64,000 nucleotides of DNA from positions 1 through 64,000 of the IMG/VR virus record IMGVR_UViG_3300032607_000303; one strand, 5' to 3'. This DNA comes from a virus. This document shows positions 1-64,000 of the stretch, one piece after another. Every line of letters starts with the position of its first letter. Position 1 is the stretch's first letter. The notes beneath the pieces are model-generated. The model had not been told where the DNA came from. It was given only the letters and a program-made list of their open reading frames with translations, and did no database searches. Made by a program: the position numbers and the translations under genes.

Positions 1-48
1 AATAGTCTTACAAAGGTTTCAACTAAACCTACCATACCATTAAATTAA
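1..48 (+). CDS. 3' end of an upstream tail gene (partial)
   Basis: Frame 1 is open from the first base to a TAA at 46-48 and gives 15 residues ending in PTIPLN. The tail gene at 60 follows 11 bases later, so this is most likely the C-terminus of the preceding tail gene in the same operon. Too little is present to assign a family. Confidence 0.6.
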   Translation, partial: NSLTKVSTKPTIPLN

Positions 49-59
49 TAGGAAATTAA

Positions 60-1532
60 ATGACAACAGACGCACAAATGATAGCATGGCTTAAAAATGA
101 TTCTGCTATCCGCTGCGTCCTAATGGAAGTAGTAGTTTTAACAGGCGGTGTAGAAACTGTCAGATATATTTCTAATAGGGGGTACGTTACATACCCTTAC
201 GATACACCGCCTAACCAAGCATACATTCCTCTGATAGCTAGTGGCGTGAAGTTTACAGAAAGTTTATCTATAGATGGAACTCCTAGCCTATCCTATGGAA
301 GTATAGAGTTTGATAATTACTCAGGCGAGATTGACTCGTGGCTTAGTGATATATGGGTTAATAGGTCTGTAAAAATATATCTAGGAGATATGGCTTGGAA
401 TAGGTCACAATTCTATAAAATATTTGACGGTATTACAGCTACAAATGCTGCACCATCAAGAGATAAACTCTCTATTACTTTGAGTGATAAGATGTTGAGG
501 TTGAACACCACAATGTCTGAAGTGAAGCTAGGAGGAACATCTCCTAACTTTGATAAATTAATTCCCCTTCTTTTTGGAGAGTGTCATAACATATCACCTC
601 TGTTAATTGACAGTGCAACTGAAAAGTATCAAGTGCATAACGGGCCTATTGAGTCTATCATAGAAGTAAGAGACAATGGTGTCCCTGTCAGCTTCACCCC
701 CGATATACTTACAGGAACATTTGTACTGAATCAAGCAGTGGTAGGCACAATTACTTGCAGCGCTCAAGGGGATAAGCCAAGCCTCTATAGCAATAATGCT
801 GTGACAATAATAAAACGAATTGTCAAAGACTATGGCAATGCTCTGCAAAAATTGTCAGACTCTGATATTGACCTAATATCCTTTTCAAATTTTGCAGCAG
901 CTAACGTAGCACCTGTAGGAATATATCTAACGGATAAAGCTAACGTAATTGATGTTGTAAATAGGTTGTCATCAAGTATTGGTGCAAGAGCTGCAATGTC
1001 GAGGGAAGGCTTGCTGTACCTTGTCAAAGTTGATTTGCAAGGAATCTCAGGTGGGACATCTATTAACCCAGAAGACATGGTTCAGTTCAGTATTAATGTA
1101 GCCGAGTTGCCAACTGTTGTAGCGGCAGTGAAGTTAGGGTATTGTAGAAATTACACTGTACAGAGTAATCTTCAAACAGGCTTGCCAACATCTCACATTG
1201 ATTTGTTTGCTCTCGATTGGTTGTCAGTTACTAAGATTAATCAAACTACCTCTAGAAATTATAAGATGTTTGTAGACCCAGCCATGCAAGAGTCTGAGCT
1301 ATTGACCACAGCAGACGCTGACGTAGAAGCTAATCGTAGACTTGTATTGTTAGGTACGTATAGAAGAGTTATACGCTACCAAGGTCTTGGACACTTGTTG
1401 CTTGAAAAACTTGGAGGAATACAAACTATCAAGCACCCTCGATTTGGTCTATCAGGCGGTGTATCTGGACAAATTTTAAGTATAACGGCAGACTGGCTAA
1501 ACCCAAGGGTTGACATTAATGTACTACTGTAA
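60..1532 (+). CDS. Tail hub/tail-tip structural protein
   Basis: A 490-residue protein starting at an ATG preceded by TAGGAAATTAA. It is the first complete gene of a plus-strand tail cluster and lies directly upstream of a J-like tip/fibre protein. It is soluble, beta-rich in appearance, without signal peptide or membrane segment. The N-terminal part (about 1-170) has repeated short strands with a YISNRGYVTYP stretch and a GSIEFDNYSGEI stretch, the pattern seen in baseplate-hub or distal-tail proteins that pack around the tail tube. I recognise the position and style, not a specific named family. It probably forms part of the tail tip complex. Confidence 0.6.
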   Translation: MTTDAQMIAWLKNDSAIRCVLMEVVVLTGGVETVRYISNRGYVTYPYDTPPNQAYIPLIASGVKFTESLSIDGTPSLSYGSIEFDNYSGEIDSWLSDIWVNRSVKIYLGDMAWNRSQFYKIFDGITATNAAPSRDKLSITLSDKMLRLNTTMSEVKLGGTSPNFDKLIPLLFGECHNISPLLIDSATEKYQVHNGPIESIIEVRDNGVPVSFTPDILTGTFVLNQAVVGTITCSAQGDKPSLYSNNAVTIIKRIVKDYGNALQKLSDSDIDLISFSNFAAANVAPVGIYLTDKANVIDVVNRLSSSIGARAAMSREGLLYLVKVDLQGISGGTSINPEDMVQFSINVAELPTVVAAVKLGYCRNYTVQSNLQTGLPTSHIDLFALDWLSVTKINQTTSRNYKMFVDPAMQESELLTTADADVEANRRLVLLGTYRRVIRYQGLGHLLLEKLGGIQTIKHPRFGLSGGVSGQILSITADWLNPRVDINVLL

Positions 1533-1541
1533 GGAGAATAA

Positions 1542-3509
1542 ATGAGCACTATTATAAATGCTAGGGATGTTCTCCTGCAAGCAACAGTACCGAGGTTACT
1601 TCCTGCTTTGCTTCCGGGAAACTTGACAGTTGCCACTACTAATGTTATAGGTTTTCCAGACTTCTACTCCAGTGTGCGATCTGTAGAAATTTCAACAACT
1701 AATCAAGTTTTTGTGAGTACGACCATAGCAGGAGTTACCCCGTCTAGTATTGTATTAACAGCAAAACTAAATAACATTCTAGGTACAGTTACTTGGAGTA
1801 TTGTCAGCGGCTCTGCTACATTTACTACAAATACTAACACGCTGTCTATAGCAAACAGCGGAATGACTTCTAACGTAGTAGTCTTTCAAGCCAGTGTAAC
1901 ATCAAACGGAATAACTTACACAGATAGAACTACTGTTGTAAAAGTTGTACAGGGTTCTTCCACTGTAACAGCATTCCTTACAAATGAGACTTTTTCTGTT
2001 GCCGCATTAGCTGCTGGAAGTGTCCTTAGTTATGCTTACTCTGGCGGTACATACAAAGTATTTAGCGGTTCTACCGAAGTAACAGGTACAGCAGTTGCAT
2101 ACTCAATAGTTTCATCTACAGGTGTCTCTGCTACCGTAGCTACAACAGGTATTTACTCTATAGACAACATGACGTCTGATAGTGCATCTTTTGTAATTAG
2201 GGCAATCTACGCTGGCATTACAGTAGATAAGACTTACTCTGTAACAAAGTCTAAGAGTACATTTAACGGGGATACAGGCTCTAACGGGGCAAGAGGTACA
2301 GTAAATATTGCACGTAGTATTACTGGTTCTATATGGTCAGATACAGAAGCTAGATTGGCACTATCTACCAATGGATACGGACTGCCACAGATAAGAGATA
2401 TTGTAACACTGTACAATACGTCTACTAATTATTCAGAGAGTAAGTTTTATGACGGAACTAATTTTCTGTCGCTAGATGCCTATGTTAATGGCAACTTACT
2501 GGTAACAGGTACAATTCTTTCTGATAAGATTGCAGCCAATGCTATTACTTCTATTAAGATTGCAGCGAATGCTATTACAGCAGACAAGATTACTGCTGGC
2601 ACTATAACAGCAGATAAAATTGATTCTCGTGGATTGTCTATAAAAGACGCAAACGGCAATATTATCCTAGCTGCTGGCAATGCGCTTGATTATACCAATG
2701 TAGGTGGGACTAAGCCTCCAAGCAATGCTAACTTTGTAAACAACACTAATCAGCTATTTGATGGCTCTAATTTAGGAGGCACAGCTAATTGGTCAGGTGT
2801 TGCTAACAATGACGGAAACTTGCCAGCTAATCGAGCCACAGTTGGGGCTACTTTCGGGACAAATGTTTTTGGTCAGATTACTAGATCAACCGCATCTACT
2901 TACATAGCAAACGCTGCTATTGACACCGCTCAAATTGCCAATCTTGCTGTGGGTAACGCACAGATTGCAAATGCAGCAATCACATCAGCTAAGATTGGTT
3001 CTTTGCAGGTAGATTCGCTTCAACTAGCTAACAATTCAGTTACTGTTCCAGTATTTACTGAAGACACAACTGTTTTGTATCAGTCTGTATTTACAACAGG
3101 AGGTAACGGTAGATATACAAATAAATATATTCCTATACTAGAGGTTACTGATGACTTTAGTGGATCAGACGTAGTTGTGTTTATAGGAATACGTGGTGAG
3201 CTGACAAGCGCAAGTCAATCTTGGGCGGGTCAGCAACCTACAGACGAGCTAACTTTAAGTCCTGCTCGTAATTGGGAGGATATTACAGTCAACATTGCTG
3301 TAAATAACATCATTGTAAAGCGCATTGCCTATGCATCTTATTTACATGTGGGTGTTTTAACATTAAGAAGCTCATTTCATCGAGTAACAAACATACCTTC
3401 AGGTGTGTGTACTATTAGCCTTATGTCAAACTATAGAGCTGATGGTGATGCGGGTGTAATCATTCAACGTGGCCCTATTGGTATGTACGTTCTAGGAGTA
3501 AAGAAATGA
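1542..3509 (+). CDS. Central tail fibre / tip-attachment (J-like) protein
   Basis: A 655-residue protein, start ATG after AAGGAGAATAA. Residues about 45-240 contain Ser/Thr-rich Ig-like beta repeats. Around 320-365 there are tandem heptad-like repeats of the type ITADKIxAGTI, and again around 455-500 (AQIANLAVGNAQIANAAI). Such IxxDKI repeats form the triple-helical stalk in the C-terminal region of lambda J-like central fibre proteins. The last 150 residues form a separate beta-rich tip. The gene overlaps the next start by four bases. It likely makes the central spike that contacts the host receptor. Confidence 0.7.
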   Translation: MSTIINARDVLLQATVPRLLPALLPGNLTVATTNVIGFPDFYSSVRSVEISTTNQVFVSTTIAGVTPSSIVLTAKLNNILGTVTWSIVSGSATFTTNTNTLSIANSGMTSNVVVFQASVTSNGITYTDRTTVVKVVQGSSTVTAFLTNETFSVAALAAGSVLSYAYSGGTYKVFSGSTEVTGTAVAYSIVSSTGVSATVATTGIYSIDNMTSDSASFVIRAIYAGITVDKTYSVTKSKSTFNGDTGSNGARGTVNIARSITGSIWSDTEARLALSTNGYGLPQIRDIVTLYNTSTNYSESKFYDGTNFLSLDAYVNGNLLVTGTILSDKIAANAITSIKIAANAITADKITAGTITADKIDSRGLSIKDANGNIILAAGNALDYTNVGGTKPPSNANFVNNTNQLFDGSNLGGTANWSGVANNDGNLPANRATVGATFGTNVFGQITRSTASTYIANAAIDTAQIANLAVGNAQIANAAITSAKIGSLQVDSLQLANNSVTVPVFTEDTTVLYQSVFTTGGNGRYTNKYIPILEVTDDFSGSDVVVFIGIRGELTSASQSWAGQQPTDELTLSPARNWEDITVNIAVNNIIVKRIAYASYLHVGVLTLRSSFHRVTNIPSGVCTISLMSNYRADGDAGVIIQRGPIGMYVLGVKK

Positions 3510-4123
3510 TTACAATCTATAGTATTGCTACAGGAGCAATAAAAAGAACTCTATCTTGTCGTGAGGTTTCAATTCCATTCAATATAAAAGAAGGCGAAGG
3601 GTATGTTGAAGGAGAGTTTTCTTCTACTGACCACTATATATATGATGGGATACTTCATGCGTACTCTGAAGATGAAATTTTATTGATGGCTTCAGTTCCT
3701 TTAGGATGGAAGTGGCAAATGCCAGAACGTATTGCTGTAGATACCAGAGCACTAGAGCAAGCCAAGGCAACAGCAGCTTCACGTATCAATGTAGATCGAG
3801 ATCGTGCTGTAGCTTTCTTTGATCGCTTCACCTATGACTCTGTGATTTACGATGGCAATGCTGCTGCTCAAGAGAATATACGTGTAGCCGCCTTTATTGC
3901 AAATTCAAACACGCCTTTGCCAGAAGGATTTTCTTGGAGGTCTTTTGATAACGTAGACGTTCCTATGAATAAAGAACAACTACTAGGACTTCAAATAGCT
4001 CTACTCCAATCACTAGCTGCGGTAACTTTTAACTCTCACAAAATTGCTAGAGATTTAAAAAGTGAAATAGAGTCAGCTACAACAAACGAACAAGTGGACG
4101 CTATTAAGTGGCCTACTAAATAA
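3506..4123 (+). CDS. DUF4376-type tail protein
   Basis: A 205-residue protein coupled to the upstream fibre gene by an ATGA overlap. The C-terminal half (about 75-205) has the features of DUF4376: an amphipathic helix rich in Ala/Arg (AASRINVDRDRAVAFFD), then FTYDSVIYDGNAAAQENI, and ends with EQVDAIKWP. This domain is common at the C-terminus of phage tail-fibre assembly or fibre-associated proteins. The N-terminal 70 residues are beta-rich and not recognised. Probably a virion or fibre-assembly component. Confidence 0.7.
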   Translation: MITIYSIATGAIKRTLSCREVSIPFNIKEGEGYVEGEFSSTDHYIYDGILHAYSEDEILLMASVPLGWKWQMPERIAVDTRALEQAKATAASRINVDRDRAVAFFDRFTYDSVIYDGNAAAQENIRVAAFIANSNTPLPEGFSWRSFDNVDVPMNKEQLLGLQIALLQSLAAVTFNSHKIARDLKSEIESATTNEQVDAIKWPTK

Positions 4124-4132
4124 GGAGCACTT

Positions 4133-4963
4133 GTGTCAAACCTGAGAATTTTATACGACATAGCCTCGGATAGAGCGACACTAACAGCCTCTACAACAGC
4201 TGGTAGTTTAGTTGTCGATAATTTAAAAAGTAATCATAAAAGTCTTGTATGGCGGTCAACTTCTACAACTGCTTCCCTGACAGCAACTTGGACAACACCA
4301 GAGTTTGTAGGATGTATTGCAATACCTTTCTGCAATTTTACATCAACGGCTACAATACGTGTAAGAGTTTATACGGACGCAGCAGGAAATGAACTTGTCT
4401 TTGATACAGGAGTTGTTCTAGCTTGCCCATATAGCCCTCTAGGTGCTTTTAAGTGGGGTGAGGAACCCATAGGAGTTAATTCTTATACTTATGGGGGCGG
4501 AACTTATGCATCTGTGTGGACACCTATAAAGACAGCTAGAAAAGTTGTAATAGACATAGTTGATGATGGGAACCCGGCAGGATATTTAGATTGTGGTAGG
4601 TTGGTTGTTGGTGGCTATTGGACTCCAATTTATAATCCTCAATACAGTGCTACAGCAACTTCGCAAGACACATCAAGACAATATAGAACAGAGGCTGGCG
4701 AGCTATTGTCAGATATCGGAACTGTAAGTAAAAGACTTAATATTAATCTTTCTATTCTAGTACCCAGTGATAGAGCAGCGTTTTGGCGGTCTATACGTAA
4801 CGTAGGTATGTCTAAGCCTATTTTTGTTAGCTTGTTCCCAGATGACCCGGACTCTGAGCTAGAGCAAACGCATCAAATATTCGGAAAGCTGCCTACACTT
4901 GGGGCTATTTCTGCAAGCAGCTACAATTTATATTCTGCACCACTAGAAGTCGAGGAAATTTAG
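4133..4963 (+). CDS. Tail structural protein, discoidin-like beta fold
   Basis: A 276-residue protein that begins with GTG after AAGGAGCACTT, nine bases downstream of the DUF4376 gene. The opening SNLRILYDIASDRATLTAS followed by a Trp-rich strand segment (ATWTTPEFVGCIAIPFCNFT) resembles galactose-binding/discoidin-like sandwich domains found in phage tail proteins. There is no membrane segment. Place in the tail operon suggests a tail-tip or receptor-contact role; family assignment is by impression only. Confidence 0.55.
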   Translation: MSNLRILYDIASDRATLTASTTAGSLVVDNLKSNHKSLVWRSTSTTASLTATWTTPEFVGCIAIPFCNFTSTATIRVRVYTDAAGNELVFDTGVVLACPYSPLGAFKWGEEPIGVNSYTYGGGTYASVWTPIKTARKVVIDIVDDGNPAGYLDCGRLVVGGYWTPIYNPQYSATATSQDTSRQYRTEAGELLSDIGTVSKRLNINLSILVPSDRAAFWRSIRNVGMSKPIFVSLFPDDPDSELEQTHQIFGKLPTLGAISASSYNLYSAPLEVEEI

Positions 4964-5263
4964 ATGAGCGACACTTTCTACCCCGGACAAAAAGATTACA
5001 TTGCTAAACTTAATACTCTAGCTTTGGCTGGCGACATAACAGCAGGTGTATCTAGCGTAGTTGGATTTGCCACAGCAGCGTCGGCTAGTGCTACTACTTC
5101 TAGTAATGCTGCTACACAGTCTGGAATTAGCGCTACAACATCTTCTACGGCTGCTGCATCAGCATTAGACTCAAAGAACACTATTGATTCTACAATATTA
5201 AATCTTGCTAATAATCTAATACAGACACAGGCTATTGTAGCTGAGTATCACGCATTTAACTAA
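4964..5263 (+). CDS. Short fibre adaptor with FYPGQxDYIxKLN N-terminus
   Basis: A 99-residue, Ala/Ser/Thr-rich protein that starts directly after the upstream stop. Its N-terminal motif (PGQKDYIAKLNTLAL) is shared with the protein at 9353-9781 (QGQTDYVEKLNALAL), so the two are paralogous fibre N-termini. The rest is low-complexity helical sequence typical of fibre stalks. The stop comes before any receptor-binding domain and the large fibre gene starts 30 bases later, so this may be a stand-alone adaptor or the remnant N-terminus of a fibre that has been split. Confidence 0.6.
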   Translation: MSDTFYPGQKDYIAKLNTLALAGDITAGVSSVVGFATAASASATTSSNAATQSGISATTSSTAAASALDSKNTIDSTILNLANNLIQTQAIVAEYHAFN

Positions 5264-5293
5264 TAACTACAAATTATAAAAGGCTCTCTACTT

Positions 5294-8200
5294 ATGGCAA
5301 CTATTGACGATCTTACTAATTCTACAACTGCATTGCTTAGCGCTGTCAATGTTGGCAAAGCAACGCTTGATGCTAAAGTTGCTACTGCTACTACACAAGC
5401 TACGGCAGCAGCAGGGAGTGCTACAGCAGCCTCAGCATCAAACACAACTGCCCAATCAGCGCTTGCAGGCACAAGCTCAGCAGCAGCACAAGCAGCTAAT
5501 GCACGCGATCAAGCAATTACAGCATCGCAAGTAGCTACAGCGGCTAATGAAGTATTGGCAGCACAAAGCCAGTCTCTGCACTCTGGTTCAATCGTCAAGA
5601 TGTTTCCATATGACACAGGCAAGGATTCTGATCCGGGTTGGGTGAAGCGCTGCCAAGATAAAAGCTGGTTTAATGAAAGTCTTGGTGGCGATAAGTGGAT
5701 CGGCCAGAAAGCTACATTGGCATTAGCTTGGGCTACTACTGGCGCAGCAGTCAATACCGTGTATCAGAACACGGCAGATAAGAAATTCTATTCGCTCGGC
5801 GGCACAAGTGCAGCGCCTACGCAGACAGAAGTATTCCGAGGAATCTCGCGTGAGTTTCCAGCTACTTCGATGATTGTGGCTGAGTCAGGTCGTGTGATTA
5901 TTTATGACACAGCGACAGTGGGTGCGCCGATGTGGATGGTGTTTATCTCCGGCAATAGCAATGCAATTCATGTTGGTTCGATTCTTTCCACTGCTGCAAT
6001 AAATGGAAAGTTAATCGTTGGCTCCACAACTCAATTACAAGAAATTGACTTTATTCGAGATGCAACAAACTGGCGTGATGGCGGTAGAAGCTATGTAAGA
6101 AATGGTGTCCTGAGTACCAGAAATACAGCTACGTCATTTACTAATCTTAGTGTGGATGGGAAAATAGTTAACAGCACGGTCAACGACATTGCAGTAACCA
6201 TCCTCGACTCTGCACCTGTTGATCCAGCTACGGGTATGAAGGTGCCGACAATTGCTGTGTTCACTGATGGTGGAATTTCAATTATTAAAGATAATGGCAC
6301 GGTAGTTAATAGTGCTGAAACTGCAAGTTTTAAACATGGCGCAATTCGTAAATCTGATAATTCGATTTTAGCAGATAAAGGTTTGCAATCTTCTGCTTCT
6401 TGGTACGCCAGAAATTTAGAGCAACTGGGAGCGTCTTTTGGAATGTTTAACTACTCCCAGGCTTCTATTCCTGCTAGTTCAGTTAGCGGTAATTTTGTTC
6501 TGTCTGCGACAGAAGCAAAAGGTGCATCTGAAATAGTACGAGGAAGTTCTTCTAATGGTGTTGCATACATTAAAGAAAATCCATCCTCCCCAACCAAAGG
6601 CATGGTCGCAGCAATCACCAACGCCTATGCAACCGGATGGCAAGTCGGTAATTCGTTACTCAGCACACTAGCTGATACTGTCGCAGAGACTATTACAGCT
6701 TCGGGTGAGTTGGTAACGAATGGTACGTTTGATGCTGATGTGAGTGGGTGGAGCGCAACCAATGCAAACCTGACCTTTGATGCAGGCAGGTTAAAAGTTA
6801 CTACTATTACTTCAGCAGCGGGTTTTGCAGGACAAGTAATACCAACTGTTGTTGGTAAGTCTTACACTTTCTCTGTATCTTATCAGCCCGGTGCCGCTAT
6901 TTCCGCAGTATCGGTAGGGTCAGCGCCTGGAGGGACTAACCTATTTACTCAGATATTAGCGGGTAGTGGAGTACTCACTGGAACATTTACGGCAAGCACA
7001 ACAACATCTTATCTACTCCTACAGCCATTTACTAACGCTGCTGGTCAGATTGCCTATTTCGACAACATCAGCGTAAAACTAGCTGAACCAGATCGCTCAG
7101 TAAAGAACAAAGGTCTAATCCTTAACGGTACATTGACCAAATCAGCAGTAGCTACTGGCGCTAACTTAATGGCTTACTCTGGTTTCTCTGCGAGTAACTA
7201 TTTAAGCCAAGAATACAATAGTGATCTGGACTTTGGGACTGGTGATTTTAGTATTATGGGTTGGGTGAAAATTAGCAGTAGTAGCAGTAATGGAGACTCA
7301 ACAGTTTTATATAAATATTCGTCTAACCCTGTATCAGACCCACCAAACGGAATAAACGTATGGGTGTACCGAGATAGTGGTGGTGCTAGAATTAAAACAT
7401 GGTTAGGCACAGTTTCTTTAGATACTCCCGTTGGCTCTGTACCTGCGGATACATGGTTTCTTTTAACTATTCAGCGATCAGCAGGAATTGTATATATTTA
7501 CAACGGAGATCAACTTATCTCCAGTAATACTAATACATCCTCCATGACACTACTAAACTCATATCTTAGAGTGGGTAGTGGTCTGTATGCCAACAGTGGA
7601 AACAGTCTTTCTTTGTTCCGTATCTCCGCGACTGCTGCCAGCCAAGATCAAATTCAGCACATCTATCGCACCGAACTTGCCCTGTTCCAACCTAACGCTC
7701 AATGCACAATTGACGGTACATCATCTGCTATCACAGCAATGGCTTATGACGATAGCACTGACCTCCTGCAAGTCGGTACATCGTGGGGTCGTAGCTCATT
7801 TAAAGACTTGCTGCGTGTAGATTCGGAAGTCTCGACTATTGGTGCGATCACGACCATTGCATCAAGCAATGGTGCTGTAAGCATTGGATCGACTACTGGT
7901 TCAAGTCTTCGTCAACCTTCGATGAAACTGCGTGCTGAGTTGACTCGTCGGATTGAAGCTGCAAGGTTGAAGGGTAACGCGCTGGTTCCATTTGAATTTG
8001 ATGCAATCACTGGTCAGACAGCTTTCACTCTCCCGAAAGGCTATACGGCGGTATCTGTCTACTCTGGTGAGTTGAAGAAACGAGAAGGCTCAACGAAAAC
8101 TTGGACTCGTAGCTTTGATGGTTTTAAAGAAACTATCAACTTTGCTGTAGCTCCGGGTAACGCAGTATGGGTATCCATTCTCGCTAAACAATCCAACTAA
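5294..8200 (+). CDS. Large tail fibre/receptor-binding protein with CBM-like and LamG-like domains
   Basis: A 968-residue protein. Residues 1-95 are an Ala/Thr/Gln-rich helical stalk. About 470-600 match a carbohydrate-binding-module pattern (ELVTNGTFDADVSGW, then a jelly-roll stretch ending in AYFDNISVKL). About 607-795 match a concanavalin/LamG-like domain (LDFGTGDFSIMGWVK, then LFRISATAASQDQI). The last 60 residues (DAITGQTAFTLPKGYTAVSVYSGE) resemble a fibre C-terminal knob. This is the best candidate for the host-surface glycan binder. Codon use in parts of the gene (roughly 5560-6120 and 7600-8200) is richer in G+C than the neighbours, which fits domain acquisition by exchange. Confidence 0.8.
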   Translation: MATIDDLTNSTTALLSAVNVGKATLDAKVATATTQATAAAGSATAASASNTTAQSALAGTSSAAAQAANARDQAITASQVATAANEVLAAQSQSLHSGSIVKMFPYDTGKDSDPGWVKRCQDKSWFNESLGGDKWIGQKATLALAWATTGAAVNTVYQNTADKKFYSLGGTSAAPTQTEVFRGISREFPATSMIVAESGRVIIYDTATVGAPMWMVFISGNSNAIHVGSILSTAAINGKLIVGSTTQLQEIDFIRDATNWRDGGRSYVRNGVLSTRNTATSFTNLSVDGKIVNSTVNDIAVTILDSAPVDPATGMKVPTIAVFTDGGISIIKDNGTVVNSAETASFKHGAIRKSDNSILADKGLQSSASWYARNLEQLGASFGMFNYSQASIPASSVSGNFVLSATEAKGASEIVRGSSSNGVAYIKENPSSPTKGMVAAITNAYATGWQVGNSLLSTLADTVAETITASGELVTNGTFDADVSGWSATNANLTFDAGRLKVTTITSAAGFAGQVIPTVVGKSYTFSVSYQPGAAISAVSVGSAPGGTNLFTQILAGSGVLTGTFTASTTTSYLLLQPFTNAAGQIAYFDNISVKLAEPDRSVKNKGLILNGTLTKSAVATGANLMAYSGFSASNYLSQEYNSDLDFGTGDFSIMGWVKISSSSSNGDSTVLYKYSSNPVSDPPNGINVWVYRDSGGARIKTWLGTVSLDTPVGSVPADTWFLLTIQRSAGIVYIYNGDQLISSNTNTSSMTLLNSYLRVGSGLYANSGNSLSLFRISATAASQDQIQHIYRTELALFQPNAQCTIDGTSSAITAMAYDDSTDLLQVGTSWGRSSFKDLLRVDSEVSTIGAITTIASSNGAVSIGSTTGSSLRQPSMKLRAELTRRIEAARLKGNALVPFEFDAITGQTAFTLPKGYTAVSVYSGELKKREGSTKTWTRSFDGFKETINFAVAPGNAVWVSILAKQSN

Positions 8201-8209
8201 ATCAAATAA

Positions 8210-8223
8210 GGGGCTTCGGCCCC
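8210..8223 (+). terminator. GGGGC-TTCG-GCCCC hairpin after the fibre gene
   Basis: A perfect 5-bp GC stem with a stable TTCG tetraloop lies 10 bases after the fibre stop. No T-run follows (GATAAGG), so it may be a leaky terminator or an mRNA 3'-end stabiliser rather than a full intrinsic terminator. Confidence 0.45.
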
Positions 8224-8238
8224 GATAAGGAAATAATT

Positions 8239-8739
8239 ATGAGTATTGTAAATTTGATGGCGTCGGATATTTGGAGTGAAGCGGATATTGTAGGTCGTAC
8301 CGAGGCTATGATTTCTTCGCAGTTTAGCTACACAACAACAATGATTATAAATCGTAAAGTTACGGCTGCTTCTATTGGCTTATACTTAATGAGTGTTGAG
8401 GAAGAAAAAGAAGTTGAGAAATACTCAAACTTGTGTATATCCGCAGCAATTGCTGGTGATTTAGCTAGGTCTGATATGGCCCTACTACACCTTGTCATAG
8501 ATCACGAAGTAGCAGAAACTAGACTACTGGCTTTAAAAATAACTGAGCCAGAAACAGTTACAGTTGTAGACGCTGAAGGTGTTGAAAGTGAACAAGCTAA
8601 CCCGGCAATAACTGCTGATGCTAGTGAACGTAAAGTAGCACAAGCAACTATTGATAGCTCTTCTAAAGCAGTAGTAGAACTTGTCGCAGCTCGTAAGCCA
8701 GTAGTCGTAGACGTAGAAGTTTTTGCAGAGGCACTATAA
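8239..8739 (+). CDS. Hypothetical protein in the fibre cluster
   Basis: A 166-residue acidic, mostly helical protein, start ATG after AAGGAAATAATT. No membrane segment or recognised motif. It follows the fibre gene and its stop overlaps the next gene. Position suggests a fibre chaperone or virion accessory protein, but nothing in the sequence proves that. Confidence 0.6.
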   Translation: MSIVNLMASDIWSEADIVGRTEAMISSQFSYTTTMIINRKVTAASIGLYLMSVEEEKEVEKYSNLCISAAIAGDLARSDMALLHLVIDHEVAETRLLALKITEPETVTVVDAEGVESEQANPAITADASERKVAQATIDSSSKAVVELVAARKPVVVDVEVFAEAL

Positions 8740-9062
8740 TGGTTTTCTACACTAACTTCCTAGTCCCTAGTAATTCAGCAGCTATAACTATTGGTTTTGT
8801 TATACTAATTAGGCCGGAGTATATAAATGACATTGGACTACTAAAACATGAGAAAGTACATGTTAGACAATGGAAAGAATCATTTGGAATGTTTTGGCCT
8901 AGATACTTGTTAAGCAAGCGCTGGCGTAGAGATTACGAAGTTGAGGCATATAAAGAACAACTGAAATATTCACCAAATAACATTGAAACTTTCTCAAAAT
9001 ATTTGTCATGTAATTACAGGCTTGGAATTTCTAAAGATATTGCTAGGTCGCTACTTAAATAA
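8739..9062 (+). CDS. Putative small zinc metallopeptidase-like protein (HEKVH)
   Basis: A 107-residue protein. Residues about 38-42 read HEKVH in the context GLLKHEKVHVRQW, which fits the HExxH zinc-binding helix of zincins. A downstream glutamate-rich helix (DYEVEAYKEQ) could provide the third ligand, as in gluzincins. The N-terminus (SAAITIGFVILI) is hydrophobic. Small phage proteins of this form are frequent near fibre and lysis genes and are usually left unnamed. Peptidase activity is inferred from the motif only. Confidence 0.6.
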   Translation: MVFYTNFLVPSNSAAITIGFVILIRPEYINDIGLLKHEKVHVRQWKESFGMFWPRYLLSKRWRRDYEVEAYKEQLKYSPNNIETFSKYLSCNYRLGISKDIARSLLK

Positions 9063-9070
9063 AGGCTTGT

Positions 9071-9304
9071 ATGGATATACCGTATGACAAACGACTTCAT
9101 ATAATTGTTGGTTGTGCTATTTTCCTATTTGCCTCCACAGTATTCCCTGTAGATATTTCCATAGGCTCTGTTATTGTAGCAGGTATAGGTAAGGAAATAT
9201 ACGATTACTTTCATCCAAATCACACATGCGATTTTTGGGATGCACTAGCTACTTTTGCAGGCGGCGCAATAGGCTTTCTAGCAAGATATTTTCTGGAGTA
9301 TTAA
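9071..9304 (+). CDS. Small two-TM protein, DUF2279/VanZ-like
   Basis: A 77-residue protein with two hydrophobic segments (about 10-26 and 57-72). Conserved-looking positions are DKRLH near the N-terminus, GKEIYD, and HTCDFWDALATFAGG, the pattern seen in small phage and bacterial membrane proteins of the DUF2279/VanZ-like type. It lies at the border between fibre and lysis genes. Function unknown. Confidence 0.55.
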   Translation: MDIPYDKRLHIIVGCAIFLFASTVFPVDISIGSVIVAGIGKEIYDYFHPNHTCDFWDALATFAGGAIGFLARYFLEY

Positions 9305-9352
9305 TTTAGTTTTGTGTAGAGTTATATGATAAATTTAAACTTAGGGAATTAA

Positions 9353-9781
9353 ATGAGTAATATCTTCTTTCAAGGTCAAACAGACTACGTTGAAAAATTG
9401 AATGCTTTGGCACTTGCTTCTGAGGTTGCTCAAATACCAGCAAATGCTGCTGCTGCTCAGAATAGTGCAAACAGTGCTTCTAGTAGTGCTTCTAATGCTT
9501 CTTCGTCAGCCGCCGCAGCGTTGGCTTCAAAAAACTCAGCAGCCTCTACTTACGAAAACTTCAATGCTAACTATCTCGGAGCTAAATCAACAGCGCCTAC
9601 AGTAGACAATGCAGGAGGCACGTTTGTGGATGGTTTTACAACTTATAACACTACCGGAATTGGTTTAGTTAATTTGACAATTTTAGGAGCAAGGTTATCC
9701 TTTAACGCGACTGGTACTTCTGCTGGTAGAGGTGCTCTTTTTAACGGTAACGCGGTGGTTTCATTTTCAGCGGAGCTATAA
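9353..9781 (+). CDS. Short tail fibre-like protein
   Basis: A 142-residue protein, ATG after TAGGGAATTAA. The N-terminus QGQTDYVEKLNALAL is paralogous to the 99-residue protein at 4964. An Ala/Ser-rich stalk follows (about 25-65), then YLGAKSTAPTVDN, a motif frequent in the beta-structured part of tail fibres. It is much shorter than usual fibres and has no large receptor-binding domain, so it may be a minimal side fibre or a decayed copy. The stop codon touches the next start. Confidence 0.65.
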   Translation: MSNIFFQGQTDYVEKLNALALASEVAQIPANAAAAQNSANSASSSASNASSSAAAALASKNSAASTYENFNANYLGAKSTAPTVDNAGGTFVDGFTTYNTTGIGLVNLTILGARLSFNATGTSAGRGALFNGNAVVSFSAEL

Positions 9782-10159
9782 ATGTACAAACTAACAAACT
9801 CAACTTCCATAATTCGTATCTCAGACGGGGCATACATTCCAAATGACCCAGCGAACACTGATTACGCGGAATACCTTGTATGGCTCGACGAAGGCAATAC
9901 GCCAGAACCCGCCGACCCTATCGTGATTCCTATACCAACAGTTATCAGCATGTCGCAAGCGCAACTTGCTCTGTACGCTGCCGGTCATCTTGATCGCATT
10001 GAAGCAGAGATTGGAACGCTGCCAAGAGAGGCGCAAATTCTATGGAAGAAAGCAAACACTGTTGTTCGCGGTGATGCTCTTGTGACTCAACTGGCCGGGT
10101 TCCTTGGACTAACTGGAACAGAAGTTGATAATTTATTTACGGAGGCATCAAAGCTATGA
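9782..10159 (+). CDS. Fibre-associated protein with [16 protein letters not shown]-terminus
   Basis: A 125-residue protein that starts immediately after the short fibre gene. The N-terminus [20 protein letters not shown] followed by [15 protein letters not shown] is a widespread module found after phage fibre genes, often on fibre-assembly-like proteins. The C-terminal half is helical ([19 protein letters not shown]). DNA here is visibly richer in G+C than the flanking genes, suggesting recent exchange. Confidence 0.65.
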
Positions 10160-10488
10160 TTATCTTTGCGATAGGGATAGTCAGTATATACACTCTTTGG
10201 ATATTCTATTTAGCCGTTATGAACTTACAGCGTGCTAGGGACTCAGGGAAGCTAACTAAATCAGCCTATTACCTTGGTCTTCCAATACTGTACACTGGAT
10301 TGCTAATAGATTTCTTGGTAAACATATTTATCCTAAGTTTTATTTTTATAGACTTGCCAAAAGAATTTCTAGTAACTTCAAGACTAAAAAGATATGTAAA
10401 CAATGAAAGTGGTTGGCGTAAAAAGCTTGCTATTTGGTTTGCACTTAACCTGCTAGACTCTTTTGACCCTAGCGGCAAACACATCTAA
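10156..10488 (+). CDS. Phage membrane protein near lysis genes
   Basis: A 110-residue protein overlapping the upstream stop by four bases. Two hydrophobic segments (about 2-20 and 43-68) flank the stretch [16 protein letters not shown], followed by a basic C-terminal tail with [14 protein letters not shown]. This arrangement is common in phage proteins next to endolysins. A role in lysis is possible but not shown. Confidence 0.6.
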
Positions 10489-10496
10489 GGAAAATT

Positions 10497-10763
10497 ATGA
10501 CACCACTTGACATGCAAGCTGCTTTCAACATAGCTATTATGCTTATAGGAGGTCTTGGTGGGTGGGTTCTAAAATCCCTGTCAGATCAAATTAAAGACCT
10601 TAAATACTCGGATGTGCTGCACTTGGAAAAGATTCAAAAAATTGAAGTTCTAGTAGCTGGTACGTACGTCAAGAATGAAGCTTTAGATAAGCTATCGTCA
10701 TCTTTATTTGCTAAACTTGATCGTATAGAGTCTAAAATAGATGGTAAGCAAGATAAAGTTTAA
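10497..10763 (+). CDS. Putative holin-accessory protein, one TM plus coiled coil
   Basis: An 88-residue protein with an N-terminal transmembrane segment (about 10-28, AFNIAIMLIGGLGGWVL) followed by a Lys/Glu-rich coiled coil. This is the layout of XhlA-like holin partners. It lies directly upstream of the lysozyme gene, start ATG after AAGGAAAATT. Function inferred from topology and position. Confidence 0.6.
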   Translation: MTPLDMQAAFNIAIMLIGGLGGWVLKSLSDQIKDLKYSDVLHLEKIQKIEVLVAGTYVKNEALDKLSSSLFAKLDRIESKIDGKQDKV

Positions 10764-10774
10764 AGGAAAATAAC

Positions 10775-11428
10775 ATGAAAGAAATTCAACAAACAAAAGT
10801 AGGCCAAGATGTCATTGACAGAGCTATTGCATGGACTAATAGACAATCATCACAACCTATTGTATCAGACGTAAAGCTTTGTGACAATGAGGTAGCTGTG
10901 CGTATTGCTACAAAGATTATTAAGAATTTTGAGGGTTGTTCTCTAAATGTGTACCCTGACCCAGCTAGTGATCTGTCAATTAAGCTAAGTGAGCATGACG
11001 TTCTTGCTAAATACATTGCAGGCAACCTAGAGTTACCCCCATACCTTGACGAGCTAAATGGCTCTCCGTGGACACAAGGTTGGGGGGAGACTAAGGGTGT
11101 TGTAAAGGGTGGCCCTAAATGGACTCAGGAACAAGCTGACAGTAAGTTAGCTTTACGTGTCAAAGAGTTTATGCAAGAGGTCTTGACAGCCTCTCCAAAC
11201 CTTGCAGAACAAAGTGCTGAGAAGATTGCTGCTATCACCTCACTAGCTTACAACATTGGCATTACACAATACAATGATAGCACAGCACGTAAGCGTATTG
11301 CTGAAAGTGATTGGAAGGGTGCAGCAGAAGCCATGCAGTGGTTCAATAAGGCTGGTGGGAAGCTGCTGCAAGGGTTAGTCAATAGGCGCAAGATCGAGGC
11401 TGATTTGTTTACGAGTGTACAAGGATAG
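10775..11428 (+). CDS. Endolysin, GH24 lysozyme
   Basis: A 217-residue muramidase that should cleave the MurNAc-GlcNAc bond of peptidoglycan at the end of infection. The catalytic Glu is probably E53 in IIKNFEGC; the WTQGWGETKGV segment takes the place of the usual TIGYGHT strand. The core helices (EKIAAITSLAYNIG and WKGAAEAMQWF) and the closing NRRKIEADLF helix are typical of GH24. No signal peptide is visible, so release should depend on a holin. It is followed within four bases by the holin gene. A 40-residue N-terminal extension precedes the lysozyme fold. Confidence 0.88.
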   Translation: MKEIQQTKVGQDVIDRAIAWTNRQSSQPIVSDVKLCDNEVAVRIATKIIKNFEGCSLNVYPDPASDLSIKLSEHDVLAKYIAGNLELPPYLDELNGSPWTQGWGETKGVVKGGPKWTQEQADSKLALRVKEFMQEVLTASPNLAEQSAEKIAAITSLAYNIGITQYNDSTARKRIAESDWKGAAEAMQWFNKAGGKLLQGLVNRRKIEADLFTSVQG

Positions 11429-11431
11429 TAT

Positions 11432-11959
11432 ATGGACTGGAAATCTCTAGTATCTACAATATCGCCTTGGATTGGCGCTGCCATAGGAGGCCCATTGGGT
11501 TCTGTCGCTATCACAGCTGTAGCTGATGCTCTAGGTCTTTCTGATAGCACAGAAGCCTCCATCAAACAAGCCTTGTCTAGTGCTACACCTGAGCAACTAC
11601 TAGCACTAAAAACAGCCGACCAAACATTCTCATTGCGTATGCAAGAGTTGGGGTTTGCTAACCTGAAAGATATGGAAGCACTGGCAGCTAATGACAGGAA
11701 CTCTGCTAGGCAGCGTGAGATGACTGTTAAGGATAACACCCCTAAAATCTTAGCTTACGGTATTACATTTGGATTTTTTAGCTTGCTGTTATTCATGCTA
11801 TTTAATGAAGTGCCTAACGGCTCTAGGGATTTGCTAAATATTTTGATGGGTGCTCTGGCGAGTGCTTGGGCGGGAGTTGTCGCGTATTATTTTGGGTCAT
11901 CTAGTGGAAGCTCTGAGAAAACTAAATTGCTTGCTCAAGCTTCTGCTATTAAAGAATAG
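11432..11959 (+). CDS. Holin, three-TM GTA type
   Basis: A 175-residue protein with an N-terminal Gly/Ala-rich hydrophobic segment (about 9-36) and two strong C-terminal segments (about 106-124 and 132-152). The central helix contains LKTADQTFSLRMQELG and NDRNSARQRE, the signature of the 3-TM holin family first described in gene transfer agents (PF11351). It would form inner-membrane lesions that release the lysozyme encoded just upstream. It is the last gene of the left plus-strand operon and is followed by a terminator. Confidence 0.82.
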   Translation: MDWKSLVSTISPWIGAAIGGPLGSVAITAVADALGLSDSTEASIKQALSSATPEQLLALKTADQTFSLRMQELGFANLKDMEALAANDRNSARQREMTVKDNTPKILAYGITFGFFSLLLFMLFNEVPNGSRDLLNILMGALASAWAGVVAYYFGSSSGSSEKTKLLAQASAIKE

Positions 11960-11994
11960 ATTTCCTTCGTAGAGGATGCCTCACACGAGGCTTT

Positions 11995-12027
11995 GCCAGC
12001 GCCCTATTAAGGGTAGCTGGCTTTTTT
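11995..12027 (+). terminator. Intrinsic terminator after the lysis cassette
   Basis: GCCAGC at 11995-12000 and GCTGGC near 12016-12021 pair, extended internally by CCCT/AGGG around an ATTA loop, and are followed by TTTTTT. It closes the plus-strand late operon before the converging minus-strand operon. Confidence 0.85.
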
Positions 12028-12142
12028 ATTGTCTAATCAGTTGTCGTCACAGACCAATTAGACGTTTAAATTACTAAGACATACAAACAGACAGGAAATC
12101 TATTTGGACGCATTATAGTGCTTATTTGTAACTAGGTAGGTG

Positions 12143-12526
12143 CTATGCAAGCTCCTTAGTTAAGTCTTCAAACAATGTACCTTTGGTAACTACCTTACTT
12201 ACACCGTCTTCCTTATTTCTTGCAATAAAGAAAGCCTTGAGTTCCGCTGGCTTATAAGGGGAATTTTTTGCAGCAGCTTTGCAAGCCAATTTTATATCTG
12301 TCTCCAAGTCTTTAATCTCTTGAAGCAAGTCAGCTTCACGCTCCTCAATCATATTCTTCAGTAGTTCCTGCATATCCTTAATTGCTTGTAGGTGCTTTTG
12401 AACCTCGTCATCGCCATCTTTCCACTCTTTCAGCAATGCTTTCTTTTCATCCAATGCTCGCAGTTTAGGCAGAATCTCACGAGAGTATTCTACGAGGGTT
12501 GTTGCTTGTACGTTTGCTTGTGTCAT
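12143..12526 (-). CDS. Coiled-coil hypothetical protein
   Basis: A 127-residue protein if started at the ATG at 12526, which has GGAGAG seven bases upstream; the in-frame TTG four codons earlier lies inside that ribosome site. The sequence is strongly helical (EVQKHLQAIKDMQELLKNM, then EADLLQEIKDLETDIK), a likely coiled coil. No family recognised. Last gene of the minus-strand early operon. Confidence 0.7.
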   Translation of the reverse strand: MTQANVQATTLVEYSREILPKLRALDEKKALLKEWKDGDDEVQKHLQAIKDMQELLKNMIEEREADLLQEIKDLETDIKLACKAAAKNSPYKPAELKAFFIARNKEDGVSKVVTKGTLFEDLTKELA

Positions 12527-12562
12527 GTTTCTCTCCAATAATTTATAAAATGTTTGTTACGT

Positions 12563-12754
12563 TTAAGCCAGCCAGCCAAGGATGCCGCCAAAAGGTGCTA
12601 CAAAGATTCCTAGAATCTGTAACGCCCCTATCACGGACATTGTAGCTAGTGTCTCATTAGACTCAATTACGTTCATAAGATTTATAACCCATCCTACGCA
12701 AAATACAACAATCACTGCTAGGTAGGCTAGTGCAGCTAAAGCTTTAAATTTCAT
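12563..12754 (-). CDS. Small two-TM membrane protein
   Basis: A 63-residue protein, start ATG after GGAGAAAAT. Two hydrophobic segments (about 5-26 and 40-62) are separated by an acidic turn (NVIESNETLAT). It lies downstream of nrdB, beyond a hairpin. Function unknown. Confidence 0.65.
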   Translation of the reverse strand: MKFKALAALAYLAVIVVFCVGWVINLMNVIESNETLATMSVIGALQILGIFVAPFGGILGWLA

Positions 12755-12770
12755 ATTTTCTCCTGTATAT

Positions 12771-12793
12771 AAGACCGTACCAAGTACGGTCTT
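12771..12793 (-). terminator. Hairpin terminator after nrdB
   Basis: A perfect 10-bp inverted repeat, AAGACCGTAC at 12771-12780 and GTACGGTCTT at 12784-12793, with a 3-nt loop, 15 bases beyond the nrdB stop. The minus-strand product ends in CTTATAT, a weak T-rich tail. Confidence 0.7.
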
Positions 12794-12807
12794 ATGGTTG
12801 TTAAAGC

Positions 12808-13884
12808 TTAAATCTCAATAATACTGTCACCCAAGTCATCACTGATAATGTTAAGAGAGTAGTTTGCACTATCAGCCTCTTGCTGTGCATTCTGGTTCTT
12901 GTTCAAGTCTAGCCAATTATCCATATATTTCAAAGGAGACTTGTCAACTTTAACAGGTGGTGTGAATAGCAATGTCTCATACACAACCTGAGCATTGTAG
13001 TCAATCCACTCTCGCATAAGAGGCTCATTTAATCCAACTACTTTACGACCTTCTGAGAACAAATAAGAGCACCAAGTGTACTCAGCATTAACTACCGAGT
13101 CAATAAGTTTCTTTACTTTAGTGCTGTTATTTTTAAGCCAATCTTTGCCTTGAGTAGTACCTAGCTCAATCTCAATAGCAACCCTATCAACTTCAGAGTG
13201 GATGAAACGCTCGTCTTGCATAATTTTCTGAACAAGCTTACCAATACCTTGAAAGTACCCTTGCTCTACGACAGCAAACGTAGCAGCAAACGAAGCCACA
13301 AATTGTAGACGCTCAAGACAGTAGAGAGCTACAAGTCCCATCATAACAAGAGGATAGGCGTCTTCTTTAGACATATCTCCGATAGTGTACATAGCACCTG
13401 CTTTTTGCAAGTTACCAAAGGCATTACCTACAGGCTCCATCCGGCCTAGAATATTGGCGTTATTCAAAACCTCTTTAAAAACTTCTTGAGGGTCTGGAAT
13501 ACACTGGCGAACAATCTCAGAGTAGGTAAGTGCGTGCAATACTTCAATCTCTGAGTTCTTTAGCAGTGCTGCCCATAGCTCGCTGTTTGTTACGAATGGA
13601 GCAAAGCAGGGTGCGATTGCTCGTGCTGCTACAGAGTCTAGCTCCCATTGTAGCGCAAGATTCTTAACCATAATATCTTTTGTGTCTTGTGGGCACGTAA
13701 GCATATCAAGGCGTGATTGCTCCAAGCTAATCTCATCCTCACTCCAATCTGAACTCTTTTGCTGCTTATAGAGTTGGAACAGTTTTGGGTAAGTTACATT
13801 GATACTGTCATATAGTGCTGGACTTTCCCCTAGAAACAGTGGGTACTTTCCTTGTTGCCATGTTGTGTTGTTTTTGTTGAACAT
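12808..13884 (-). CDS. nrdB: Ribonucleotide reductase class Ia, beta subunit
   Basis: A 358-residue NrdB that holds the di-iron centre and tyrosyl radical used by NrdA to reduce ribonucleoside diphosphates. Visible ligands by alignment to E. coli: D83 (in WELDS), E114 and H117 with radical Y121 (EVLHALTY), and E191 (CLERLQF). The last ligand pair reads DERFIH (E225, H229), giving E-x3-H rather than the usual E-x2-H. The C-terminus ends in LGDSIIEI, an acidic tail suited to binding NrdA. It begins seven bases after the nrdA stop, so the two are co-transcribed. Length is close to the E. coli enzyme (376). Confidence 0.9.
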   Translation of the reverse strand: MFNKNNTTWQQGKYPLFLGESPALYDSINVTYPKLFQLYKQQKSSDWSEDEISLEQSRLDMLTCPQDTKDIMVKNLALQWELDSVAARAIAPCFAPFVTNSELWAALLKNSEIEVLHALTYSEIVRQCIPDPQEVFKEVLNNANILGRMEPVGNAFGNLQKAGAMYTIGDMSKEDAYPLVMMGLVALYCLERLQFVASFAATFAVVEQGYFQGIGKLVQKIMQDERFIHSEVDRVAIEIELGTTQGKDWLKNNSTKVKKLIDSVVNAEYTWCSYLFSEGRKVVGLNEPLMREWIDYNAQVVYETLLFTPPVKVDKSPLKYMDNWLDLNKNQNAQQEADSANYSLNIISDDLGDSIIEI

Positions 13885-13891
13885 ATACTTC

Positions 13892-14293
13892 CTAAAGTGT
13901 ACAGCCGCCAGATGAGCAGCCTTTTTCTTCTACCTCGGACAAAGCGTGTCCTGACGCACTGTTACTGTAATACTTACTCTTGATACCGCATTTTACACGA
14001 TAGAGCCATTCAGAAAACAATTCTTTTGCGCTAATTTTACGAGGCTTATCGTCATCAAATCTGCGATAGTAGTCTGCGCTAATACCTTGACCACAGAATT
14101 TCTGAAAGATGGCATACATATCTGTCATATCTTTCATTGGTACATCCCAAGCAATTTGGTATGAGTCTTTTACTTCTTCCAGATCAGGAGCAATAAACAC
14201 TGTCTTGTTACTTCCTGATGTTTTAATAACCACATAGTCACGAATCGGGTAAATACTGTTAGTTGTATTTCCTGCAATACTACTACTTTCTAC
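13892..14293 (-). CDS. nrdA: nrdA exon 2 (C-terminal part of ribonucleotide reductase alpha)
   Basis: Encodes the last 133 residues of NrdA. Read without a local start, it opens VESSSIAGNTTNSIYPIRD, which aligns with the SETSSQISNSTNGIEP region of class Ia enzymes. It continues with AWDVPMKDMTDMYAIFQKF, carries the radical-transfer tyrosine pair in KSKYYSN, and ends in GCSSGGCTL, the C-terminal redox cysteine pair. These elements are essential, so the upstream 749-residue reading frame alone cannot make active enzyme. An internal GTG at 14233 could start a fragment, but the in-frame codons upstream match NrdA and show that this is an exon. Confidence 0.88.
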   Translation of the reverse strand, partial: VESSSIAGNTTNSIYPIRDYVVIKTSGSNKTVFIAPDLEEVKDSYQIAWDVPMKDMTDMYAIFQKFCGQGISADYYRRFDDDKPRKISAKELFSEWLYRVKCGIKSKYYSNSASGHALSEVEEKGCSSGGCTL

Positions 14294-15503
14294 CGTTGTG
14301 TTCAGGACAGTTCGTTATGCTATCCCCGCTTTATTCAAGCTGCTGTATATTTCTATACAGACCAGACCATATCTTAATCTCGTGTGAGATTCTTAGCACT
14401 TCCACTCACTTGAGTGTACTCCATTTCTGGATGGTCGTTGAACCTTCTAGTGCCAATAGAACAGATTTTACAATAGAGTCAGTGTGAGGTATCCTTAAAA
14501 TACTTTTACCTTCTGACTCAGCTAAGACATTTTTTATCTTGTCTCTATTAGTAATAGCAAAAAGACTTGCACCATCTTCTAAGACATGTTGAATACCATC
14601 ATACTCTATAAAAATATTATAATCTGGTAAATAAAAATCAAAGAACGATCCTTTTACAAAATATTCCCTTATAAACTTTACCCCAAGGTCATTAAGTAAA
14701 ATTGCTAAATACTCTTCGTAAACCGATTTAGCTGAACCAAAACAATGCTTACACTTTCCACCTCTGTTTTTTAATGTCTGAAATTTTTCTGTAGTTTTAT
14801 GGCCACATTTTAAGCACTCAAATTCTGAAAATTTTGAACTGTTTATAAATGTAGAGGTTAGTCGATGCTCGCCAAACGGCATCTGCTTTAATTCTTCCTC
14901 TACAGACTCAACAGTCTTCCACGAACCGTAACCCTCTGAGTGCTCTGGGCATTTACTACCATTTACTACTGTGTTTCCGGTGTATCTAGTAAGAATACAG
15001 CCACATGCTAATTTTATTTCTATTAGCGACCTATCTCCGTACCCGTTATTTGCACTTATCAATTCAATATTATGTAAAGAAAGTTGTTGTTGCAATATTT
15101 CTTTAGTCCTAGTAAATAAACTTGGGCTACAAGACGGGCAGCTGATTATTTTGTTGTGGATTACATTCCCAACTGATCTTCTAAAAATAGTACCACATAC
15201 ATGTGCAAAGTATAATTCACTATCTTTGCCTTCGTATGTTTGATTTTCAACTAATTTTAGTGTATTTTCAGAAACTACAGAAACTCTTTCAGAAACTATT
15301 TCTACTGTTAATTTTTTACCCATATTTCTCCCTTTTAGTGAAGTCCTATAGGCACTAGCTTGGCTGCTGATTGTCCAATCTTCTGATTTTTAAGCATTCA
15401 CGCTCACCATTACTGGTCACGTTGTAGCTCAGAAGCTCTAAGGAGTTTCCAGCAATTCACAAAGTTTTTGCATCACTGTCACCAGTAAGCAGCCCATTTA
15501 TTT
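14294..15503 (-). ncRNA. Group I intron in nrdA
   Basis: A 1,210-nt self-splicing intron candidate. The 5' site follows a T in ATGCCT at 15504, and GCCT of the exon pairs with GGGC of the intron (P1 with the required U.G at the splice site). Conserved core segments are visible on the minus strand: P (GAATTGCTGGAAACTCC, 15442-15457 region), Q (GACAATCAGCAGCCAAGC, 15358-15375), R (GGTTCAACGACCATCC, 14429-14444) and S (AAGATATGGTC, 14365-14375). R and S pair through GACCAT/ATGGTC to form P7. The intron ends in a G at 14294. Joining 15504 to 14293 keeps frame and restores the NrdA sequence MP-VESSS. It carries a homing endonuclease gene whose 3' end overlaps R. Confidence 0.88.
14406..15323 (-). 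CDS. Intron-encoded homing endonuclease, Vsr-like (EDxHD) family
   Basis: A 305-residue protein inside the nrdA intron, start ATG after GGGAGAAAT. The N-terminal 200 residues contain several CxxC zinc-ribbon pairs (CPSC, CGC, CLKCGH, CKHC) likely used in DNA recognition. The C-terminal 100 residues match the PD-(D/E)xK fold of very-short-patch-repair-like endonucleases: an initial helix with ExYLA, FFDFYLPDYNIFIEYDG, QH, and RDKIKN. This group includes intron homing enzymes such as I-Bth0305I. The enzyme would cut intron-less nrdA alleles and spread the intron. Its last codons overlap the conserved R segment of the intron. Confidence 0.82.
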   Translation of the reverse strand: MGKKLTVEIVSERVSVVSENTLKLVENQTYEGKDSELYFAHVCGTIFRRSVGNVIHNKIISCPSCSPSLFTRTKEILQQQLSLHNIELISANNGYGDRSLIEIKLACGCILTRYTGNTVVNGSKCPEHSEGYGSWKTVESVEEELKQMPFGEHRLTSTFINSSKFSEFECLKCGHKTTEKFQTLKNRGGKCKHCFGSAKSVYEEYLAILLNDLGVKFIREYFVKGSFFDFYLPDYNIFIEYDGIQHVLEDGASLFAITNRDKIKNVLAESEGKSILRIPHTDSIVKSVLLALEGSTTIQKWSTLK

Positions 15504-17747
15504 AGGCATGAAAGCTTCTAGCACACTGTTACGCATACCAAACTCTTTAATCTCTTTACGCAAAGCTTCCCAATCATACATAAGCTTTTGCGGAGTTATA
15601 TTGTCTACTTCTTTACAGTATGTGTCAATAAGCAACCAACCATCTGAATATTTAGTTTTGTGAAACCACTCACATTTACCACGTTCTTTTGCCAAGCGCA
15701 CACTAGCTTTATGCAGAAAATAAGAGTGACGCTCTGCAACACGGTGTAGGTATGCTTTACTCATAAAACTCGTATAGTCAAAACCCCTCTGCGCTAAATC
15801 ATTAGCCAAATTTGTAATACCAACCCCTGCTGAACGTCTAGCATTAGATGTATATTTTAAATTAGGGAAAGGGTATTCCATAAGACTAATAACATTGTCC
15901 ACCATCTTCAATGCTCTGTAAGCCACTTCCTCATACTCTGAGTCTTTAACACGACCTACTACAATTGCTGCTAGATTACACAGACCAATCTCCCCACCTA
16001 CCTCACCCTCTACGTAAAGGTCTTCTACCGACCGATACCCTTTGGTTGGCAAGCCAATCTCTTGACAATTACCAGTTAGGATACCATTAAATATTCCCAT
16101 TCCACGTTTAGACTCCGTAAAGCAGTACGTGTCATCAGTTCTACCATCGTCAAATACACAATACACAATATCTGAATAAGTCTCACTGCTGTTAGGCAAA
16201 CTCCAATTAATCAAGCAGTCTCCACACAGTAGCTCAGAGGATGTTACTTGGCGAACAGTAAAATCTTCTTTGTTTTGAATATAGAATTTGTGTTGCTCTG
16301 TGCAACTAAGGTTAATACCTGATTGAAACTCTACACGAAGTAGCTTTCTTTTATTTCCAGTTTTACGTACAACTACATTAGACCATTCTTCACCATTCCA
16401 AATATCTACAGTAACATCACAAAGATCAGAAATATTTTTGTAACCTTTAAGAGTTAAAATTTTAGTCTCTGGTGCTACGCATAAGTTAGAAGAATAAATG
16501 ACATCCTTGAACGGAGTATGACGATTCATTTCCTGAATGTTATGCTCATACATGCGACCTGTTTCTTCTTGCACTCTCAAAAACTCTAGTACAAGCTTAC
16601 GGGCACTTACATACTCTCGCTTACCGTCTGATACTTCGTACTCATTGTACGCTTCTTCAAAGCCTGACGCAGAATACAATGCCTCATGCAGCTTAGGTGA
16701 AGTTTTATAGCTTACAAGCATCCATTGCTCATTGTTTGCTGCCTTCTTAGCCAGCAAAGGAGTATATCCAAAGCTATAGTCAATCCCGCCAATTTTGTTC
16801 TTAGCTACCGTCGTTGGGTGACGTAAACGCAGCAAAGTGAACACTTCAGGGTCTAGGCAGTTAAAGTGGATTGTAGCTGCTCCGCCTCTGCCACCTTGTA
16901 GGTTAGCGTGTACCGAGGCTTCTGTAGCACGATAGTAGGGAAGCTTTCCAGCATGTTTGATAGTGTTATTACGAACCCCATCGCCTTTGCTGCGCGTTTG
17001 TATAAAGCCACCAATCCCTGCACTAGCACATGTCATTGTATAAGCAATGTGATCGCCTGCTGCCAAACTCTTAGCATTGTCATTGCTCTTAAACACAGCA
17101 CAAGATGCGTAATTCATTTTGGGAGTTCCAAGATTTACAATGTTCGGCGTAGGAGCATTGATACGTCCTTCACTAAAATCTTTGTAGTAGCTCTCAACCT
17201 CTTTCATACGACTATTTCTAGGCTCATTAACGCATACACCTAAAGCCATGCGCAGCCATACAAATTGTGGGGATTCCAATACAATATTCTTTTCAACATC
17301 ACGAATAGAATATTTAGACGTAATCTGATGAACAACAGAATGAATGCTATTTAAGTCCTTTGTGTGATTAATAATTGTTTCAGCTACAGCTAGGTCTTCT
17401 GTTGAGTAGCCCATGTTAGACCACAGACCTTTACTGACCATGCTACTGTACATTGCAACAACTGTAGGGATTTTCTCATGCCCACCAAATGCTTGTTTGT
17501 AGATATCACCGATAAGCAAACGACCAGCCATCTTGAGGTGTGCTGTGTCTTCTTTCTCTGAGCAAGCCTGAATCATAGAGTTCTGCAAGTCTTGCGTTGT
17601 GCATTCGTCAGGGCATCTCTTGTATGCATCTCCTGCAATAGCAAACCAGTCTGCTCCTACAACTCCTGCCCACTCAGCCCAACGTGTCAATTTATTAGCA
17701 TCGAAATTAACAACATCTCCGTTACGCTTCTTAATATTAGAAATCAT
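15504..17747 (-). CDS. nrdA: nrdA exon 1 (ribonucleotide reductase alpha, with mini-intein)
   Basis: Encodes 748 residues, start ATG after AAAGGG. The N-terminus has an ATP-cone (KKRNGDVVNFDANKL). The catalytic barrel follows, with the conserved cysteine in NYASCAVF and the nucleotide site GGRGGAATIHFN. The active-site triad N-x-C-x-E is interrupted by an intein (16068-16481) directly before the radical cysteine. Downstream barrel parts follow (GEIGLCNLAAI, ARRSAGVGITNLA) up to NSVLEAFMP, where the intron begins; read-through stops after one more codon. After RNA and protein splicing the mature enzyme would be 743 residues (E. coli 761). It reduces ribonucleotides for phage DNA synthesis together with nrdB just downstream. 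Confidence 0.9.
16068..16481 (-). other. Mini-intein in NrdA (138 residues)
   Basis: An in-frame insertion between N-L and the catalytic C-Q-E of NrdA. It begins with Cys1 (CVAPETKILTLKGYKNI, block A with VAPETKI), has a block-B-like segment (LSCTEQHKFYI with the TxxH motif) and ends DTYCFTESKRGMGIFNGILTGN, typical blocks F and G, followed by Cys as the +1 nucleophile. The penultimate residue is Gly instead of the usual His. It is too short for an endonuclease domain. Precursor residues are 423-560. The +1 Cys is the thiyl-radical residue (E. coli C439), so splicing is needed for activity. Confidence 0.88.
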
Positions 17748-17750
17748 CTA

Positions 17751-18290
17751 CTACCCTTTGCTTTGCTTAAACCACAATTTGTAATCTTCTTTGCACTTTA
17801 AAGACCCACCATCTGTAAAGTATGGGCCACGAATACTCTCACACATCGCTGCCATACACCACAAATTCTGTTCTTTAGAATGCCACTCAGGTTCTAGTTG
17901 ATTGTCTGGCATACCTTCCTTAATATTTTCATCGCTGTCAAGACCACCGTAGGCTCTAGACAATCCTGTAAGCATTCCTAATTCTTCTGTCAAGCTAATA
18001 TCCGTATAAGCTGTCATTACAAGACGGTCAGCCAGACTTGCATAAGGCCCGTTACGGAAATTAGCATCACAACGTACATCACCGCACACACGAAAACTTG
18101 TGACAACTTTATTTTGCATGTTGCGATGTGTGCTAGGGACGTAAGCATAGCCATAATATTCATCTAAACCAAACATACGAAGATATTTTAACATAATATC
18201 CTCATTGCTTGGGCACAGCATATCACGCTCAGACATGTGAGACAAACAATCAATTAGCTTTAAGTCTGTCAAAGAGATACTAAAACTCAT
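17751..18290 (-). CDS. Hypothetical protein upstream of nrdA
   Basis: A 179-residue protein without recognised family. It has several Cys residues (MLCPSNE, CGDVRCD, LWCMAAMCES, LKCKED) and no membrane segment. Its stop lies just before the nrdA start and its own start overlaps the upstream gene, so it belongs to the nucleotide-metabolism segment of the early operon. Function unknown. Confidence 0.65.
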   Translation of the reverse strand: MSFSISLTDLKLIDCLSHMSERDMLCPSNEDIMLKYLRMFGLDEYYGYAYVPSTHRNMQNKVVTSFRVCGDVRCDANFRNGPYASLADRLVMTAYTDISLTEELGMLTGLSRAYGGLDSDENIKEGMPDNQLEPEWHSKEQNLWCMAAMCESIRGPYFTDGGSLKCKEDYKLWFKQSKG

Positions 18291-18471
18291 ACGTATCTCC
18301 CGACATACCTTTGTATGGGCTTGTTGTATCTTTGCTCATTGCATCAATGACGCCCCGCAGCTTGCACAAGTGGGAAGCCATCGGAGGCTCTTTGTAGTCG
18401 TGGATCAAGCGCTTGTGAAGCCATGTCAGGAACTGTACATCTGTTAGTGTTGCGTTGTTTGTTGCGTTCAT
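18280..18471 (-). CDS. Small hypothetical protein
   Basis: A 63-residue protein coupled at both ends (TAATG with the upstream gene, 11-base overlap downstream). The stretch DVQFLTWLHKRLIHDYKE and HLCKLRGVIDAM suggests a small helical protein. No family recognised. Confidence 0.6.
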   Translation of the reverse strand: MNATNNATLTDVQFLTWLHKRLIHDYKEPPMASHLCKLRGVIDAMSKDTTSPYKGMSGDTYEF

Positions 18472-18935
18472 TACATACCTCCCTTAAAGAAGTGGTCAGG
18501 GATAAGATTGCTAATATCAACACTTTTAAAATTTGATGGTTTACGTATCTTACCATTAGAGTCTGTGATTACAAATACTTTATGTTCTTCGTTAAATGTT
18601 GCTGTAAACTCAGAATCATATGGTACAGGTTTTCCAATAGGTATGTATTTACTATTATTATTGTCGCATACTTTTTTCAATGCTTCTTCTACATTAAATC
18701 CAGCAGCCTCAAGTTTCTGCATTAGGCCAGCCACTGTAACAAATAGGTCGCAGGCTGCGTCCAACAACTCTACAGAGTCTTTCTGCTCAAAGGCGTCTAC
18801 ACATTCTGCAAATTCTTCCCATATAAACGATATTTGATTGTCTACGCTAAATTCGTCAACGTCGAGTAGGTTGCCAGCCACAGAGTTAAATACTCTTGTG
18901 CTTTCGTACGCTGCTGCAATGCTTTCATTATTCAT
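18471..18935 (-). CDS. MazG-like nucleotide pyrophosphohydrolase
   Basis: A 154-residue protein. Residues about 25-85 fit an all-alpha NTP pyrophosphohydrolase: the helix FIWEEFAECVDAF supplies the ExxE pair, and ELLDAACDLFVTVAGLM supplies the ExxD pair for magnesium. The C-terminal part (VDNNNSKYIP-like, then DSNGKIRKPSNF) matches the loop region of phosphoribosyl-ATP-type members. Likely cleaves non-canonical or excess NTPs or acts on (p)ppGpp-linked pools during infection. Lies next to nrdA, in keeping with nucleotide metabolism. Confidence 0.72.
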   Translation of the reverse strand: MNNESIAAAYESTRVFNSVAGNLLDVDEFSVDNQISFIWEEFAECVDAFEQKDSVELLDAACDLFVTVAGLMQKLEAAGFNVEEALKKVCDNNNSKYIPIGKPVPYDSEFTATFNEEHKVFVITDSNGKIRKPSNFKSVDISNLIPDHFFKGGM

Positions 18936-18947
18936 ACTATCCTTGTG

Positions 18948-19193
18948 TTATATATTCTGGCTCACCAGCCATTGTTTCAGATTAGGCTCGTGAGATATTT
19001 GGTAGTAATTATTATACACTACCTGCTCACTATAAAGCAACATATCTTCTACACTTATAATACAATCCCCTTCCGGAGTTTGGTCAATGATTGTTGCGAA
19101 GGATACAAGTGGCTGTATAGAAATGCAGCCATTAGAATAGCATGTTAGGGCTAATGGTAGAGAGCCTATTTGGATTGGGTTAGTTGCTTGCAT
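18948..19193 (-). CDS. Hypothetical protein
   Basis: An 81-residue protein starting directly after the stop of the endonuclease gene upstream. Contains SLPLALTCYSNGCISIQPLVS and a DQTPEGDCIISVEDML stretch. No family recognised. Confidence 0.6.
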   Translation of the reverse strand: MQATNPIQIGSLPLALTCYSNGCISIQPLVSFATIIDQTPEGDCIISVEDMLLYSEQVVYNNYYQISHEPNLKQWLVSQNI

Positions 19194-19754
19194 CTACAAC
19201 CTTTTCCCGTGGTCTTCAGTGTATCCAGCACCTGCACTGTTTAGCAATTCTACCATTTTTGACCGATACTTGATAGCCATTTCCAATGCGTCTTCGCCAA
19301 ACACCTTTATAGAGAAGGATTTGGTGCTTTGTCTGCCCTCTAGTGTTTGCCAAGACGCTCGCCAGTACATGTTTCCAAGTTTTTCACTGAGGGATACTCC
19401 GACAACACCTGAAGTATTATCAACCCTCTTTTTATGGTTTCGTGAGTTAAAGATAGGTTCTACTGCACGCAGATTACCTATGTTGTTATTCGACCTTACA
19501 CCATCTATGTGGTCAATTTGAAACCCCTCTGGGATATTCCCATTAAATATTTCCCATACGATCCTGTGTACACCAGTCAACCTTCCCTTAAATCGGACAA
19601 TAAAGTATTCGTGTACCTTATTGAACCCTCCTGCCTCGTCGCCAACTGAAACATTTATGTGTGAGCCAGAAGCCCCGCTACAAATCTCTCTATTCCAACG
19701 AAGGCAACTCTTACTACTCTCATCATAAAGAAACCAATCTTTGTATTTCCCCAT
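19194..19754 (-). CDS. Free-standing HNH-AP2 homing endonuclease (copy 1)
   Basis: A 186-residue protein. N-terminal DWFLYDESSKSCLRW is followed by an HNH_3 core: HRIVWEIFNGNIPEGFQIDHIDG, then NNIGNLRAV and NSRNHKK. The C-terminal part is an AP2-like DNA-binding domain (GVVGVSLSE...WRASWQ) ending in GAGYTEDHG. The same architecture occurs at 24062 and 31983. It overlaps the phosphoesterase stop as TAATG, placed cleanly between two genes, as is usual for selfish free-standing endonucleases. Confidence 0.85.
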   Translation of the reverse strand: MGKYKDWFLYDESSKSCLRWNREICSGASGSHINVSVGDEAGGFNKVHEYFIVRFKGRLTGVHRIVWEIFNGNIPEGFQIDHIDGVRSNNNIGNLRAVEPIFNSRNHKKRVDNTSGVVGVSLSEKLGNMYWRASWQTLEGRQSTKSFSIKVFGEDALEMAIKYRSKMVELLNSAGAGYTEDHGKRL

Positions 19755-20587
19755 TACAGCACCATAGGGAATAATACTGGGTGGGAGTCGATGATGGCCC
19801 CTACACCTATGATGGGCCGCTTAAGTTGCAACTTGTTGTAAGCCATCGCCAAAGACTTCCCATCAACTAAGCACCCTACTTGCATACTCCAGAATAGGTC
19901 GTTTGGGTTACTCCAATACCCGATATTGAACTCGGAGTGATGATGCTCTTGCACGCAATTCATAGCGTAGCTTTGTGACAACTTAACACCATTTGCACTT
20001 TTTCCATGTGTGAAGTAACAACTCTGCCCATTCGGAAGAACAATCGTCATATCGTCATGCCAGCGCCAACCTTTGTCCACACCAAGAATATCTCCGTAGT
20101 CTTTTATATATGCCCGAGGGATGCCCGCTGTCATGGATTTCCGTAGGTGCAAACTTCCATGATTACTTTCAAGAATGTCCATTTGTGGAAATAGCTTGAA
20201 CAACTTGGCTATAACTTTCTTAGCCGCATGTAATTCATCTCCGGCAGAAGGCATGTCTGGGTTGTGCTCATGATAGGATTGCGCTGCGGCATCAACCTCG
20301 TCACCAACAGAGATAATTCTTGTAAACTTGTGCTTGTTATGGAGTTCTTCCAAAAAATTAATTGCATTAGGGTGGCACCAAGGAGCGTGTAGGTCACTTA
20401 TCACCAAGATTCTGGAGTTATCATGTACAACAGTCTCTACAGGTTCCTTAAACGCCTCATACTTACGCAAAAAGTCCGACACAGAACTCTTTGGAACCTT
20501 CAATACTTTGCTAATACCTCTCCAAGAAATTGCACCTGTGTTATTCAGACTAATGGCAGACTCTTCCCAGCTTTTAACAATACTCAT
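19754..20587 (-). CDS. Calcineurin-like metallophosphoesterase with N-terminal HTH
   Basis: A 277-residue protein. Residues 1-45 look like a helix-turn-helix (SWRGISKVLKVPKSSVSDFL). From about 60 it carries metallophosphoesterase motifs: VISDLHAP (D-x-H), SVGDEVD (GDxxD), ESNHGS (the GNH position) and FTHGKSA, with EHHHSEF further on. Such phage enzymes act on phosphomonoesters, phosphodiesters or DNA ends; the exact substrate is not evident. Start ATG after GGAGAGAT. Downstream an HNH-AP2 endonuclease is fused by a TAATG overlap. Confidence 0.75.
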   Translation of the reverse strand: MSIVKSWEESAISLNNTGAISWRGISKVLKVPKSSVSDFLRKYEAFKEPVETVVHDNSRILVISDLHAPWCHPNAINFLEELHNKHKFTRIISVGDEVDAAAQSYHEHNPDMPSAGDELHAAKKVIAKLFKLFPQMDILESNHGSLHLRKSMTAGIPRAYIKDYGDILGVDKGWRWHDDMTIVLPNGQSCYFTHGKSANGVKLSQSYAMNCVQEHHHSEFNIGYWSNPNDLFWSMQVGCLVDGKSLAMAYNKLQLKRPIIGVGAIIDSHPVLFPMVL

Positions 20588-20612
20588 ATCTCTCCTAAAT
20601 TACTATAAATTG

Positions 20613-20628
20613 AAAGCCCGAAGGCTTC
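20613..20628 (-). terminator. Small hairpin upstream of the phosphoesterase gene
   Basis: AAGCC-CGAA-GGCTT on the plus strand; on the minus strand the hairpin is followed by TCAATTT. It sits between the gene at 20676 and the phosphoesterase start and may be a weak or partial terminator. Confidence 0.5.
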
Positions 20629-20675
20629 CTATGATTCCTATGATTGCTAAGCTACTCTAATGTATCTAATAGCTA

Positions 20676-21122
20676 TTACATAGGCTCATTCCGAAGCATC
20701 TCATTTAACTCGTTACTAACTTCCAAGTAAAGGTCAGACATTTCTTTCAGCTTATCTCTCACACACTCTACTTCAACACGTTTAGCTTCAATGATAGCCT
20801 TACGAGTATTCTGTTCCAACAATTTCTCAGCAACTACAAGCTCCCATACCGCTGTTGTAATATATTGCTGCGCTGTGAGTTTATCTCGTTCAGCTTCGTA
20901 GAGGGATTGTAGGGAAGGCTTTTTACAGGACTCTACAAGTTTGAACCTCTCGGCGTTCCATTGCGGCAATTCTGCTGATACTCCAACCATATCCTCTACT
21001 GTACCATCCCAACTATTACCGTAGTATAGAATTGTGTATTCTTTACCTTTTTTAAGATTAGAACCCCATGAATTTTCATCATAAGTACATATAACACGGT
21101 CACCTACATTAAATTTAGCCAT
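20676..21122 (-). CDS. Hypothetical protein with SH3-like N-terminus
   Basis: A 148-residue protein starting at the ATG at 21122 with AAGGAG seven bases upstream; an in-frame ATG nine codons earlier lies before the ribosome site. Residues 1-65 (KFNVGDRVICTYDEN, KKGKEYTILYYG, WNAERFKLV) resemble a small SH3/KOW-type barrel found in many phage proteins. The rest is a long helix rich in Glu and Lys. Confidence 0.65.
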   Translation of the reverse strand: MAKFNVGDRVICTYDENSWGSNLKKGKEYTILYYGNSWDGTVEDMVGVSAELPQWNAERFKLVESCKKPSLQSLYEAERDKLTAQQYITTAVWELVVAEKLLEQNTRKAIIEAKRVEVECVRDKLKEMSDLYLEVSNELNEMLRNEPM

Positions 21123-21132
21123 TTGTTTCTCC

Positions 21133-21360
21133 TTATTTAGATTCATTGTAGACTGCTTGCAATACTTTAATCAGTTTAGCGATGTCTGTTGAATAGATTG
21201 GGATAGTGTCTACCAATCCTAAGCGAGAACTTACCAGTGTAATAGCAGATATCCCTACTTTGTCTGGAAATGTTACTTTGTAAAGGCCACCATCATCATT
21301 AATAAATTGATATCCTTCATATTCAATTTCATTTACTTGCTCAATATTCTTAAATGCCAT
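21133..21360 (-). CDS. Small hypothetical protein
   Basis: A 75-residue protein starting at the ATG at 21360 with AAGGAG upstream; earlier in-frame ATGs would overlap the HNH gene more. The sequence has alternating beta strands (YEGYQFINDDGGLYKVTFP) and a C-terminal helix (IAKLIKVLQAVYNE). No family recognised. Confidence 0.6.
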   Translation of the reverse strand: MAFKNIEQVNEIEYEGYQFINDDGGLYKVTFPDKVGISAITLVSSRLGLVDTIPIYSTDIAKLIKVLQAVYNESK

Positions 21361-21907
21361 GCTGTTCTCCTTTAAGTATTTCATAAACGGCTGCTTCACG
21401 TTTCTTTGCATTACTCACTGCAACACCATCATACTTGTGTTTCTTTAAGTACGCAAGTAGTTGCGCAGAAGATTTATCTTTAATTACTGCCAATACTCTC
21501 TTACGTAGGAAAGCTTCTTCCATTGTGATGTTTAGACGCTCCGCTAAAGTATGGCAGTCATGGCAATTCTTGTCCAAAACTCTGAGGTTGTCAGTTTCAC
21601 AATAAAGATTGTTGGCAAACGCCCCGATATCCTCCCACTTCAAGATGCTACCTGCTGCGACAGGGTGATGGTCAACAATTACGTTCTTCCCAAGGTGCCA
21701 CTCTCCGCACATTGCACACTGGTACTCCCATTTCTGGAGCCTATTTGGGCCTTTGTAAGCCCGCCTAGCAAGCTTCAAAGCTTCTGCACGAGGAGGCCAT
21801 CGTAAGGATTTAGAGCGTAGTGCTGAACGAATCCAAGCAAGATATGCACTCTCAGTCATTGTTCCGCCACACCGTACAAGGGGTTCTTTAGGCTTCTTAG
21901 TTGCCAT
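21350..21907 (-). CDS. HNH endonuclease
   Basis: A 185-residue protein starting at ATG 21907 (a TTG precedes it in frame). The core is a zinc-type HNH: YQCAMCGEWH, then VIVDHHPVA (catalytic His pair) and DNLRVLDKNCHDCHTLAE with the second CxxC. The N-terminal helix is basic (RALRSKSLRWPPRAEALKLARR-like stretch). It could be a functional phage nuclease or a selfish endonuclease; it differs from the HNH-AP2 copies elsewhere in the window. It sits within the early operon with short overlaps. Confidence 0.78.
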   Translation of the reverse strand: MATKKPKEPLVRCGGTMTESAYLAWIRSALRSKSLRWPPRAEALKLARRAYKGPNRLQKWEYQCAMCGEWHLGKNVIVDHHPVAAGSILKWEDIGAFANNLYCETDNLRVLDKNCHDCHTLAERLNITMEEAFLRKRVLAVIKDKSSAQLLAYLKKHKYDGVAVSNAKKREAAVYEILKGEQHGI

Positions 21908-21919
21908 CAATTATCTTTC

Positions 21920-22144
21920 TTAGGCGTCATCAAGACTTCTACTGTCTGAAAGAATCATGCTTGCTACACCATCTGCAAGCTCAAACTGTAACTTGAGGCT
22001 ACCTATATCTGCTGTAGGGAGTGTTTCGCTATTAACTGTCAATATAAATCTATCCATACATAGCATAAACTGGTTACGTGCTTCCAAAATAAAGTTTCGT
22101 TCATTATATTGGGTCTTTGACAAATTGCTAAATGGTACGTACAT
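21920..22144 (-). CDS. Small hypothetical protein
   Basis: A 74-residue protein whose ATG overlaps the upstream TAA. Sequence YNERNFILEARNQFMLCMDRFIL followed by beta-like LKLQFELADGVASMIL. No family recognised; a routine early-operon accessory gene. Confidence 0.6.
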   Translation of the reverse strand: MYVPFSNLSKTQYNERNFILEARNQFMLCMDRFILTVNSETLPTADIGSLKLQFELADGVASMILSDSRSLDDA

Positions 22145-22311
22145 TATTTCTCCGTTGTAAAGTTAGTTGTGTCGGTAAACACGATAGTATTCCCTTCATC
22201 ATTTATCACTAAGAAGTTTCCATTACTCATACCTATCAAAGTAAATATCTTATTTTGATATTCTAGTTCTTCTGGCGTCAATCTAAACGGCTTATAAAAT
22301 TTAATCTTCAT
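22144..22311 (-). CDS. Small hypothetical protein (55 residues)
   Basis: A short gene with TGATG overlap to the upstream gene and TAATG overlap to the downstream one, which supports it as translated. The product begins MKIKFYKPFRLTPEELEYQ and contains GNFLVINDEGNTIVFTD, a beta-hairpin-like stretch. No family recognised. Confidence 0.62.
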   Translation of the reverse strand: MKIKFYKPFRLTPEELEYQNKIFTLIGMSNGNFLVINDEGNTIVFTDTTNFTTEK

Positions 22312-23009
22312 CACAGCGCCCCGTCGAGCACATTAATAGATTCCATCAAGTTAATCATATCATGATCGTTGTCAGCCTTAAATGGATTGTCAAAGCCTGC
22401 CCAGTAAACTTCGTATGCTCCTTCATTAATGGACACAGATGCTCCTGTAGAGAGTGTGAAGGACTTAATAGCATCCAACAAGTTGTCTGCATCAGCGTCT
22501 AGCAAAGTTTCTTGAGGCATATCATAGTCCGTACCACACTTACCACAATCGCACTTGCTGATGTTATCATGGCAAATATAACAAGTAAGGTCTTGTTCAG
22601 GCACCTCTATAAATTCTTCACATTCACAACCTGCAGTGCTTGAGCAGAAGAAGCATGGCTCATTGACGCTAGTGAACGCTTCCTTGCAATCAGGACATTC
22701 ACACCATGCGCATCCTTCTGGTTGTTCTGTAGTGGCCTCTGGAACATTTTTGTTAATTGCTTTGATATAATCTTCTAATTTCTTCATAGCATCCTCTTGT
22801 TGTGTGTTCTCATTTGGGAGAGGAATCCAAATACCTTTTTGTACTAGACCCTCTACAGTTTTTAGAGTATAGGTTACGCTCCCATTGGGCCAACTAACAT
22901 TACAATTACTGTCTCCAATAGGAGTACAAGTGAAGTGTGTATTTTCATAATTAAAGTGCGAAACTTGGAAAGGCTTTGTGAAATCAACTTGTTTAGTGTT
23001 AGTGGTCAT
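22311..23009 (-). CDS. Cysteine-rich hypothetical protein with multiple zinc-ribbon-like pairs
   Basis: A 232-residue acidic protein. The middle (about 100-165) holds many Cys pairs: CAWCECPDC, CFFC, CECEEF, CYIC, CDCGKCG, suggesting two or three zinc ribbons. The flanking parts are acidic and may be flexible. It may bind nucleic acid or protein; no named family recognised. Confidence 0.65.
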   Translation of the reverse strand: MTTNTKQVDFTKPFQVSHFNYENTHFTCTPIGDSNCNVSWPNGSVTYTLKTVEGLVQKGIWIPLPNENTQQEDAMKKLEDYIKAINKNVPEATTEQPEGCAWCECPDCKEAFTSVNEPCFFCSSTAGCECEEFIEVPEQDLTCYICHDNISKCDCGKCGTDYDMPQETLLDADADNLLDAIKSFTLSTGASVSINEGAYEVYWAGFDNPFKADNDHDMINLMESINVLDGAL

Positions 23010-23039
23010 AGGTGCTTTCTAGGTTTGTTGGAGGTAATG

Positions 23040-24065
23040 TTAAAATGAAATTTGTAGTTTTGTTAGGAGTGCTTTTACGTTTGTTGGTTGTTCGTCTTTC
23101 TTCCGCAACATCTTAGCAAGATCAAAGCATTCTTGCAAGACATATAACCAATCAATTTTAATCTTATCGCCTCTCCAACCTACTACTACTTTAGGCTCAG
23201 GGTAGAGTTTCTTATACCCTTTTACAAGTGCTTCAAAGGCTTGCTTGTCATTAGTACATTCAGATAGTAGATTGAATGCTGCAATATCACCATGTTTCAC
23301 ATCAGAGAAGCAAGCCGCAGAAAAATTGTCGCTCGCATCTTGTCCCATAACCTGCCAGTAAAGGTGCAACCTACCCCACCCTCTAACCTTACCCTTATCA
23401 TCACGAGCAATCTTACCGAATCCAACTCGTAACTCTGGCTTGCTACATTGCCCCACATGATACTGCCACGAGTCTACTTGGCACAAGTCTTTGTCAGCGA
23501 AAGTGATAATTCCCTTATCAGATTCCCTACCTGTTGCCTTCCATTTTGTGTAAGCATTTAGGCCAGCTTCAGAAACCGCATCGTCACTCTCAGCCCCCTC
23601 AATAAATATACAGTTGTGTTCATCAACCATATATTGCTTTAAGGCTGACAAGTGAATAGGGCGCATACCTACTAACTCCCGTTGCCCTTTGTATTTCCAT
23701 AGAGTGGACATTTGTACACGATCTAGCTCACCACGACCTACAAAGCCTACGTAGCTGCTTGCGCCAGTTTCTTCAAGAAGTCCTTGTAAGCGTGTGTCTA
23801 CGGACTTCTTAGCTCTCTCTAGTGGCAAGGCTTCTTGGTGTTCTGTAAAGGTGAACTCGTCAGGCTTCAGGGATGCAAAGTTTAGTTCGTTGTATTCTTG
23901 AACAAACCCACCCTCTCTCTTTGGAGCCTTCCCCCAAAGTTCGGTCTTATTCTTCAACTTTATAGGTTCAGGAATGCCAGGGTGAGTTGCTAGAATGTAT
24001 GTCTCCTGAAAAACACAAGCCACTGTGTAGCAGATAAAGTCGGCATCAAGAATTAGGTAGCTCAT
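23040..24065 (-). CDS. 5'-3' exonuclease, FEN/PIN family
   Basis: A 341-residue protein starting at ATG 24065 in an ATGA overlap with the endonuclease gene upstream; the longer in-frame extension lies inside that gene. Motifs: LDADF (first acidic pair), YKGQR (base of the helical arch), EGAESDDAV and TFADKDLCQV (metal ligands) and MGQDASDNFSA (GxDxSDN helix). It should remove RNA primers or resect 5' ends, similar to T7 gp6 or T5 D15. It is part of the replication set in this operon. Confidence 0.83.
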   Translation of the reverse strand: MSYLILDADFICYTVACVFQETYILATHPGIPEPIKLKNKTELWGKAPKREGGFVQEYNELNFASLKPDEFTFTEHQEALPLERAKKSVDTRLQGLLEETGASSYVGFVGRGELDRVQMSTLWKYKGQRELVGMRPIHLSALKQYMVDEHNCIFIEGAESDDAVSEAGLNAYTKWKATGRESDKGIITFADKDLCQVDSWQYHVGQCSKPELRVGFGKIARDDKGKVRGWGRLHLYWQVMGQDASDNFSAACFSDVKHGDIAAFNLLSECTNDKQAFEALVKGYKKLYPEPKVVVGWRGDKIKIDWLYVLQECFDLAKMLRKKDEQPTNVKALLTKLQISF

Positions 24066-24661
24066 AGCGCAGCACCATGCCCTTCCGAATAACCAGCACC
24101 CTCTGTATTTCTCTGCTCTAGCATATTTACACGGCACTGACAAGCCATCTTGAAAGCAACTTCATTACCTAATCTGTCTATGGAAAAGTATTTATTAACC
24201 CTCTTACCTTCGGAGTTGGCAAAGTATGCACCCCAATACTCCCGAACAAGTCCGCTCTTATCGGTATTTACTTTCTTAGATACACCTACAACACCTGATG
24301 AGTTTGCTACTGACATAGACCTATTACGATTATTAACCGAGTTAGTTGTAACTCTAAGGTTTGATATTAGGTTATTAGTTCTATCCCTGTCTACATGATC
24401 TATTGGTTTTATACCCAAACCACCGTTGTGAAGTTCGTAGATTATCCTGTGGCACAGGTAGGATACAAAGTTAAGGCTTACAACATAATACCCAATACCC
24501 TTATGAAAACCTCCAGCTTCGTCGCCGGCAAGCGCCTTGATAATCTTACCATTACTACCACTTCGCCAATCTTTAACTCGCCTCAAACCTGTCTTAGAAG
24601 TTGAATCGTAGTAAAAGTGCTCTGACCAATCTATACCTGAACTATCTTTTGCTGTCGTCAT
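24062..24661 (-). CDS. Free-standing HNH-AP2 homing endonuclease (copy 2)
   Basis: A 199-residue protein with the same layout as copies at 19194 and 31983: FYYDSTSKTGLRRV, HRIIYELHNGGLGIKPIDHVD, NNLISNLRVTTNSVNNRN, then AP2-like GVVGVSKKVN...WGAYF and GAGYSEGHG. It is placed between the ssDNA-binding protein and exonuclease genes and ends in an ATGA overlap with the latter. One HNH position reads IDHVDRD, still compatible with activity. Confidence 0.83.
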   Translation of the reverse strand: MTTAKDSSGIDWSEHFYYDSTSKTGLRRVKDWRSGSNGKIIKALAGDEAGGFHKGIGYYVVSLNFVSYLCHRIIYELHNGGLGIKPIDHVDRDRTNNLISNLRVTTNSVNNRNRSMSVANSSGVVGVSKKVNTDKSGLVREYWGAYFANSEGKRVNKYFSIDRLGNEVAFKMACQCRVNMLEQRNTEGAGYSEGHGAAL

Positions 24662-24674
24662 CCGTACCTCTCAA

Positions 24675-24706
24675 AAATAAAGCCCACACCTTTTAGAGTG
24701 CAGGCT
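24675..24706 (-). terminator. Terminator after the ssDNA-binding protein gene
   Basis: AGCCCACAC (24681-24689) and GTGCAGGCT (24698-24706) pair over 9 bp with two G.U, and the minus-strand product runs into TTTATTTTT. It separates the SSB transcript from the endonuclease-exonuclease unit. Confidence 0.75.
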
Positions 24707-24725
24707 ATTTAACTAATCAGTTATA

Positions 24726-25367
24726 TTAAAAAGGACTTTGATCGCCGTCATCTTCCATCTCTACAACCTTAGCCTTGACAGGCTTCACAGGACGACTATT
24801 CAATACTTCCTCTCGTGCCGCTTCAGTCTTAATCGGCTTACTGCCGAACTCATTACCCGATTTGCCGCCACCCGAAGATTCGTACTCAATAAACTTGTCT
24901 TCATCCATGAGCACGTTCTGGAGCCGCGAAAAAGTGCCGTAGTCATTTGAGGAAATGTAATAACTAACCTTACCGAAACTGCCATTTGCAATCAAACGAC
25001 TTTGACCAATTTCTGTACGGTTACCATCAGCATCGTCAATGTAAATCTTAGGCCGGAAGTTATCATCTACTGGAACACCGTCGTTAGTAGCTTGACGCTT
25101 TAGTTTGATGCCGTAGACATTCTTTTCACCTTTAAGATGTGCTGGAATAGGGATACGGTACTTGGCTTCAAAGTCTACCGCTTTGATTTTCTTGGAAGGC
25201 TGCTTCTTAAAAGTTTCATCCCATTTCTCGGCAGTGTCTTCGTCAACAATAACCTCAACAGACCATTCTTTCTCTGTCGATTGATATTTGGTGTCGGGCA
25301 TACCTACTTTTGCATATACCAGAGTGCCTTCGATGATGCCGAATGTGTTTTTAGCTTTAGTTGCCAT
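24726..25367 (-). CDS. Single-stranded DNA-binding protein, T7 gp2.5-like
   Basis: A 213-residue protein. Residues 1-140 show the OB-fold pattern of gp2.5-like phage SSBs (GTLVYAKVGMPDTKY, YGIKLKR, YIDDADGNRTEIGQSRLIANGS, VSYYISSN). The C-terminus is acidic and ends in an aromatic residue (EMEDDGDQSPF), the tail that contacts polymerase and helicase in T7. Start ATG after CAGGAACT. A tRNA gene and a consensus promoter lie just upstream, so it may be transcribed at a high level. Confidence 0.85.
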   Translation of the reverse strand: MATKAKNTFGIIEGTLVYAKVGMPDTKYQSTEKEWSVEVIVDEDTAEKWDETFKKQPSKKIKAVDFEAKYRIPIPAHLKGEKNVYGIKLKRQATNDGVPVDDNFRPKIYIDDADGNRTEIGQSRLIANGSFGKVSYYISSNDYGTFSRLQNVLMDEDKFIEYESSGGGKSGNEFGSKPIKTEAAREEVLNSRPVKPVKAKVVEMEDDGDQSPF

Positions 25368-25445
25368 TGTTTTAGTTCCTGTTTAGATTACTATTAAGTG
25401 CTACGGTGCACTTGCTCTCAGCCTCCGTGCAGGCTGTTTTAAACT

Positions 25446-25522
25446 TGGTGTCCCGAGTCAGACTTGAACTGACGACCAATCCCTTATGAGGGGAGTGCTC
25501 TGACCAACTGAGCTATCGGGAC
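25446..25522 (-). tRNA. tRNA-Met/Ile2 (anticodon CAT)
   Basis: A 77-nt cloverleaf on the minus strand: acceptor GTCCCGA/TCGGGAC, D-arm GCTC/GAGC, anticodon loop CTCATAA, T-arm GTCAG/CTGAC with TTCAAGT loop, discriminator A and encoded CCA. The first pair of the anticodon stem (C-T) is mismatched. CAT may be elongator Met, or Ile2 if C34 is modified to lysidine; the sequence alone does not decide. Confidence 0.92.
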
Positions 25523-25541
25523 ATAACGACTTGAAGACGCT

Positions 25542-25571
25542 ATTATAATTCACCTAATAATAACCTGTCAA
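25542..25571 (-). promoter_or_regulatory. Sigma70-like promoter for tRNA and SSB
   Basis: On the minus strand TTGACA (25571-25566), an 18-bp spacer and a perfect TATAAT (25547-25542), 20 bases upstream of the tRNA. Confidence 0.78.
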
Positions 25572-25580
25572 GCAACTATT

Positions 25581-25721
25581 TCAATAATTCTTGACAATCT
25601 CTGCCACAATGTTCATCAAATTAACACCTAAACAGAATCCATAAGTTGCCCTGTGTGGCGTCCCTGCTATCAAACAATACGCAGAGAATGCTACTAGGAA
25701 TAGGAGGAATGCTAAAAACAT
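25581..25721 (-). CDS. Small membrane protein (46 residues)
   Basis: Starts in a TGATG overlap with the upstream gene. The N-terminus MFLAFLLFLVAFSAYCLIAG is one transmembrane segment or signal anchor; a second, weaker hydrophobic stretch follows. Function unknown. The promoter of the tRNA lies over its 3' end. Confidence 0.55.
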   Translation of the reverse strand: MFLAFLLFLVAFSAYCLIAGTPHRATYGFCLGVNLMNIVAEIVKNY

Positions 25722-26011
25722 CAAATAAACCCCTTCACAATCCACCCTGCACCCAATGCTACAAATGGCTTCAGAAAGCTAACTTTCAAATCATGCCAGA
25801 TATCCTCATCACTGTCCTTCTTAGGAACATGCTGCTTAGTGGCATACCCTACAACGCATACCAATCCAATAGCTGCTGGAATCGTGATAGGAATCATACC
25901 AAATGTCGTCACAATAAACCAGCCCCACAAGATGCTGAAAGCCCATCCGTTTAAGACAATAGAGACTGCTGCCAAACTAAGTTGACCAAGTACAGTAGCA
26001 AATTTATTCAT
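25721..26011 (-). CDS. Membrane protein (96 residues)
   Basis: Three hydrophobic segments (about 8-30, 33-56, 80-95) with a polar loop QHVPKKDSDEDIWHDLK. Overlaps both neighbours by ATGA/TGATG. No family recognised. Confidence 0.6.
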   Translation of the reverse strand: MNKFATVLGQLSLAAVSIVLNGWAFSILWGWFIVTTFGMIPITIPAAIGLVCVVGYATKQHVPKKDSDEDIWHDLKVSFLKPFVALGAGWIVKGFI

Positions 26012-26088
26012 CGCTTCCCTCCAAAATGTTCCTTCATATATTCCTTATACATTTCCCAAGCAATTAACATTTGTGTGTAGTAGCTCAT
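26008..26088 (-). CDS. Very small protein (26 residues)
   Basis: Short reading frame MSYYTQMLIAWEMYKEYM... with ATGA overlaps to both the upstream and downstream genes and AGGAGC upstream of its start. Coupling is the main support; otherwise unknown. Confidence 0.45.
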   Translation of the reverse strand: MSYYTQMLIAWEMYKEYMKEHFGGKR

Positions 26089-26264
26089 TCGTCGTAAGCT
26101 CCTGCAAGTGTAATTGAAATTATTTCATAACTATAATTATCATTTTCTTCACTCTCAAGTGTATTTACATGAATAGCAGCGTCACCATAACTCTTGAATG
26201 CTTTGATAATTCGTGTCGAACAGTAGTCTGACAAGTCTGTTTCTTCAATCAAAAAGATTTCCAT
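26085..26264 (-). CDS. Small hypothetical protein (59 residues)
   Basis: Starts in a TAATG overlap with the upstream gene. The product MEIFLIEETDLSDYCSTRII...NDNYSYEIISITL looks like a small alpha/beta protein. Both ends are coupled, supporting translation. Confidence 0.6.
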   Translation of the reverse strand: MEIFLIEETDLSDYCSTRIIKAFKSYGDAAIHVNTLESEENDNYSYEIISITLAGAYDE

Positions 26265-26608
26265 TATGTTTTATCTTTATAAAAATATTTTCTACTATCA
26301 ACGTAGTAATATTGCTTGTCATAGCGATCATACTCAAACTTACCAATCGCTGTGTATTCCTTTCCGTTTACAATGAAGTCTTGCACATACTCATCGCAAC
26401 CACAATTACCAGAACCTTCGCAATCCTGAAAAGCTTCCTGCTCAAACCTATCCATTAGGTAACATTCAGCTTTTTCTAAGCTATCATATACGTGGTTTTG
26501 AATGTTCATACGCAGATTGTACAAATTATTTTTAGCCTCTGTAAGACTAATCTCCATGTCTCGTACAATCAATTCTGCTACTGCAATCTTGCCTTTAATA
26601 TTATCCAT
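26264..26608 (-). CDS. Hypothetical protein with CEGSGNCGC motif
   Basis: A 114-residue protein. The first 50 residues form a helix (VAELIVRDMEISLTEAKNNL); the middle contains CEGSGNCGCDEY, a possible metal-binding loop; the C-terminus is Tyr-rich. No family recognised. Confidence 0.6.
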   Translation of the reverse strand: MDNIKGKIAVAELIVRDMEISLTEAKNNLYNLRMNIQNHVYDSLEKAECYLMDRFEQEAFQDCEGSGNCGCDEYVQDFIVNGKEYTAIGKFEYDRYDKQYYYVDSRKYFYKDKT

Positions 26609-26820
26609 TATTTCTCCAATACATATCGACTATAAATAGTTTCAAAGTCCGTCCCATTTTCCTCTACGCTCACAACTGTAGAAGTGATTGTCCAAATGCC
26701 TGACAAGTGGTTTCGATAATGCTTGATAGGAATTACATCGTGTTGCTCTCCTACGATTGGTGAGCCAGCCCCTTTAAACTCTCTGTAGAATACAATTGGT
26801 TTGTCTTCGTATTTCTTCAT
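26608..26820 (-). CDS. Small hypothetical protein
   Basis: A 70-residue protein starting at ATG 26820, with AAGGAGAAAGC upstream and an ATGA overlap with the upstream gene; the six-codon longer form would start inside the ribosome site. Content KKYEDKPIVFYREFKG and SGIWTITSTVVSVEEN suggests a beta-rich fold. Unknown. Confidence 0.6.
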   Translation of the reverse strand: MKKYEDKPIVFYREFKGAGSPIVGEQHDVIPIKHYRNHLSGIWTITSTVVSVEENGTDFETIYSRYVLEK

Positions 26821-27299
26821 GCTTTCTCCTTGTTCCAATGTTTAAATTCATTAGCAAAATATACCACTTTGTTGCAGTCATATTCCATACTAGCTCCGAA
26901 TTTTCCTCGTCCCTGTGAAGCCTCTGACAGTCTTCGCGTTGCCTTAACAATGTTAGACAAGTCGAAGTCATTTGCCACCATAGCTCGACAGACATCCCCT
27001 ACTTCCACTGTGATAGTCTGTCCATCTTTATTAGTAATATCAAATGTATAGTAGCTAGAGCTAGAGCCGTCTGAGATAATTGGCTTGTCCACAATTTGTA
27101 GTGGTTTATCGGTCAATTCTTCTACAGCCTTATTAGTAGACAAGCGCCAAGATACAATGTCTGCATAATGCTCGCTAACTGTCCATCGTAAATCTCTACC
27201 AACTGCAATATGTCTATCACCATCACGAAACTTAACATCTACGACTACATAGCCTTTAACCGGGCACTCACCACCGTGCCAATCAATCCATTCACTCAT
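26817..27299 (-). CDS. Conserved phage protein (WIDWHGGECPV N-terminus)
   Basis: A 160-residue protein. The N-terminus WIDWHGGECPVKG followed by VVDVKFRDGD and ending W-R-L is a widespread phage module of unknown role, often next to small early genes. The C-terminal 90 residues include DGQTITVEVGDVCRAMVAN. No enzyme motif seen. Confidence 0.7.
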   Translation of the reverse strand: MSEWIDWHGGECPVKGYVVVDVKFRDGDRHIAVGRDLRWTVSEHYADIVSWRLSTNKAVEELTDKPLQIVDKPIISDGSSSSYYTFDITNKDGQTITVEVGDVCRAMVANDFDLSNIVKATRRLSEASQGRGKFGASMEYDCNKVVYFANEFKHWNKEKA

Positions 27300-27577
27300 A
27301 CTTTCTCCTTAGCTTCATTTGTAAGAATCTTACTATGTAAATATGTGGCTGCTACGCTTCCGAAGCCACCTCCGAGTCCTAATGATAATGCAACGTACAG
27401 CATATCGTCAAGGCCATTCTTTACAATTGTACTAACAACATACACTTCAAACAGCGCTAGTAAAATACTAACAGGCGGAATAAGCCAATATATCTTGTGA
27501 GAAACATTGCATTGTTGTAGAGACTTACAAGCAACATACCCTGTTGAAACTAAGAATGTAATTACGTAGCTATTCAT
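27296..27577 (-). CDS. Membrane protein (93 residues)
   Basis: Three hydrophobic segments (about 3-17, 28-48, 57-76; Gly-rich LGLGGGFGSVAATYL in the last). Start after TTAGGGAAGT. Overlaps the next gene by four bases. Function unknown. Confidence 0.6.
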   Translation of the reverse strand: MNSYVITFLVSTGYVACKSLQQCNVSHKIYWLIPPVSILLALFEVYVVSTIVKNGLDDMLYVALSLGLGGGFGSVAATYLHSKILTNEAKEKV

Positions 27578-27590
27578 ACTTCCCTAACAG

Positions 27591-27749
27591 TCAAAAGTTA
27601 TCATCATACTGCGCTTTACTATATCCTCGCTCCCACTCTGCAAAATTATTATCCCAAGTATTATACTCTGACCATGTGTAAGGGCAATCACTCAAGTGTT
27701 GGTAGTTATTGTAAGCCTTGTAACCTTCTTCATATGCTTCTGTGTTCAT
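27591..27749 (-). CDS. RMF-like small protein (copy B, 52 residues)
   Basis: Product begins MNTEAYEEGYKAYNNYQHLS, then DCPYT, and near the end WERGYSKA. The spacing GYxAY...CPY...W..GY..A matches the ribosome modulation factor family (E. coli RMF: GYQAGIAG...CPY...W..GWREA), which inhibits or dimerises ribosomes. It starts in a TAATG overlap with the neighbouring copy A. A phage role in ribosome control is an inference. Confidence 0.65.
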   Translation of the reverse strand: MNTEAYEEGYKAYNNYQHLSDCPYTWSEYNTWDNNFAEWERGYSKAQYDDNF

Positions 27750-27895
27750 TACTTACCCTCCTCTATGCAGTAAGCTGCGTCATATCCCTCAACCCATTCA
27801 GACCATTCAAACCCTTCTGTAAAGATGTTGTAAGGACATTCCATGTGAGATACCCCTGACACATATGCTTCATAACCTTGCTGCCAAATACTCAT
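27749..27895 (-). CDS. RMF-like small protein (copy A, 48 residues)
   Basis: Product MSIWQQGYEAYVSGVSHMEC, then PYN and WVEGYDAAY. It fits the ribosome modulation factor pattern closely (GYxA..SG....CPY...W..GY.AA). It overlaps the 3' end of the upstream gene by 27 bases, has GGAG upstream, and is translationally coupled to copy B. Confidence 0.68.
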   Translation of the reverse strand: MSIWQQGYEAYVSGVSHMECPYNIFTEGFEWSEWVEGYDAAYCIEEGK

Positions 27896-28394
27896 TCCAT
27901 TCTCCTAATGTGTAATTCAAAATGCTGTCAATGTCATCATAATATATCTGCAAAAACATCTTGTCAACATCTATTTCAGCGCTATTTTCAAGACGTGTCA
28001 TGTTATTTATGTGCTTACTTCGTTTTTCGTAGAGCATTGCTGGGGAATCTGTCGTGTATCTGTGCATGTAACAGAATCGCAAAATGTCTTCAGGATTGTA
28101 CCTCCGAACAACATAAAATACGCCACGCTCAACAACCTTGCCCACAGGGAAGCCTTTTGGGGCAACCCATGAGGAAGTAAAACGTATTTGCACACGGTTC
28201 TTCTTAGCTTTATTGTTCTCTCTAGAAGGTTGAGAGAGTATGCTTGTGATGCACATGTCCACCATCGGCTTCCACATTGCTAGAGTAGCCTTAGAAGGCT
28301 TTGGGGCATCTGGTAGTATGGCTGCTACTGTTGTGCTGCGGCGTAGGTGACGAGGGTTCTTTAGTTGGTCAATGGGAAGCAAAGGTCTTGCCAT
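27870..28394 (-). CDS. Hypothetical protein downstream of DNA polymerase
   Basis: A 174-residue basic protein that starts in a TAATG overlap with the polymerase stop. The middle (RVQIRFTSSWVAPKGFPVGKVVERG) is basic and beta-rich; the end is acidic helical. The coupling suggests a polymerase-linked or DNA-binding role, without family support. Confidence 0.62.
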   Translation of the reverse strand: MARPLLPIDQLKNPRHLRRSTTVAAILPDAPKPSKATLAMWKPMVDMCITSILSQPSRENNKAKKNRVQIRFTSSWVAPKGFPVGKVVERGVFYVVRRYNPEDILRFCYMHRYTTDSPAMLYEKRSKHINNMTRLENSAEIDVDKMFLQIYYDDIDSILNYTLGEWNEYLAARL

Positions 28395-30505
28395 TATTTA
28401 TTCCTCTGAATAATAAGTTTATCTGCTTCAGCCACATAATAATCGTAATCAATATCACCAACATAGTCTTCGATATTGTTGCACGGCTTGACCATCCAAG
28501 CACTATCAATTGACAGTCTACGTTCCTCACCTCCTTCAACTAGTGGAGGCATAATTTTCACAAGTTTCCCACCAGACTTACAAGGGTAATACCTACAAAT
28601 ATTCTGCTGTGGAACATCAATAGGACTACCAAACTCATCTTCCATAACAAGTACAAGCCTACTACTCCTAGCAACTTTAGTACGTAGCATGAAATCAAAT
28701 TTCTCCTTGTGTGCCATAATAAATTCACGAACATCAACTCCACTAAGCATATTCGCTTCAGCAGCCATAGGGATAATTAACGATGAGTGATTTTTGTGCC
28801 ATCCTAAATCTTTGTATTCGTATGCTCCTTTACTTTTGAGCTTCCCATCAGTGTAGATAGCAATATAATTATTTACATCCCGAATAATCATCTTACTATA
28901 CTCAACAAATTCCAATTGTAGTTTTACTTGAGACTCCCATTGCTTACAAGCAGCATCATATTCTTCTTGATAATCTCTATCAAGAGCCACAGTGACACCA
29001 TCTGTATTTACACCAACCAAAAGTGTATCTTTAACCTCAAGCAATTTCTCAACCAACAAACATAATGAGAGTTGCCCATTAATAGTAATCTTCATTGTGT
29101 ATACAGGATCATAGAACACACTAAACTTGTTGTTAGAATTTCCATATGTAGCATTCAAAGCAAGCTTCAACATTGCATTCTCTGGAGCACTTTTAGGATA
29201 TGATTTACGTTGTTCATACACATCCTTATAAATCTCGCAGAATTTTACAGATAAGTGTTCTGGATACACGTTGTTAGAGATTGCAATATTAGGATACATT
29301 GAACTAACATCAGCATCAATGATCTTATACTTCTTAGTTTCCTGAACGATCTTACTATTCAAGCTACCATGAATTCCACCTGTACCGAAGTCCATACGGA
29401 AACCGTTCACAACAACATTCAATGTTTCAGCAATCTTCCAGCAGCCCCAATATGAATATTGATTCACACCTTTCTTCTTAGCTTTCAACTCCACCTTGTC
29501 AATCCATCCACAAGGATAGAATTTCTTGAATCTGTCACACTCAGATTGAGTTGGTTCATTAGTGATAGGATCAACAACAAGTTTCTTTTTCTTGATAACC
29601 ATTTCAGCATACTTAGCAACATCACCCAACAAATGTTCTGGAATATCAGAAAACACACCTTTTGTTTCAGTGATTACTTGTTTAGAGAACCACTGTTGAA
29701 TGGCAATAAATTCAGGACGCTTGAAATCATAATAGTCGAACAGACACTTTCCAATATCAATGCTGGAGCGTTTGCTTTGACGAGTTACACGTTTTCCTTC
29801 TGAATCTTTTGTGTACAGTTTTATGTTAGCTTCTTCTAGACGCATAACAAAGTAATCCCCACCAATCTTAGCATCAGAATGGTTGATGAAATCTCGGTTG
29901 TACAAATGAGTTAGCTTTTCACGAAACTCCACCAATGGAAGGCTGTGATTGTAAAATGCAAGAGTCATCATAACATCGTGCATATTATATTTCAACAACA
30001 CATCAATCTCATGATTTTTTAGTTCAGTTCCAACGGGGTATGGGAGGTCGGCAATATTACTCTCACGCATATTGAACTCAAGCATCTTCAAGCTCGTCAT
30101 TTTGGCTTGATTATCGAAATGATGTATCTTGAATAAATCTACTTGGTTCACATACCTTTCATTCAACTTTACTGTGTTTGGAAACTTACCTTTAAAGCTG
30201 TCAATCTGTTCTTGTGCAAACTTGTAAGCTCTCTTAGCAATAGTGGCCCCATTTATAGGAAGCTTACCACTGTCTCGTAGAGCTAACAGTTTGTGCAAGA
30301 CAGGGTAATCAAATGCCAAATTATTGAATCCTACTAAACTAGCATCTTGCTCTTTAATATAATCTAGGCAAGCAAATACTCGGTTCATTTCATTCTTACG
30401 ACTACTAACTTCAAAACTATTAGGAAACATTCCATCTGTACGAATTACACTAAAGGTAAAAGCATTAGGGTATGTTTCAATGTCAAAAATATATTTGTCA
30501 CTCAC
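28394..30505 (-). CDS. DNA polymerase, family B, with 3'-5' exonuclease
   Basis: A 703-residue replicative polymerase. The exonuclease domain shows FDIETYP (Exo I, residues 7-13), GFNNLAFDYPVL (Exo II) and KYNMHDVMMT (Exo III). The polymerase domain shows DADVSSMYPNIA (motif A, about 397), KLALNATYGNSNNKF (motif B, about 448) and VNTDGV (motif C, about 500). Motif C reads NTDG instead of the common DTDS, leaving one catalytic Asp there. No TPR insertion or terminal-protein priming features are evident. It works with the gp4-like primase-helicase, SSB, FEN nuclease and ligase encoded in the same operon. Confidence 0.9.
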   Translation of the reverse strand: MSDKYIFDIETYPNAFTFSVIRTDGMFPNSFEVSSRKNEMNRVFACLDYIKEQDASLVGFNNLAFDYPVLHKLLALRDSGKLPINGATIAKRAYKFAQEQIDSFKGKFPNTVKLNERYVNQVDLFKIHHFDNQAKMTSLKMLEFNMRESNIADLPYPVGTELKNHEIDVLLKYNMHDVMMTLAFYNHSLPLVEFREKLTHLYNRDFINHSDAKIGGDYFVMRLEEANIKLYTKDSEGKRVTRQSKRSSIDIGKCLFDYYDFKRPEFIAIQQWFSKQVITETKGVFSDIPEHLLGDVAKYAEMVIKKKKLVVDPITNEPTQSECDRFKKFYPCGWIDKVELKAKKKGVNQYSYWGCWKIAETLNVVVNGFRMDFGTGGIHGSLNSKIVQETKKYKIIDADVSSMYPNIAISNNVYPEHLSVKFCEIYKDVYEQRKSYPKSAPENAMLKLALNATYGNSNNKFSVFYDPVYTMKITINGQLSLCLLVEKLLEVKDTLLVGVNTDGVTVALDRDYQEEYDAACKQWESQVKLQLEFVEYSKMIIRDVNNYIAIYTDGKLKSKGAYEYKDLGWHKNHSSLIIPMAAEANMLSGVDVREFIMAHKEKFDFMLRTKVARSSRLVLVMEDEFGSPIDVPQQNICRYYPCKSGGKLVKIMPPLVEGGEERRLSIDSAWMVKPCNNIEDYVGDIDYDYYVAEADKLIIQRNK

Positions 30506-30522
30506 AACTTCTCCTTGTTATC

Positions 30523-30741
30523 CTACAAACCAAACAAAGCAGCCATCATAACCCAAAACATAGGCCACCAAAACGCTATCATAACACGCGAAGTCTCCCA
30601 ATGTATATTAGTAATGCAAAAGCCAGTCAAGAAAACTGACAGGCCATCTACAAATCCTATTGCCCATGGGAAGAACATAAATACTGCTAAGGCTGTCCAG
30701 CCAATTCCTTCCCAGAATGCTTTGATGAAAGCGTCACTCAT
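30523..30741 (-). CDS. Small membrane protein (72 residues)
   Basis: Starts at ATG 30741, overlapping the end of the hydrolase gene by eight bases; a longer in-frame extension lies wholly in that gene. Sequence WTALAVFMFFPWAIGFVDGL and a C-terminal VMIAFWWPMFWVMMAALF give two or three membrane segments. Unknown. Confidence 0.58.
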   Translation of the reverse strand: MSDAFIKAFWEGIGWTALAVFMFFPWAIGFVDGLSVFLTGFCITNIHWETSRVMIAFWWPMFWVMMAALFGL

Positions 30742-31369
30742 CACACTCCTCCATCTCATTAGTAGTGGCATTATTTTGCGAAAGCAAAATAGCCTGCTCA
30801 ATAGCTTCCTTAACAATCTCCACTGTTTCCTCATGCAATAGAATTTCATTGTGCGTAGCATGTACGTCATAATACGTTACATCGCCCTTCAGTGCAAGCA
30901 TAGACTCCCTCGAAATAACACCATCGTTAATTTTAGTCCATAAACTACTCTGTCCAGACGTTGTGACAATTGCTGTCACATGACATTTAATATCAAACTG
31001 TTGAACGCCTCGCATCACATCACTGTTAGTACGAATATCTCTGAACAGTTGTGACGGTGCCAGCATATTAAGAATCCCAGCAGCCTCGCACCCTGCAAAG
31101 GGAGTTGCCATTGTAATCATAGCCAATGTACGCTTACGATAGAATGATGCAAGGTAGGCTGCATAGACACCGCCCAATGAATGTGCCAAGAATACAATCT
31201 CATCTTCAGGATAGTATGACAGAAAATCTTCCATGTGTTCTAGGTTATTCCAGAAGCCCATACGAGAGTCGTATGACAAGTCCAAATATTCGTAATCTGG
31301 TAGGCATTTCTTAATGAATGAGAACGAGTTGTGAGTTGCAGAATTTCCGTGGCAAGTGATAATAATCAT
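30734..31369 (-). CDS. Alpha/beta hydrolase (lipase/esterase-like)
   Basis: A 211-residue protein. It has an N-terminal ITCHGNSATH strand-loop (oxyanion-hole HG), the nucleophile elbow LAHSLGGVYAAY (Ser in SLGG), an acidic candidate in KINDGVIS and a His in THNEILLHE. This is the alpha/beta hydrolase triad order. No signal peptide is present, so it acts in the cytoplasm. Possible substrates are lipids or acyl esters; which one is unknown. Starts in an ATGA overlap in the early operon, so it acts early rather than in lysis. Confidence 0.78.
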   Translation of the reverse strand: MIIITCHGNSATHNSFSFIKKCLPDYEYLDLSYDSRMGFWNNLEHMEDFLSYYPEDEIVFLAHSLGGVYAAYLASFYRKRTLAMITMATPFAGCEAAGILNMLAPSQLFRDIRTNSDVMRGVQQFDIKCHVTAIVTTSGQSSLWTKINDGVISRESMLALKGDVTYYDVHATHNEILLHEETVEIVKEAIEQAILLSQNNATTNEMEECDE

Positions 31370-31680
31370 ACAGACTCCTTCAGCACATTGCGCATACTTT
31401 TCAGCACAGTTTCAAAACTCTTCTGTTCTACAAAGAAACTACAACGATGATTGGCAATACTCTCTGCAAGCTGCTTCTTCAAAGCTTTCTGAAGCTTGAC
31501 ATACTTTGCAATGGACGATGACAATTTACTAATAGCCTTGCTAAGTTTGTCTGCATAAACCTTGTCATTGTCTTTGTGAGCAGTTTGCCTCCACTGTTTG
31601 AATGTGTAAACATGGTCTTGCAGGATGTTGATGAGATTACGATTTAGTGCAATTTGTGACTGCAATTGTTGTTGGTTCAT
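31366..31680 (-). CDS. Helical hypothetical protein
   Basis: A 104-residue basic, Gln/Lys-rich protein that looks like one long helical bundle (DKLSKAISKLSSSIAKYVKL). ATGA overlaps with both neighbours. No family recognised. Confidence 0.6.
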   Translation of the reverse strand: MNQQQLQSQIALNRNLINILQDHVYTFKQWRQTAHKDNDKVYADKLSKAISKLSSSIAKYVKLQKALKKQLAESIANHRCSFFVEQKSFETVLKSMRNVLKESV

Positions 31681-31868
31681 TTTGACTCTCCTTTACGTAC
31701 TTCCATCATAGCATCTGCGTAACTATATGCACCTCTTGCAATAAGCAGGGCATGTGTGGTGTGATAACCTCCAATAAGCATTTTTGGAGGGTGCTTTAAT
31801 ACAAGCATCTGAAAAGCGAATCCTGCAAATTGGTCACGTACTTCTTGTAACGATTTCTCTTTGCTCAT
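31677..31868 (-). CDS. Small hypothetical protein
   Basis: A 63-residue protein, start ATG after AGGAGCATCAA. Contains LQEVRDQFAGFAFQMLV and ARGAYSYADAMMEVRK, typical of small phage proteins that list host-like helix motifs. No family recognised. Confidence 0.6.
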   Translation of the reverse strand: MSKEKSLQEVRDQFAGFAFQMLVLKHPPKMLIGGYHTTHALLIARGAYSYADAMMEVRKGESK

Positions 31869-31920
31869 TTGATGCTCCTGTTATGTTTTATGATTTGTAA
31901 TAAGGGTTGTGAGGGAAAGG

Positions 31921-31954
31921 CTCTTGCAGCACATGAATGATAGGGCTGCAAGAG
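31921..31954 (-). terminator. Terminator-like hairpin after endonuclease copy 3
   Basis: A perfect 10-bp inverted repeat, CTCTTGCAGC at 31921-31930 and GCTGCAAGAG at 31945-31954, with a 14-nt loop. On the minus strand it is followed by CCTTTCCC, a modest T-tract. Confidence 0.6.
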
Positions 31955-31982
31955 GGGGCTGTCAAGGGGTTTTTGGGGTTAT

Positions 31983-32576
31983 TTACAAACCGTGTCTGTC
32001 TGTGTAGCCAGCCCCTTGACTGTTTAGTTGAGCAATCATTTTTAATCTGTACTCACAAGCTAGACGAAAGGCTTCTTCCTCTCCGTGAACATGGACAGAA
32101 AATATTTTATAGCATTTACCTAAGGATACACTATCTGCCCAAGATGCCTTGTAGTATCTATATTCAACATTAGCTGGATTTTTGTACTTAATGGATGTAA
32201 CGCCCACAAATCCAGATGTGTTGTTGTTTTGCTTCTTCTTGTTTCTTGAGTTATACTTTTCCTCGACTGCCCTTAAGTTACTAACTGAGTTATTTGTGGG
32301 GTCTCCATCAATATGATCTATAACATACTTTTCTGGAACATAACCATGAAACATCTCCCATATAATTCTGTGCACTCTGTACATACCTTGTTTATAGTGA
32401 ATCTGAGAATAGCCACCAGTACCGTTTAGCGATCCTGCAACATCACCAACACTGATATGTTTTCTTCCGTTACTTCTTCCGCTAAAGCAATCAATCGCCC
32501 ATCGTAAACAGGTCTGGCTAGACTCGTCATAGATGAAAAGTTTGTGGTAGTCTTCAATAGTTATTTTAGGTGCCAT
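31983..32576 (-). CDS. Free-standing HNH-AP2 homing endonuclease (copy 3)
   Basis: A 197-residue protein with the same layout as copies 1 and 2: LFIYDESSQTCLRW, HRIIWEMFHGYVPEKYVIDHIDG, NNSVSNLRAVEEKYNSRN, then AP2-like GFVGVTSIKY...YYKASW and GAGYTDRHG. It lies just downstream of the primase-helicase gene, between hairpins, with AAGGAAG upstream of its start. Confidence 0.84.
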   Translation of the reverse strand: MAPKITIEDYHKLFIYDESSQTCLRWAIDCFSGRSNGRKHISVGDVAGSLNGTGGYSQIHYKQGMYRVHRIIWEMFHGYVPEKYVIDHIDGDPTNNSVSNLRAVEEKYNSRNKKKQNNNTSGFVGVTSIKYKNPANVEYRYYKASWADSVSLGKCYKIFSVHVHGEEEAFRLACEYRLKMIAQLNSQGAGYTDRHGL

Positions 32577-32592
32577 TTCTTCCTTATAGGTG

Positions 32593-32612
32593 AAACCCGC
32601 ATCTTGTGCGGG
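32593..32612 (-). terminator. Hairpin after primase-helicase gene
   Basis: CCCGCA (32596-32601) and TGCGGG (32607-32612) form a 6-bp GC stem eight bases past the stop; the minus-strand product continues TTTCACC. Probably a weak terminator. Confidence 0.6.
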
Positions 32613-32619
32613 CTGTTAG

Positions 32620-34413
32620 TTAAAACTCTGACGGATGCTGCTCTTGATAAACTTCCTTGTCCCACAACATAGCTGTCTCATTGTCGTAGAAAAGTTCAAG
32701 AGCTTTTCCGGTTACACCTGTTGCCCTCGACTTCAATAAATGAACTTCTGTAGTATTTCGCATCATCAAATCTTCGTGGGACTTGTCCCGCTGCAAGGCG
32801 ATATTGATACCAGCACTACGAAACTGCGTCCCTGAACCAATAAGCATCTCTTCACTAATAGTCCCACCCTGGGAAGCTGCCTTACTACCGCCAGATGGCT
32901 TTTTTGTGTGCGCCACCTGAACTAGAATACAGTTCGTAGCCTTGACCAAGTTCTTCTCCCACTTCATCCATTTATCGACTTCTTCCAAGGACGCACCAGA
33001 AAACACATCTGAGATAACATCAATTACACAGATGTCTACATCGTGCATAGTGATACATTCCTCAATCTTTTCTTGCAGCTTACTGAAGTCTCCACGGTCA
33101 TCCAGCAAATATAAGCGTGGCTGTCCGTCTGGGAACAAGAACAGATTCTTTGCGGCCTCCTTTGCAAGATCACTACTTACATATGCAATCTTCTCGTCCC
33201 TGTCCTCAATCATTGCAATCTTGCGACCCATATAGGAACTCAAAAGATTCTCGCCAAATTCAGATGCCTCGGCTTCAAGAGAACATACTAAAACCTTCTT
33301 GTTACACTCTGTCATCCAGTATGTGACACAAGAATTTACTACCGATGTCTTGCCACAGCCCGATCCAGCTAAGATATTCACGATATAGCCGTAGTTGATG
33401 CCTCCCGCAAGCATCTTGTTCAATTTTGACAAGTAATTCGGAAATGGAAGTTTGTCAACCTTACTACGAGCAACAATTTCATCGTAAATAGTATCAGCAG
33501 CAACCACGCCAGCGGGCGTATAGGGCTGACTATTCCAATAGTCATTAATCAAGTCACGTTCGCGGTTTACTGGCTTACCTGTTGTGTTATCCCAAACGTA
33601 AGAATTCGGGTCTTTCATGCGTAGTTTGGCAATAAAAACTTTTCCTTTTGGCAAAACTTTAGCAAGTTTCTCTGCTGCTTCCTCCCCTGCTTTATCCGAA
33701 TCCAACATAACTACAATCTTTTTTTGCCGTGACAGCCATTCATACTGCGCTTTTGCTGTGGTTGCTGTGCCTGACTCTCCGAGCGTAGAACAAACCACCG
33801 CGCACATGTCGTAATCTGCCTTACCCCGCTTTATTTGGTCGTCTTTCAGAACCTGAAACAGAGTCAATTGGTCGATTTCACCGCCAACTATGCAGACCGT
33901 ACCTGCATGGCTTTTAAAGCGAAACTGGCCTATGAAGTCAACCTCCTTGCCGACCCTCCCGATAGGATTTTCAAATGACTTGGGTAAAACTCTAGTCCGA
34001 TAGCCAGCAAGCTCCCCATCAATTGTAGTAGGTACATACTGTTTTACTGGAAGACCCGTTTCTTGGCTGTACTCATAGCGCACACCAAAAAAGGTGTTAG
34101 TGTCCGTTCGGATGCCTCGGAAACCTTTGCCATCATTACCAGTGATTTTCTTGATACGTTCGTTTTCCTCTGGTGTAATATTTTCGCGTGTAGTCACTTC
34201 TTCATCCTCATCGTATTCTTTAATGTCCCAACCCATTAACTCTCTATGCTCATCACTTGCCAAAGTCCACCCACAAGAGAAACAGTGCGCAGACTCCGTA
34301 GCAGCATAAACCCGTAAATTATTCTTTGACCTATCTCTGCCATTTCTGGCACAACGAGGGCATTGACACATACCGTCATTGTCGAGGTCAATTCCCCATT
34401 TATTCTCTGCCAA
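32620..34413 (-). CDS. DNA primase-helicase, T7 gp4-like
   Basis: A 597-residue bifunctional protein. Start is TTG at 34413 with GGAGAGAAT directly upstream. The N-terminal zinc domain uses C18, C21, C44 and C47 (CPRC and CFSC). A Toprim fold follows (VCIVGGEIDQLTLF and VVMLDSDKAGEEAA). The C-terminal DnaB/RecA-like helicase has Walker A GSGCGKTS (about 350), Walker B ICVIDVISDV, and a QVAHTKKPSGG loop. It unwinds the fork and makes primers for the family B polymerase. A terminator lies just upstream of its start and another after its stop. Confidence 0.9.
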   Translation of the reverse strand: MAENKWGIDLDNDGMCQCPRCARNGRDRSKNNLRVYAATESAHCFSCGWTLASDEHRELMGWDIKEYDEDEEVTTRENITPEENERIKKITGNDGKGFRGIRTDTNTFFGVRYEYSQETGLPVKQYVPTTIDGELAGYRTRVLPKSFENPIGRVGKEVDFIGQFRFKSHAGTVCIVGGEIDQLTLFQVLKDDQIKRGKADYDMCAVVCSTLGESGTATTAKAQYEWLSRQKKIVVMLDSDKAGEEAAEKLAKVLPKGKVFIAKLRMKDPNSYVWDNTTGKPVNRERDLINDYWNSQPYTPAGVVAADTIYDEIVARSKVDKLPFPNYLSKLNKMLAGGINYGYIVNILAGSGCGKTSVVNSCVTYWMTECNKKVLVCSLEAEASEFGENLLSSYMGRKIAMIEDRDEKIAYVSSDLAKEAAKNLFLFPDGQPRLYLLDDRGDFSKLQEKIEECITMHDVDICVIDVISDVFSGASLEEVDKWMKWEKNLVKATNCILVQVAHTKKPSGGSKAASQGGTISEEMLIGSGTQFRSAGINIALQRDKSHEDLMMRNTTEVHLLKSRATGVTGKALELFYDNETAMLWDKEVYQEQHPSEF

Positions 34414-34423
34414 ATTCTCTCCT

Positions 34424-34456
34424 TAAAAAGCCCCTCACTCTTACAAATGAGGGGCT
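34424..34456 (-). terminator. Intrinsic terminator before the primase-helicase gene
   Basis: AGCCCCTCA (34429-34437) pairs perfectly with TGAGGGGCT (34448-34456); on the minus strand the stem is followed by TTTTT. It probably reduces read-through from the ThyX segment or stabilises its 3' end. Confidence 0.85.
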
Positions 34457-34460
34457 GCTA

Positions 34461-34670
34461 TTATCCTACCAAATGATCCTCAACATTAAATAACATACGC
34501 CATTCATTGCAAATATGGCACGGATTGTCTTGCTGATGCTCTAATTCTATCACGTTCTCACAGTAGCTACAAATCTTATCAGTGTGCAGCTTTCCATAAA
34601 AATACCTAGCTTGTTCAGCTTCCTCTACATAGTCTTCGTAGAGGATTTTCTTAGCGCCACCTTTAGCCAA
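34461..34670 (-). CDS. Small zinc-ribbon protein
   Basis: A 69-residue protein with CSYC and CHIC pairs 18 residues apart, a likely zinc ribbon, after a Tyr-rich helix. Starts inside the 3' end of thyX. No family recognised. Confidence 0.62.
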   Translation of the reverse strand: MAKGGAKKILYEDYVEEAEQARYFYGKLHTDKICSYCENVIELEHQQDNPCHICNEWRMLFNVEDHLVG

Positions 34671-35682
34671 TGTAATTTTCTCCGGGTATAGTCTTGCGGT
34701 GCATTACCCATCCACAATACTGTGCGCTCCATAGCTTGCCATCACGAGATGCATGACTTACACCAGGTTCCCAAGTATTTACATTACTAGGGTTGTTAAG
34801 TCCATAAGTTACTCCCCAATCTTTCCACTCAGACATTGAATTCATAGGTGTAGCCGCATGTTGCATGGCACTAGCATGTTTGCGCTCATCACCAATCAAC
34901 CTGTCATAAACTTCCAAGCACTTTACAAGGCCATAATCTTCGTTACGGAAGCTCACAGCTGCTGTACGTGCGCAGGACACTTTTATGGCTTGCTCAAGTG
35001 TGATTTCAATAATAGTGCCATCTTCAGCATACTCGTCAGCAGAATACCACCACTCCACTGCTCGTTCAGTGTCGGCATAAAGATAACAATCCACATATGG
35101 TAGGTGCCATTGTCCCGGTTTAGTTACGACAGGGACACTCTGCTCACGACCCTCAAACATACAACGTGCCAACTCAGCAATTGTTGGATCGGCTGCATCA
35201 TCATTTCGTAACCAAAAGAAATTAGAAAACTCTGTTCCACTAATTACAGTCTTCATCACTTGAAAAGGTTCTGTCAAACGGTTAAAAGTTTGTTTATGAT
35301 AACCTGCTTGATAAAACGCTTTAGACCACTTGAGTGCTTCGTCCTTTGCTAAATCCCAAGCATCTTTATTTTTCCATTTTTTAACCCAACCATCTTCCTC
35401 ACTTACTTTAACAATAGCCTCAAAGTCTTCACCTTTGTCTTGCATACCCGGATTAGCCTCACCAAAACGAACAGGCTTCCCTGTAAGCTGCTCTGCCATT
35501 TTCTTGAACGGAATAGCACGACTACTTGCAGAATTTGAACACAACATTTTGTGTGTTAGCAATTCAGAATGGATGATGCGAGGGTATGTCAATTCGTAAG
35601 TTGTCAAGCGATTACCAGCTTCGCTAACAGAGTCTGCCAAAACTTTTGCAACAATACCACTCTTACCTTTAATTTCAATCAT
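34663..35682 (-). CDS. thyX: Flavin-dependent thymidylate synthase ThyX
   Basis: A 339-residue protein that should methylate dUMP with FAD and methylene-tetrahydrofolate. The ThyX signature region reads THKMLCSNSASSR (residues 43-55), a divergent form of RHRxxSxNExSxR like that in other phage ThyX proteins. Further matches are the NRLTEPFQVMKTVISGTEFSNFFWLR segment and the REQSVP strand. It overlaps the upstream gene as ATGA and lies with nrdAB and the MazG-like gene in the same operon. The length exceeds typical bacterial ThyX (about 220-250) because of insertions. Confidence 0.85.
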   Translation of the reverse strand: MIEIKGKSGIVAKVLADSVSEAGNRLTTYELTYPRIIHSELLTHKMLCSNSASSRAIPFKKMAEQLTGKPVRFGEANPGMQDKGEDFEAIVKVSEEDGWVKKWKNKDAWDLAKDEALKWSKAFYQAGYHKQTFNRLTEPFQVMKTVISGTEFSNFFWLRNDDAADPTIAELARCMFEGREQSVPVVTKPGQWHLPYVDCYLYADTERAVEWWYSADEYAEDGTIIEITLEQAIKVSCARTAAVSFRNEDYGLVKCLEVYDRLIGDERKHASAMQHAATPMNSMSEWKDWGVTYGLNNPSNVNTWEPGVSHASRDGKLWSAQYCGWVMHRKTIPGENYIG

Positions 35683-35864
35683 TCCTCATCCTCTTCTTCA
35701 ATTTCTTCAATTTCTTCAATATCACAAATAAAAATATCTTCCAAACAGTCCATAAGAGCAGTGTTAAGTAATATTGCCCTATCTGCTTCGTAAGAAAAAC
35801 CTCTAGCAGCTTTTATGTCCTCTGCTTTGATAATAAGTCTCATAGTTATTTCAAACTGTTTCAT
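35679..35864 (-). CDS. Small acidic protein
   Basis: A 61-residue protein with an acidic tail (DIEEIEEIEEEDEE). ATGA overlaps at both ends. The N-terminal half (FEITMRLIIKAEDIKAARGF) resembles a small ferredoxin-like strand-helix unit. Unknown function. Confidence 0.6.
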   Translation of the reverse strand: MKQFEITMRLIIKAEDIKAARGFSYEADRAILLNTALMDCLEDIFICDIEEIEEIEEEDEE

Positions 35865-36169
35865 CCGATAATCTCCGTTTGAATATCCTCATCCACACAT
35901 TTGAAATTAATATCATGTCGCTCCCCAACTTTGCAATAAAGGGATGGTACAGCCTCCCCGATCCCTTCAACAAGTGCCATGTCCCCGTCAAATATCATCC
36001 GAGCTACATAACAAAACAACTCGTTTTGCTTATGACCTAACAAACACCCGTACTCGTCAAGTGTAAACAGATGAGTCTCAAATTCTTCTATAGATTCCTC
36101 ACCAATACACTGATCTTTGATGTCAATCTCAAATTCTTTAGTGATTGTAACGCGTATAGTTTTCTTCAT
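35861..36169 (-). CDS. Hypothetical protein
   Basis: A 102-residue acidic protein, beta strand at the start (IRVTITKEFEIDIKDQC). TAATG overlap with the upstream hydrolase gene. No family recognised. Confidence 0.6.
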   Translation of the reverse strand: MKKTIRVTITKEFEIDIKDQCIGEESIEEFETHLFTLDEYGCLLGHKQNELFCYVARMIFDGDMALVEGIGEAVPSLYCKVGERHDINFKCVDEDIQTEIIG

Positions 36170-36633
36170 TACGAATTCTCCTTTTGTATAGTGCGATAAA
36201 ATTTGTGGTTATCAACAATCATGACCAACTCCATCTTTTTAGCCCACTTAGGAGTCTTAATAGAAGTATTGTGAAAGTATTCTACCCTATTCCCCAAGAC
36301 TTTCCTACTACTTTCAACTCTATGTAGCCACTCTTTCATCTTCCCTGTCATTTCCTTGACAGGCTTCTTACCATACCAACTCCACTGTCCCTTCTCCGCA
36401 ACCACTTCACAGGCTGTCATATCTCTTATCCGCATCCTATTTTGCAGAACAGTGAGTACAGCCCGTTGTCCTGCCAGACTGCTCCCACGCGCTTCATAGT
36501 AAACTGCTGCATATTTACAGCCAGCCTCAGATGGCCTTTCAGAAGCTGCGGGAGGGCTTGCTAAAGCTATAACAAGTGCTACTGTTACAAAGGCCCACAA
36601 GAGCCTTACACGGGCCTTAATACAAGTCCTCAC
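36169..36633 (-). CDS. Cell-wall hydrolase, SleB/CwlJ type, with signal peptide
   Basis: A 154-residue protein with a GTG start. Residues about 7-31 form an N-terminal signal or membrane anchor (ALVIALASPPAASE). The rest matches the Hydrolase_2 family: VYYEARGSSLAGQRAVLTVLQNRM, CEVVAEKGQWSWYG, and EYFHNTSIKTPKWAKKM. This fold cleaves peptidoglycan. It is encoded in the early operon, far from the lysis cassette, so it may act at the envelope early in infection or in superinfection control; that is inference. Confidence 0.82.
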   Translation of the reverse strand: MRTCIKARVRLLWAFVTVALVIALASPPAASERPSEAGCKYAAVYYEARGSSLAGQRAVLTVLQNRMRIRDMTACEVVAEKGQWSWYGKKPVKEMTGKMKEWLHRVESSRKVLGNRVEYFHNTSIKTPKWAKKMELVMIVDNHKFYRTIQKENS

Positions 36634-36916
36634 TGAACAATATGTTTGTAGGATTTCCTTTAGGTCTTCGAGTGTTAATCTGCCCTGCTGCTTTAGCTAC
36701 AGAGAGTGCTTCTGTGCGATCCATAAATATTCCCCATTGGTCAATGAAGCCTTGCTCCTCAGTATCTCTATTAAATTTTCCGCCAGAAACCTCGTACTCT
36801 TCAAGAGCTTCGCACATGAGCGCATCAAAATGCCTTGCACCAAGTAGCACAGCAGAACCATTATAGCGATTCGCAGCACACACGACAACTCGAATAGGTT
36901 TGTTCGGGGTGGTCAT
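36617..36916 (-). CDS. Conserved phage hypothetical protein
   Basis: A 99-residue protein beginning PNKPIRVVVCAANRY and containing GARHFDALMCEALE and QGFIDQWGIFMDRTEAL. Modules of this type are common in phage early regions. Role unknown. ATGA overlap with the upstream gene. Confidence 0.7.
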   Translation of the reverse strand: MTTPNKPIRVVVCAANRYNGSAVLLGARHFDALMCEALEEYEVSGGKFNRDTEEQGFIDQWGIFMDRTEALSVAKAAGQINTRRPKGNPTNILFSEDLY

Positions 36917-37179
36917 TTGGCAATCTCCAATATTGTATCAGCAATTTTAAGGCAATACTCTGAAAGTTGTTCTTCTGTGGTATTTACTAAGCACCAACCA
37001 TTTTGGTTATTAGTAGCAAACACAGCAGGATTTGCGCAGAACCCTTGTAAAACCTTCCCTGCAAAATACTCTCGTTTTGTTATTCCAGAAGAAGAAATCT
37101 GCGGGCCTGCTAAGAATCCATCCGTCCTCTCAACAATATCATCGCAAGGGAATGCCGGTCTAGAATTATCTTCAATCAT
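36913..37179 (-). CDS. Conserved phage hypothetical protein (SGITKREYFAGKVLQG)
   Basis: An 88-residue protein. The motif SGITKREYFAGKVLQGF, followed by a C-terminal helix (YCLKIADTILE), is widespread in phage accessory proteins of unknown role. Coupled to neighbours by overlaps. Confidence 0.7.
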   Translation of the reverse strand: MIEDNSRPAFPCDDIVERTDGFLAGPQISSSGITKREYFAGKVLQGFCANPAVFATNNQNGWCLVNTTEEQLSEYCLKIADTILEIAK

Positions 37180-37484
37180 TATAATCCACCCAACCGTTCC
37201 TCAGCCTGTTGCTCACGCAATTCCTGCATAGCCCTACTCTTACCTATCATGCTACGATTTTCCTTATATTGTTCGCTACGTTGCAGGATACGATTATGAC
37301 GATCAATACGTTGGCTGTCTGTCATTCCTAGCGCCATCATAGATTGATATGCAATGTGCTGCACCCTACGGCTATAGTCACTACTCTCTGAGCAAATCTT
37401 CAGGATGTTCTCAAGTGCTTCACGATGGCTCATAGGAATTGATACACTGTAACGCTTCATGCTTGCTACGTTCTGTTCATTCAT
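37179..37484 (-). CDS. Hypothetical protein
   Basis: A 101-residue basic protein starting at ATG 37484 (AAGGAATTTGT upstream, ATGA overlap); a longer in-frame form would extend into the preceding gene. Helical, Arg/Gln/Glu-rich (RIDRHNRILQRSEQYKENRS). No family recognised. Confidence 0.6.
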   Translation of the reverse strand: MNEQNVASMKRYSVSIPMSHREALENILKICSESSDYSRRVQHIAYQSMMALGMTDSQRIDRHNRILQRSEQYKENRSMIGKSRAMQELREQQAEERLGGL

Positions 37485-37660
37485 ACAAATTCCTTCAATG
37501 TAAATTTTGTAATAAAGCAATTGACACAAACTCCGTAAGTTTCATTCATAATTTCTTTTACAACACTCTCAGCAATCTCCTGTGTCGCACACACTTCCTT
37601 TACAACTGTGTACTCTGCTGCTCCTGTGAAATATGCCTTGACAACTACGAATACGTCCAT
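37481..37660 (-). CDS. Small hypothetical protein (59 residues)
   Basis: Starts directly after the upstream stop and ends in an ATGA overlap with the next gene. Product MDVFVVVKAYFTGAAEYTVV... with CVNCFITKF near its end. Spacing and coupling support translation. Confidence 0.6.
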   Translation of the reverse strand: MDVFVVVKAYFTGAAEYTVVKEVCATQEIAESVVKEIMNETYGVCVNCFITKFTLKEFV

Positions 37661-37870
37661 TCAATATTCCTTAGCAATAACATTGACAATCTCATAATCT
37701 GATCCTTCTCCGAATGTCTTACAAGCCATCGAGTCATAACCCCAACTATTGCGCCAGCTAGACTTGAGTGCTGATATACTCATCCAGCAACCTTTACCAT
37801 TTGCTCGTATGTATTGTCCATTAGGCTTATAGCGAATAGCGTAAATTGCACTTACAACTTCATTTTTCAT
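37661..37870 (-). CDS. Small hypothetical protein
   Basis: A 69-residue protein: VSAIYAIRYKPNGQYIRANG then WMSISALKSSWRNSWG. Looks like a small beta domain. No family recognised. Confidence 0.58.
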   Translation of the reverse strand: MKNEVVSAIYAIRYKPNGQYIRANGKGCWMSISALKSSWRNSWGYDSMACKTFGEGSDYEIVNVIAKEY

Positions 37871-37879
37871 AATCTCTCA

Positions 37880-38056
37880 TCAGTAAACTTTATGATAGGT
37901 GATATAGTATGTGGTTCGATCTGTCATACATTCAATCTCAGCAGTATCTCTAAGATCGTTAGCTATAGCTTCTGATGAACATACCCTGTAGATAGACTCC
38001 GAATTATCACAGAAATCGTAATAACTCTCCGTAATAATCCACACACCTTCTAGCAT
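37880..38056 (-). CDS. Small hypothetical protein (58 residues)
   Basis: Starts within the last codons of the upstream gene (7-base overlap). Product MLEGVWIITESYYDFCDNSE... ends TYYITYHKVY. A small beta-rich protein of unknown role. Confidence 0.55.
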   Translation of the reverse strand: MLEGVWIITESYYDFCDNSESIYRVCSSEAIANDLRDTAEIECMTDRTTYYITYHKVY

Positions 38057-38409
38057 AATTCCTCCAAAGCTTCTTGACGAAGCGCCTGTTCAACAACCTC
38101 TGTCAACTTATCCCCTTGTTCCTCACTCATGTATTGTAGCACATCTACAGATTGCTCTAAGAACATTTCAGAAAACTCAAAGTCTGTACAGTCTCCGACA
38201 AACATCATACGCTCATGTAGCACAACTTCTGTCAAACTAAATGCCCCAAAATGTCCCGGATCAATGTAGCTGGCAGGTTCTTCTTCTTCCCAATAGTAGT
38301 GGACAGTGGCTTCTGTTGACCCACGTTGTTTTAGAGGTACACTGCCAAGCATAATTTCAATGTCTTTGAGTGTAATTAATGTGCTACCTGTTCCTTCATA
38401 TTGCTTCAT
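38050..38409 (-). CDS. Acidic hypothetical protein
   Basis: A 119-residue very acidic protein (EEEEPASY, EMFLEQSVDVLQYMSEEQGDK). Lack of basic residues recalls small phage inhibitors or DNA-mimic-like proteins, but there is no family match. Start ATG 38409. Confidence 0.58.
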   Translation of the reverse strand: MKQYEGTGSTLITLKDIEIMLGSVPLKQRGSTEATVHYYWEEEEPASYIDPGHFGAFSLTEVVLHERMMFVGDCTDFEFSEMFLEQSVDVLQYMSEEQGDKLTEVVEQALRQEALEELC

Positions 38410-38411
38410 AG

Positions 38412-38579
38412 CTATTCCTCCCGTATTTCATAGACATACCCTAACACTGTTCCAGCATGGTATGACTGCTCTTTATGAGCCTTCCAAATCTCTGCTGCAT
38501 ACACACTATCGTAAAGCCCTACAAGCTGTGGCTGCATGTAAGGGAAGTGGGACATGTAGATTGTATATGTTTTGTTCAT
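38412..38579 (-). CDS. Small hypothetical protein (55 residues)
   Basis: Product MNKTYTIYMSHFPYMQPQLV... ends YVYEIREE; a conserved-looking pattern of small phage proteins. It ends just before the next start with GGGAGGAAT at its 3' end serving as that gene's ribosome site. Confidence 0.58.
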   Translation of the reverse strand: MNKTYTIYMSHFPYMQPQLVGLYDSVYAAEIWKAHKEQSYHAGTVLGYVYEIREE

Positions 38580-38596
38580 GTTCTAATTTTAAGAGT

Positions 38597-39514
38597 CTAC
38601 TCTGAAACATCTGAAGTAGATCGTTTGCAAATGTAGCGCGCAAAACGGGGCTTGTCTTTTACTCCTGCATCCATGCTTCTATACTTAACCATCTGCCCCA
38701 CCATCTCATCAGGGTTTTCCCAATAGTGTGCACGCTCCTCGTGAGTCATCTTACCAGCGCCAACATCAATCTCCTTACCTGTCTTGCAGTCAGTACATAC
38801 TAGCATCCCAACCATACCTTTGCCAACTTTATTTTCTTGATGGCTACTACGCTCTGTTCGACCCAATGCATTAACTTTAGCTTCGTTCAAGTTTTCCATA
38901 GCCTCTACTAAACAAACAACAATAGCTTCCTTGTCTGATTGAGGCTTCATACGCAAATAATTACCTTCTTTAGCTGTTGCACGACCACTCTTGTGAAGTC
39001 CATATTTTGAGCGAATGACAACACCCTCGTACCCATCGTCAAGACATTTATCATAGTATGCGACAATCACTGCCCGGCCTTTTAGTAGCTTGTAAGGGAT
39101 AACTCGGATGTTCTCAAGGTCAAACCAAAATTGATGAATGCTTTGGAAAGATAATAGTTCATTGTAGCGGTCAATATAGGGCTTATCTAGCAAGTCCTCT
39201 CGCAAGTAGTCAAACAGATTCCAAAATACTTTAGGCTCGCCTTGTATTGTACCCATCACAGAAGTTGTATCTCGGCATAAGGAATCTCCACGAATGTCTC
39301 CAAATGTAAACTCGCCATCAAAGCCTGTGCAGCGCACTTGGCTGTACTTTTCTGTTACGTACATATTACTGTGAGGCTTTAGGCTGCGACCAGTCATGCT
39401 TCCAGTGATATGCAAGCCTCGAACACCATCTAGTTTAGGAAACACCATAACTTCCTCAGTTTCTGAAATCTTGTCCAAATCTAGGTCACAGCAAAGGTGT
39501 GGTTTGGTTGTCAT
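38597..39514 (-). CDS. ATP-dependent DNA ligase
   Basis: A 305-residue ligase. Nucleotidyltransferase motif I is PKLDGVRG with Lys27 as the AMP-accepting residue; motif III FDGEF; motif IV DDGYEGVVIR; motif V YLRMKP. A C-terminal OB-fold follows (about 200-300). Size is close to compact T7-type ligases (359). It seals nicks left by the FEN exonuclease and polymerase. Second gene of the minus-strand early operon. Confidence 0.9.
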   Translation of the reverse strand: MTTKPHLCCDLDLDKISETEEVMVFPKLDGVRGLHITGSMTGRSLKPHSNMYVTEKYSQVRCTGFDGEFTFGDIRGDSLCRDTTSVMGTIQGEPKVFWNLFDYLREDLLDKPYIDRYNELLSFQSIHQFWFDLENIRVIPYKLLKGRAVIVAYYDKCLDDGYEGVVIRSKYGLHKSGRATAKEGNYLRMKPQSDKEAIVVCLVEAMENLNEAKVNALGRTERSSHQENKVGKGMVGMLVCTDCKTGKEIDVGAGKMTHEERAHYWENPDEMVGQMVKYRSMDAGVKDKPRFARYICKRSTSDVSE

Positions 39515-39747
39515 TTCATCCCCTTAAACAAACTTTCCAATATATCAATAGCCGCATACAATTTTGTATTACATTGAGTTGTATTGTACACATCAACAAT
39601 TTCCTCTGCTGCCTCGTTAACATCTTCCATCTGCTTGATATACTTTAGCAATGTCTTCACAGCGCCGATAGGATTTATGCTGCATTCCAGCAGAGAGTAG
39701 TCTTCCAAGTTATCTAGTGCCTCTGTTGCTTGCTCTTTGGTAATCAT
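39511..39747 (-). CDS. Small helical protein, first gene of the early operon
   Basis: A 78-residue protein starting at ATG 39747 after CAGGAAAC; a longer frame upstream runs through the promoter and is not likely to be translated. Helical and acidic (KEQATEALDNLEDYSLLE; MEDVNEAAEEIVDVY). As the first product of the leftward operon it may be an early host-takeover protein; no family is recognised. Confidence 0.6.
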   Translation of the reverse strand: MITKEQATEALDNLEDYSLLECSINPIGAVKTLLKYIKQMEDVNEAAEEIVDVYNTTQCNTKLYAAIDILESLFKGMK

Positions 39748-39778
39748 TTTGTTTCCTGTGTGATGTGAAAGAAGCCCA

Positions 39779-39807
39779 AGAATAGCAACCCTACCCACCC
39801 ATGTCAA
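39779..39807 (-). promoter_or_regulatory. Leftward early promoter
   Basis: Minus-strand TTGACA (39807-39802), 17-bp spacer and TATTCT (39784-39779), 32 bases upstream of the first early gene. It is a near-consensus sigma70 promoter and faces away from the rightward promoter at 39851. Confidence 0.85.
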
Positions 39808-39850
39808 CAACTTTCTGACGCCATCTAGCCAAATAAAATTGCAAAATATC

Positions 39851-39879
39851 TTGCACAAGCGTCCCACATAGGCTAATAT
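39851..39879 (+). promoter_or_regulatory. Rightward promoter of the central region
   Basis: TTGCAC (39851-39856), 17-bp spacer and TAATAT (39874-39879), 55 bases upstream of the first rightward gene at 39935. Together with 39779-39807 it forms a divergent control region. Confidence 0.75.
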
Positions 39880-39934
39880 TTGTTAATTGCAGCACACAAC
39901 GTAGCACAGCCGAAAGGCTTCACAGGAGAAATAA

Positions 39935-40108
39935 ATGAAACAACGCCTCTCAAATGACACATGCCGCTGTAAAGGTGTTGCTTGCCGAGAGTCTGAGAAA
40001 TGCCTTCGTCACACTGATAGACCAGAGGGACGCTATAGCTTTACGAACACTTTGAGAGAAAGTAATACAGAGCCTTGTAAATTCTTCTTAACTAACAGGA
40101 ACGACTAA
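39935..40108 (+). CDS. Small Cys-rich protein (57 residues)
   Basis: Start ATG after AGGAGAAATAA. Product MKQRLSNDTCRCKGVACRES, then KCLRH, and a C-terminal EPCKFFLTN. Five Cys and one His may bind zinc. It is the first gene from the rightward promoter. Unknown function. Confidence 0.65.
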   Translation: MKQRLSNDTCRCKGVACRESEKCLRHTDRPEGRYSFTNTLRESNTEPCKFFLTNRND

Positions 40109-40109
40109 A

Positions 40110-40364
40110 ATGATTGAACGTGATATTGTAGAGTGGAACAAAATGGTAGTACAGTCTCAGAAGAATATGGAGGGAGATGCTCCAGCACATGAGGATATTC
40201 TCGTAATTCGTGTAGATGTTTGGATATCTTCACTACTCTCTGAGATTCGTATGCTTAAATATGCAGAGGATATTCGATTGTCTCGCACAATGACTGTACA
40301 AGAGGCTGAGAAATTGGCTATTGAGCAAATTGCTAAAGAAGAATTGACAAAAGGAAATGTATGA
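40110..40364 (+). CDS. Small helical protein
   Basis: An 84-residue protein, mostly helical (WISSLLSEIRMLKYAEDIRL; MTVQEAEKLAIEQIAKEE). Its stop overlaps the antirepressor start as ATGA, so the two are translationally coupled. Unknown. Confidence 0.6.
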   Translation: MIERDIVEWNKMVVQSQKNMEGDAPAHEDILVIRVDVWISSLLSEIRMLKYAEDIRLSRTMTVQEAEKLAIEQIAKEELTKGNV

Positions 40365-41140
40365 ACGCTATTATCAATGTAACGAAGAATGTTGTTGGAA
40401 ATAAAACTATTGAAACTGTTAATGCTCGTGCATTGCATGAGTTTCTTGGAGTAGGTAGGGATTTCTCAGAGTGGATTAAGTCTCGTATAGAGAAGTATGA
40501 CTTCACAGAGGGTTCTGACTACGTAACTGCTGAAATTTTGAGCACACCAGATTTGGGGAGCGCAAAAGCAAGGCCACAAGTGAAGAAAGAGTACCATATT
40601 AGTATCTCCATGGCTAAAGAAATGTCCATGGTAGAAAACAATGTCCAAGGGAAAGAGGCGCGTAAGTATTTTATTGCATGTGAGACTCGGCTCAACGATA
40701 CACCTAAAGGTATTGTTCTAGACAACCCTATGCAACTCCGTGCTGCTCTGCTGGCATACACAGAAACTGTAATTGCTCTTGAGGCAAGCGTACTGTCACT
40801 AACCAATGATGTTGTTAAGAAAGACGAAGTGATTGAAAAGCAGCTTCCAGCAGTGGAATTTGTACGTATGTTCGTAGAGCGAGGACTAAATACTTGCTTG
40901 AGTGATGCTTTCAAAGGGCTTGGGCTGAAGCCTACTATCTTCATCAAGCACCTAACACAAGACGGTGTGCTGTTTAAGCGTCAAGGTGGCACTGTAAATC
41001 ACGCTAAGCAGGCACACATCAACGCTGGACACTTTGTAGAGCGGTTCAGTGAATATTCTACACAGACACTAATTACACCGAAAGGTGTTCTGTGGCTCAC
41101 TAAGAACTACAAAGCGTACATGGAGGAACACTCTAAATAA
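40361..41140 (+). CDS. Antirepressor, AntA/AntB plus KilAC domains
   Basis: A 259-residue protein. Residues about 20-115 match AntA/AntB (NARALHEFLGVGRDFSEWIKS, then YHISISMAKEMSMVENNVQG and ARKYFI). The C-terminal 110 residues match KilAC (phage antirepressor C-terminal domain: LPAVEFVRMFVERGLNTCLSD, KPTIFIKHLTQDGVLFKR, HINAGHFVERF, TPKGVLWLTKNY). Such proteins counter phage repressors or host silencing. The same C-domain occurs at 48316. A terminator follows. Confidence 0.85.
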   Translation: MNAIINVTKNVVGNKTIETVNARALHEFLGVGRDFSEWIKSRIEKYDFTEGSDYVTAEILSTPDLGSAKARPQVKKEYHISISMAKEMSMVENNVQGKEARKYFIACETRLNDTPKGIVLDNPMQLRAALLAYTETVIALEASVLSLTNDVVKKDEVIEKQLPAVEFVRMFVERGLNTCLSDAFKGLGLKPTIFIKHLTQDGVLFKRQGGTVNHAKQAHINAGHFVERFSEYSTQTLITPKGVLWLTKNYKAYMEEHSK

Positions 41141-41146
41141 TACACT

Positions 41147-41184
41147 AAGCCTTCCCTGCCAAAAAGCTCGGAGGGCTTTTGTTT
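41147..41184 (+). terminator. Terminator after the first antirepressor
   Basis: AAGCCTTCC (41147-41155) pairs with GGAGGGCTT (41170-41178, one G.U), then TTGTTTG. Closes the 39.9-41.1 kb transcript. Confidence 0.8.
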
Positions 41185-41215
41185 GTCTGATTAATAAATT
41201 ATTTACAAATAGTTG

Positions 41216-41244
41216 TTGACGAAATTGTTGTGAGGTGGGATACT
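41216..41244 (+). promoter_or_regulatory. Sigma70-like promoter
   Basis: TTGACG (41216-41221), 17-bp spacer and GATACT (41239-41244). Upstream of the genes at 41353 and 41624. Confidence 0.65.
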
Positions 41245-41352
41245 TAATTCCTCAGCACAAACAATGTTCGGTGAAAGCTGGGAAGTAAAACCTACAGGAA
41301 GTTTGGGCTTTACAGCACAATGGGTATCTATTGAACATCTTAAGGAAGTAAA

Positions 41353-41595
41353 ATGAAACTCTTTTTCATCTGGCAAGAAGAAAATAACGGATACGATACA
41401 TACGACTCAGCAGTTGTCTGTGCAAAAGATGAATCTGATGCTAAGAAAATGCACCCTGAAAATGGTGAGAACATCGTAAATAATGAGTTTGGTTGCTGGG
41501 TAAGGGATACAGAATTTGTATTTGTGAAGTATATTGGAACTGCTGCAAAGGGAACTAAGCGTGATGTCATTTGTGCATCATTTAATGCAGGTTAA
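41353..41595 (+). CDS. Small hypothetical protein
   Basis: An 80-residue protein: KLFFIWQEENNGYDTYDSAVV...DESDAKKMHPENG...FVFVKYIGTAAKG. The pattern of a short strand, acidic loop and DAKKMHP resembles small phage proteins of unknown role often read right after an early promoter. Start ATG after TAAGGAAG. Confidence 0.65.
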   Translation: MKLFFIWQEENNGYDTYDSAVVCAKDESDAKKMHPENGENIVNNEFGCWVRDTEFVFVKYIGTAAKGTKRDVICASFNAG

Positions 41596-41623
41596 TTCTT
41601 ACAAATAATTTAAAGAAAATCAA

Positions 41624-41800
41624 ATGGACAAAGTTAAGAAAGCATTACGCCTCTTTGCATCACGCACAGCAACACGTAGCCAGCGTCATCACAATGTACG
41701 ACAATACTTAAAGGCTCTGGAGTACATGGGAGACTCTTGGATACTTGCCAAGCCTGTAGAGTTGAAGAAGATTGTTAAGGCTGCTGCCAAACATCATTAA
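41624..41800 (+). CDS. Small basic protein (58 residues)
   Basis: Product MDKVKKALRLFASRTATRSQ..., rich in Lys, Arg and His, helical, ends KAAAKHH. AAAGAAAAT lies upstream of the ATG. Basic composition suggests nucleic-acid binding, without family support. Confidence 0.58.
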   Translation: MDKVKKALRLFASRTATRSQRHHNVRQYLKALEYMGDSWILAKPVELKKIVKAAAKHH

Positions 41801-41867
41801 CGTATTGTAGCCAGATAGCAAATAGACGCGTAACAGTGTAATTGATACAATCATAGCCAATAGCTGT

Positions 41868-41873
41868 TATAAT
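41868..41873 (+). promoter_or_regulatory. Extended -10 promoter element
   Basis: TGTTATAAT (perfect TATAAT preceded by TGn) 37 bases upstream of the gene at 41910. No good -35 at the usual distance, consistent with an extended -10 type. Confidence 0.5.
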
Positions 41874-41909
41874 TGATTTTAGCAGCTTAATTACAATAGA
41901 AAGCACAAT

Positions 41910-42125
41910 ATGCCTCGCACATTCACACTCCCTTGCAGCGTCATTAAGACAGCCATCAAACATATCCCTCACAAGCCGCTCAAAGGCTGTCCTGATAATG
42001 ACTACTACGACATAACTAAAGACAGAGAGACATTTTGCATTGTACTAAAGAGCAACGGAAAAGTTATGTTCACAACAGTTAATAAGACAATTGCTGTAGC
42101 TACGCTGGAAGGAATGTTAGCATGA
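41910..42125 (+). CDS. Small hypothetical protein
   Basis: A 71-residue protein (PRTFTLPCSVIKTAIKHIPH...TFCIVLKSNGKVMFTTVNKTI). Overlaps the next start by four bases. No family recognised. Confidence 0.6.
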   Translation: MPRTFTLPCSVIKTAIKHIPHKPLKGCPDNDYYDITKDRETFCIVLKSNGKVMFTTVNKTIAVATLEGMLA

Positions 42126-42319
42126 ATGACATTACAGTAGTTTTTGATAAACAAAATGGTAAAGATGCTATGTCTATCATGTACTGTAAAGATGTAGTAT
42201 CAATAGGTATGTCAGATGATTGGTATATCCATCATGTACAAATTAACTTGTCTATTAAAGAGTTTAGAAAAATATATAAGAATGTTGAAGAGGCTCACGC
42301 TAAATCTAACGTAGCGTAA
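42122..42319 (+). CDS. Small hypothetical protein
   Basis: A 65-residue protein coupled to the previous gene by ATGA. DITVVFDKQNGKDAM then WYIHHVQINLSIKEFRKIY. Unknown. Confidence 0.6.
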   Translation: MNDITVVFDKQNGKDAMSIMYCKDVVSIGMSDDWYIHHVQINLSIKEFRKIYKNVEEAHAKSNVA

Positions 42320-42336
42320 TAACAACACACAAAATA

Positions 42337-42365
42337 TTGACACAATCATTGTAATAATTTATTCT
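42337..42365 (+). promoter_or_regulatory. Sigma70-like promoter
   Basis: TTGACA (42337-42342), 17-bp spacer and TATTCT (42360-42365), 48 bases before the gene at 42414. Confidence 0.75.
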
Positions 42366-42413
42366 TAACACATGGCCTAAGCAATTATGCAAGGGCAATT
42401 CTAAGGAAATGAA

Positions 42414-42611
42414 ATGATTCTAGTCCTAGTAACAAACGGTAAGAACGATAGCGTAGACTATGTTAAAGTTGTAACTTTTCAAGAACGCTTTCTAGCTGAA
42501 AAATATATTACTCATATCAGCACAGACCTTTATTGCAAGCATTGGATAAAGGCCAAGATTGTGAAAGAGGGTGAACAAGTTGAATTATACCCAACTTACG
42601 AGCAAATGTGA
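42414..42611 (+). CDS. Small hypothetical protein
   Basis: A 65-residue protein, ATG after TAAGGAAATGAA. LVLVTNGKNDSVDYVKVVTF then FLAEKYITHISTD. A small alpha/beta protein of unknown role; TGATG overlap with the next gene. Confidence 0.6.
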   Translation: MILVLVTNGKNDSVDYVKVVTFQERFLAEKYITHISTDLYCKHWIKAKIVKEGEQVELYPTYEQM

Positions 42612-42802
42612 TGACAACAGATAATGAGTTCTACGCTTACAAAGCCCTTGTGAAAGCTGCCATGCAAGACATTCACAAACGTATGGCTGAATCCTACTAT
42701 TCAGAGCCGGGACGTAGGCTCACATACATGGACATGGATGCTTTCTATGAGCATCTTGGAAAGATTGGAATGGGAGGCTGTCTTGACCAGTTGGAGAAAT
42801 AA
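42611..42802 (+). CDS. Small hypothetical protein
   Basis: A 63-residue protein starting at ATG 42611 in a TGATG overlap (a GTG one codon earlier is less likely). YKALVKAAMQDIHKRMAESYY then YMDMDAFYEHLGKIG. Helical; unknown. Confidence 0.6.
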   Translation: MTTDNEFYAYKALVKAAMQDIHKRMAESYYSEPGRRLTYMDMDAFYEHLGKIGMGGCLDQLEK

Positions 42803-42957
42803 GATAACTCTACACAAAACAGCTTGTAAAACCTCTGAATAGTAGTAGAATGTACAAACAGTAGCAGAAGCCCTATATGCAGCTAAAAGGATCCTGCTGA
42901 CAATAGATTGGAGGCTTTCAAGAGCCTTCTCGTTAATAAAACAAATAGGTGAATCAA

Positions 42958-43209
42958 ATGAACAGGAAATACAGAGTTATTAGTAACACAAAGTACACAC
43001 ACTTTTACCCTATAGGTACTGTAGTAAAGATACTTTCAGTAGGCTATGAAGACAACTGCGTAGATGTTGTAGATATCTATGATGAAATATTTCAAACACT
43101 TGTTGTAGATGATCTTGAGGAGATTTTTGTTGTGGATGACAAAAAGAAAGACTCCTCTGAGCGGATTGCTGATCTCAATTCTTTTAAGTCTGTAGGAAAA
43201 GCTTCTTAG
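42958..43209 (+). CDS. Small hypothetical protein with SH3-like pattern
   Basis: An 83-residue protein starting at ATG 42958 with AGGTGA upstream. The N-terminus YRVISNTKYTHFYPIGTVVKI and VVDIYDEIFQTLVVDDLEEIF look like a small beta barrel with YPIG turn, common in phages. Unknown. Confidence 0.6.
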   Translation: MNRKYRVISNTKYTHFYPIGTVVKILSVGYEDNCVDVVDIYDEIFQTLVVDDLEEIFVVDDKKKDSSERIADLNSFKSVGKAS

Positions 43210-43297
43210 GTGCCCGGAGCATTAGGATTTACAATGGTTTGTTTCTGTAATAAGGATGTTCCTGTAGGTTGTGATGTGTATATTAAAGGTAATTAAA

Positions 43298-43405
43298 ATG
43301 CTAGATATAATTGACGTTGTTCTGTGTATATGCTTGTTGTCCTCTTTAGGGCTATTGGCAATGATCTTGGTAAATTGCAAGAATAATGTGAGGGAGGTTG
43401 AGTGA
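43298..43405 (+). CDS. Single-TM small protein (35 residues)
   Basis: Product MLDIIDVVLCICLLSSLGLL... is almost wholly one transmembrane segment, with a charged C-terminus (NCKNNVREVE). AAAGG lies upstream. Its end overlaps the next small gene. Confidence 0.5.
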   Translation: MLDIIDVVLCICLLSSLGLLAMILVNCKNNVREVE

Positions 43406-43512
43406 AAGCAATTATGTGGTATTTGCTAGGGTCTTGTACAGCTTCTGTTTTGGTAGCTGTTTGGATGACTGTTAGGAGTAGGAAGCGTAGTGTTTTTGGT
43501 AAGATTGTTTAG
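43402..43512 (+). CDS. Single-TM small protein (36 residues), GTG start
   Basis: GTG start with GAGGGAGG upstream, overlapping the previous stop (GTGA). Product MKAIMWYLLGSCTASVLVAV... then a basic tail (RSRKRSVFGK). Single membrane anchor; unknown role. Confidence 0.5.
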   Translation: MKAIMWYLLGSCTASVLVAVWMTVRSRKRSVFGKIV

Positions 43513-43799
43513 TGATTGACACACAATCTTGTGAGGATTTGCACAAATAATTATGCTACGCATAGGAAATGTGCAAGTTCTCACAAATATTGTACAAAGA
43601 TAAAAGATTGTCCACAAATATTGTAAGAACAAGATGAACGTAGTGAATCTTGCAAGGGACAGCAATAGCTGGCACGCAGCCTGAAGGAATGACGTTAGTC
43701 AGTCCTAAGGTTCTTATGCTTTAGTCTATCCACCATACAAGTCTGCCATTATAAAGTCTTGTGCGGTCGTTGTGCGTAGCACAGGTTCTGCACAGTACC

Positions 43800-43828
43800 T
43801 TACAGTGCATAGTTTGTTGATGTATAAT
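43800..43828 (+). promoter_or_regulatory. Sigma70-like promoter with perfect TATAAT
   Basis: TTACAG (43800-43805), 17-bp spacer and TATAAT (43823-43828). Confidence 0.65.
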
Positions 43829-43973
43829 GCTTATGTGCAAAGACTTTCTTTTAATTCTTCTTTTATTCTTCTATTCCTATTCTTTTAGTACAGTGCCAGC
43901 GGGGGATAGTTATACCCGTGTCAGGGGGATAGATGCCCCACAGAGGGGTATAAGAGTAACCTTGTGGCGGGGA

Positions 43974-44002
43974 TTGACCCAAACATCTAAGTAGCGTATA
44001 AT
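43974..44002 (+). promoter_or_regulatory. Strong sigma70-like promoter
   Basis: TTGACC (43974-43979), 17-bp spacer and perfect TATAAT (43997-44002), 27 bases before the RHH gene. Confidence 0.8.
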
Positions 44003-44028
44003 ACGCAGGTAACAACGGAAGGAAATAT

Positions 44029-44211
44029 ATGCAATTCACCCTAAACACTGACTTAGCTGTATGGCTTGACTCAGTTCGTGGGCAACATTCACGACAAGCA
44101 TTCATAACAAGAGTCTTACGGCAACAAATGGTAGTACAGCAGTACACTTCTCACACTAAGGAAACGCATGAAGAAAATATCACCTATGGGGTTGCTCAAC
44201 CTCTTTCATAA
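44029..44211 (+). CDS. Ribbon-helix-helix-like small regulator
   Basis: A 60-residue protein. The N-terminal strand MQFTLNTDLAVWLDSV is followed by a helix pair (SRQAFITRVLRQQMV), the layout of an RHH DNA-binding dimer (Arc/MetJ-like). It overlaps the next gene by 44 bases. It may regulate its own promoter and the G-rich repeats upstream. Confidence 0.6.
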   Translation: MQFTLNTDLAVWLDSVRGQHSRQAFITRVLRQQMVVQQYTSHTKETHEENITYGVAQPLS

Positions 44212-44797
44212 GTCGGCAGCAGCCGATGTCAATCTGACAGTACATGAACATCGCCTCATGTCTGTCATCATAACGTACATCAATGGGGAAGACCTCTCCA
44301 AAGGTTACAAAGCTTGGCCTAGTACGGATACTCTTATCCGCTTCACAGGGCTTGGCACAACTACAATCGAAAATGGCAGGAAGAAACTTGTAAAGGATGG
44401 TTGGCTAACAATCATTTCTGGCAAGGGTAAGGGAAGTAGTAACCAGTATTTTGTGAATGGTGCAAAGATTGTTGAGGCAGCAGCTAAATCTGGTGTATCA
44501 TACAACGATCAGGAGGCAGTTAAAGACGCTTCCATACCTGCACAGAAGGAGCCTCATAAGCGTAACATGGAGCCAGCAAGGGCTGCTATAGGTAAGCCTA
44601 CTGTCAAGGTTGTTGAGCCAACAGTAGCATGGTTTGAAGATGATCCTGTGAAGACTTTTGAGAAGCCTACTAAAGTGTCTATCAATCCTGATGGCTCAAA
44701 TCCATTCCACAAGAACGGCTTGCGTTGTCACTCCTACGAAGACCATGCAAATGCTACAAGAAATAAAGTAGAAACATCTTGTGATGATCCGTTTTGA
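44168..44797 (+). CDS. Winged-helix protein, replication-O-like
   Basis: A 209-residue protein. Residues about 22-100 (VNLTVHEHRLMSVIITYI, then AWPSTDTLIRFTGLGTTTIENGRKKLVKDGWL) form a helix-turn-helix of the type used by phage replication protein O N-termini and DnaD-like factors. The C-terminal half is disordered and Pro/Lys-rich and ends CDDPF. Likely binds origin DNA or acts as a regulator. Confidence 0.65.
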   Translation: MKKISPMGLLNLFHKSAAADVNLTVHEHRLMSVIITYINGEDLSKGYKAWPSTDTLIRFTGLGTTTIENGRKKLVKDGWLTIISGKGKGSSNQYFVNGAKIVEAAAKSGVSYNDQEAVKDASIPAQKEPHKRNMEPARAAIGKPTVKVVEPTVAWFEDDPVKTFEKPTKVSINPDGSNPFHKNGLRCHSYEDHANATRNKVETSCDDPF

Positions 44798-44821
44798 TGT
44801 ATAATTAATACAGAGGGTAAA

Positions 44822-44947
44822 TTGAACTACGAACAAAATCTTCAAGTAATCCTTGACTACCTAAACGGTAAACTGAGTAGATATGCAATAGACAGTATGA
44901 CCTACCCAGAATTACAACTAGCCTACGACAAACTTACAACACTTTGA
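44822..44947 (+). CDS. Small protein (41 residues), TTG start
   Basis: TTG start with AGAGGG upstream. Product MNYEQNLQVILDYLNGKLSR... ends LAYDKLTTL, helical. Placed directly before the helicase gene. Modest support. Confidence 0.45.
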   Translation: MNYEQNLQVILDYLNGKLSRYAIDSMTYPELQLAYDKLTTL

Positions 44948-44957
44948 AAGGAACACT

Positions 44958-46433
44958 ATGTCCAACAATCCAACTGAACAACAACTCTATTGTGTAAAAC
45001 TATGCACAACTGAAAATAAAGTTAAAATATCCGCAGCAGCCGGGTCAGGAAAAACGTCTACACTAATCCTAATTGCTGACAGCTTAAAGGTTCCTTCAGT
45101 TTACCTAGCATTCAATAAGTCGATTGCAACTGAAGCATCTTCAAAGTTCCCTAAGCATGTTACATGCCGAACTACACATAGCCTTGCTTATGGAGCCTTT
45201 GGTGTTCCATTACAAAGCAAGCTGACACGCCCTAGAGGTCATTATGTCAACGTAGCTGGTACAGGAAGTGAGATTGCTAAATATTACCATCTTGACCCTG
45301 TTGTAGATGCTTCTGGAGAGTATGCAGCAACAGCTAACGCAATGGGTTTGTTCATTCGTACAACTGTTGAGCGATTTGAACAGAGTGCAGATATGCAGAT
45401 TGGTAAGTGGCATGTCCCTAAACGCGATATGGAGAAAGTGTTGGCTGCTGACAAGAGTGCTGAAGGTTATGTACTCAAGATGGCTAAGAAATTGTGGCAG
45501 GATCGTATCAATGTAAATTCTAATGTGTTGGCTACACATGATACATACTTGAAGCTATATCAGATGAGTAAGCCTGTGCTTCCTTTTGATATTGTGTATG
45601 TTGACGAATTTCAAGATACTACGCCTTGTGTAATGGATATTGTAAATAATCAAAAGGATACAGCTAAGATTGTAGCTGTTGGTGATTCGTTTCAGGCCAT
45701 CTACTCGTTTCGAGGAGCTATCAATGCAATGGCCTTGATGACTTGCCAAGAAGCTCATCTCAGCATGTCCTTCCGTTTCGGACAAGGTATTGCTGATGTA
45801 GCTACAGCAGTACTTGGTAACAAGATGGTTATTCAAGGTCGTCCTGACTTAAAGAGTGTGATTGGTTATGATGTTGTGGACAAGGCTAAGCCTTACATGT
45901 ATCTGTTCCGTACCAATGCTATGTTGCTTACAGAGGCTGTAGCAGCCATTGACCGTGGTGAGCAAGTGAAGGTTGCTATTGATGTCAAAGACTTTGTAAA
46001 GCTGTTGCAGAGTGCTGTAGCCTTGCACGCTAACGACCATAAGAAGGTAAAGCATGAACGTATTCTTCCTTACCCTAGCTGGTCTGTGCTGGCTGTAGAG
46101 GGAAAAGCTACAGGAGGGGAGTTGAAACGTGTGTTGGAGATTGTTGAAGGGCGACGAGCAAAGATTGCTGACGAGAAGAATTGGTGCCAAGTTGCATCTG
46201 CTAGAAACTTTATGGGTGCGTCTGTGTCTCCGTATAGTATCACAGCTTGCTCATGGTGCAGCGTTGGTGCTATAGAGTGCGTAGAAAAATCTGTATTTGA
46301 CACATCAGCACATGTCCAGCTAGAAGCCTTTATGGGCAATGATATTGGTGAGTTCAATGATACGCACAGCCATTCCGAAGTTATGGCAGCATGGGATAAG
46401 GCTATTGCTGAGTGTGCTAAGGAGGCTGTATGA
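44958..46433 (+). CDS. Truncated SF1 (UvrD-like) helicase fused to a DUF6197-like domain
   Basis: A 491-residue protein. The first RecA domain is intact: AAAGSGKTS (Walker A, 26-34), AFNKSIATEA (motif Ia), VDEFQDT (Walker B, 215-221), VGDSFQAIYSFRG (motif III, 241-253) and the arginine-bearing SFRFG (270-274). LFRTNAMLL (316-324) follows, but the expected motif V (HxxKGLEW) and motif VI (YVAVTRA) are absent. Residues about 388-487 instead resemble DUF6197: NWCQ, then CSWCSVGAIE and IGEFNDTHSHSEVMAAWDKAI. Helicase translocation is therefore doubtful; it may bind DNA or ATP only, or be a product of an in-frame deletion. Confidence 0.72.
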   Translation: MSNNPTEQQLYCVKLCTTENKVKISAAAGSGKTSTLILIADSLKVPSVYLAFNKSIATEASSKFPKHVTCRTTHSLAYGAFGVPLQSKLTRPRGHYVNVAGTGSEIAKYYHLDPVVDASGEYAATANAMGLFIRTTVERFEQSADMQIGKWHVPKRDMEKVLAADKSAEGYVLKMAKKLWQDRINVNSNVLATHDTYLKLYQMSKPVLPFDIVYVDEFQDTTPCVMDIVNNQKDTAKIVAVGDSFQAIYSFRGAINAMALMTCQEAHLSMSFRFGQGIADVATAVLGNKMVIQGRPDLKSVIGYDVVDKAKPYMYLFRTNAMLLTEAVAAIDRGEQVKVAIDVKDFVKLLQSAVALHANDHKKVKHERILPYPSWSVLAVEGKATGGELKRVLEIVEGRRAKIADEKNWCQVASARNFMGASVSPYSITACSWCSVGAIECVEKSVFDTSAHVQLEAFMGNDIGEFNDTHSHSEVMAAWDKAIAECAKEAV

Positions 46434-46705
46434 CAGACGATAAGGTATTACGAGATTATTCCCAAGAAGTGTACGGCGAAAGTTGTTACCAAATGTCTGT
46501 GCAGTCTCTTGTAGACTCACACAGATTGCTTAGATCTCACCGTATAGAGTTTGAGGGGAGTATTCGTGAAGCACGCAAAGAAGCTTATGCTAAGTCTTTT
46601 AAGTTTCATACAGAGTCCTTCAAAGGTAAGGATATGATTGACATTGACGAGTTGCGGCAAATGACTCTTGATGAGATTATAGAGAGGATCACTAATGGAA
46701 ATTAA
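46430..46705 (+). CDS. Hypothetical protein
   Basis: A 91-residue, charged helical protein coupled to the helicase stop by ATGA. Arg/Glu-rich (RIEFEGSIREARKEAYAKSF). Unknown. Confidence 0.6.
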   Translation: MTDDKVLRDYSQEVYGESCYQMSVQSLVDSHRLLRSHRIEFEGSIREARKEAYAKSFKFHTESFKGKDMIDIDELRQMTLDEIIERITNGN

Positions 46706-46910
46706 AACAACAAACAATCCTGTATGGATTAACGCTCATACGGCCTCATTGCTTCCTTACGGCTCTGCTGTCCTAGCATTGACAAGAGGAGGCAAGCTGA
46801 TAGAGACTATTTGGACTCTTACCAGCATTGATACATGTGACGCTTATATGCTGTATCCTAAGATTCCTGCTGATATTAAGGCTTTGCAACAAGGGAGGAA
46901 TTGTGAATAA
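46695..46910 (+). CDS. Small hypothetical protein
   Basis: A 71-residue protein: VWINAHTASLLPYGSAVLALTRGG then PKIPADIKALQ. Overlaps both neighbours. No family recognised. Confidence 0.58.
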   Translation: MEIKTTNNPVWINAHTASLLPYGSAVLALTRGGKLIETIWTLTSIDTCDAYMLYPKIPADIKALQQGRNCE

Positions 46911-47199
46911 CATCTCTCCTACACCTTGGATTGTACGTTGTATGTCAGACTATATTGAAGTAACTGATGCAACAGGAAATTCAGTAACAAATAATGAGAG
47001 TTACTACCCAACAGCTTTGAAGGTAGGTAATGCTTCAATAATATCTGCTGCCCCTGACCTTCTGGAAGCACTTGAATTTGCCCGCAACGGTTTGCTTTGG
47101 TATCAAGAAAAGTACCCTTTTGAAGTAAGTGAGTGTGATTTTGAATTTATGAAGCAGATTGATGCAGTCATCAACAAAGCCACCAAGGAAATTAAATGA
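46903..47199 (+). CDS. Conserved phage protein (TPW...SAAPDLLEAL)
   Basis: A 98-residue protein starting at GTG 46903, which has GGGAGG upstream; the longer in-frame ATG form would start inside the previous gene. It begins NNISPTPWIVRCMSDYIEV and contains NASIISAAPDLLEALEFARN, a very common module in phage small proteins of unknown role. Overlaps the next gene by four bases. Confidence 0.7.
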   Translation: MNNISPTPWIVRCMSDYIEVTDATGNSVTNNESYYPTALKVGNASIISAAPDLLEALEFARNGLLWYQEKYPFEVSECDFEFMKQIDAVINKATKEIK

Positions 47200-47570
47200 A
47201 CGCCCTAGCACAATACAGAGCCTCACAAACACCTGAGCAAATTGCACAACGCCTTGTAGAAGCTAGACAAGCTGCACATGACAATCGTGCATTTAGAGAG
47301 GCTAACAAGCACCTCTACAAGACAGAATATCTTGACAGCAACAATTGGCAATCTCTTGCAACAAAACATTCTGTACGTATGCCCAATCAAGATGAGCCTG
47401 TCACAACAAAGAGTCTTCGCAAGTATCTGAAGCGTTGCAATGTCTCTGTAGAAACATTCAATGAGCATTACACAAGCATGGCTTATTTTATTAAAAATAA
47501 TAGCACATGGACAGCGTTTGCAGGGGCTGGATTGATATTGGAGATTAAGGATAGTATGACAATCAATTGA
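47196..47570 (+). CDS. Hypothetical protein
   Basis: A 124-residue protein, helical N-terminus (ALAQYRASQTPEQIAQRLVE) and basic middle. Coupled to the upstream gene by ATGA. No family recognised. Confidence 0.6.
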   Translation: MNALAQYRASQTPEQIAQRLVEARQAAHDNRAFREANKHLYKTEYLDSNNWQSLATKHSVRMPNQDEPVTTKSLRKYLKRCNVSVETFNEHYTSMAYFIKNNSTWTAFAGAGLILEIKDSMTIN

Positions 47571-47741
47571 AATAACATCGTTGTATTGGTTTCAGAGAGA
47601 TTCTAGCATCCCTAGCACATTCCCCTTATGATTCTACATCCGTATTCAATTAAATTGATTTCAGGGTAAGAACACATAAGGAAGTGTTTGACAGGCATTC
47701 TAATAAGTTATAAGATGTGTTCATTGACAACAGGAGATAGT

Positions 47742-47924
47742 ATGAACAGTAACAAAGAGGTCTATGAAGACGATGTGTACGATGACTCTAACATACATTC
47801 AGACATCGACACAGAAGCTATAGCATGGGCTTACCAAAAGCTCCTAGCCTATGGTGTAGGAAATACAACAATGGACAATGCAATGATGCTGGACAGGCTC
47901 AACCTTATGTTATTGGAGAATTGA
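47742..47924 (+). CDS. Small acidic protein (60 residues)
   Basis: Starts at ATG 47742 after CAGGAGAT; a longer upstream frame has no ribosome site. Very acidic N-terminus (EVYEDDVYDDSNIHSDID) then a helix (AWAYQKLLAYG). A TTGACA with TAAGAT 17 bases on lies at 47680-47708 and may serve as promoter. Confidence 0.58.
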   Translation: MNSNKEVYEDDVYDDSNIHSDIDTEAIAWAYQKLLAYGVGNTTMDNAMMLDRLNLMLLEN

Positions 47925-47925
47925 T

Positions 47926-48102
47926 ATGCGTGTTATTGAGTATAACAATAATCAAGAGATTGCTATTGTGTTGCAAGACACTGGTGAGATTGCCAAGATG
48001 TTGATGGCTATTATGGTGTACAATGGTTCGCCGGAGAGGAAACTTTCTAAGATACCTGTGAGAGTTGTGGAGTTGCTTGAAGAAGCATTGCAGAAAGAAT
48101 AA
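47926..48102 (+). CDS. Small hypothetical protein (58 residues)
   Basis: ATG after TTGGAGAATTG, two bases after the previous stop. Product MRVIEYNNNQEIAIVLQDTG... ends VELLEEALQKE. Followed by a terminator. Confidence 0.58.
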   Translation: MRVIEYNNNQEIAIVLQDTGEIAKMLMAIMVYNGSPERKLSKIPVRVVELLEEALQKE

Positions 48103-48106
48103 TTTA

Positions 48107-48133
48107 AAGCCTCCTAGTGAGGCTATTATTTTT
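48107..48133 (+). terminator. Terminator upstream of the second antirepressor
   Basis: AGCCTC (48108-48113) and GAGGCT (48119-48124) around CTAGT, then ATTATTTTT. Nearly the same hairpin follows the antirepressor gene (49071-49097). Confidence 0.82.
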
Positions 48134-48169
48134 GATTTTGTAAAAACATTTTTCAGGTTTCTGAAATTA

Positions 48170-48208
48170 AATTTTATGGGTTTTGGTAAATAATTTTATG
48201 GGTTTTGG
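48170..48208 (+). repeat. Two direct 17-bp repeats AATTTTATGGGTTTTGG
   Basis: Exact copies at 48170-48186 and 48192-48208, 22 bp apart centre to centre (about two helical turns). They lie between the terminator and the antirepressor promoter and could be operator sites. Confidence 0.7.
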
Positions 48209-48255
48209 AAATAAAATTCTAGGAATTTTGTAATTCTTGATAATTTATTTTGTCG

Positions 48256-48284
48256 TTGACAGCGTTGGTACATGTTTAGATAGT
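48256..48284 (+). promoter_or_regulatory. Promoter of the second antirepressor
   Basis: TTGACA (48256-48261), 17-bp spacer and GATAGT (48279-48284), 32 bases before the ATG at 48316. Confidence 0.75.
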
Positions 48285-48315
48285 TTATTGTAAACAATTA
48301 AAGGAGAAATTAGTA

Positions 48316-49065
48316 ATGACACCATCAATTAAAACATTTGTTCTGTCCACTGTTGACGTAGTTAAGACGATGACAAGTATGGAAATTGTCTCGTACATCA
48401 ATGAGTGCCGTGAAGATGGAAAGCCACTAATCTCCCACCCAGATTTTCTGAAGAAAGTAGATAAGGTGCTTAAAAAAGATGCAGGAAATTTTTCCGACAT
48501 CTATTTAGATGCTTATGGTCGAGAGCAGAGGTGCTTTAATTTCCCTAAGCGTGAGGCAAACCTAATGGTTATGAGCGAATCTTACGAAGTTCAAGCTAGA
48601 GTATATGACCGAATGGCAGAGCTTGAAAATAATGTACAGAAGCCTGTTTCAGTTATCCCTGACTTCGACAACCCTATTGCTGCTGCTAGAGCTTGGATTG
48701 TAGAGCGTGAAGCTGTGCTAGAGTTGGCAGCTTCTGTAGCAGAACAAGCCCTACGTATTGCCCATGATGCCCCAAAGGTTGAGTATGTGGATAAATTTAT
48801 AGAGGTTGGCTTTGATATGAACCTCCGTGATGCTTGGAAAAGTTTACATGTAAAACCTAACATCTTTAGCAAGCACTTAGTGGACGAGGGCGTACTGTAC
48901 GAAAAGAATTCAACAAAACACGCTTACTCGTCACATATTAATGCAGGCTATTTTGTAGAGCGTCAGACAAACTTCGGGACACAAGTGTATGTAACACCTA
49001 AAGGTAAAACTTACATTGCTAAGAGGTTTTCTGATTGGCTTAAAAATAATACCACAAAGAAATAG
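48316..49065 (+). CDS. Rha-family/KilAC antirepressor
   Basis: A 249-residue protein, ATG after AAGGAGAAATTAGTA. The N-terminal 100 residues contain a Rha-like pattern (VVKTMTSMEIVSYINECRED, then DAYGREQRCFNFPKREANLMVMSES). The C-terminal 110 residues are KilAC (YVDKFIEVGFDMNLRDAWKS, KPNIFSKHLVDEGVLYEK, HINAGYFVERQ, VTPKGKTYIAKRF), homologous to that of the protein at 40361. It has its own promoter, upstream repeats and flanking terminators, like a moron cassette. Confidence 0.84.
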   Translation: MTPSIKTFVLSTVDVVKTMTSMEIVSYINECREDGKPLISHPDFLKKVDKVLKKDAGNFSDIYLDAYGREQRCFNFPKREANLMVMSESYEVQARVYDRMAELENNVQKPVSVIPDFDNPIAAARAWIVEREAVLELAASVAEQALRIAHDAPKVEYVDKFIEVGFDMNLRDAWKSLHVKPNIFSKHLVDEGVLYEKNSTKHAYSSHINAGYFVERQTNFGTQVYVTPKGKTYIAKRFSDWLKNNTTKK

Positions 49066-49070
49066 CAAAA

Positions 49071-49097
49071 AAGCCTCCTAGTGGGGCTTTTATTTTT
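49071..49097 (+). terminator. Terminator after the second antirepressor
   Basis: AAGCCTC (49071-49077) pairs with GGGGCTT (49083-49089) around CTAGT, then TTATTTTT. Nearly a copy of the terminator at 48107. Confidence 0.85.
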
Positions 49098-49706
49098 AAT
49101 GTAAATTTTATAATTGTATTTGTAATAAATTTTTTAGTATGTAAAATTTTTATAATATACTTTTACTACCTTACAGTTTAAAATACGATTTACTCCTGAA
49201 AACCAACTTGTAAAACCGTGGAGCTGGCCCCGAAGAATTTTCAGTCTTCTTAGCGTTAATTTTACAATATCTCCCTCGCAAGTTTCAATCGTACACCCTT
49301 TCGCCATCTGACACACCTCAAAATTGTATTGAAATTTCCCTGAATGCGAATAATTCCTATTTACAGCATATTGATAATGCGAAATCAATAGGCGTAAGCT
49401 ATACCTGCCAGAAAGCCCTACAATCGTTTTAAATTGGTTCCCCTTATGTTTCTATAGGTGGATGGGTAAAATGCCATGGCGGGCCTGTATAGCGCCTTGC
49501 TAGTCATTTCATGCTGCATATTGCCTGGACATGCCGTGATAATTTGGCGCTCTTATATGGTGGCCGCGCCTGCTATATAGCTACATTACATACCTTGCAA
49601 GGCAATAGCAATAGCCAATCGTAAGTTATTTTTGCATAGTGTAAAACTACTGTACTGGCGATGTAGGGATTATTTAAAATATTTGTACTATTTGTGTAGA
49701 AAATAG
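49098..49706 (+). other. Noncoding stretch left of the atypical gene block
   Basis: About 600 bases without a convincing plus-strand gene. An 84-codon minus frame at 49134-49388 exists but is doubtful. From about 49440 the DNA is richer in GC words (TGGCCGCGCC, GGCGCTC) and contains the palindrome CCTTGCAAGG at 49593-49602. It marks the left edge of the 49.7-53.0 kb block. Confidence 0.45.
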
Positions 49707-49735
49707 TTGACTGTGGTTTTTAGGCACGCTATTAT
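49707..49735 (+). promoter_or_regulatory. Promoter of the atypical gene block
   Basis: TTGACT (49707-49712), 17-bp spacer and TATTAT (49730-49735). Confidence 0.72.
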
Positions 49736-49783
49736 TCTGTATGCACTGAAAAGCAAGTGCCAACTAACATATAGATAACAAGA

Positions 49784-49897
49784 ATGTACACTTCAAAAAC
49801 TGGCAAGATATTCGAGGCGATTGTATTTATCGCAATGTTTGTTGCAATCTGTGGATTTTCTTTATACCATATTGCACGATTAATCGACGGCATGTAA
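49784..49897 (+). CDS. Single-TM small protein (37 residues)
   Basis: Product MYTSKTGKIFEAIVFIAMFV... with one membrane segment, first reading frame after the promoter at 49707. Weak ribosome site (ACAAGA). Confidence 0.48.
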   Translation: MYTSKTGKIFEAIVFIAMFVAICGFSLYHIARLIDGM

Positions 49898-49913
49898 TTT
49901 AAAGGAAATTAAA

Positions 49914-50312
49914 ATGGAAATCAATATCACGAAGTTTTACAATGTATCTTACCCGAAAGACTATAGCTCGAGCGTTATGGAAATTGGAAATAACGCTGGC
50001 AAAGCAACATGGCAGGCGGCGAACGATGATAGTTATGAATATATGATGTTAGACAATATTGATAAGCTTGATGCCATGCGTTATTATATCGAAGACTTAG
50101 GGGGTTGGCACCGTTCGGAAATTTCAGCTATGTCTGATATAGAACTTAATTCATTTCTTATACAAATGATATCAGGTGATATCCGAGAATCCTGTTTAAA
50201 TGAAGACAGAAATGACTGGCAGGGTTATCAGAAAGAGTCTGAGGCTGGGCAAATTTCCGGCAGAATTCTTGTCGGTGACTTGGGCGAAGTTTATTACTAC
50301 ATTGGCGATTAA
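49914..50312 (+). CDS. Hypothetical acidic protein of the atypical block
   Basis: A 132-residue acidic protein, ATG after AAAGGAAATTAAA. Contains NNAGKATWQAANDDSYEYMML and ends LVGDLGEVYYYIGD. The style recalls small plasmid/ICE accessory proteins. No function assigned. Confidence 0.62.
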   Translation: MEINITKFYNVSYPKDYSSSVMEIGNNAGKATWQAANDDSYEYMMLDNIDKLDAMRYYIEDLGGWHRSEISAMSDIELNSFLIQMISGDIRESCLNEDRNDWQGYQKESEAGQISGRILVGDLGEVYYYIGD

Positions 50313-50339
50313 TTTAAATAACTTTAAAGGAAATATAAA

Positions 50340-50633
50340 ATGAATAACATTAAAAACACAAAAGAAATTTTTTTCGTCGAAGTTACGGATACATACGGCG
50401 GCGAAGCAAACTACAGCTGGGTTCATAAATATCTGGTAAAAGCTACTACAATGCGCGGTGCTATAAGCGTAGTTTCAAAGTATGAAGGATTCGCAGGACG
50501 TTTAAAGGTTGATGGAAATTATGGCGATATGACACGCCATAACGTATCAGGCGCAGCTATTTGCATTTTTACACAATATGCCGATGAGTATAATTCCGGA
50601 GGCGTTAGAGCGCTTAATTTTGAGCCTAATTAA
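50340..50633 (+). CDS. Hypothetical protein of the atypical block
   Basis: A 97-residue protein: EIFFVEVTDTYGGEANYSW, then YLVKATTMRGAISVVSKYEG and FTQYADE. Beta-rich start and a helix. ATG after AAAGGAAATATAAA, the same kind of ribosome site as its neighbours. No family recognised. Confidence 0.6.
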   Translation: MNNIKNTKEIFFVEVTDTYGGEANYSWVHKYLVKATTMRGAISVVSKYEGFAGRLKVDGNYGDMTRHNVSGAAICIFTQYADEYNSGGVRALNFEPN

Positions 50634-50716
50634 AACAATAAACAATAGGCTTTAAAGAACAATATTAGAGCCTATTAATTTATTGTTTTAATGTAGTTCT
50701 AACCAGAAAGAAAATC

Positions 50717-51310
50717 ATGCGTACAATAGAAACTAATATTTATAAATACAATCAACTTTCAAACAAGGCTAAACAAAAAGCACGCGATTGGTATTTGTCC
50801 GGCGACCGTGATAACGGTTCAGAATTCGTTATTGATGATGCAAAAGAGATTGCCAGCATTATAGGTATAGAAATTGATAATATTTACTATACAGGGTTTT
50901 CTAATCAAGGCGATGGCGCTAGTTTTACAGGTTATTATAAGTATGTAAAAGGTGGATTGAAAGCACTGAAAAAACATGCCGCAATTGATAAAGAACTGCA
51001 CAGAATTGGACAGGAATTGCAAGATATTCAAAAGAGTAATTTTTATGGCCTGTCATGTAAAATTGAGCACCGAGGAAATTACTACCACGAAAACACAATG
51101 CGTATTGATAGTATTGATAGTAATATTCCATTATCTGACGAAGCATACAATGAAGCAGAAAATAATATTTCCAAAGCTTTAAAAGATTTTGCACGGTGGA
51201 TATATAGTAATTTGGAAAAGGAAAACGATTATAATAATCTTGAAAGCACAATAGAAGAAAACATTATTTATAACGATTATGAATTCACACCAGAAGGAAA
51301 AATTGTATAA
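50717..51310 (+). CDS. Conserved accessory protein (LSNKAKQKARDWY N-terminus)
   Basis: A 197-residue protein beginning with the strand IETNIYKYNQLSNKAKQKAR and DWYLSG, a module found in phage and plasmid proteins sometimes annotated as antitoxin-like. It continues DDAKEIASIIGIEIDNIYYTGFSNQGDGASF, then a helical C-terminus. Its stop overlaps the next gene. Function uncertain. Confidence 0.62.
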   Translation: MRTIETNIYKYNQLSNKAKQKARDWYLSGDRDNGSEFVIDDAKEIASIIGIEIDNIYYTGFSNQGDGASFTGYYKYVKGGLKALKKHAAIDKELHRIGQELQDIQKSNFYGLSCKIEHRGNYYHENTMRIDSIDSNIPLSDEAYNEAENNISKALKDFARWIYSNLEKENDYNNLESTIEENIIYNDYEFTPEGKIV

Positions 51311-51585
51311 TGCCAACCATCGGAAATTATCGCGTTAGCTCTAATAACCCCCGCGTAGAATCTGGACATCATAAGGAATGCATGGGAACATGCCGGGTAA
51401 AATTACATGGCGTCATTCTTGCTAGCGTAGAACTGCCGCATAGTGATCCGCTTACATGGATGCGCAGACGCCCGCAGGATGAAAGCAGAAAAGAGTTAGA
51501 GAGACAATTGATTGAGAATAATGTAAGTGTTGCAGATGTTACAATGATAATGACGTTGCCGGACAGTAAAAAGAATTTTAAATAG
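51310..51585 (+). CDS. Hypothetical protein of the atypical block
   Basis: A 91-residue protein coupled to the upstream gene (TAATG). SGHHKECMGTCRVKLHGVILA contains a His/Cys cluster. No family recognised. Confidence 0.58.
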   Translation: MPTIGNYRVSSNNPRVESGHHKECMGTCRVKLHGVILASVELPHSDPLTWMRRRPQDESRKELERQLIENNVSVADVTMIMTLPDSKKNFK

Positions 51586-51656
51586 TGCTTGCAAGGCTGT
51601 AGAAATAGTGTAGAATAGCTGTATTGGAAGTCAATTGTAACGCACAGGAGAATAAA

Positions 51657-52133
51657 ATGAATACAATTCAAACAATCAAGACAATCGTATTAGCTTACAA
51701 CAATCAATTCAATGCTGAAGAATTGCCTGTAAATCGCCTTGTTGTGTCTGACGACGTTGTATCAATCATGGCAACAATCATTGACAGCCAATCGCATACC
51801 TGTGACATTGACAATCTTGACGACATAATCGAAGCTTTAGAAAGCTTGCGCGACTGTTACGGAGAAAGCGAATTTACGTTAGACTTTGACGGAAATGAAT
51901 ACAGGTTGATTGGCGAAGATGCAATATGGGATATCTATGTGGACTCTATTAAGGAAATTGTTGAAGACTGTTATGATTTAAAACTCAATGATATGCCAGA
52001 CTTTGTTGCATTATCAATTGATTGGGAACAAACAGCTAAGAACGCATATGTTGATGGATATGGTCACACGTTCAGCGGCTACGATGGCAGCGAGGAAGAA
52101 GCAGGAAAATACTATATCTTTCGTACTAATTAA
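51657..52133 (+). CDS. Acidic hypothetical protein of the atypical block
   Basis: A 158-residue acidic protein starting at ATG 51657 after CAGGAGAATAAA. NTIQTIKTIVLAYNNQFNAE, then ESEFTLDFDGNEYRLIGEDA and DIYVDSIKEIVEDCYDLK. A TTGCAA/TAGAAT pair at 51594-51621 may be its promoter. No function assigned. Confidence 0.62.
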   Translation: MNTIQTIKTIVLAYNNQFNAEELPVNRLVVSDDVVSIMATIIDSQSHTCDIDNLDDIIEALESLRDCYGESEFTLDFDGNEYRLIGEDAIWDIYVDSIKEIVEDCYDLKLNDMPDFVALSIDWEQTAKNAYVDGYGHTFSGYDGSEEEAGKYYIFRTN

Positions 52134-52231
52134 ATAGCATCAATTAATAAAGCATGTTAGAATATGTCAATACATGCTTTATTTGTGGAAATTATTAATT
52201 GTTTATAACGTAACATTTTGGAGAATATAAT

Positions 52232-52639
52232 ATGCTTTCATTACAGCAAATTGAAACACGTATTAACGAAGTTTTCACAATGGCGAAATTATGCAAGCAT
52301 ACAACTGTGCAGCTTAATGATAGTATTGCCAAGTCAATGGAAGTTATATACAGCCGTACGCCATCAGGACGCTTGCGTTATTCTATATGGGAACAAGGCT
52401 ATTCTCGTGGATTGATAGCGGCTAACAATTCTGCAATATGGCAAGATGTAGAATTCTGCTACCGTGATAAGGATGGAATAATATACAGCACGGCAAGAAA
52501 CAGTATGCATCGCAGTATTGATATCCTATACGGTAACGGGAAATCGAGTCTTATCAACAATATGGAATGCGCGCATTTGTGGATAGGATCGTATAAAGAG
52601 TATACGCCATGGAAATGTTCGGCTGGCGTTACACAATAA
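52232..52639 (+). CDS. Hypothetical protein of the atypical block
   Basis: A 135-residue protein, ATG after GGAGAATATAAT. LSLQQIETRINEVFTMAKLC, RLRYSIWEQGYSRGL and ECAHLWIGSYKEYTPW. No family recognised. Confidence 0.6.
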   Translation: MLSLQQIETRINEVFTMAKLCKHTTVQLNDSIAKSMEVIYSRTPSGRLRYSIWEQGYSRGLIAANNSAIWQDVEFCYRDKDGIIYSTARNSMHRSIDILYGNGKSSLINNMECAHLWIGSYKEYTPWKCSAGVTQ

Positions 52640-52651
52640 AGGAATAACATA

Positions 52652-52726
52652 ATGTACATTGAGAATATTATTTATTGGATTATGCTGGCAACAATTGTAA
52701 TTAATTCTAATCGTATTGTTTTTTAA
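52652..52726 (+). CDS. Very small membrane protein (24 residues)
   Basis: ATG after AAAGGAATAACATA. Product is one hydrophobic segment (MYIENIIYWIMLATIVINSN...). Weak support beyond the ribosome site. Confidence 0.4.
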   Translation: MYIENIIYWIMLATIVINSNRIVF

Positions 52727-52738
52727 TTGGATGTTATT

Positions 52739-52879
52739 ATGATCTTTACAATAATGGGTTATAAAGTAGAAAATGTAGAGCAAGCTAGATCGATTCTATT
52801 TGTAGCAGTATTAAAAGGTGATAAGACTATTTCAGAACAGTGTAGGTCAGTTATTACTCAATATGAAAAATCTTATTAA
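52739..52879 (+). CDS. Small hypothetical protein (46 residues)
   Basis: Product MIFTIMGYKVENVEQARSIL... ends VITQYEKSY. It overlaps the next small gene by 17 bases. No clear ribosome site. Unknown. Confidence 0.42.
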   Translation: MIFTIMGYKVENVEQARSILFVAVLKGDKTISEQCRSVITQYEKSY

Positions 52880-52964
52880 TCACACAATTAAATTAGTAAT
52901 AGTTGCCATATGGCCCTATATATTATTTATCATAGTGTATTACTTAAATAAATGGTTAGGTTGA
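52863..52964 (+). CDS. Single-TM small protein (33 residues)
   Basis: Product MKNLINHTIKLVIVAIWPYI... with one membrane segment and a short basic end (NKWLG). Last reading frame of the atypical block. Confidence 0.42.
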   Translation: MKNLINHTIKLVIVAIWPYILFIIVYYLNKWLG

Positions 52965-53034
52965 TAATCGTAATGCAGTAGATAAGTATTAGTAAGTGGT
53001 ATTGAATAATATAATTAGAGAATAGTAAGCATAT

Positions 53035-53055
53035 AAGCCCCTATACGGGGCTTTT
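53035..53055 (+). terminator. Terminator at the end of the atypical block
   Basis: AAGCCCC (53035-53041) and GGGGCTT (53047-53053) around TATAC, then TTCC. GC-rich and compact. Confidence 0.75.
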
Positions 53056-53974
53056 CCTATTGGCAAGCGCATTGTATAAGGTTGGCGTATAGGACGCTGG
53101 CATGACGCTATACAGGACGCTATGCAAGCGCTATGCAGGAGCCTATGAGTGTAGCTGGCAAGTGGGAAATAGGGCGCGTATTAGTTGCTTATAGTATAGC
53201 TAAGTGGGAAATTAATAGCGTTATTGATAGCATGGTGGGAAATTGTATAGTGTAGGGTAGGATATGGCAGAGTATATATATAAGTTATATAGGAGTTTAA
53301 CGGGATATCGCACCGAATACAGTAGCCCCTTCTTTCCCTTCTCTTCATAAGATTATTATCGCGCATATTAATCGTACAATACTTATCACAATAGCAACAT
53401 AATATAACGTCATTTAAGCTCATTGAGCGCCCTAATAGTTGCTCAGCAGTAACATTATTAATATACTAATGATGCGCGAATAGGCTATTGATAGCAGCAC
53501 GGTATGATGTGCGCGGTACCCTTGCAAGGGTATGGTATAGGCTGTAGTTATTAAGAGCCTTAATAGGCTCCTATTCCGATACCATAGGGCACTTGCGGGG
53601 CGTAGTAGGTTATCCAAGTAGGATTATGGCAGGCTCAATCATGCACTGGCAGGTGGCATGATAGTGCGATGCTATCGGCTAGGGACGTATCAGGATCGAA
53701 CGTCTGTGATATTTTAGAGGATCAAATTCTAATCGGAGCCATGGGTTATCCCTTGTTAAATCACCAATATGCCTCTGTCCATTTTTGAGAATTTCCCAGC
53801 CTCCTGACAAGCTTTAAAAAATTCTAATAAGCGCTCCAAAATGTGAAATAATTAGAATATTTCTTGACATTTAACCTAATATATGCCTGATATTTATGCT
53901 ATAAGATGTGCCTTTACCTATCGTTTAAGCCTGTATTCTGAAAAAATTTTATAAAAATTTCATAGAAATGTTGC
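53056..53974 (+). other. Repeat-rich noncoding region before the serine recombinase
   Basis: About 920 bases with no convincing gene. It holds an iteron-like array (53093-53149), three copies of a GTGGGAAAT word (53160, 53202, 53234), the 16-bp palindrome TACCCTTGCAAGGGTA (53517-53532) and the hairpin GAGCCT-TAAT-AGGCTC (53555-53570). Position and repeats would suit a replication origin or the resolution site of the adjacent recombinase. Confidence 0.5.
53093..53149 (+). repeat. Iteron-like array of five 11-12 bp units
   Basis: Consecutive units GACGCTGGCAT, GACGCTATACAG, GACGCTATGCAA, GCGCTATGCAG and GAGCCTATGAG without gaps. The shared core is G-(A/C)-G-C-TATGCAG. The fixed 11-12 bp period is close to one helical turn. 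Confidence 0.6.
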
Positions 53975-54003
53975 TTGACGTATGTGATATTTAGCCTCAT
54001 AAT
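53975..54003 (+). promoter_or_regulatory. Promoter of the serine recombinase gene
   Basis: TTGACG (53975-53980), 17-bp spacer and CATAAT (53998-54003), 36 bases before the ATG. Confidence 0.7.
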
Positions 54004-54038
54004 ATCCCTACTTTACAGAGCTTCTAGGAGAAATAATA

Positions 54039-54686
54039 ATGGCAACAATATTTGGGTATGGTCGAGTGAGCCGCACAGGTCAATCTTCAGAGAATCAGCG
54101 TCAAGCTATTGAGAAACACCTCGGTAAACCTGTCGATGTCTGGTATGAAGACCATGCTGTAAGCGGCACTGTAAAGACCAGTGTGAGGCCATTATTCTCT
54201 AGGATGGTGAAAGAGGCTGTAGCTGGTGATACGCTTGTCTTCAATCGTGTTGATCGTATATCACGTAGAGCGTCAGATACATTGACAACTGTAGAGGGAC
54301 TGTTGGAGAGAGGCGTAGAAGTTTATATAATACAGATTGGCAAAGACCCTCTTAGTTCTGCTAAGGGTAAGATGATGTTAGGAATATTTGCCATCTTTGC
54401 TGAGGACGAGAGAATGGCATTGGTGGAGCGTACAAAGGATGGGCTTGCCAGAGTTAAAAAGAATGGCGCAATACTTGGCCCTAAGCTGTCTATCAATCCT
54501 GAGACATTAAGAGCTTTGTGTATTGGCAGAGCAGATAAGATTACATTAGATGTTCTTAGTAACATGTATGGCATAGACAGAAATACAATACTAAGGAATG
54601 TAAAGAAGTGGGGAGGTAGCTTAGAAGAATACGAAGCAGAATGGAATAAGCGGGATAAGCAATACAAGGCTAAGGAACAAGCGTAA
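54039..54686 (+). CDS. Serine recombinase (resolvase/invertase type)
   Basis: A 215-residue protein, ATG after AGGAGAAATAATA. The catalytic domain has YGRVSRTGQSSENQ (nucleophile S11), AVSGTVKTSVRP, LVFNRVDRISRRASDTL and the long E-helix (GKMMLGIFAIFAEDERMALVERTKDGLA). A C-terminal HTH follows (about 165-195, DVLSNMYGIDRNTILRNVKKWG). It matches small resolvases rather than large integrases. In a phage it could resolve genome multimers, invert a segment, or be cargo of the adjacent block. Confidence 0.86.
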   Translation: MATIFGYGRVSRTGQSSENQRQAIEKHLGKPVDVWYEDHAVSGTVKTSVRPLFSRMVKEAVAGDTLVFNRVDRISRRASDTLTTVEGLLERGVEVYIIQIGKDPLSSAKGKMMLGIFAIFAEDERMALVERTKDGLARVKKNGAILGPKLSINPETLRALCIGRADKITLDVLSNMYGIDRNTILRNVKKWGGSLEEYEAEWNKRDKQYKAKEQA

Positions 54687-54692
54687 TAAAAT

Positions 54693-54721
54693 AGGCCACT
54701 AAGAAGTTATCCTAGTGGCCT
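54693..54721. terminator. Bidirectional terminator between recombinase and methyltransferase
   Basis: AGGCCACTA (54693-54701) pairs perfectly with TAGTGGCCT (54713-54721). It lies between the converging genes at 54686 and 54727; T-rich sequence is short on both sides. Confidence 0.75.
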
Positions 54722-54726
54722 TCATA

Positions 54727-55398
54727 CTACTTAGTATTGTTAATACGATCAGAGGCTATATCAAAATACTTCTGATCCACTTCAATTCCTATAAAGTTTC
54801 TATTTGTATTAACACAAGCTACACCTGTTGTTCCGCTGCCCATGAATATGTCTAGTACAGTTTCATTTACTTTGGAGGAATTTGTTATTAGTTTCTCAAT
54901 TACATCTAAAGGCTTTTGCGTAATATGCACCTTACCGTTTGAAAGTTTAGGCATGACAGCTTTGAAGTTATCTCTGCTGGTATAATCATTAATAGGTTTT
55001 GCAGCGCCCTTACGAAAGAACAATACAAGCTCAGTCTGCTTGTAGTACCAACGATTAGGCATACCAGTATCTTTAATCATAGATAGTATATTGTGTAGTT
55101 TGAAGCCTACTTTAGTGGCTGCATTCAAATACTCTTGCAAAGAAACAGTATTGGTGAAAACGTAAAAGTGTGTCCGTTCCTTCAGTTTATCGAAGCACAA
55201 AGTCATCCACTCTTCAGTGTTTGGGATATCTCCCTCAAATACATTGTTACCCATACTGTTTGGCATCCAGTTAGGGCGACAAGACTTTCCACGCTTAGTC
55301 ATACGGTAAGGCGGGTCAATTAGAATCAAGTCCACACTTCCACTATCTACCTCCTTCATCCGTTCCAAACAATCCCCAAGCATCAACAAACTAGACAT
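54727..55398 (-). CDS. DNA methyltransferase, N6-adenine/N4-cytosine class
   Basis: A 223-residue enzyme. Motif IV is DPPY (28-31), near the N-terminus, and motif I is DIFMGSGTTG at about 187-196 near the C-terminus, so the order is that of the beta class. HITQKPLDVIEKLI matches the QKP helix before motif I. It would methylate phage DNA, possibly to evade restriction. No partner restriction enzyme is seen nearby. Start after GGAGAGAGT. Confidence 0.86.
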   Translation of the reverse strand: MSSLLMLGDCLERMKEVDSGSVDLILIDPPYRMTKRGKSCRPNWMPNSMGNNVFEGDIPNTEEWMTLCFDKLKERTHFYVFTNTVSLQEYLNAATKVGFKLHNILSMIKDTGMPNRWYYKQTELVLFFRKGAAKPINDYTSRDNFKAVMPKLSNGKVHITQKPLDVIEKLITNSSKVNETVLDIFMGSGTTGVACVNTNRNFIGIEVDQKYFDIASDRINNTK

Positions 55399-55412
55399 AC
55401 TCTCTCCTAATC

Positions 55413-55439
55413 AGGCTCTACCTATTGCAAGTAGAGCCT
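55413..55439 (-). terminator. Hairpin upstream of the methyltransferase gene
   Basis: AGGCTCTAC (55413-55421) and GTAGAGCCT (55431-55439), 9 bp perfect. T-tract weak on the minus strand (GATTAGG). May attenuate transcription into the methyltransferase gene. Confidence 0.6.
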
Positions 55440-55520
55440 ACAATCAATTTAAAATGAATGGCTGGCACATTCATATTGCTATATGGTGTAAGCAGCTAAA
55501 CAGCCCCTAAAGCTAATAGA

Positions 55521-55823
55521 TTAGCTGTTCCATTCCTCAAGAACAAATGTCAGCGTAACAAACGTAACAACTCCATCCTCACGCCATACACGGTAGTTAA
55601 AGCCTCCACTACCTAGTTGATAATCATTAGCACCATAGCTCCCCTGAATAGCTCTACGTAGTCCCTTTCGGGCATCCTCACGTAACGTACTCTCAACAGG
55701 TATTCCACCTTCATCTTTACAATTAGCCCAAGACCACTCTAGCACTTGCATAACCTTAGCTACCTTGCTGAATGAAAACCAATCCATAATCTCGTCAATT
55801 AGTTTTTGTTCGTTTTGTGTCAT
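55521..55823 (-). CDS. Hypothetical protein
   Basis: A 100-residue protein: MTQNEQKLIDEIMDWFSFSK, WSWANCKDEGG and a beta-rich end (FNYRVWREDGVVTFVTLTF). Its start overlaps the upstream small gene. No family recognised. Confidence 0.6.
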   Translation of the reverse strand: MTQNEQKLIDEIMDWFSFSKVAKVMQVLEWSWANCKDEGGIPVESTLREDARKGLRRAIQGSYGANDYQLGSGGFNYRVWREDGVVTFVTLTFVLEEWNS

Positions 55824-55956
55824 TGTATGCTCCTATTAGTAGTTTCATAATATTCTGTACATCCTTTAATGTTAGGTGCTTAGGCATCTTAGCACTAGAG
55901 CCTATTAAATGTCTCACCTCCCTGTACAATATCTCTGTCTCTGTTAGTATTGGCAT
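55795..55956 (-). CDS. Small protein (53 residues)
   Basis: Product MPILTETEILYREVRHLIGS... helical; it overlaps the start of the next gene by 29 bases in another frame. AAGGTC lies upstream. Plausible but modestly supported. Confidence 0.48.
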   Translation of the reverse strand: MPILTETEILYREVRHLIGSSAKMPKHLTLKDVQNIMKLLIGAYNDTKRTKTN

Positions 55957-55973
55957 AAGACCTTAAAAGTATA

Positions 55974-56009
55974 AAGCCTTGCAAGCCTATTATCAGCTAT
56001 GCAAGGCTT
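55974..56009 (-). terminator. Terminator after the ClpP-like gene
   Basis: AAGCCTTGCA (55974-55983) and TGCAAGGCTT (56000-56009), a perfect 10-bp stem; the minus-strand product runs on with TATACTTTT. Just beyond the ClpP-like stop. Confidence 0.78.
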
Positions 56010-56015
56010 ATTAGT

Positions 56016-56705
56016 TTATTGGCGTGTAGGAGCTAGATTCAGTGGCTTACGTACACGTTTAGGTTTTTCCTCAGCAATATCTTTAAGAGCCTCTTGCTCA
56101 GCTTCCCATTCTGCTTTCTGACATTCCATACGATGAATGGCACGCTCACACCACATTTCAGCATCAAGCCAAATATCCCGACCAAGAAGCATTTGTGTAA
56201 TCTCTTCTTCACTCAAGAAATACTTGTATGTCTCACGAAACTTCTTGTTACGGAATTGTAGGTCGAATGCACTCTTAGCATTATACTCCGCTACCGTACC
56301 CCCTGATCCATCATAGCCTGCATGAATGAGCGAGTTGAATCCATCAGACAATTCAAACGAGTCGCATTCGAGGAGAATTTGAGAGGCCATACTATGCGCC
56401 CCACCTCCAGCTTTGATGTGAATTGGTGCCTCACATTTACGCATGCTATGAATGAAGCAATCTCCAGCATCGACTGAACCTCCTGGGCAACAAGACAAGT
56501 GTATTTCAATCTCATCATCTTCATGGGCATTATCCAACACTTGAATAGCTGTACAGAACTGCGAGACAGACTCAATAGCAGAGTCAATTGTAATCACATA
56601 CTTACCACGTTTATTAGGGAAATATGAAACATTATACTCCATAGAGTCGTTATAGTTGTGTGAGGAACGGGCATTGATTGTTTGTTTCATTACTTTGTTT
56701 TGCAT
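56016..56705 (-). CDS. ClpP-like serine protease
   Basis: A 229-residue protein starting at ATG 56705 after AAGGAACAT; the in-frame upstream ATG lies in the PhoH gene. The ClpP/S14 fold is visible: EIEIHLSCCPGGSVDAGDCF, the catalytic Ser105 in GGGAHSMASQI and His128 in FNSLIHAG. No ClpX-type partner is encoded here. In many phages such proteins are free proteases in replication-associated operons. The C-terminal tail is basic (KPKRVRKPLNL). Confidence 0.82.
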   Translation of the reverse strand: MQNKVMKQTINARSSHNYNDSMEYNVSYFPNKRGKYVITIDSAIESVSQFCTAIQVLDNAHEDDEIEIHLSCCPGGSVDAGDCFIHSMRKCEAPIHIKAGGGAHSMASQILLECDSFELSDGFNSLIHAGYDGSGGTVAEYNAKSAFDLQFRNKKFRETYKYFLSEEEITQMLLGRDIWLDAEMWCERAIHRMECQKAEWEAEQEALKDIAEEKPKRVRKPLNLAPTRQ

Positions 56706-56712
56706 ATGTTCC

Positions 56713-57510
56713 TTAGTTGTTATTGTAGTACATTTTAACAAGAGCACGAGTTAGACCGCTTCTAATTACATCATCAGGGGTGAATCTAACAACACCAATA
56801 TTACTGTTAATCTCTTCCAAGTCTTCATCAAGCAAATATCGTGGTTGCTCTTGTTTCATACGGTCAAGCAAGTCGAGAGTTTCCTCAATACCGCTAAGGC
56901 CACGCAAGTCGTGCTGTTTCTGATCCCCTGTGAAAATAATCTGAGCACCTTGACCCATACGTGTCAGCACCATTTCAAATTCATCCTTAGTGAAGTTTTG
57001 TGATTCCTCACTAATGCAGATGCAGCCCTCTAGTGACATGCCACGCATATATTCAGCAGGAAGCATGACAACAATCTCTTTCTCCAAACAATACTTTAGA
57101 TAACCACTACCCATAAACTTAGCAAGATGCGCGAGAGTTTGTGCAAAGAAAGGAGTCATCTTTTCAGAGATTGTTCCGGGAAGCAGACCAATGCTTTTAC
57201 CAACACTGACAGCAGGACGGACAAGATATACTTTCTCAATCTTCTTAGCCTTCAGTTGTGTAGCAGCATGATAGGCAGCAATCATACTCTTACCAACACC
57301 TGCACTTCCTGCTAGAAAGATTACACTGCGACCCTCTTTAAGCATAGACAGGGCAAGTTTCTGATTATTATTCTTAGCCTCAAATCTTGGAGTTGTTGCT
57401 TGCTGTACCTCTACCTCATGTGCCACCTCTAAAAATTTGGCTTTAGTCTGAGGACGATCTTCACCGTCTTTACCATTGCGGCGAGTTACATGTGCTTTCT
57501 GACGAGTCAT
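56713..57510 (-). CDS. PhoH-like ATPase
   Basis: A 265-residue protein. Walker A is GSAGVGKS (68-75) and Walker B lies in GCICISEESQNF. The segments VYLVRPAVSVGKSIGLLPG, FTGDQKQHDL and GVVRFTPDDVIRSGLTRALVKMY are typical of the PhoH family, an RNA-linked P-loop ATPase common in phages. Its exact role in infection is unknown. The ClpP-like gene begins at its 3' end. Confidence 0.88.
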   Translation of the reverse strand: MTRQKAHVTRRNGKDGEDRPQTKAKFLEVAHEVEVQQATTPRFEAKNNNQKLALSMLKEGRSVIFLAGSAGVGKSMIAAYHAATQLKAKKIEKVYLVRPAVSVGKSIGLLPGTISEKMTPFFAQTLAHLAKFMGSGYLKYCLEKEIVVMLPAEYMRGMSLEGCICISEESQNFTKDEFEMVLTRMGQGAQIIFTGDQKQHDLRGLSGIEETLDLLDRMKQEQPRYLLDEDLEEINSNIGVVRFTPDDVIRSGLTRALVKMYYNNN

Positions 57511-57541
57511 ACTATTCCTCTTTAATTTGCTAATAGTTATA

Positions 57542-57763
57542 TTAATTTACAGATTTAGGTCGTCCAGCAAGTTTCTTAACAGGTTGCATAAATACGGAGT
57601 CATGAGCCTCGCCACTTTCAGCTTTACACATACCAATCGAGAACAATGTGTAGAAAATAGAAAACTCCTCATTCTCGTCAATAACGTATCCGTCCTGTGC
57701 AGCCTTTACAACTTCGTGCATGAATTGCATTGGGTTGTTTGATGCTATTTGTTTCTTATGCAT
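57542..57763 (-). CDS. Small hypothetical protein
   Basis: A 73-residue protein: KKQIASNNPMQFMHEVVKAA, then DENEEFSIFYTLFSIGMCKAE. Possibly helical. ATG after AAAGGAGAGTAAC. Confidence 0.6.
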   Translation of the reverse strand: MHKKQIASNNPMQFMHEVVKAAQDGYVIDENEEFSIFYTLFSIGMCKAESGEAHDSVFMQPVKKLAGRPKSVN

Positions 57764-57764
57764 G

Positions 57765-57860
57765 TTACTCTCCTTTATAAGTTGATATTAAAGATTCGTG
57801 CTCGTCATTAAGTTGTTCTTCCATTTCATAATCCAGTAGCCATTCTTCTAGGTATTCCAT
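57765..57860 (-). CDS. Very small acidic protein (31 residues)
   Basis: TGATG overlap with the upstream gene. Product MEYLEEWLLDYEMEEQLNDE... very acidic and helical. Coupling is the main support. Confidence 0.5.
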   Translation of the reverse strand: MEYLEEWLLDYEMEEQLNDEHESLISTYKGE

Positions 57861-58084
57861 CAGACTTTCCCTCCTGTAAGCAAAACTAACAACGGATTTA
57901 GATATCGTTCTTGCGTCATATGAAGGTCTTCCATAACAGCATTGTGAGCAACATCAATATTCAATGCATCAACATACACACAACGTAGAATAGGCTTAGG
58001 CTTCTTAGCGTCCTTAGAAGGTACACGGTAGTAGACATGACAACCTGTTGGTTGCTTAGCTTCTGTTGTATATGTAACACCCAT
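57860..58084 (-). CDS. Small hypothetical protein
   Basis: A 74-residue protein: GVTYTTEAKQPTGCHVYYRV then PILRCVYVDALNIDVAHNAV. TAATG overlap with the upstream gene. No family recognised. Confidence 0.6.
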   Translation of the reverse strand: MGVTYTTEAKQPTGCHVYYRVPSKDAKKPKPILRCVYVDALNIDVAHNAVMEDLHMTQERYLNPLLVLLTGGKV

Positions 58085-58221
58085 TACCTAATTCTCCTAA
58101 CACTATACCCTATAACTATGTAAATTGCATCAAACGCATAAACTATATTTCTGCCCGTAACTGTGTGGATCATAATTATAGTAAACCATTTAATCCTGTT
58201 AATCATGTCATGGCCATCCAT
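58084..58221 (-). CDS. Small protein with hydrophobic core (45 residues)
   Basis: Starts within the last codons of the upstream gene. Contains two short hydrophobic stretches (WFTIIMIHTV; DAIYIVIGYS) and a basic end (VRRIR). Modest support. Confidence 0.45.
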   Translation of the reverse strand: MDGHDMINRIKWFTIIMIHTVTGRNIVYAFDAIYIVIGYSVRRIR

Positions 58222-58399
58222 CTGAGTAGAATGATATCACACGCTTAAAAGCTTTCAAATCCTTTGCGTGAATTTTAATATCGTGTTGTGTAATATCTGA
58301 AAACTGGTATTTATGAAGTGTCTCTAATTCCTGTGTAAGAACGTCTAGTGTGATGTTCAAACATGTTTCGTTGCAGAGGCTAATTGTACGTGTATTCAT
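58208..58399 (-). CDS. Small hypothetical protein
   Basis: A 63-residue protein: ISLCNETCLNITLDVLTQEL, ending FKRVISFYSDGWP. ATG after AAGGAGAGAT. No family recognised. Confidence 0.58.
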   Translation of the reverse strand: MNTRTISLCNETCLNITLDVLTQELETLHKYQFSDITQHDIKIHAKDLKAFKRVISFYSDGWP

Positions 58400-58425
58400 A
58401 TCTCTCCTTGTTGTATATGTTTATA

Positions 58426-58698
58426 TTACTTAATACGTTTCTTGCTGTCAAGTTTGTTTTGCTTATCTTTCATGGCTGCTAGGAAAGATTGCTGAGGGTT
58501 TTGTTGAGCGATTGCTTTCAAATCTACACAAACCAATTCGTCTAAACACCACTCAGCATACCATTTTGAACATGATGCACTTACAACACCATTGTCATAC
58601 ACTACTTCAATAATTCCAGCATTGTGAAGATATAATAGTTTTTCCGTTAGAAACTTCCTTGGGTGACTATTTCCAACTACTAATATTTGTGGCTTCAT
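58426..58698 (-). CDS. Hypothetical protein, first gene of the 54.7-58.7 kb operon
   Basis: A 90-residue protein: KPQILVVGNSHPRKFLTEKLLYL, then VSASCSKWYAEWCLDELV, and a Lys-rich end. ATG after AAAGGGAGATGGT. It is the first gene after the leftward promoter at 58723. No family recognised. Confidence 0.62.
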   Translation of the reverse strand: MKPQILVVGNSHPRKFLTEKLLYLHNAGIIEVVYDNGVVSASCSKWYAEWCLDELVCVDLKAIAQQNPQQSFLAAMKDKQNKLDSKKRIK

Positions 58699-58722
58699 AC
58701 CATCTCCCTTTAACTTGTTTCT

Positions 58723-58750
58723 AGTATGACAGTATAATTCTGTGTGTCAA
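58723..58750 (-). promoter_or_regulatory. Leftward promoter of the MTase-ClpP-PhoH operon
   Basis: Minus-strand TTGACA (58750-58745), 16-bp spacer and CATACT (58728-58723), 25 bases before the first gene. Confidence 0.72.
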
Positions 58751-58782
58751 CAATTAATTTTAAATACTTCCAGTCTATATGA

Positions 58783-58841
58783 AAGAAGCCTAACAACACT
58801 CTCAAGGCTTTGTAGGCTCATGGAATATTGTTAGGCTTCTT
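58783..58841. terminator. Long inverted repeat between divergent operons
   Basis: AAGAAGCCTAACAA (58783-58796) and TTGTTAGGCTTCTT (58828-58841), a perfect 14-bp stem with an internal AGGCT pair in the loop. It lies upstream of both the leftward promoter and the rightward genes; it may insulate them or serve as a protein site. T-rich flanks are short. Confidence 0.5.
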
Positions 58842-58943
58842 AGTGTCTATTGTTCAAGACCTGCGTAGTGTAGCACATTTGATGTGGTTGTCAAGGGCTT
58901 GCATAATCTGGAAGTATGTGTTACAGTGTCAAACAAGTTACCT

Positions 58944-59018
58944 AGTAGGGAACCCTTCTATAGACGATTAAGTTTCTCATTTTAGCCAAAAGTGGCATTT
59001 TGGGACAAACTTTGTCCC
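58944..59018 (+). promoter_or_regulatory. Regulatory unit A: TATAGA element and operator palindrome
   Basis: Contains CTATAGACGATTAAGTTT (58959 region) and, about 25 bases on, the palindrome GGGACAAACTTTGTCCC at 59002-59018 (8-bp arms, one central base). It precedes the 39-residue gene at 59035. A near copy, unit B, precedes the gene at 59251. Confidence 0.65.
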
Positions 59019-59034
59019 ATTCACAGGAGATAGT

Positions 59035-59154
59035 ATGGTTTTAGAGTATGAAGACGTAGTAGTATCTAAGTGGTTAGAGTCTCTTGACAAGGAAATTCTA
59101 CAAGGTTGGGAGGACTACTATATAGATGACAACGCTGAGTGGTATTACGATTAG
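59035..59154 (+). CDS. Small acidic protein (39 residues)
   Basis: ATG after CAGGAGATAGT. Product MVLEYEDVVVSKWLESLDKE... ends WYYD; 13 acidic against 4 basic residues. Lies between two copies of the same regulatory unit. A small acidic early protein could be an inhibitor, but this is inference. Confidence 0.58.
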   Translation: MVLEYEDVVVSKWLESLDKEILQGWEDYYIDDNAEWYYD

Positions 59155-59162
59155 TCACTTAG

Positions 59163-59235
59163 GAGTAGACCCGTTTATAGAGGATTGAGTTTTTAAATAT
59201 TGCCAGTATGCCCTAAACGGGACAAACTTTGTCCC
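59163..59235 (+). promoter_or_regulatory. Regulatory unit B: TATAGA element and operator palindrome
   Basis: Contains TTATAGAGGATTGAGTTT (59175 region) and the same palindrome GGGACAAACTTTGTCCC at 59219-59235, 16 bases before the ATG at 59251. Both the element order and the palindrome match unit A, so the two are duplicated control sites. Confidence 0.68.
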
Positions 59236-59250
59236 AAACACAAGGAATAC

Positions 59251-60312
59251 ATGATTACAATAACACAAATCATCAAACAAATGGAAGACTCTGAAGTAGA
59301 CATATCAGACCTTACACCTATGCAGCTACAATCTTATAGGAACCAACTCAAGCGTTTAGAAGGTATGTGCGGAGCTAAGATGGCTGAGACTTCTACGAAA
59401 GATCACTCTTACAATGATGAAGATGTATGTAAGTACATTGATACTATCTTGGATAGAGGTTTTAACCTTGAGACAACAGCACTAGGCGACTTCCCCAACT
59501 TCATAGATGCACAGAGGCTCCGTAGATGGACAACAATGATTGCCGAAAGAGTTGCAGCCTCTGAGTTTAGTGCAAAGAAGTTCAGGGTTCACAGCCTCCG
59601 ATTGTTGCGAAGTAATATAGCAGCATCCAAGAATCTGCACGACTTACGGCAGGCTGTAAACTTGATGATTAGCCCTCTGGAGTTATGGAGAGATCACCTT
59701 ACTACCTGTGACAAGTATAGTGAGAAGAACCAGAAGGCTGAGACAACAGAGCAAACTAAGTATGTAGATGCAATACTGAAACGACTTGAGAAATCCGAGA
59801 GTTTGTGCAAAGAAAGTAAGCGGGTACTAGACGAGATTATGGGGTACTACGATGAGGGTATGGGCGACATATCCCTTCTGCGCAATTGTGAGAACGCTAA
59901 GAAATCACAAGGGTTGAGTGATGAACAGGCAGCTAGTTTATTTGGCATCAATCGTAAAGCACTCCAACGACTACGTAAAAACATCGTGCTGGCACCTGTC
60001 GAGGATGTCTCTTACAAAGAACCTAGCAAGGCATATTGGGATGACATGGCAGCAGTGCAGAAAAAGACTAAGGAGGCTTTCTACAAGAAGAAAGGGATGG
60101 CTACTACATTTGCAGTAGGTCAAGTTTGGTTGTTGCAAGGACACAACGTAGGGACACTTATGGAAGTAAATGAGTTGGATAACCCTTCGACAGTTGTGTA
60201 CAAGGATTCCTTCGGAGTGCTCGTAAAGTGTAACGAAACTGGTGAAAGTTTGGACGGTATTTCTCCTTCATTGTTGGCTATCTTTCCAAAGAACCTTAAC
60301 ACAAAGTACTGA
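59251..60312 (+). CDS. Hypothetical protein upstream of small terminase gene
   Basis: A 353-residue protein starting at ATG 59251 (CAAGGAAT upstream); an upstream in-frame ATG would place the operator inside the coding region. The protein is mostly helical; a segment QGLSDEQAASLFGINRKALQRLRKN is helix-turn-helix-like and the C-terminal part (TTFAVGQVWLLQGHNVGTLMEV) is beta-rich. It may be a DNA-binding regulator or packaging factor. Not recognised as a named family. Confidence 0.62.
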   Translation: MITITQIIKQMEDSEVDISDLTPMQLQSYRNQLKRLEGMCGAKMAETSTKDHSYNDEDVCKYIDTILDRGFNLETTALGDFPNFIDAQRLRRWTTMIAERVAASEFSAKKFRVHSLRLLRSNIAASKNLHDLRQAVNLMISPLELWRDHLTTCDKYSEKNQKAETTEQTKYVDAILKRLEKSESLCKESKRVLDEIMGYYDEGMGDISLLRNCENAKKSQGLSDEQAASLFGINRKALQRLRKNIVLAPVEDVSYKEPSKAYWDDMAAVQKKTKEAFYKKKGMATTFAVGQVWLLQGHNVGTLMEVNELDNPSTVVYKDSFGVLVKCNETGESLDGISPSLLAIFPKNLNTKY

Positions 60313-60338
60313 AATAATCAGATGTATTTTGCTAACGC

Positions 60339-60367
60339 TTGACAAAAGTGTTAGTTCAGTGTATTAT
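60339..60367 (+). promoter_or_regulatory. Promoter before the small terminase gene
   Basis: TTGACA (60339-60344), 17-bp spacer and TATTAT (60362-60367), 32 bases before the TTG start. Near consensus. Confidence 0.82.
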
Positions 60368-60399
60368 GCTCTCAATTAAAGAACAGGTAGGAGAACACT

Positions 60400-60726
60400 T
60401 TGGGGGCGCAGCTACTAATTCCAACAGAAATAAGTTTTAATCGTAGACAAGCACATCCGTTACAAAAGACTAGCAAGGCTCTCAGTAAGGAAGTTGAAGC
60501 CATCATTGAGAAGTTACTGAAGCTTTGTAACAGCCAAGATGAAAAGACATCTGAGCGTGCATGTAGTAAGTTGCTAGACTATCACATTGAGATGATTTCA
60601 GCAATTGAGAAAGACGAGATCACAAGAAAGCTACTCAGCATCAAGCATGGTAATGGTAGCAGAGATTTGGAAGAGTCTGACAGTATGCCTATGATTGATT
60701 TCAATAGCATACAGAATATCGAGTAA
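60400..60726 (+). CDS. Putative terminase small subunit
   Basis: A 108-residue protein with TTG start at 60400 and GTAGGAGAAC upstream. It is helical (LSKEVEAIIEKLLKLCNSQ, then ERACSKLLDYHIEMISAIE) with an acidic C-terminus (DLEESDSMPMIDFNSI). Its size, helical nature and place before terL, with only tRNA and endonuclease genes in between, suggest a small terminase that recognises packaging DNA. No specific motif proves it. Confidence 0.5.
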   Translation: MGAQLLIPTEISFNRRQAHPLQKTSKALSKEVEAIIEKLLKLCNSQDEKTSERACSKLLDYHIEMISAIEKDEITRKLLSIKHGNGSRDLEESDSMPMIDFNSIQNIE

Positions 60727-60839
60727 GAATGTTGTAGTAAAGTCTCCGAAGGTCGCTACCTGAAGGTTGATAATCGTACCTTACAAATGCGGTGAGGGAA
60801 ATGTACATATGAGGGTAAAAGTCCTAGCATATTAACAAA
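60727..60839 (+). other. Noncoding leader before the tRNAs
   Basis: 113 bases between the putative small terminase gene and tRNA-Leu with no reading frame or obvious motif beyond scattered short repeats. It may be the 5' part of the tRNA transcript. Confidence 0.4.
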
Positions 60840-60916
60840 GCGCCCTTGGTGAAATTGGTAAACACAGCGGTCTTAGAAGCCGTAAGCTGAAAGTTCGAGT
60901 CTTTCAGGGCGCACCA
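60840..60916 (+). tRNA. tRNA-Leu (anticodon TAG)
   Basis: 77 nt including encoded CCA: acceptor GCGCCCT/AGGGCGC, a Leu-type D-arm (TGGTGAAATTGGTAAACAC), anticodon stem GCGGT/GCCGT with loop CTTAGAA, T-arm GAAAG/CTTTC with loop TTCGAGT. The variable region is only about 5 nt, unlike the long class II arm of bacterial Leu tRNAs. Confidence 0.85.
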
Positions 60917-60942
60917 AACAAGCTGGATAGACAGCTAACACC

Positions 60943-61017
60943 GCCTTTATAGTTCAGTGATAGAATACGCCCTTTGTACGGGTGAGACGACAGTTTGATT
61001 CTAGTCTAGAGGCACCA
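60943..61017 (+). tRNA. tRNA-Thr-like (anticodon TGT) with bulged T-stem
   Basis: Acceptor GCCTTTA/TAGAGGC, D-stem GTTC/GAAT, anticodon stem CGCCC/GGGTG with loop TTTGTAC, CCA encoded after A. The T-stem pairs GACAG with CTAGTC only if one A is bulged. Could be a functional but relaxed tRNA or a decaying one. Confidence 0.6.
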
Positions 61018-61021
61018 CCAA

Positions 61022-61074
61022 TGTAAGCGAATCGGGTTGCAACCCTTGGGACACTGTGTTGTCTCTAGCTTACA
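61022..61074 (+). other. Structured element before the HNH gene
   Basis: TGTAAGC (61022-61028) pairs with GCTTACA (61068-61074) and encloses the perfect palindrome GGGTTGCAACCC (61034-61045). The element begins right after the tRNA-Thr-like gene and ends 26 bases before the HNH start. Confidence 0.5.
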
Positions 61075-61100
61075 CCTATATTAATCCGCACAGGGATAAA

Positions 61101-61856
61101 ATGAAAATAGCAACAAAAGAAAGCGTAATCGCATCTATACTTAGGTTTGTAACAGAAAATAGTAGGTACCCAACTAAGACAGATTGTAGGGATACTGACT
61201 GGTTATACAGTGCGCAAACAAATCGGCGTGTAGTAGGTTCTGTGCAAGAGATGAATATACTCTCTGATTTTCTTCTTAGCAACCCACTACCAGATAACCC
61301 TAAAAGATTTTGCAAGCAATGTGGCAAGGAAATAGACAATAAAGCAAGGGTATTTTGTAGTAGGTCGTGCTCTGCGAAGTTCAATAATAATACAGAGAAA
61401 AAGATAAAGTCAACTCAGAAGATTGAAGTAATTGATAAAGTCCGTGTTGTAAAAGAAGTTGTTGACCTCGGAAACTGCGTACATTGCAGTAATAAATTGA
61501 CAGCTAGGAATACGGTATTTTGTTCTACTGCTTGTGCGTCAGATCACAGATTAGCACATAGTATTCAAAATTGGTTAAGCAGTGGTAAAGTCCATAATGG
61601 AAACCAAGCTATCCGCAGCTATTTAAAACTCTTAGTGGGGGATAGCTGCTCTGTTTGTGGTATCTTAGAACATAACGGTAAACCTATAACCTTTGAAGTT
61701 GACCACATCAGTGGCGACAGTACGGACGATAGATATGAAAATGTCTGTCTTATTTGTCCAAATTGCCACTCTCAAACAGACACCTACAAAGGTAGAAACA
61801 GAGGTAACGGAAGGCACTCAAGGGCGCAGCGTTATCGTGAAGGAAAGAGTTATTAA
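61101..61856 (+). CDS. HNH endonuclease with N-terminal zinc fingers
   Basis: A 251-residue protein starting at ATG 61101 after CAGGGATAAA. Two FCxxxC-type fingers are present (FCKQCGKEI...VFCSRSCSAKF; CVHCSNKL...VFCSTACASDH). The C-terminal HNH domain is SCSVCGILEHNG, ITFEVDHISGD, and NVCLICPNCHSQTDTYKG. The fold is that of selfish free-standing HNH enzymes. It lies among tRNA genes between the terminase genes and is flanked by structured DNA on both sides. Confidence 0.83.
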   Translation: MKIATKESVIASILRFVTENSRYPTKTDCRDTDWLYSAQTNRRVVGSVQEMNILSDFLLSNPLPDNPKRFCKQCGKEIDNKARVFCSRSCSAKFNNNTEKKIKSTQKIEVIDKVRVVKEVVDLGNCVHCSNKLTARNTVFCSTACASDHRLAHSIQNWLSSGKVHNGNQAIRSYLKLLVGDSCSVCGILEHNGKPITFEVDHISGDSTDDRYENVCLICPNCHSQTDTYKGRNRGNGRHSRAQRYREGKSY

Positions 61857-62155
61857 ATAGAAGTAAAGACCTCTCCCGACTCATTTCCACATGAATATCG
61901 GTGAAGTCTCTTTAGAGCCTTTACAGAACCTGCTCCCTAGTGTGAGTCAGCCTCTCCTCTGCGTCTAAGTTGTAGCAGGTTCTGTAAGTGTTTTAAAGAA
62001 TTTACATAACTTTGTATGGACTACACGTAAGTGTGTATGTCTGCAACGAAGGCTATGTATCTCTATTGTATGAATGTTATACAGTAGCCAAGAGGTGAGG
62101 CTCACGACATGGTGAGTAAGTTATCCAGCATGGAAGTGTGGCGTGGATACAGCTT
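61857..62155 (+). other. Noncoding region with long inverted repeat
   Basis: About 300 bases between the HNH gene and tRNA-Ser. A 14-bp perfect inverted repeat, TTACAGAACCTGCT (61921-61934) and AGCAGGTTCTGTAA (61974-61987), encloses 39 bases. No reading frame is convincing. It may be a small structured RNA or a border of a mobile piece. Confidence 0.5.
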
Positions 62156-62246
62156 GGAAAATTGGCTGAGTGGCTGAAGGCGTCGGTCTTGAAAACCGAA
62201 GAACGTTCATAGCGTTTCGTGAGTTCGACTCTCACATTTTCCTCCA
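62156..62246 (+). tRNA. tRNA-Ser (anticodon TGA)
   Basis: 91 nt with acceptor GGAAAAT/ATTTTCC, anticodon stem TCGGT/ACCGA with loop CTTGAAA, a long variable arm (AACG...CGTT), T-arm GTGAG/CTCAC and encoded CCA. The discriminator is T rather than the common G of Ser tRNAs. Confidence 0.9.
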
Positions 62247-62262
62247 AGATTATTTTGTAATA

Positions 62263-62293
62263 GGCTCGACCATCCGAGAGGATGTGTCGGGCT
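62263..62293 (+). terminator. Hairpin with GNRA loop after tRNA-Ser
   Basis: GGCTCGAC-CATCC, GAGA tetraloop, GGATG-(T bulge)-GTCGGGCT; 13 paired positions including two G.U. A short T-rich tail follows (GTAGTTTCTTTAG). Terminator or processing signal. Confidence 0.55.
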
Positions 62294-62337
62294 GTAGTTT
62301 CTTTAGTAAGTATTCTTAATAGAGTGCATTGGTTGTG

Positions 62338-62396
62338 TCCCTCCAAGGCTTCCTGTGCATTCTGTTAAGAAGATTTATTAACTTCCCTTGGAGGGA
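62338..62396 (+). promoter_or_regulatory. Stem that sequesters the ribosome site of the endonuclease gene
   Basis: TCCCTCCAAGG (62338-62348) is perfectly complementary to CCTTGGAGGGA (62386-62396), which contains the GGAGG ribosome site of the gene starting at 62402. The 11-bp stem would block translation when formed. Confidence 0.75.
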
Positions 62397-62401
62397 ATTG
62401 T

Positions 62402-63100
62402 ATGACAGAAGTAAAGGTAGGAATGAAATTCACCAAGTTAACCGTAGTTGCTCCAGCAGGTAAGAGTAAATGGTTATGTTCATGTGACTGCGGAAACGAG
62501 AAAGTACTCTGTTCATCAATGCTGACATCTAACCATAATAAAAGTTGTGGTTGCTCTGTAGATAGACATGGTATGCGTTACCATCGCGCTTACAAGAGTT
62601 GGCTCCACATGAAACAGCGTTGCACTAATCCAGAAAACCTAGATTACCCTAATTACGGTGGTCGTGGTATTACAGTACATGAAGATTTTGCTAAATCGTT
62701 TCCAGTATGGCTTGCAGCAATTGGTGAGCGACCAGAAGGCCGTTACAGCATCGGACGTATTGACAATAATCTTGGTTATACTTACGGAAATATTCGATGG
62801 GAAGATGATGAACAACAATCTCGTAACCATTGCAAATCCGTAACAAATAAGACTGGGATTGTTGGAGTTGTCTATCGAGAGCGAAACATAAATGGAGGAA
62901 TTTACTGCATTTGGGTAGCTCAATGGGCCAACGAAACTAATAAAAAGAAATCAAAAGACTTTAGTTGTAATAAGTATGGTTACGATGTAGCCAAGCAACT
63001 TGCTATTGATTATCGAAATAAAATGATGGTAGAGCTAAACATCCGAGGATTTGATTACGCAGAATCTCACGGTAGTGTAAAGGAGATTTTGAATGGCTAA
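62402..63100 (+). CDS. AP2-domain homing endonuclease-like protein
   Basis: A 232-residue protein. The N-terminus has zinc-type CSCDCGNE and CGCSVDRHG with SWLHMKQRCTNP, a pattern of phage AP2/HNH-associated proteins. The middle YGGRGITVHEDF...GRIDNNLGYTYGNIRW resembles a degenerate nuclease core, and the C-terminal AP2-like region includes GIVGVVYRERN and WVAQW, ending in DYAESHG. It overlaps the terL start by eight bases (ATGGCTAA) and its ribosome site is hidden in a stem. Activity as nuclease is inferred from family resemblance. Confidence 0.75.
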   Translation: MTEVKVGMKFTKLTVVAPAGKSKWLCSCDCGNEKVLCSSMLTSNHNKSCGCSVDRHGMRYHRAYKSWLHMKQRCTNPENLDYPNYGGRGITVHEDFAKSFPVWLAAIGERPEGRYSIGRIDNNLGYTYGNIRWEDDEQQSRNHCKSVTNKTGIVGVVYRERNINGGIYCIWVAQWANETNKKKSKDFSCNKYGYDVAKQLAIDYRNKMMVELNIRGFDYAESHGSVKEILNG

Positions 63101-64000
63101 AGATATACGCTTGTCCTTTGGGCCAGCAAGTTTAAAACAGCAAATGGTCTTACAAGATATGGAGACTGATTTGCTGGTCGTTGGCGGAGGCAATGGCGGG
63201 GGCAAGAGCCACATGGCGTTAGTAAAGGCTCTGAAGTATGTACAAGACCCTAATGCTGTTGTGCTGATCGTTCGCCTCAGTTACCCGCTTCTCAAAAGTG
63301 CGGGTGGCTTAGTAAGTGAATCAAAGCATATTTACAGCCACTTCAAAGCCACTTGGAAAGAACAGAAACTTGAGTGGCATTTCCCTAACGGTGCCCTCAT
63401 TAAATTTTATGCAATGCCACAGGATTTGACACAACTTCAAGGCCAACAATACAGTAACATCATTGTGGATGAGGCAGCAGAGTTTACCCTTGCAGATATT
63501 CTTGCCCTACGTGCCCGCCTTCGGGCGGTTCGCTATAAGGGTAAGTTGAACATGATGGCGACCTGTAATCCGTCTAGGAGTAGCTGGTTATTTGACTTTG
63601 TTTCCTATTCACTTGATGAAGACGGTGTTCCACTAGCAGGTACAGAGGATATAACTAGGTGGTTTGTTATTTTGGCAGGAAAAATATTCTGGGGTAATTC
63701 TAGGGAAGATTTGTTTGAGCGTCATGGACAAGGGTATGTTCTTGGTGGTGACTTTAGGCCACTAAGTTTTCGTTTTATTCCTATGGATATCTACTCTAAC
63801 CCAATCCTTCTAAAGAATAATCCTGCCTACCTTGCAGACCTTCTAGCGCAGAGCCGAGTAAATCAGTTACGCTTTCTAAAAGGTAGCTGGACGGCAGTGA
63901 CTGAAGGTAATTCGTATATTCGTAGGGAGTGGTTCAATTTTGTATCTTTCCCACCCTCAGAGGTAACAAACAGAGGTCGTGGATGGGATACTGCTGCGTC
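63093..64000 (+). CDS. terL: Terminase large subunit (partial, runs off the window)
   Basis: The first 302 residues of the DNA-packaging motor ATPase. Walker A is GGGNGGGKS (31-39) and Walker B IIVDEAAE (about 122-129); the coupling motif follows in MMATCNPS. The nuclease domain lies beyond the window, although GWDTAAS near the end is the first strand of its RNase H-like fold, with the metal-binding Asp. Start ATG 63093 with AAGGAG ten bases upstream, inside the end of the preceding endonuclease gene. Confidence 0.9.
   Translation, partial: MAKDIRLSFGPASLKQQMVLQDMETDLLVVGGGNGGGKSHMALVKALKYVQDPNAVVLIVRLSYPLLKSAGGLVSESKHIYSHFKATWKEQKLEWHFPNGALIKFYAMPQDLTQLQGQQYSNIIVDEAAEFTLADILALRARLRAVRYKGKLNMMATCNPSRSSWLFDFVSYSLDEDGVPLAGTEDITRWFVILAGKIFWGNSREDLFERHGQGYVLGGDFRPLSFRFIPMDIYSNPILLKNNPAYLADLLAQSRVNQLRFLKGSWTAVTEGNSYIRREWFNFVSFPPSEVTNRGRGWDTAA

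Follow-up and report, generated by a model that had tools for sequence, protein, structure and literature searches.

The window analysed here is a stretch of 64,000 nt that forms part of a metagenome-derived virus record of 80,845 bases. On its minus strand lies nrdA, the gene for the large subunit of a class Ia ribonucleotide reductase, which is found in two exons (Table 1). Of 523 profile positions, exon 1 runs to position 388 and exon 2 starts at 391, two parts that are adjoining in the NrdA barrel according to Pfam and NCBIfam. The last codons of exon 1, which end at 15504, are TTC ATG CCT, and exon 2 opens from 14293 with GTA GAA AGT AGT AGT. Between the codons CCU (Pro) and GUA (Val) stands an insert of 1,210 nt, corresponding to the minus strand from 15503 to 14294. 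Given that this length is not a multiple of three and that stops occur inside the insert, the nrdA frame is regained by removal of the insert, which joins two whole codons. The joined, insert-free NrdA shows 67% identity over 741 residues with the uninterrupted NrdA of two IMG/VR phages, L111 and L112. In these phages the protein has no insert and reads AYMP/VESSSIAGNTTNSIYP (the slash marks the junction throughout), continuous across the predicted junction MP/VESSS; hence the splice junction is known to the exact nucleotide, as is the Val that unusually follows Pro. At the DNA level the junction of L111 reads ATGCCT/GTCGAA. Furthermore, the codon is uninterrupted in all 80 nrdA loci recovered by a profile of the junction region, where the residue after that Pro is S (63 loci), C (9), N (4), V (2), A (1) or G (1). 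The initial annotation had described a NrdA frame that breaks after FMP and restarts at VESSS 1,210 nt further on. The coordinates match this description, the empty site of L111 and L112 agrees with it, and the fused protein, whose alignment with NrdA homologues had been proposed as a check, runs uninterrupted through the junction when set against L111.

The insert is a group I intron. Helices P1 through P9.2 can all be drawn in its RNA and the core segments P, Q, R and S, already picked out in the first reading, were all recovered in the drawn structure and in the Rfam halves, together with the U.G pair at the 5' site (GCCU/A...GGGC) and the terminal intron G (G14294). Between P7 and P3 are found P7.1 (UCCA-GAAA-UGGA) and P7.2 (CACUC-AAGU-GAGUG), which both covary and whose presence points to subgroup IA2 for the nrdA intron.

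Table 1. Features of the interrupted nrdA gene, with positions in the window (slash, splice junction).
Feature	Position	Strand	Evidence or remark
nrdA exon 1, class Ia ribonucleotide reductase large subunit	15504..17747	-	PF02867 3.6e-71, TIGR02506 1.3e-106; ends ...AFMP, holds intein
Mini-intein, 138 aa, CVAPETKIL...NGILTGN/C, without endonuclease domain	16068..16481	-	TIGR01445 E 4.4e-7, over cut-off
Group I intron, 1,210 nt, subgroup IA2-like (P7.1 and P7.2)	14294..15503	-	Rfam halves, covariation, covariance model, empty site
P1: exon GCCU 15507-15504, guide GGGC 15495-15492, U.G at splice site	15492..15507	-	drawn structure, sequence
In-frame stop (CCT AAA TAA) directly after 5' splice site		-	sequence
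P2 hairpin, GUGA loop	15470..15490	-	drawn structure, sequence
5' strands of P3 (15464-15458), P4 (15454-15449) and P5 (15444-15442)	15442..15464	-	drawn structure, covariation
P5 3' strand; Q segment AATCAGCAGCC 15372-15362 (P4 3' strand and P6 CC); P6a 5' strand CTAGTG 15358-15353	15353..15376	-	
Repeat CACTAAAAGG	15331..15340	-	9/10 copy of CACTAGAAGG (14452-14443)
Shine-Dalgarno-like AAAAGGGAG of intron ORF	15328..15336	-	sequence
Homing endonuclease ORF, 305 aa, in P6 of intron	14406..15323	-	PHROG_559
P6a 3' strand 14452-14447; P6 GG; R segment GTTCAACGACCA 14443-14432 (P7 5' strand GACCA)	14432..14452	-	inside ORF 3' end
P7.1 14431-14420 (GAAA loop); P7.2 14416-14403 (with ORF stop TGA 14408-14406)	14403..14431	-	
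P3 3' strand 14398-14392; P8 14391-14376; S segment AAGATATGGTC 14375-14365 (P7 3' strand TGGTC); P9 14360-14343 (GAAA loop)	14343..14398	-	
P9.2-like hairpin 14325-14305; terminal G14294	14294..14325	-	drawn structure, sequence
nrdA exon 2 (VESSS...GGCTL stop)	13892..14293	-	PF02867 profile positions 391-522, E 2.7e-10

At the gathering threshold, an Rfam search of the whole window did not find the intron. With a permissive search of a 1.6-kb stretch, RF00028 matched the 3' half at 33.7 bits (E 1.9e-6) and the 5' half at 25.2 bits (E 7e-4), each below the gathering score of 50 because the 0.9-kb ORF splits the intron. The covariance search suggested by the initial annotation thus yields group I matches, though none at the Rfam default. 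A separate covariance model, for which seven other phage introns were used and the window sequence was left out, scored the 3' half at 101.8 bits (E 5.2e-22). When the nrdA intron was aligned with seven phage introns, ORFs removed, 95.4% of the cells were paired under the drawn structure and changes on both sides were seen in 31 of 50 pairs, compared to 34-43% of cells paired in a control with slid partners. Across the aligned introns P6 is built with C-G, G-C and U-A pairs, and one pair of P7 is C-G in the nrdA intron and U-A in the seven others. This C-G pair is also present in three further introns near EDxHD-type genes. Both intron halves match phage introns by blastn as well, for example those in KIL1 nrdB, in the Machias RNA polymerase gene and in the DNA polymerase genes of phiKZ and nACB1. 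Hence the RF00028 matches on both halves, the independent covariance model, the covariation and the empty site in L111 and L112 all bear out the group I assignment made at first reading, and the scores of the first two leave no room for a chance match. A match to group II domains D1-D4 (E 2) falls in a P5 extension common to several group I introns and was rejected as chance. The rare GACCA/TGGTC version of P7 also occurs in other introns beside EDxHD-type genes (L090 1017..1110, L097 1565..1674 and L109 1692..1787).

The 3' end of the ORF was also said to overlap the R segment, and this is the case. Indeed, the ORF contains R and ends in P7.2, its last 13 codons encoding R, P7.1 and part of P7.2, while the P6a 3' strand lies just upstream, still within the ORF. 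Such a layout could belong to a degenerate intron with a fold that is recognisable and a splicing that is impaired, nrdA being then a pseudogene; one U.U mismatch in P3, a weak P10 (~ 2 bp) and the overlap of the 305-codon ORF with the core would fit this explanation. We regard it as very unlikely, since the only change in P7 is compensated on both strands, P4, P6, P7, P8 and P9 are intact, nrdB and the two exons keep open, conserved reading frames, and an overlap of ORF and core is also found in pYD6-A and several other phage introns. It is likewise highly improbable that the insert stays unspliced, now or always, and that NrdA is assembled from two separately produced parts. Such genes in pieces are established for mobE in the nrdA of Aeromonas phage Aeh1, as quoted in PMC3653736 and PMC7344957, but the ribozyme here is complete and covarying with exact junctions, and exon 2 has no nearby start, the first in-frame one being a GTG 20 codons in that would cost the protein a conserved loop. 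Finally, the record is metagenome-derived and no second copy of the exact intron was found, but an assembly chimera that joined another phage's intron into this nrdA is extremely improbable given that both junctions are codon-exact and that the guide GGGC, unlike that of a random chimera, fits the GCCU of this nrdA.

The repeat formed by CACTAAAAGG and CACTAGAAGG (CACTA[A/G]AAGG; p about 0.02, uncorrected) is suggestive, though no more than that, of a scar left by the entry of the ORF into a once short P6a hairpin. Such a repeat was not clearly seen in the other introns tested.

The protein encoded by the intron starts with zinc-ribbon modules, with Cys/His pairs between aa 41 and 194, and continues with a nuclease like those of Vsr and I-Bth0305I. 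It is a member of PHROG_559 (E 2e-38), a family labelled 'HNH' there. For TerL introns of Bastillevirinae, PHROG_559 enzymes with a VSR fold have been reported (PMC11878797), and the family member in phage KSAP7 is annotated as 'group I intron-associated VSR homing endonuclease'. Searches with the sequence of the ORF gave little: the match of the nuclease to 3R3P was not significant (E 0.36), a single-sequence search of the PDB returned only AbaSI (E 0.21), a zinc-ribbon-led profile search returned nothing useful, and when the ORF alone was used to look for its closest relatives, the loci retrieved were all viral and distant. An AlphaFold2 model was built from 52 sequences (pLDDT 85, pTM 0.59). 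With Foldseek, the best solved structures were the catalytic domain of I-Bth0305I (3R3P) and, slightly lower, E. coli Vsr (1VSR), both at a probability of 1.00, with E-values of 0.007-0.09 that are modest because the nuclease domain makes up about one third of the chain. The fold search thus settled a relationship that single-sequence and profile searches had not. On the basis of this model, it is well supported that the nuclease would work like I-Bth0305I. Furthermore, ten family members show no variation at E203, D229, E240, H246, D261, K264 or in the zinc-ribbon cysteines. The zinc ribbons and the Vsr-like nuclease proposed from the letters are supported by the family membership, the fold match and the invariant Cys pairs. 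Its more specific assignment to the EDxHD enzymes is probable; the invariance of E203, D229, H246 and D261 speaks for it, but the aligned 3R3P sequence does not have D and H at the positions of D229 and H246, possibly as a mutant construct.

Three further genes in the window are likely free-standing genes of endonuclease type: 19754..19194 on the minus strand (HNH_3 and AP2) and, on the plus strand and close to tRNA genes, 61056..61856 (HNH) and 62402..63100 (AP2-domain). A tRNA at 60943..61014 (+), directly before the HNH gene, was found by Rfam with 46 bits and an anticodon region TTTGTAC, ARAGORN reporting none there; a tRNA-Met at 25446..25522 (-) was found by ARAGORN and not by Rfam.

The initial annotation was right about the intron but incomplete as to how nrdA is split, as it missed the mini-intein in exon 1. 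The ends of the intein fit, with splicing blocks at both ends and an Asn before Cys+1, and its site, NL/CQEIGLP, is directly before the presumed catalytic Cys. The +1 Cys is equivalent to the catalytic Cys439 of E. coli NrdA. The NrdA of L111 has no intein; in L195, L200 and L214, which are close relatives, the intein is present and the intron absent. Similar inteins occupy the same site in Vibrio phage ICP1 and at 35 loci of IMG/VR. For many of these loci the match covers no more than the N-terminal 96 intein residues as a single block, as would be expected if a longer insert came next. Compared with the related intein of ICP1 nrdA, the one described here is shorter. In the DNA of another IMG/VR phage nrdA with an intein at this site (L011 2384..6017), an ORF resembling a GIY-YIG nuclease is found.

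Introns and inteins are classically found in the ribonucleotide reductase genes of phages (PMC3653736). As here, the nrdA of Pectobacterium phage CB7 holds an intein together with a group I intron, whose splicing was shown by RT-PCR (PMC7344957) and whose core aligns and covaries with that of the window intron; however, the CB7 intron lies earlier in the gene and comes with an HNH enzyme, and the CB7 intein has a LAGLIDADG domain. In Pseudoalteromonas phage pYD6-A (NC_020849, PYDG_00065/00066), a class Ia nrdA also carries a group I intron whose ORF overlaps R at its end and encodes a PHROG_559 nuclease (E 4.8e-51), but the two nucleases are distant in sequence (27-29% identity), the pYD6-A intron lies ~ 17 nt further downstream (MPCESSAV/FSNATNG) and its NrdA has no intein. 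The TerL-intron VSR endonucleases of Herelleviridae (KSAP7, Bastillevirinae; PMC11878797) share the family PHROG_559 and the intron setting, whereas their host gene is another one and their identity to the window nuclease is about 25-30%.

In the nrdE genes of Enterococcus phage Sw5 and Lactococcus phage AM9, the intron follows the Pro codon of the homologous loop (AP/TGS compared to MP/VES here, with Asn at that place in Sw5). These genes are of class Ib, however, and the Sw5 intron has an HNH ORF between R and S while the AM9 intron has none. Among 12 introns, P1-P2 of Sw5 is the most similar to that of the window intron (0 of 300 shuffles as high), and a joint origin with the Sw5 intron receives weak support (0.46) in a tree of the 5' core. 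In AM9, the gene immediately after nrdE is a free-standing one for a PHROG_559 nuclease (L016 2335..3855), and the ORF-less intron with its adjoining gene is possibly a case of collaborative homing. I-Bth0305I, the best fold match, is the EDxHD homing endonuclease of the recA intron of Bacillus phage 0305phi8-36 and is thus intron-encoded as well. It has its own DNA-binding region, in place of which the window nuclease carries the zinc-ribbon array.

Taken jointly, the locus very probably represents a mobile intron of group IA2 type that interrupts a phage nrdA at its phosphate-loop codons, with an ORF for a zinc-ribbon and Vsr/EDxHD homing endonuclease. After transcription, the RNA core would fold and guanosine would attack the U.G pair of P1 at CCU/A; judging from the structure and the intron-less relatives, the exons would be joined as ...AFMP-VESSS... 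The nuclease would be translated on the unspliced RNA from the AAAAGGGAG site and would probably cut, close to the conserved Pro codon, the nrdA of a co-infecting relative that lacks the intron, repair then copying the intron in. The homing activity is proposed by analogy, because no very close relative carrying this intron was found. The in-frame stop after the 5' splice site would bar exon-1 ribosomes from the intron. Moreover, the last 13 codons of the ORF are also ribozyme core, so that translation of the full ORF and splicing would be mutually exclusive on one RNA. Active NrdA would also require removal of the intein through protein splicing.

The nrdA intron is real and its kind is largely familiar among phage mobile elements. 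It offers a junction-exact case of a mobile intron of EDxHD type within a metabolic gene of a phage; a relative with an empty site exists, the change in P7 is compensated, and coding sequence serves at the same time as ribozyme core. Some interest also lies in the pairing of intron and intein and in the coincidence of sites between classes Ia and Ib. We can only tentatively propose that a single lineage of introns keeps to this substrate-loop codon in reductases of both classes, Ib (nrdE, in phages that infect Gram-positive bacteria) and Ia (nrdA here), swapping its endonuclease (HNH, none, EDxHD) on the way, and that both active-site loops of this NrdA are held by parasites, so that the enzyme would need RNA as well as protein splicing. 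The intein sits at the other active-site motif and the homologous codon of nrdE also hosts introns, which makes nrdA and nrdE a good test of whether introns and inteins follow conserved active-site codons in distant homologues.
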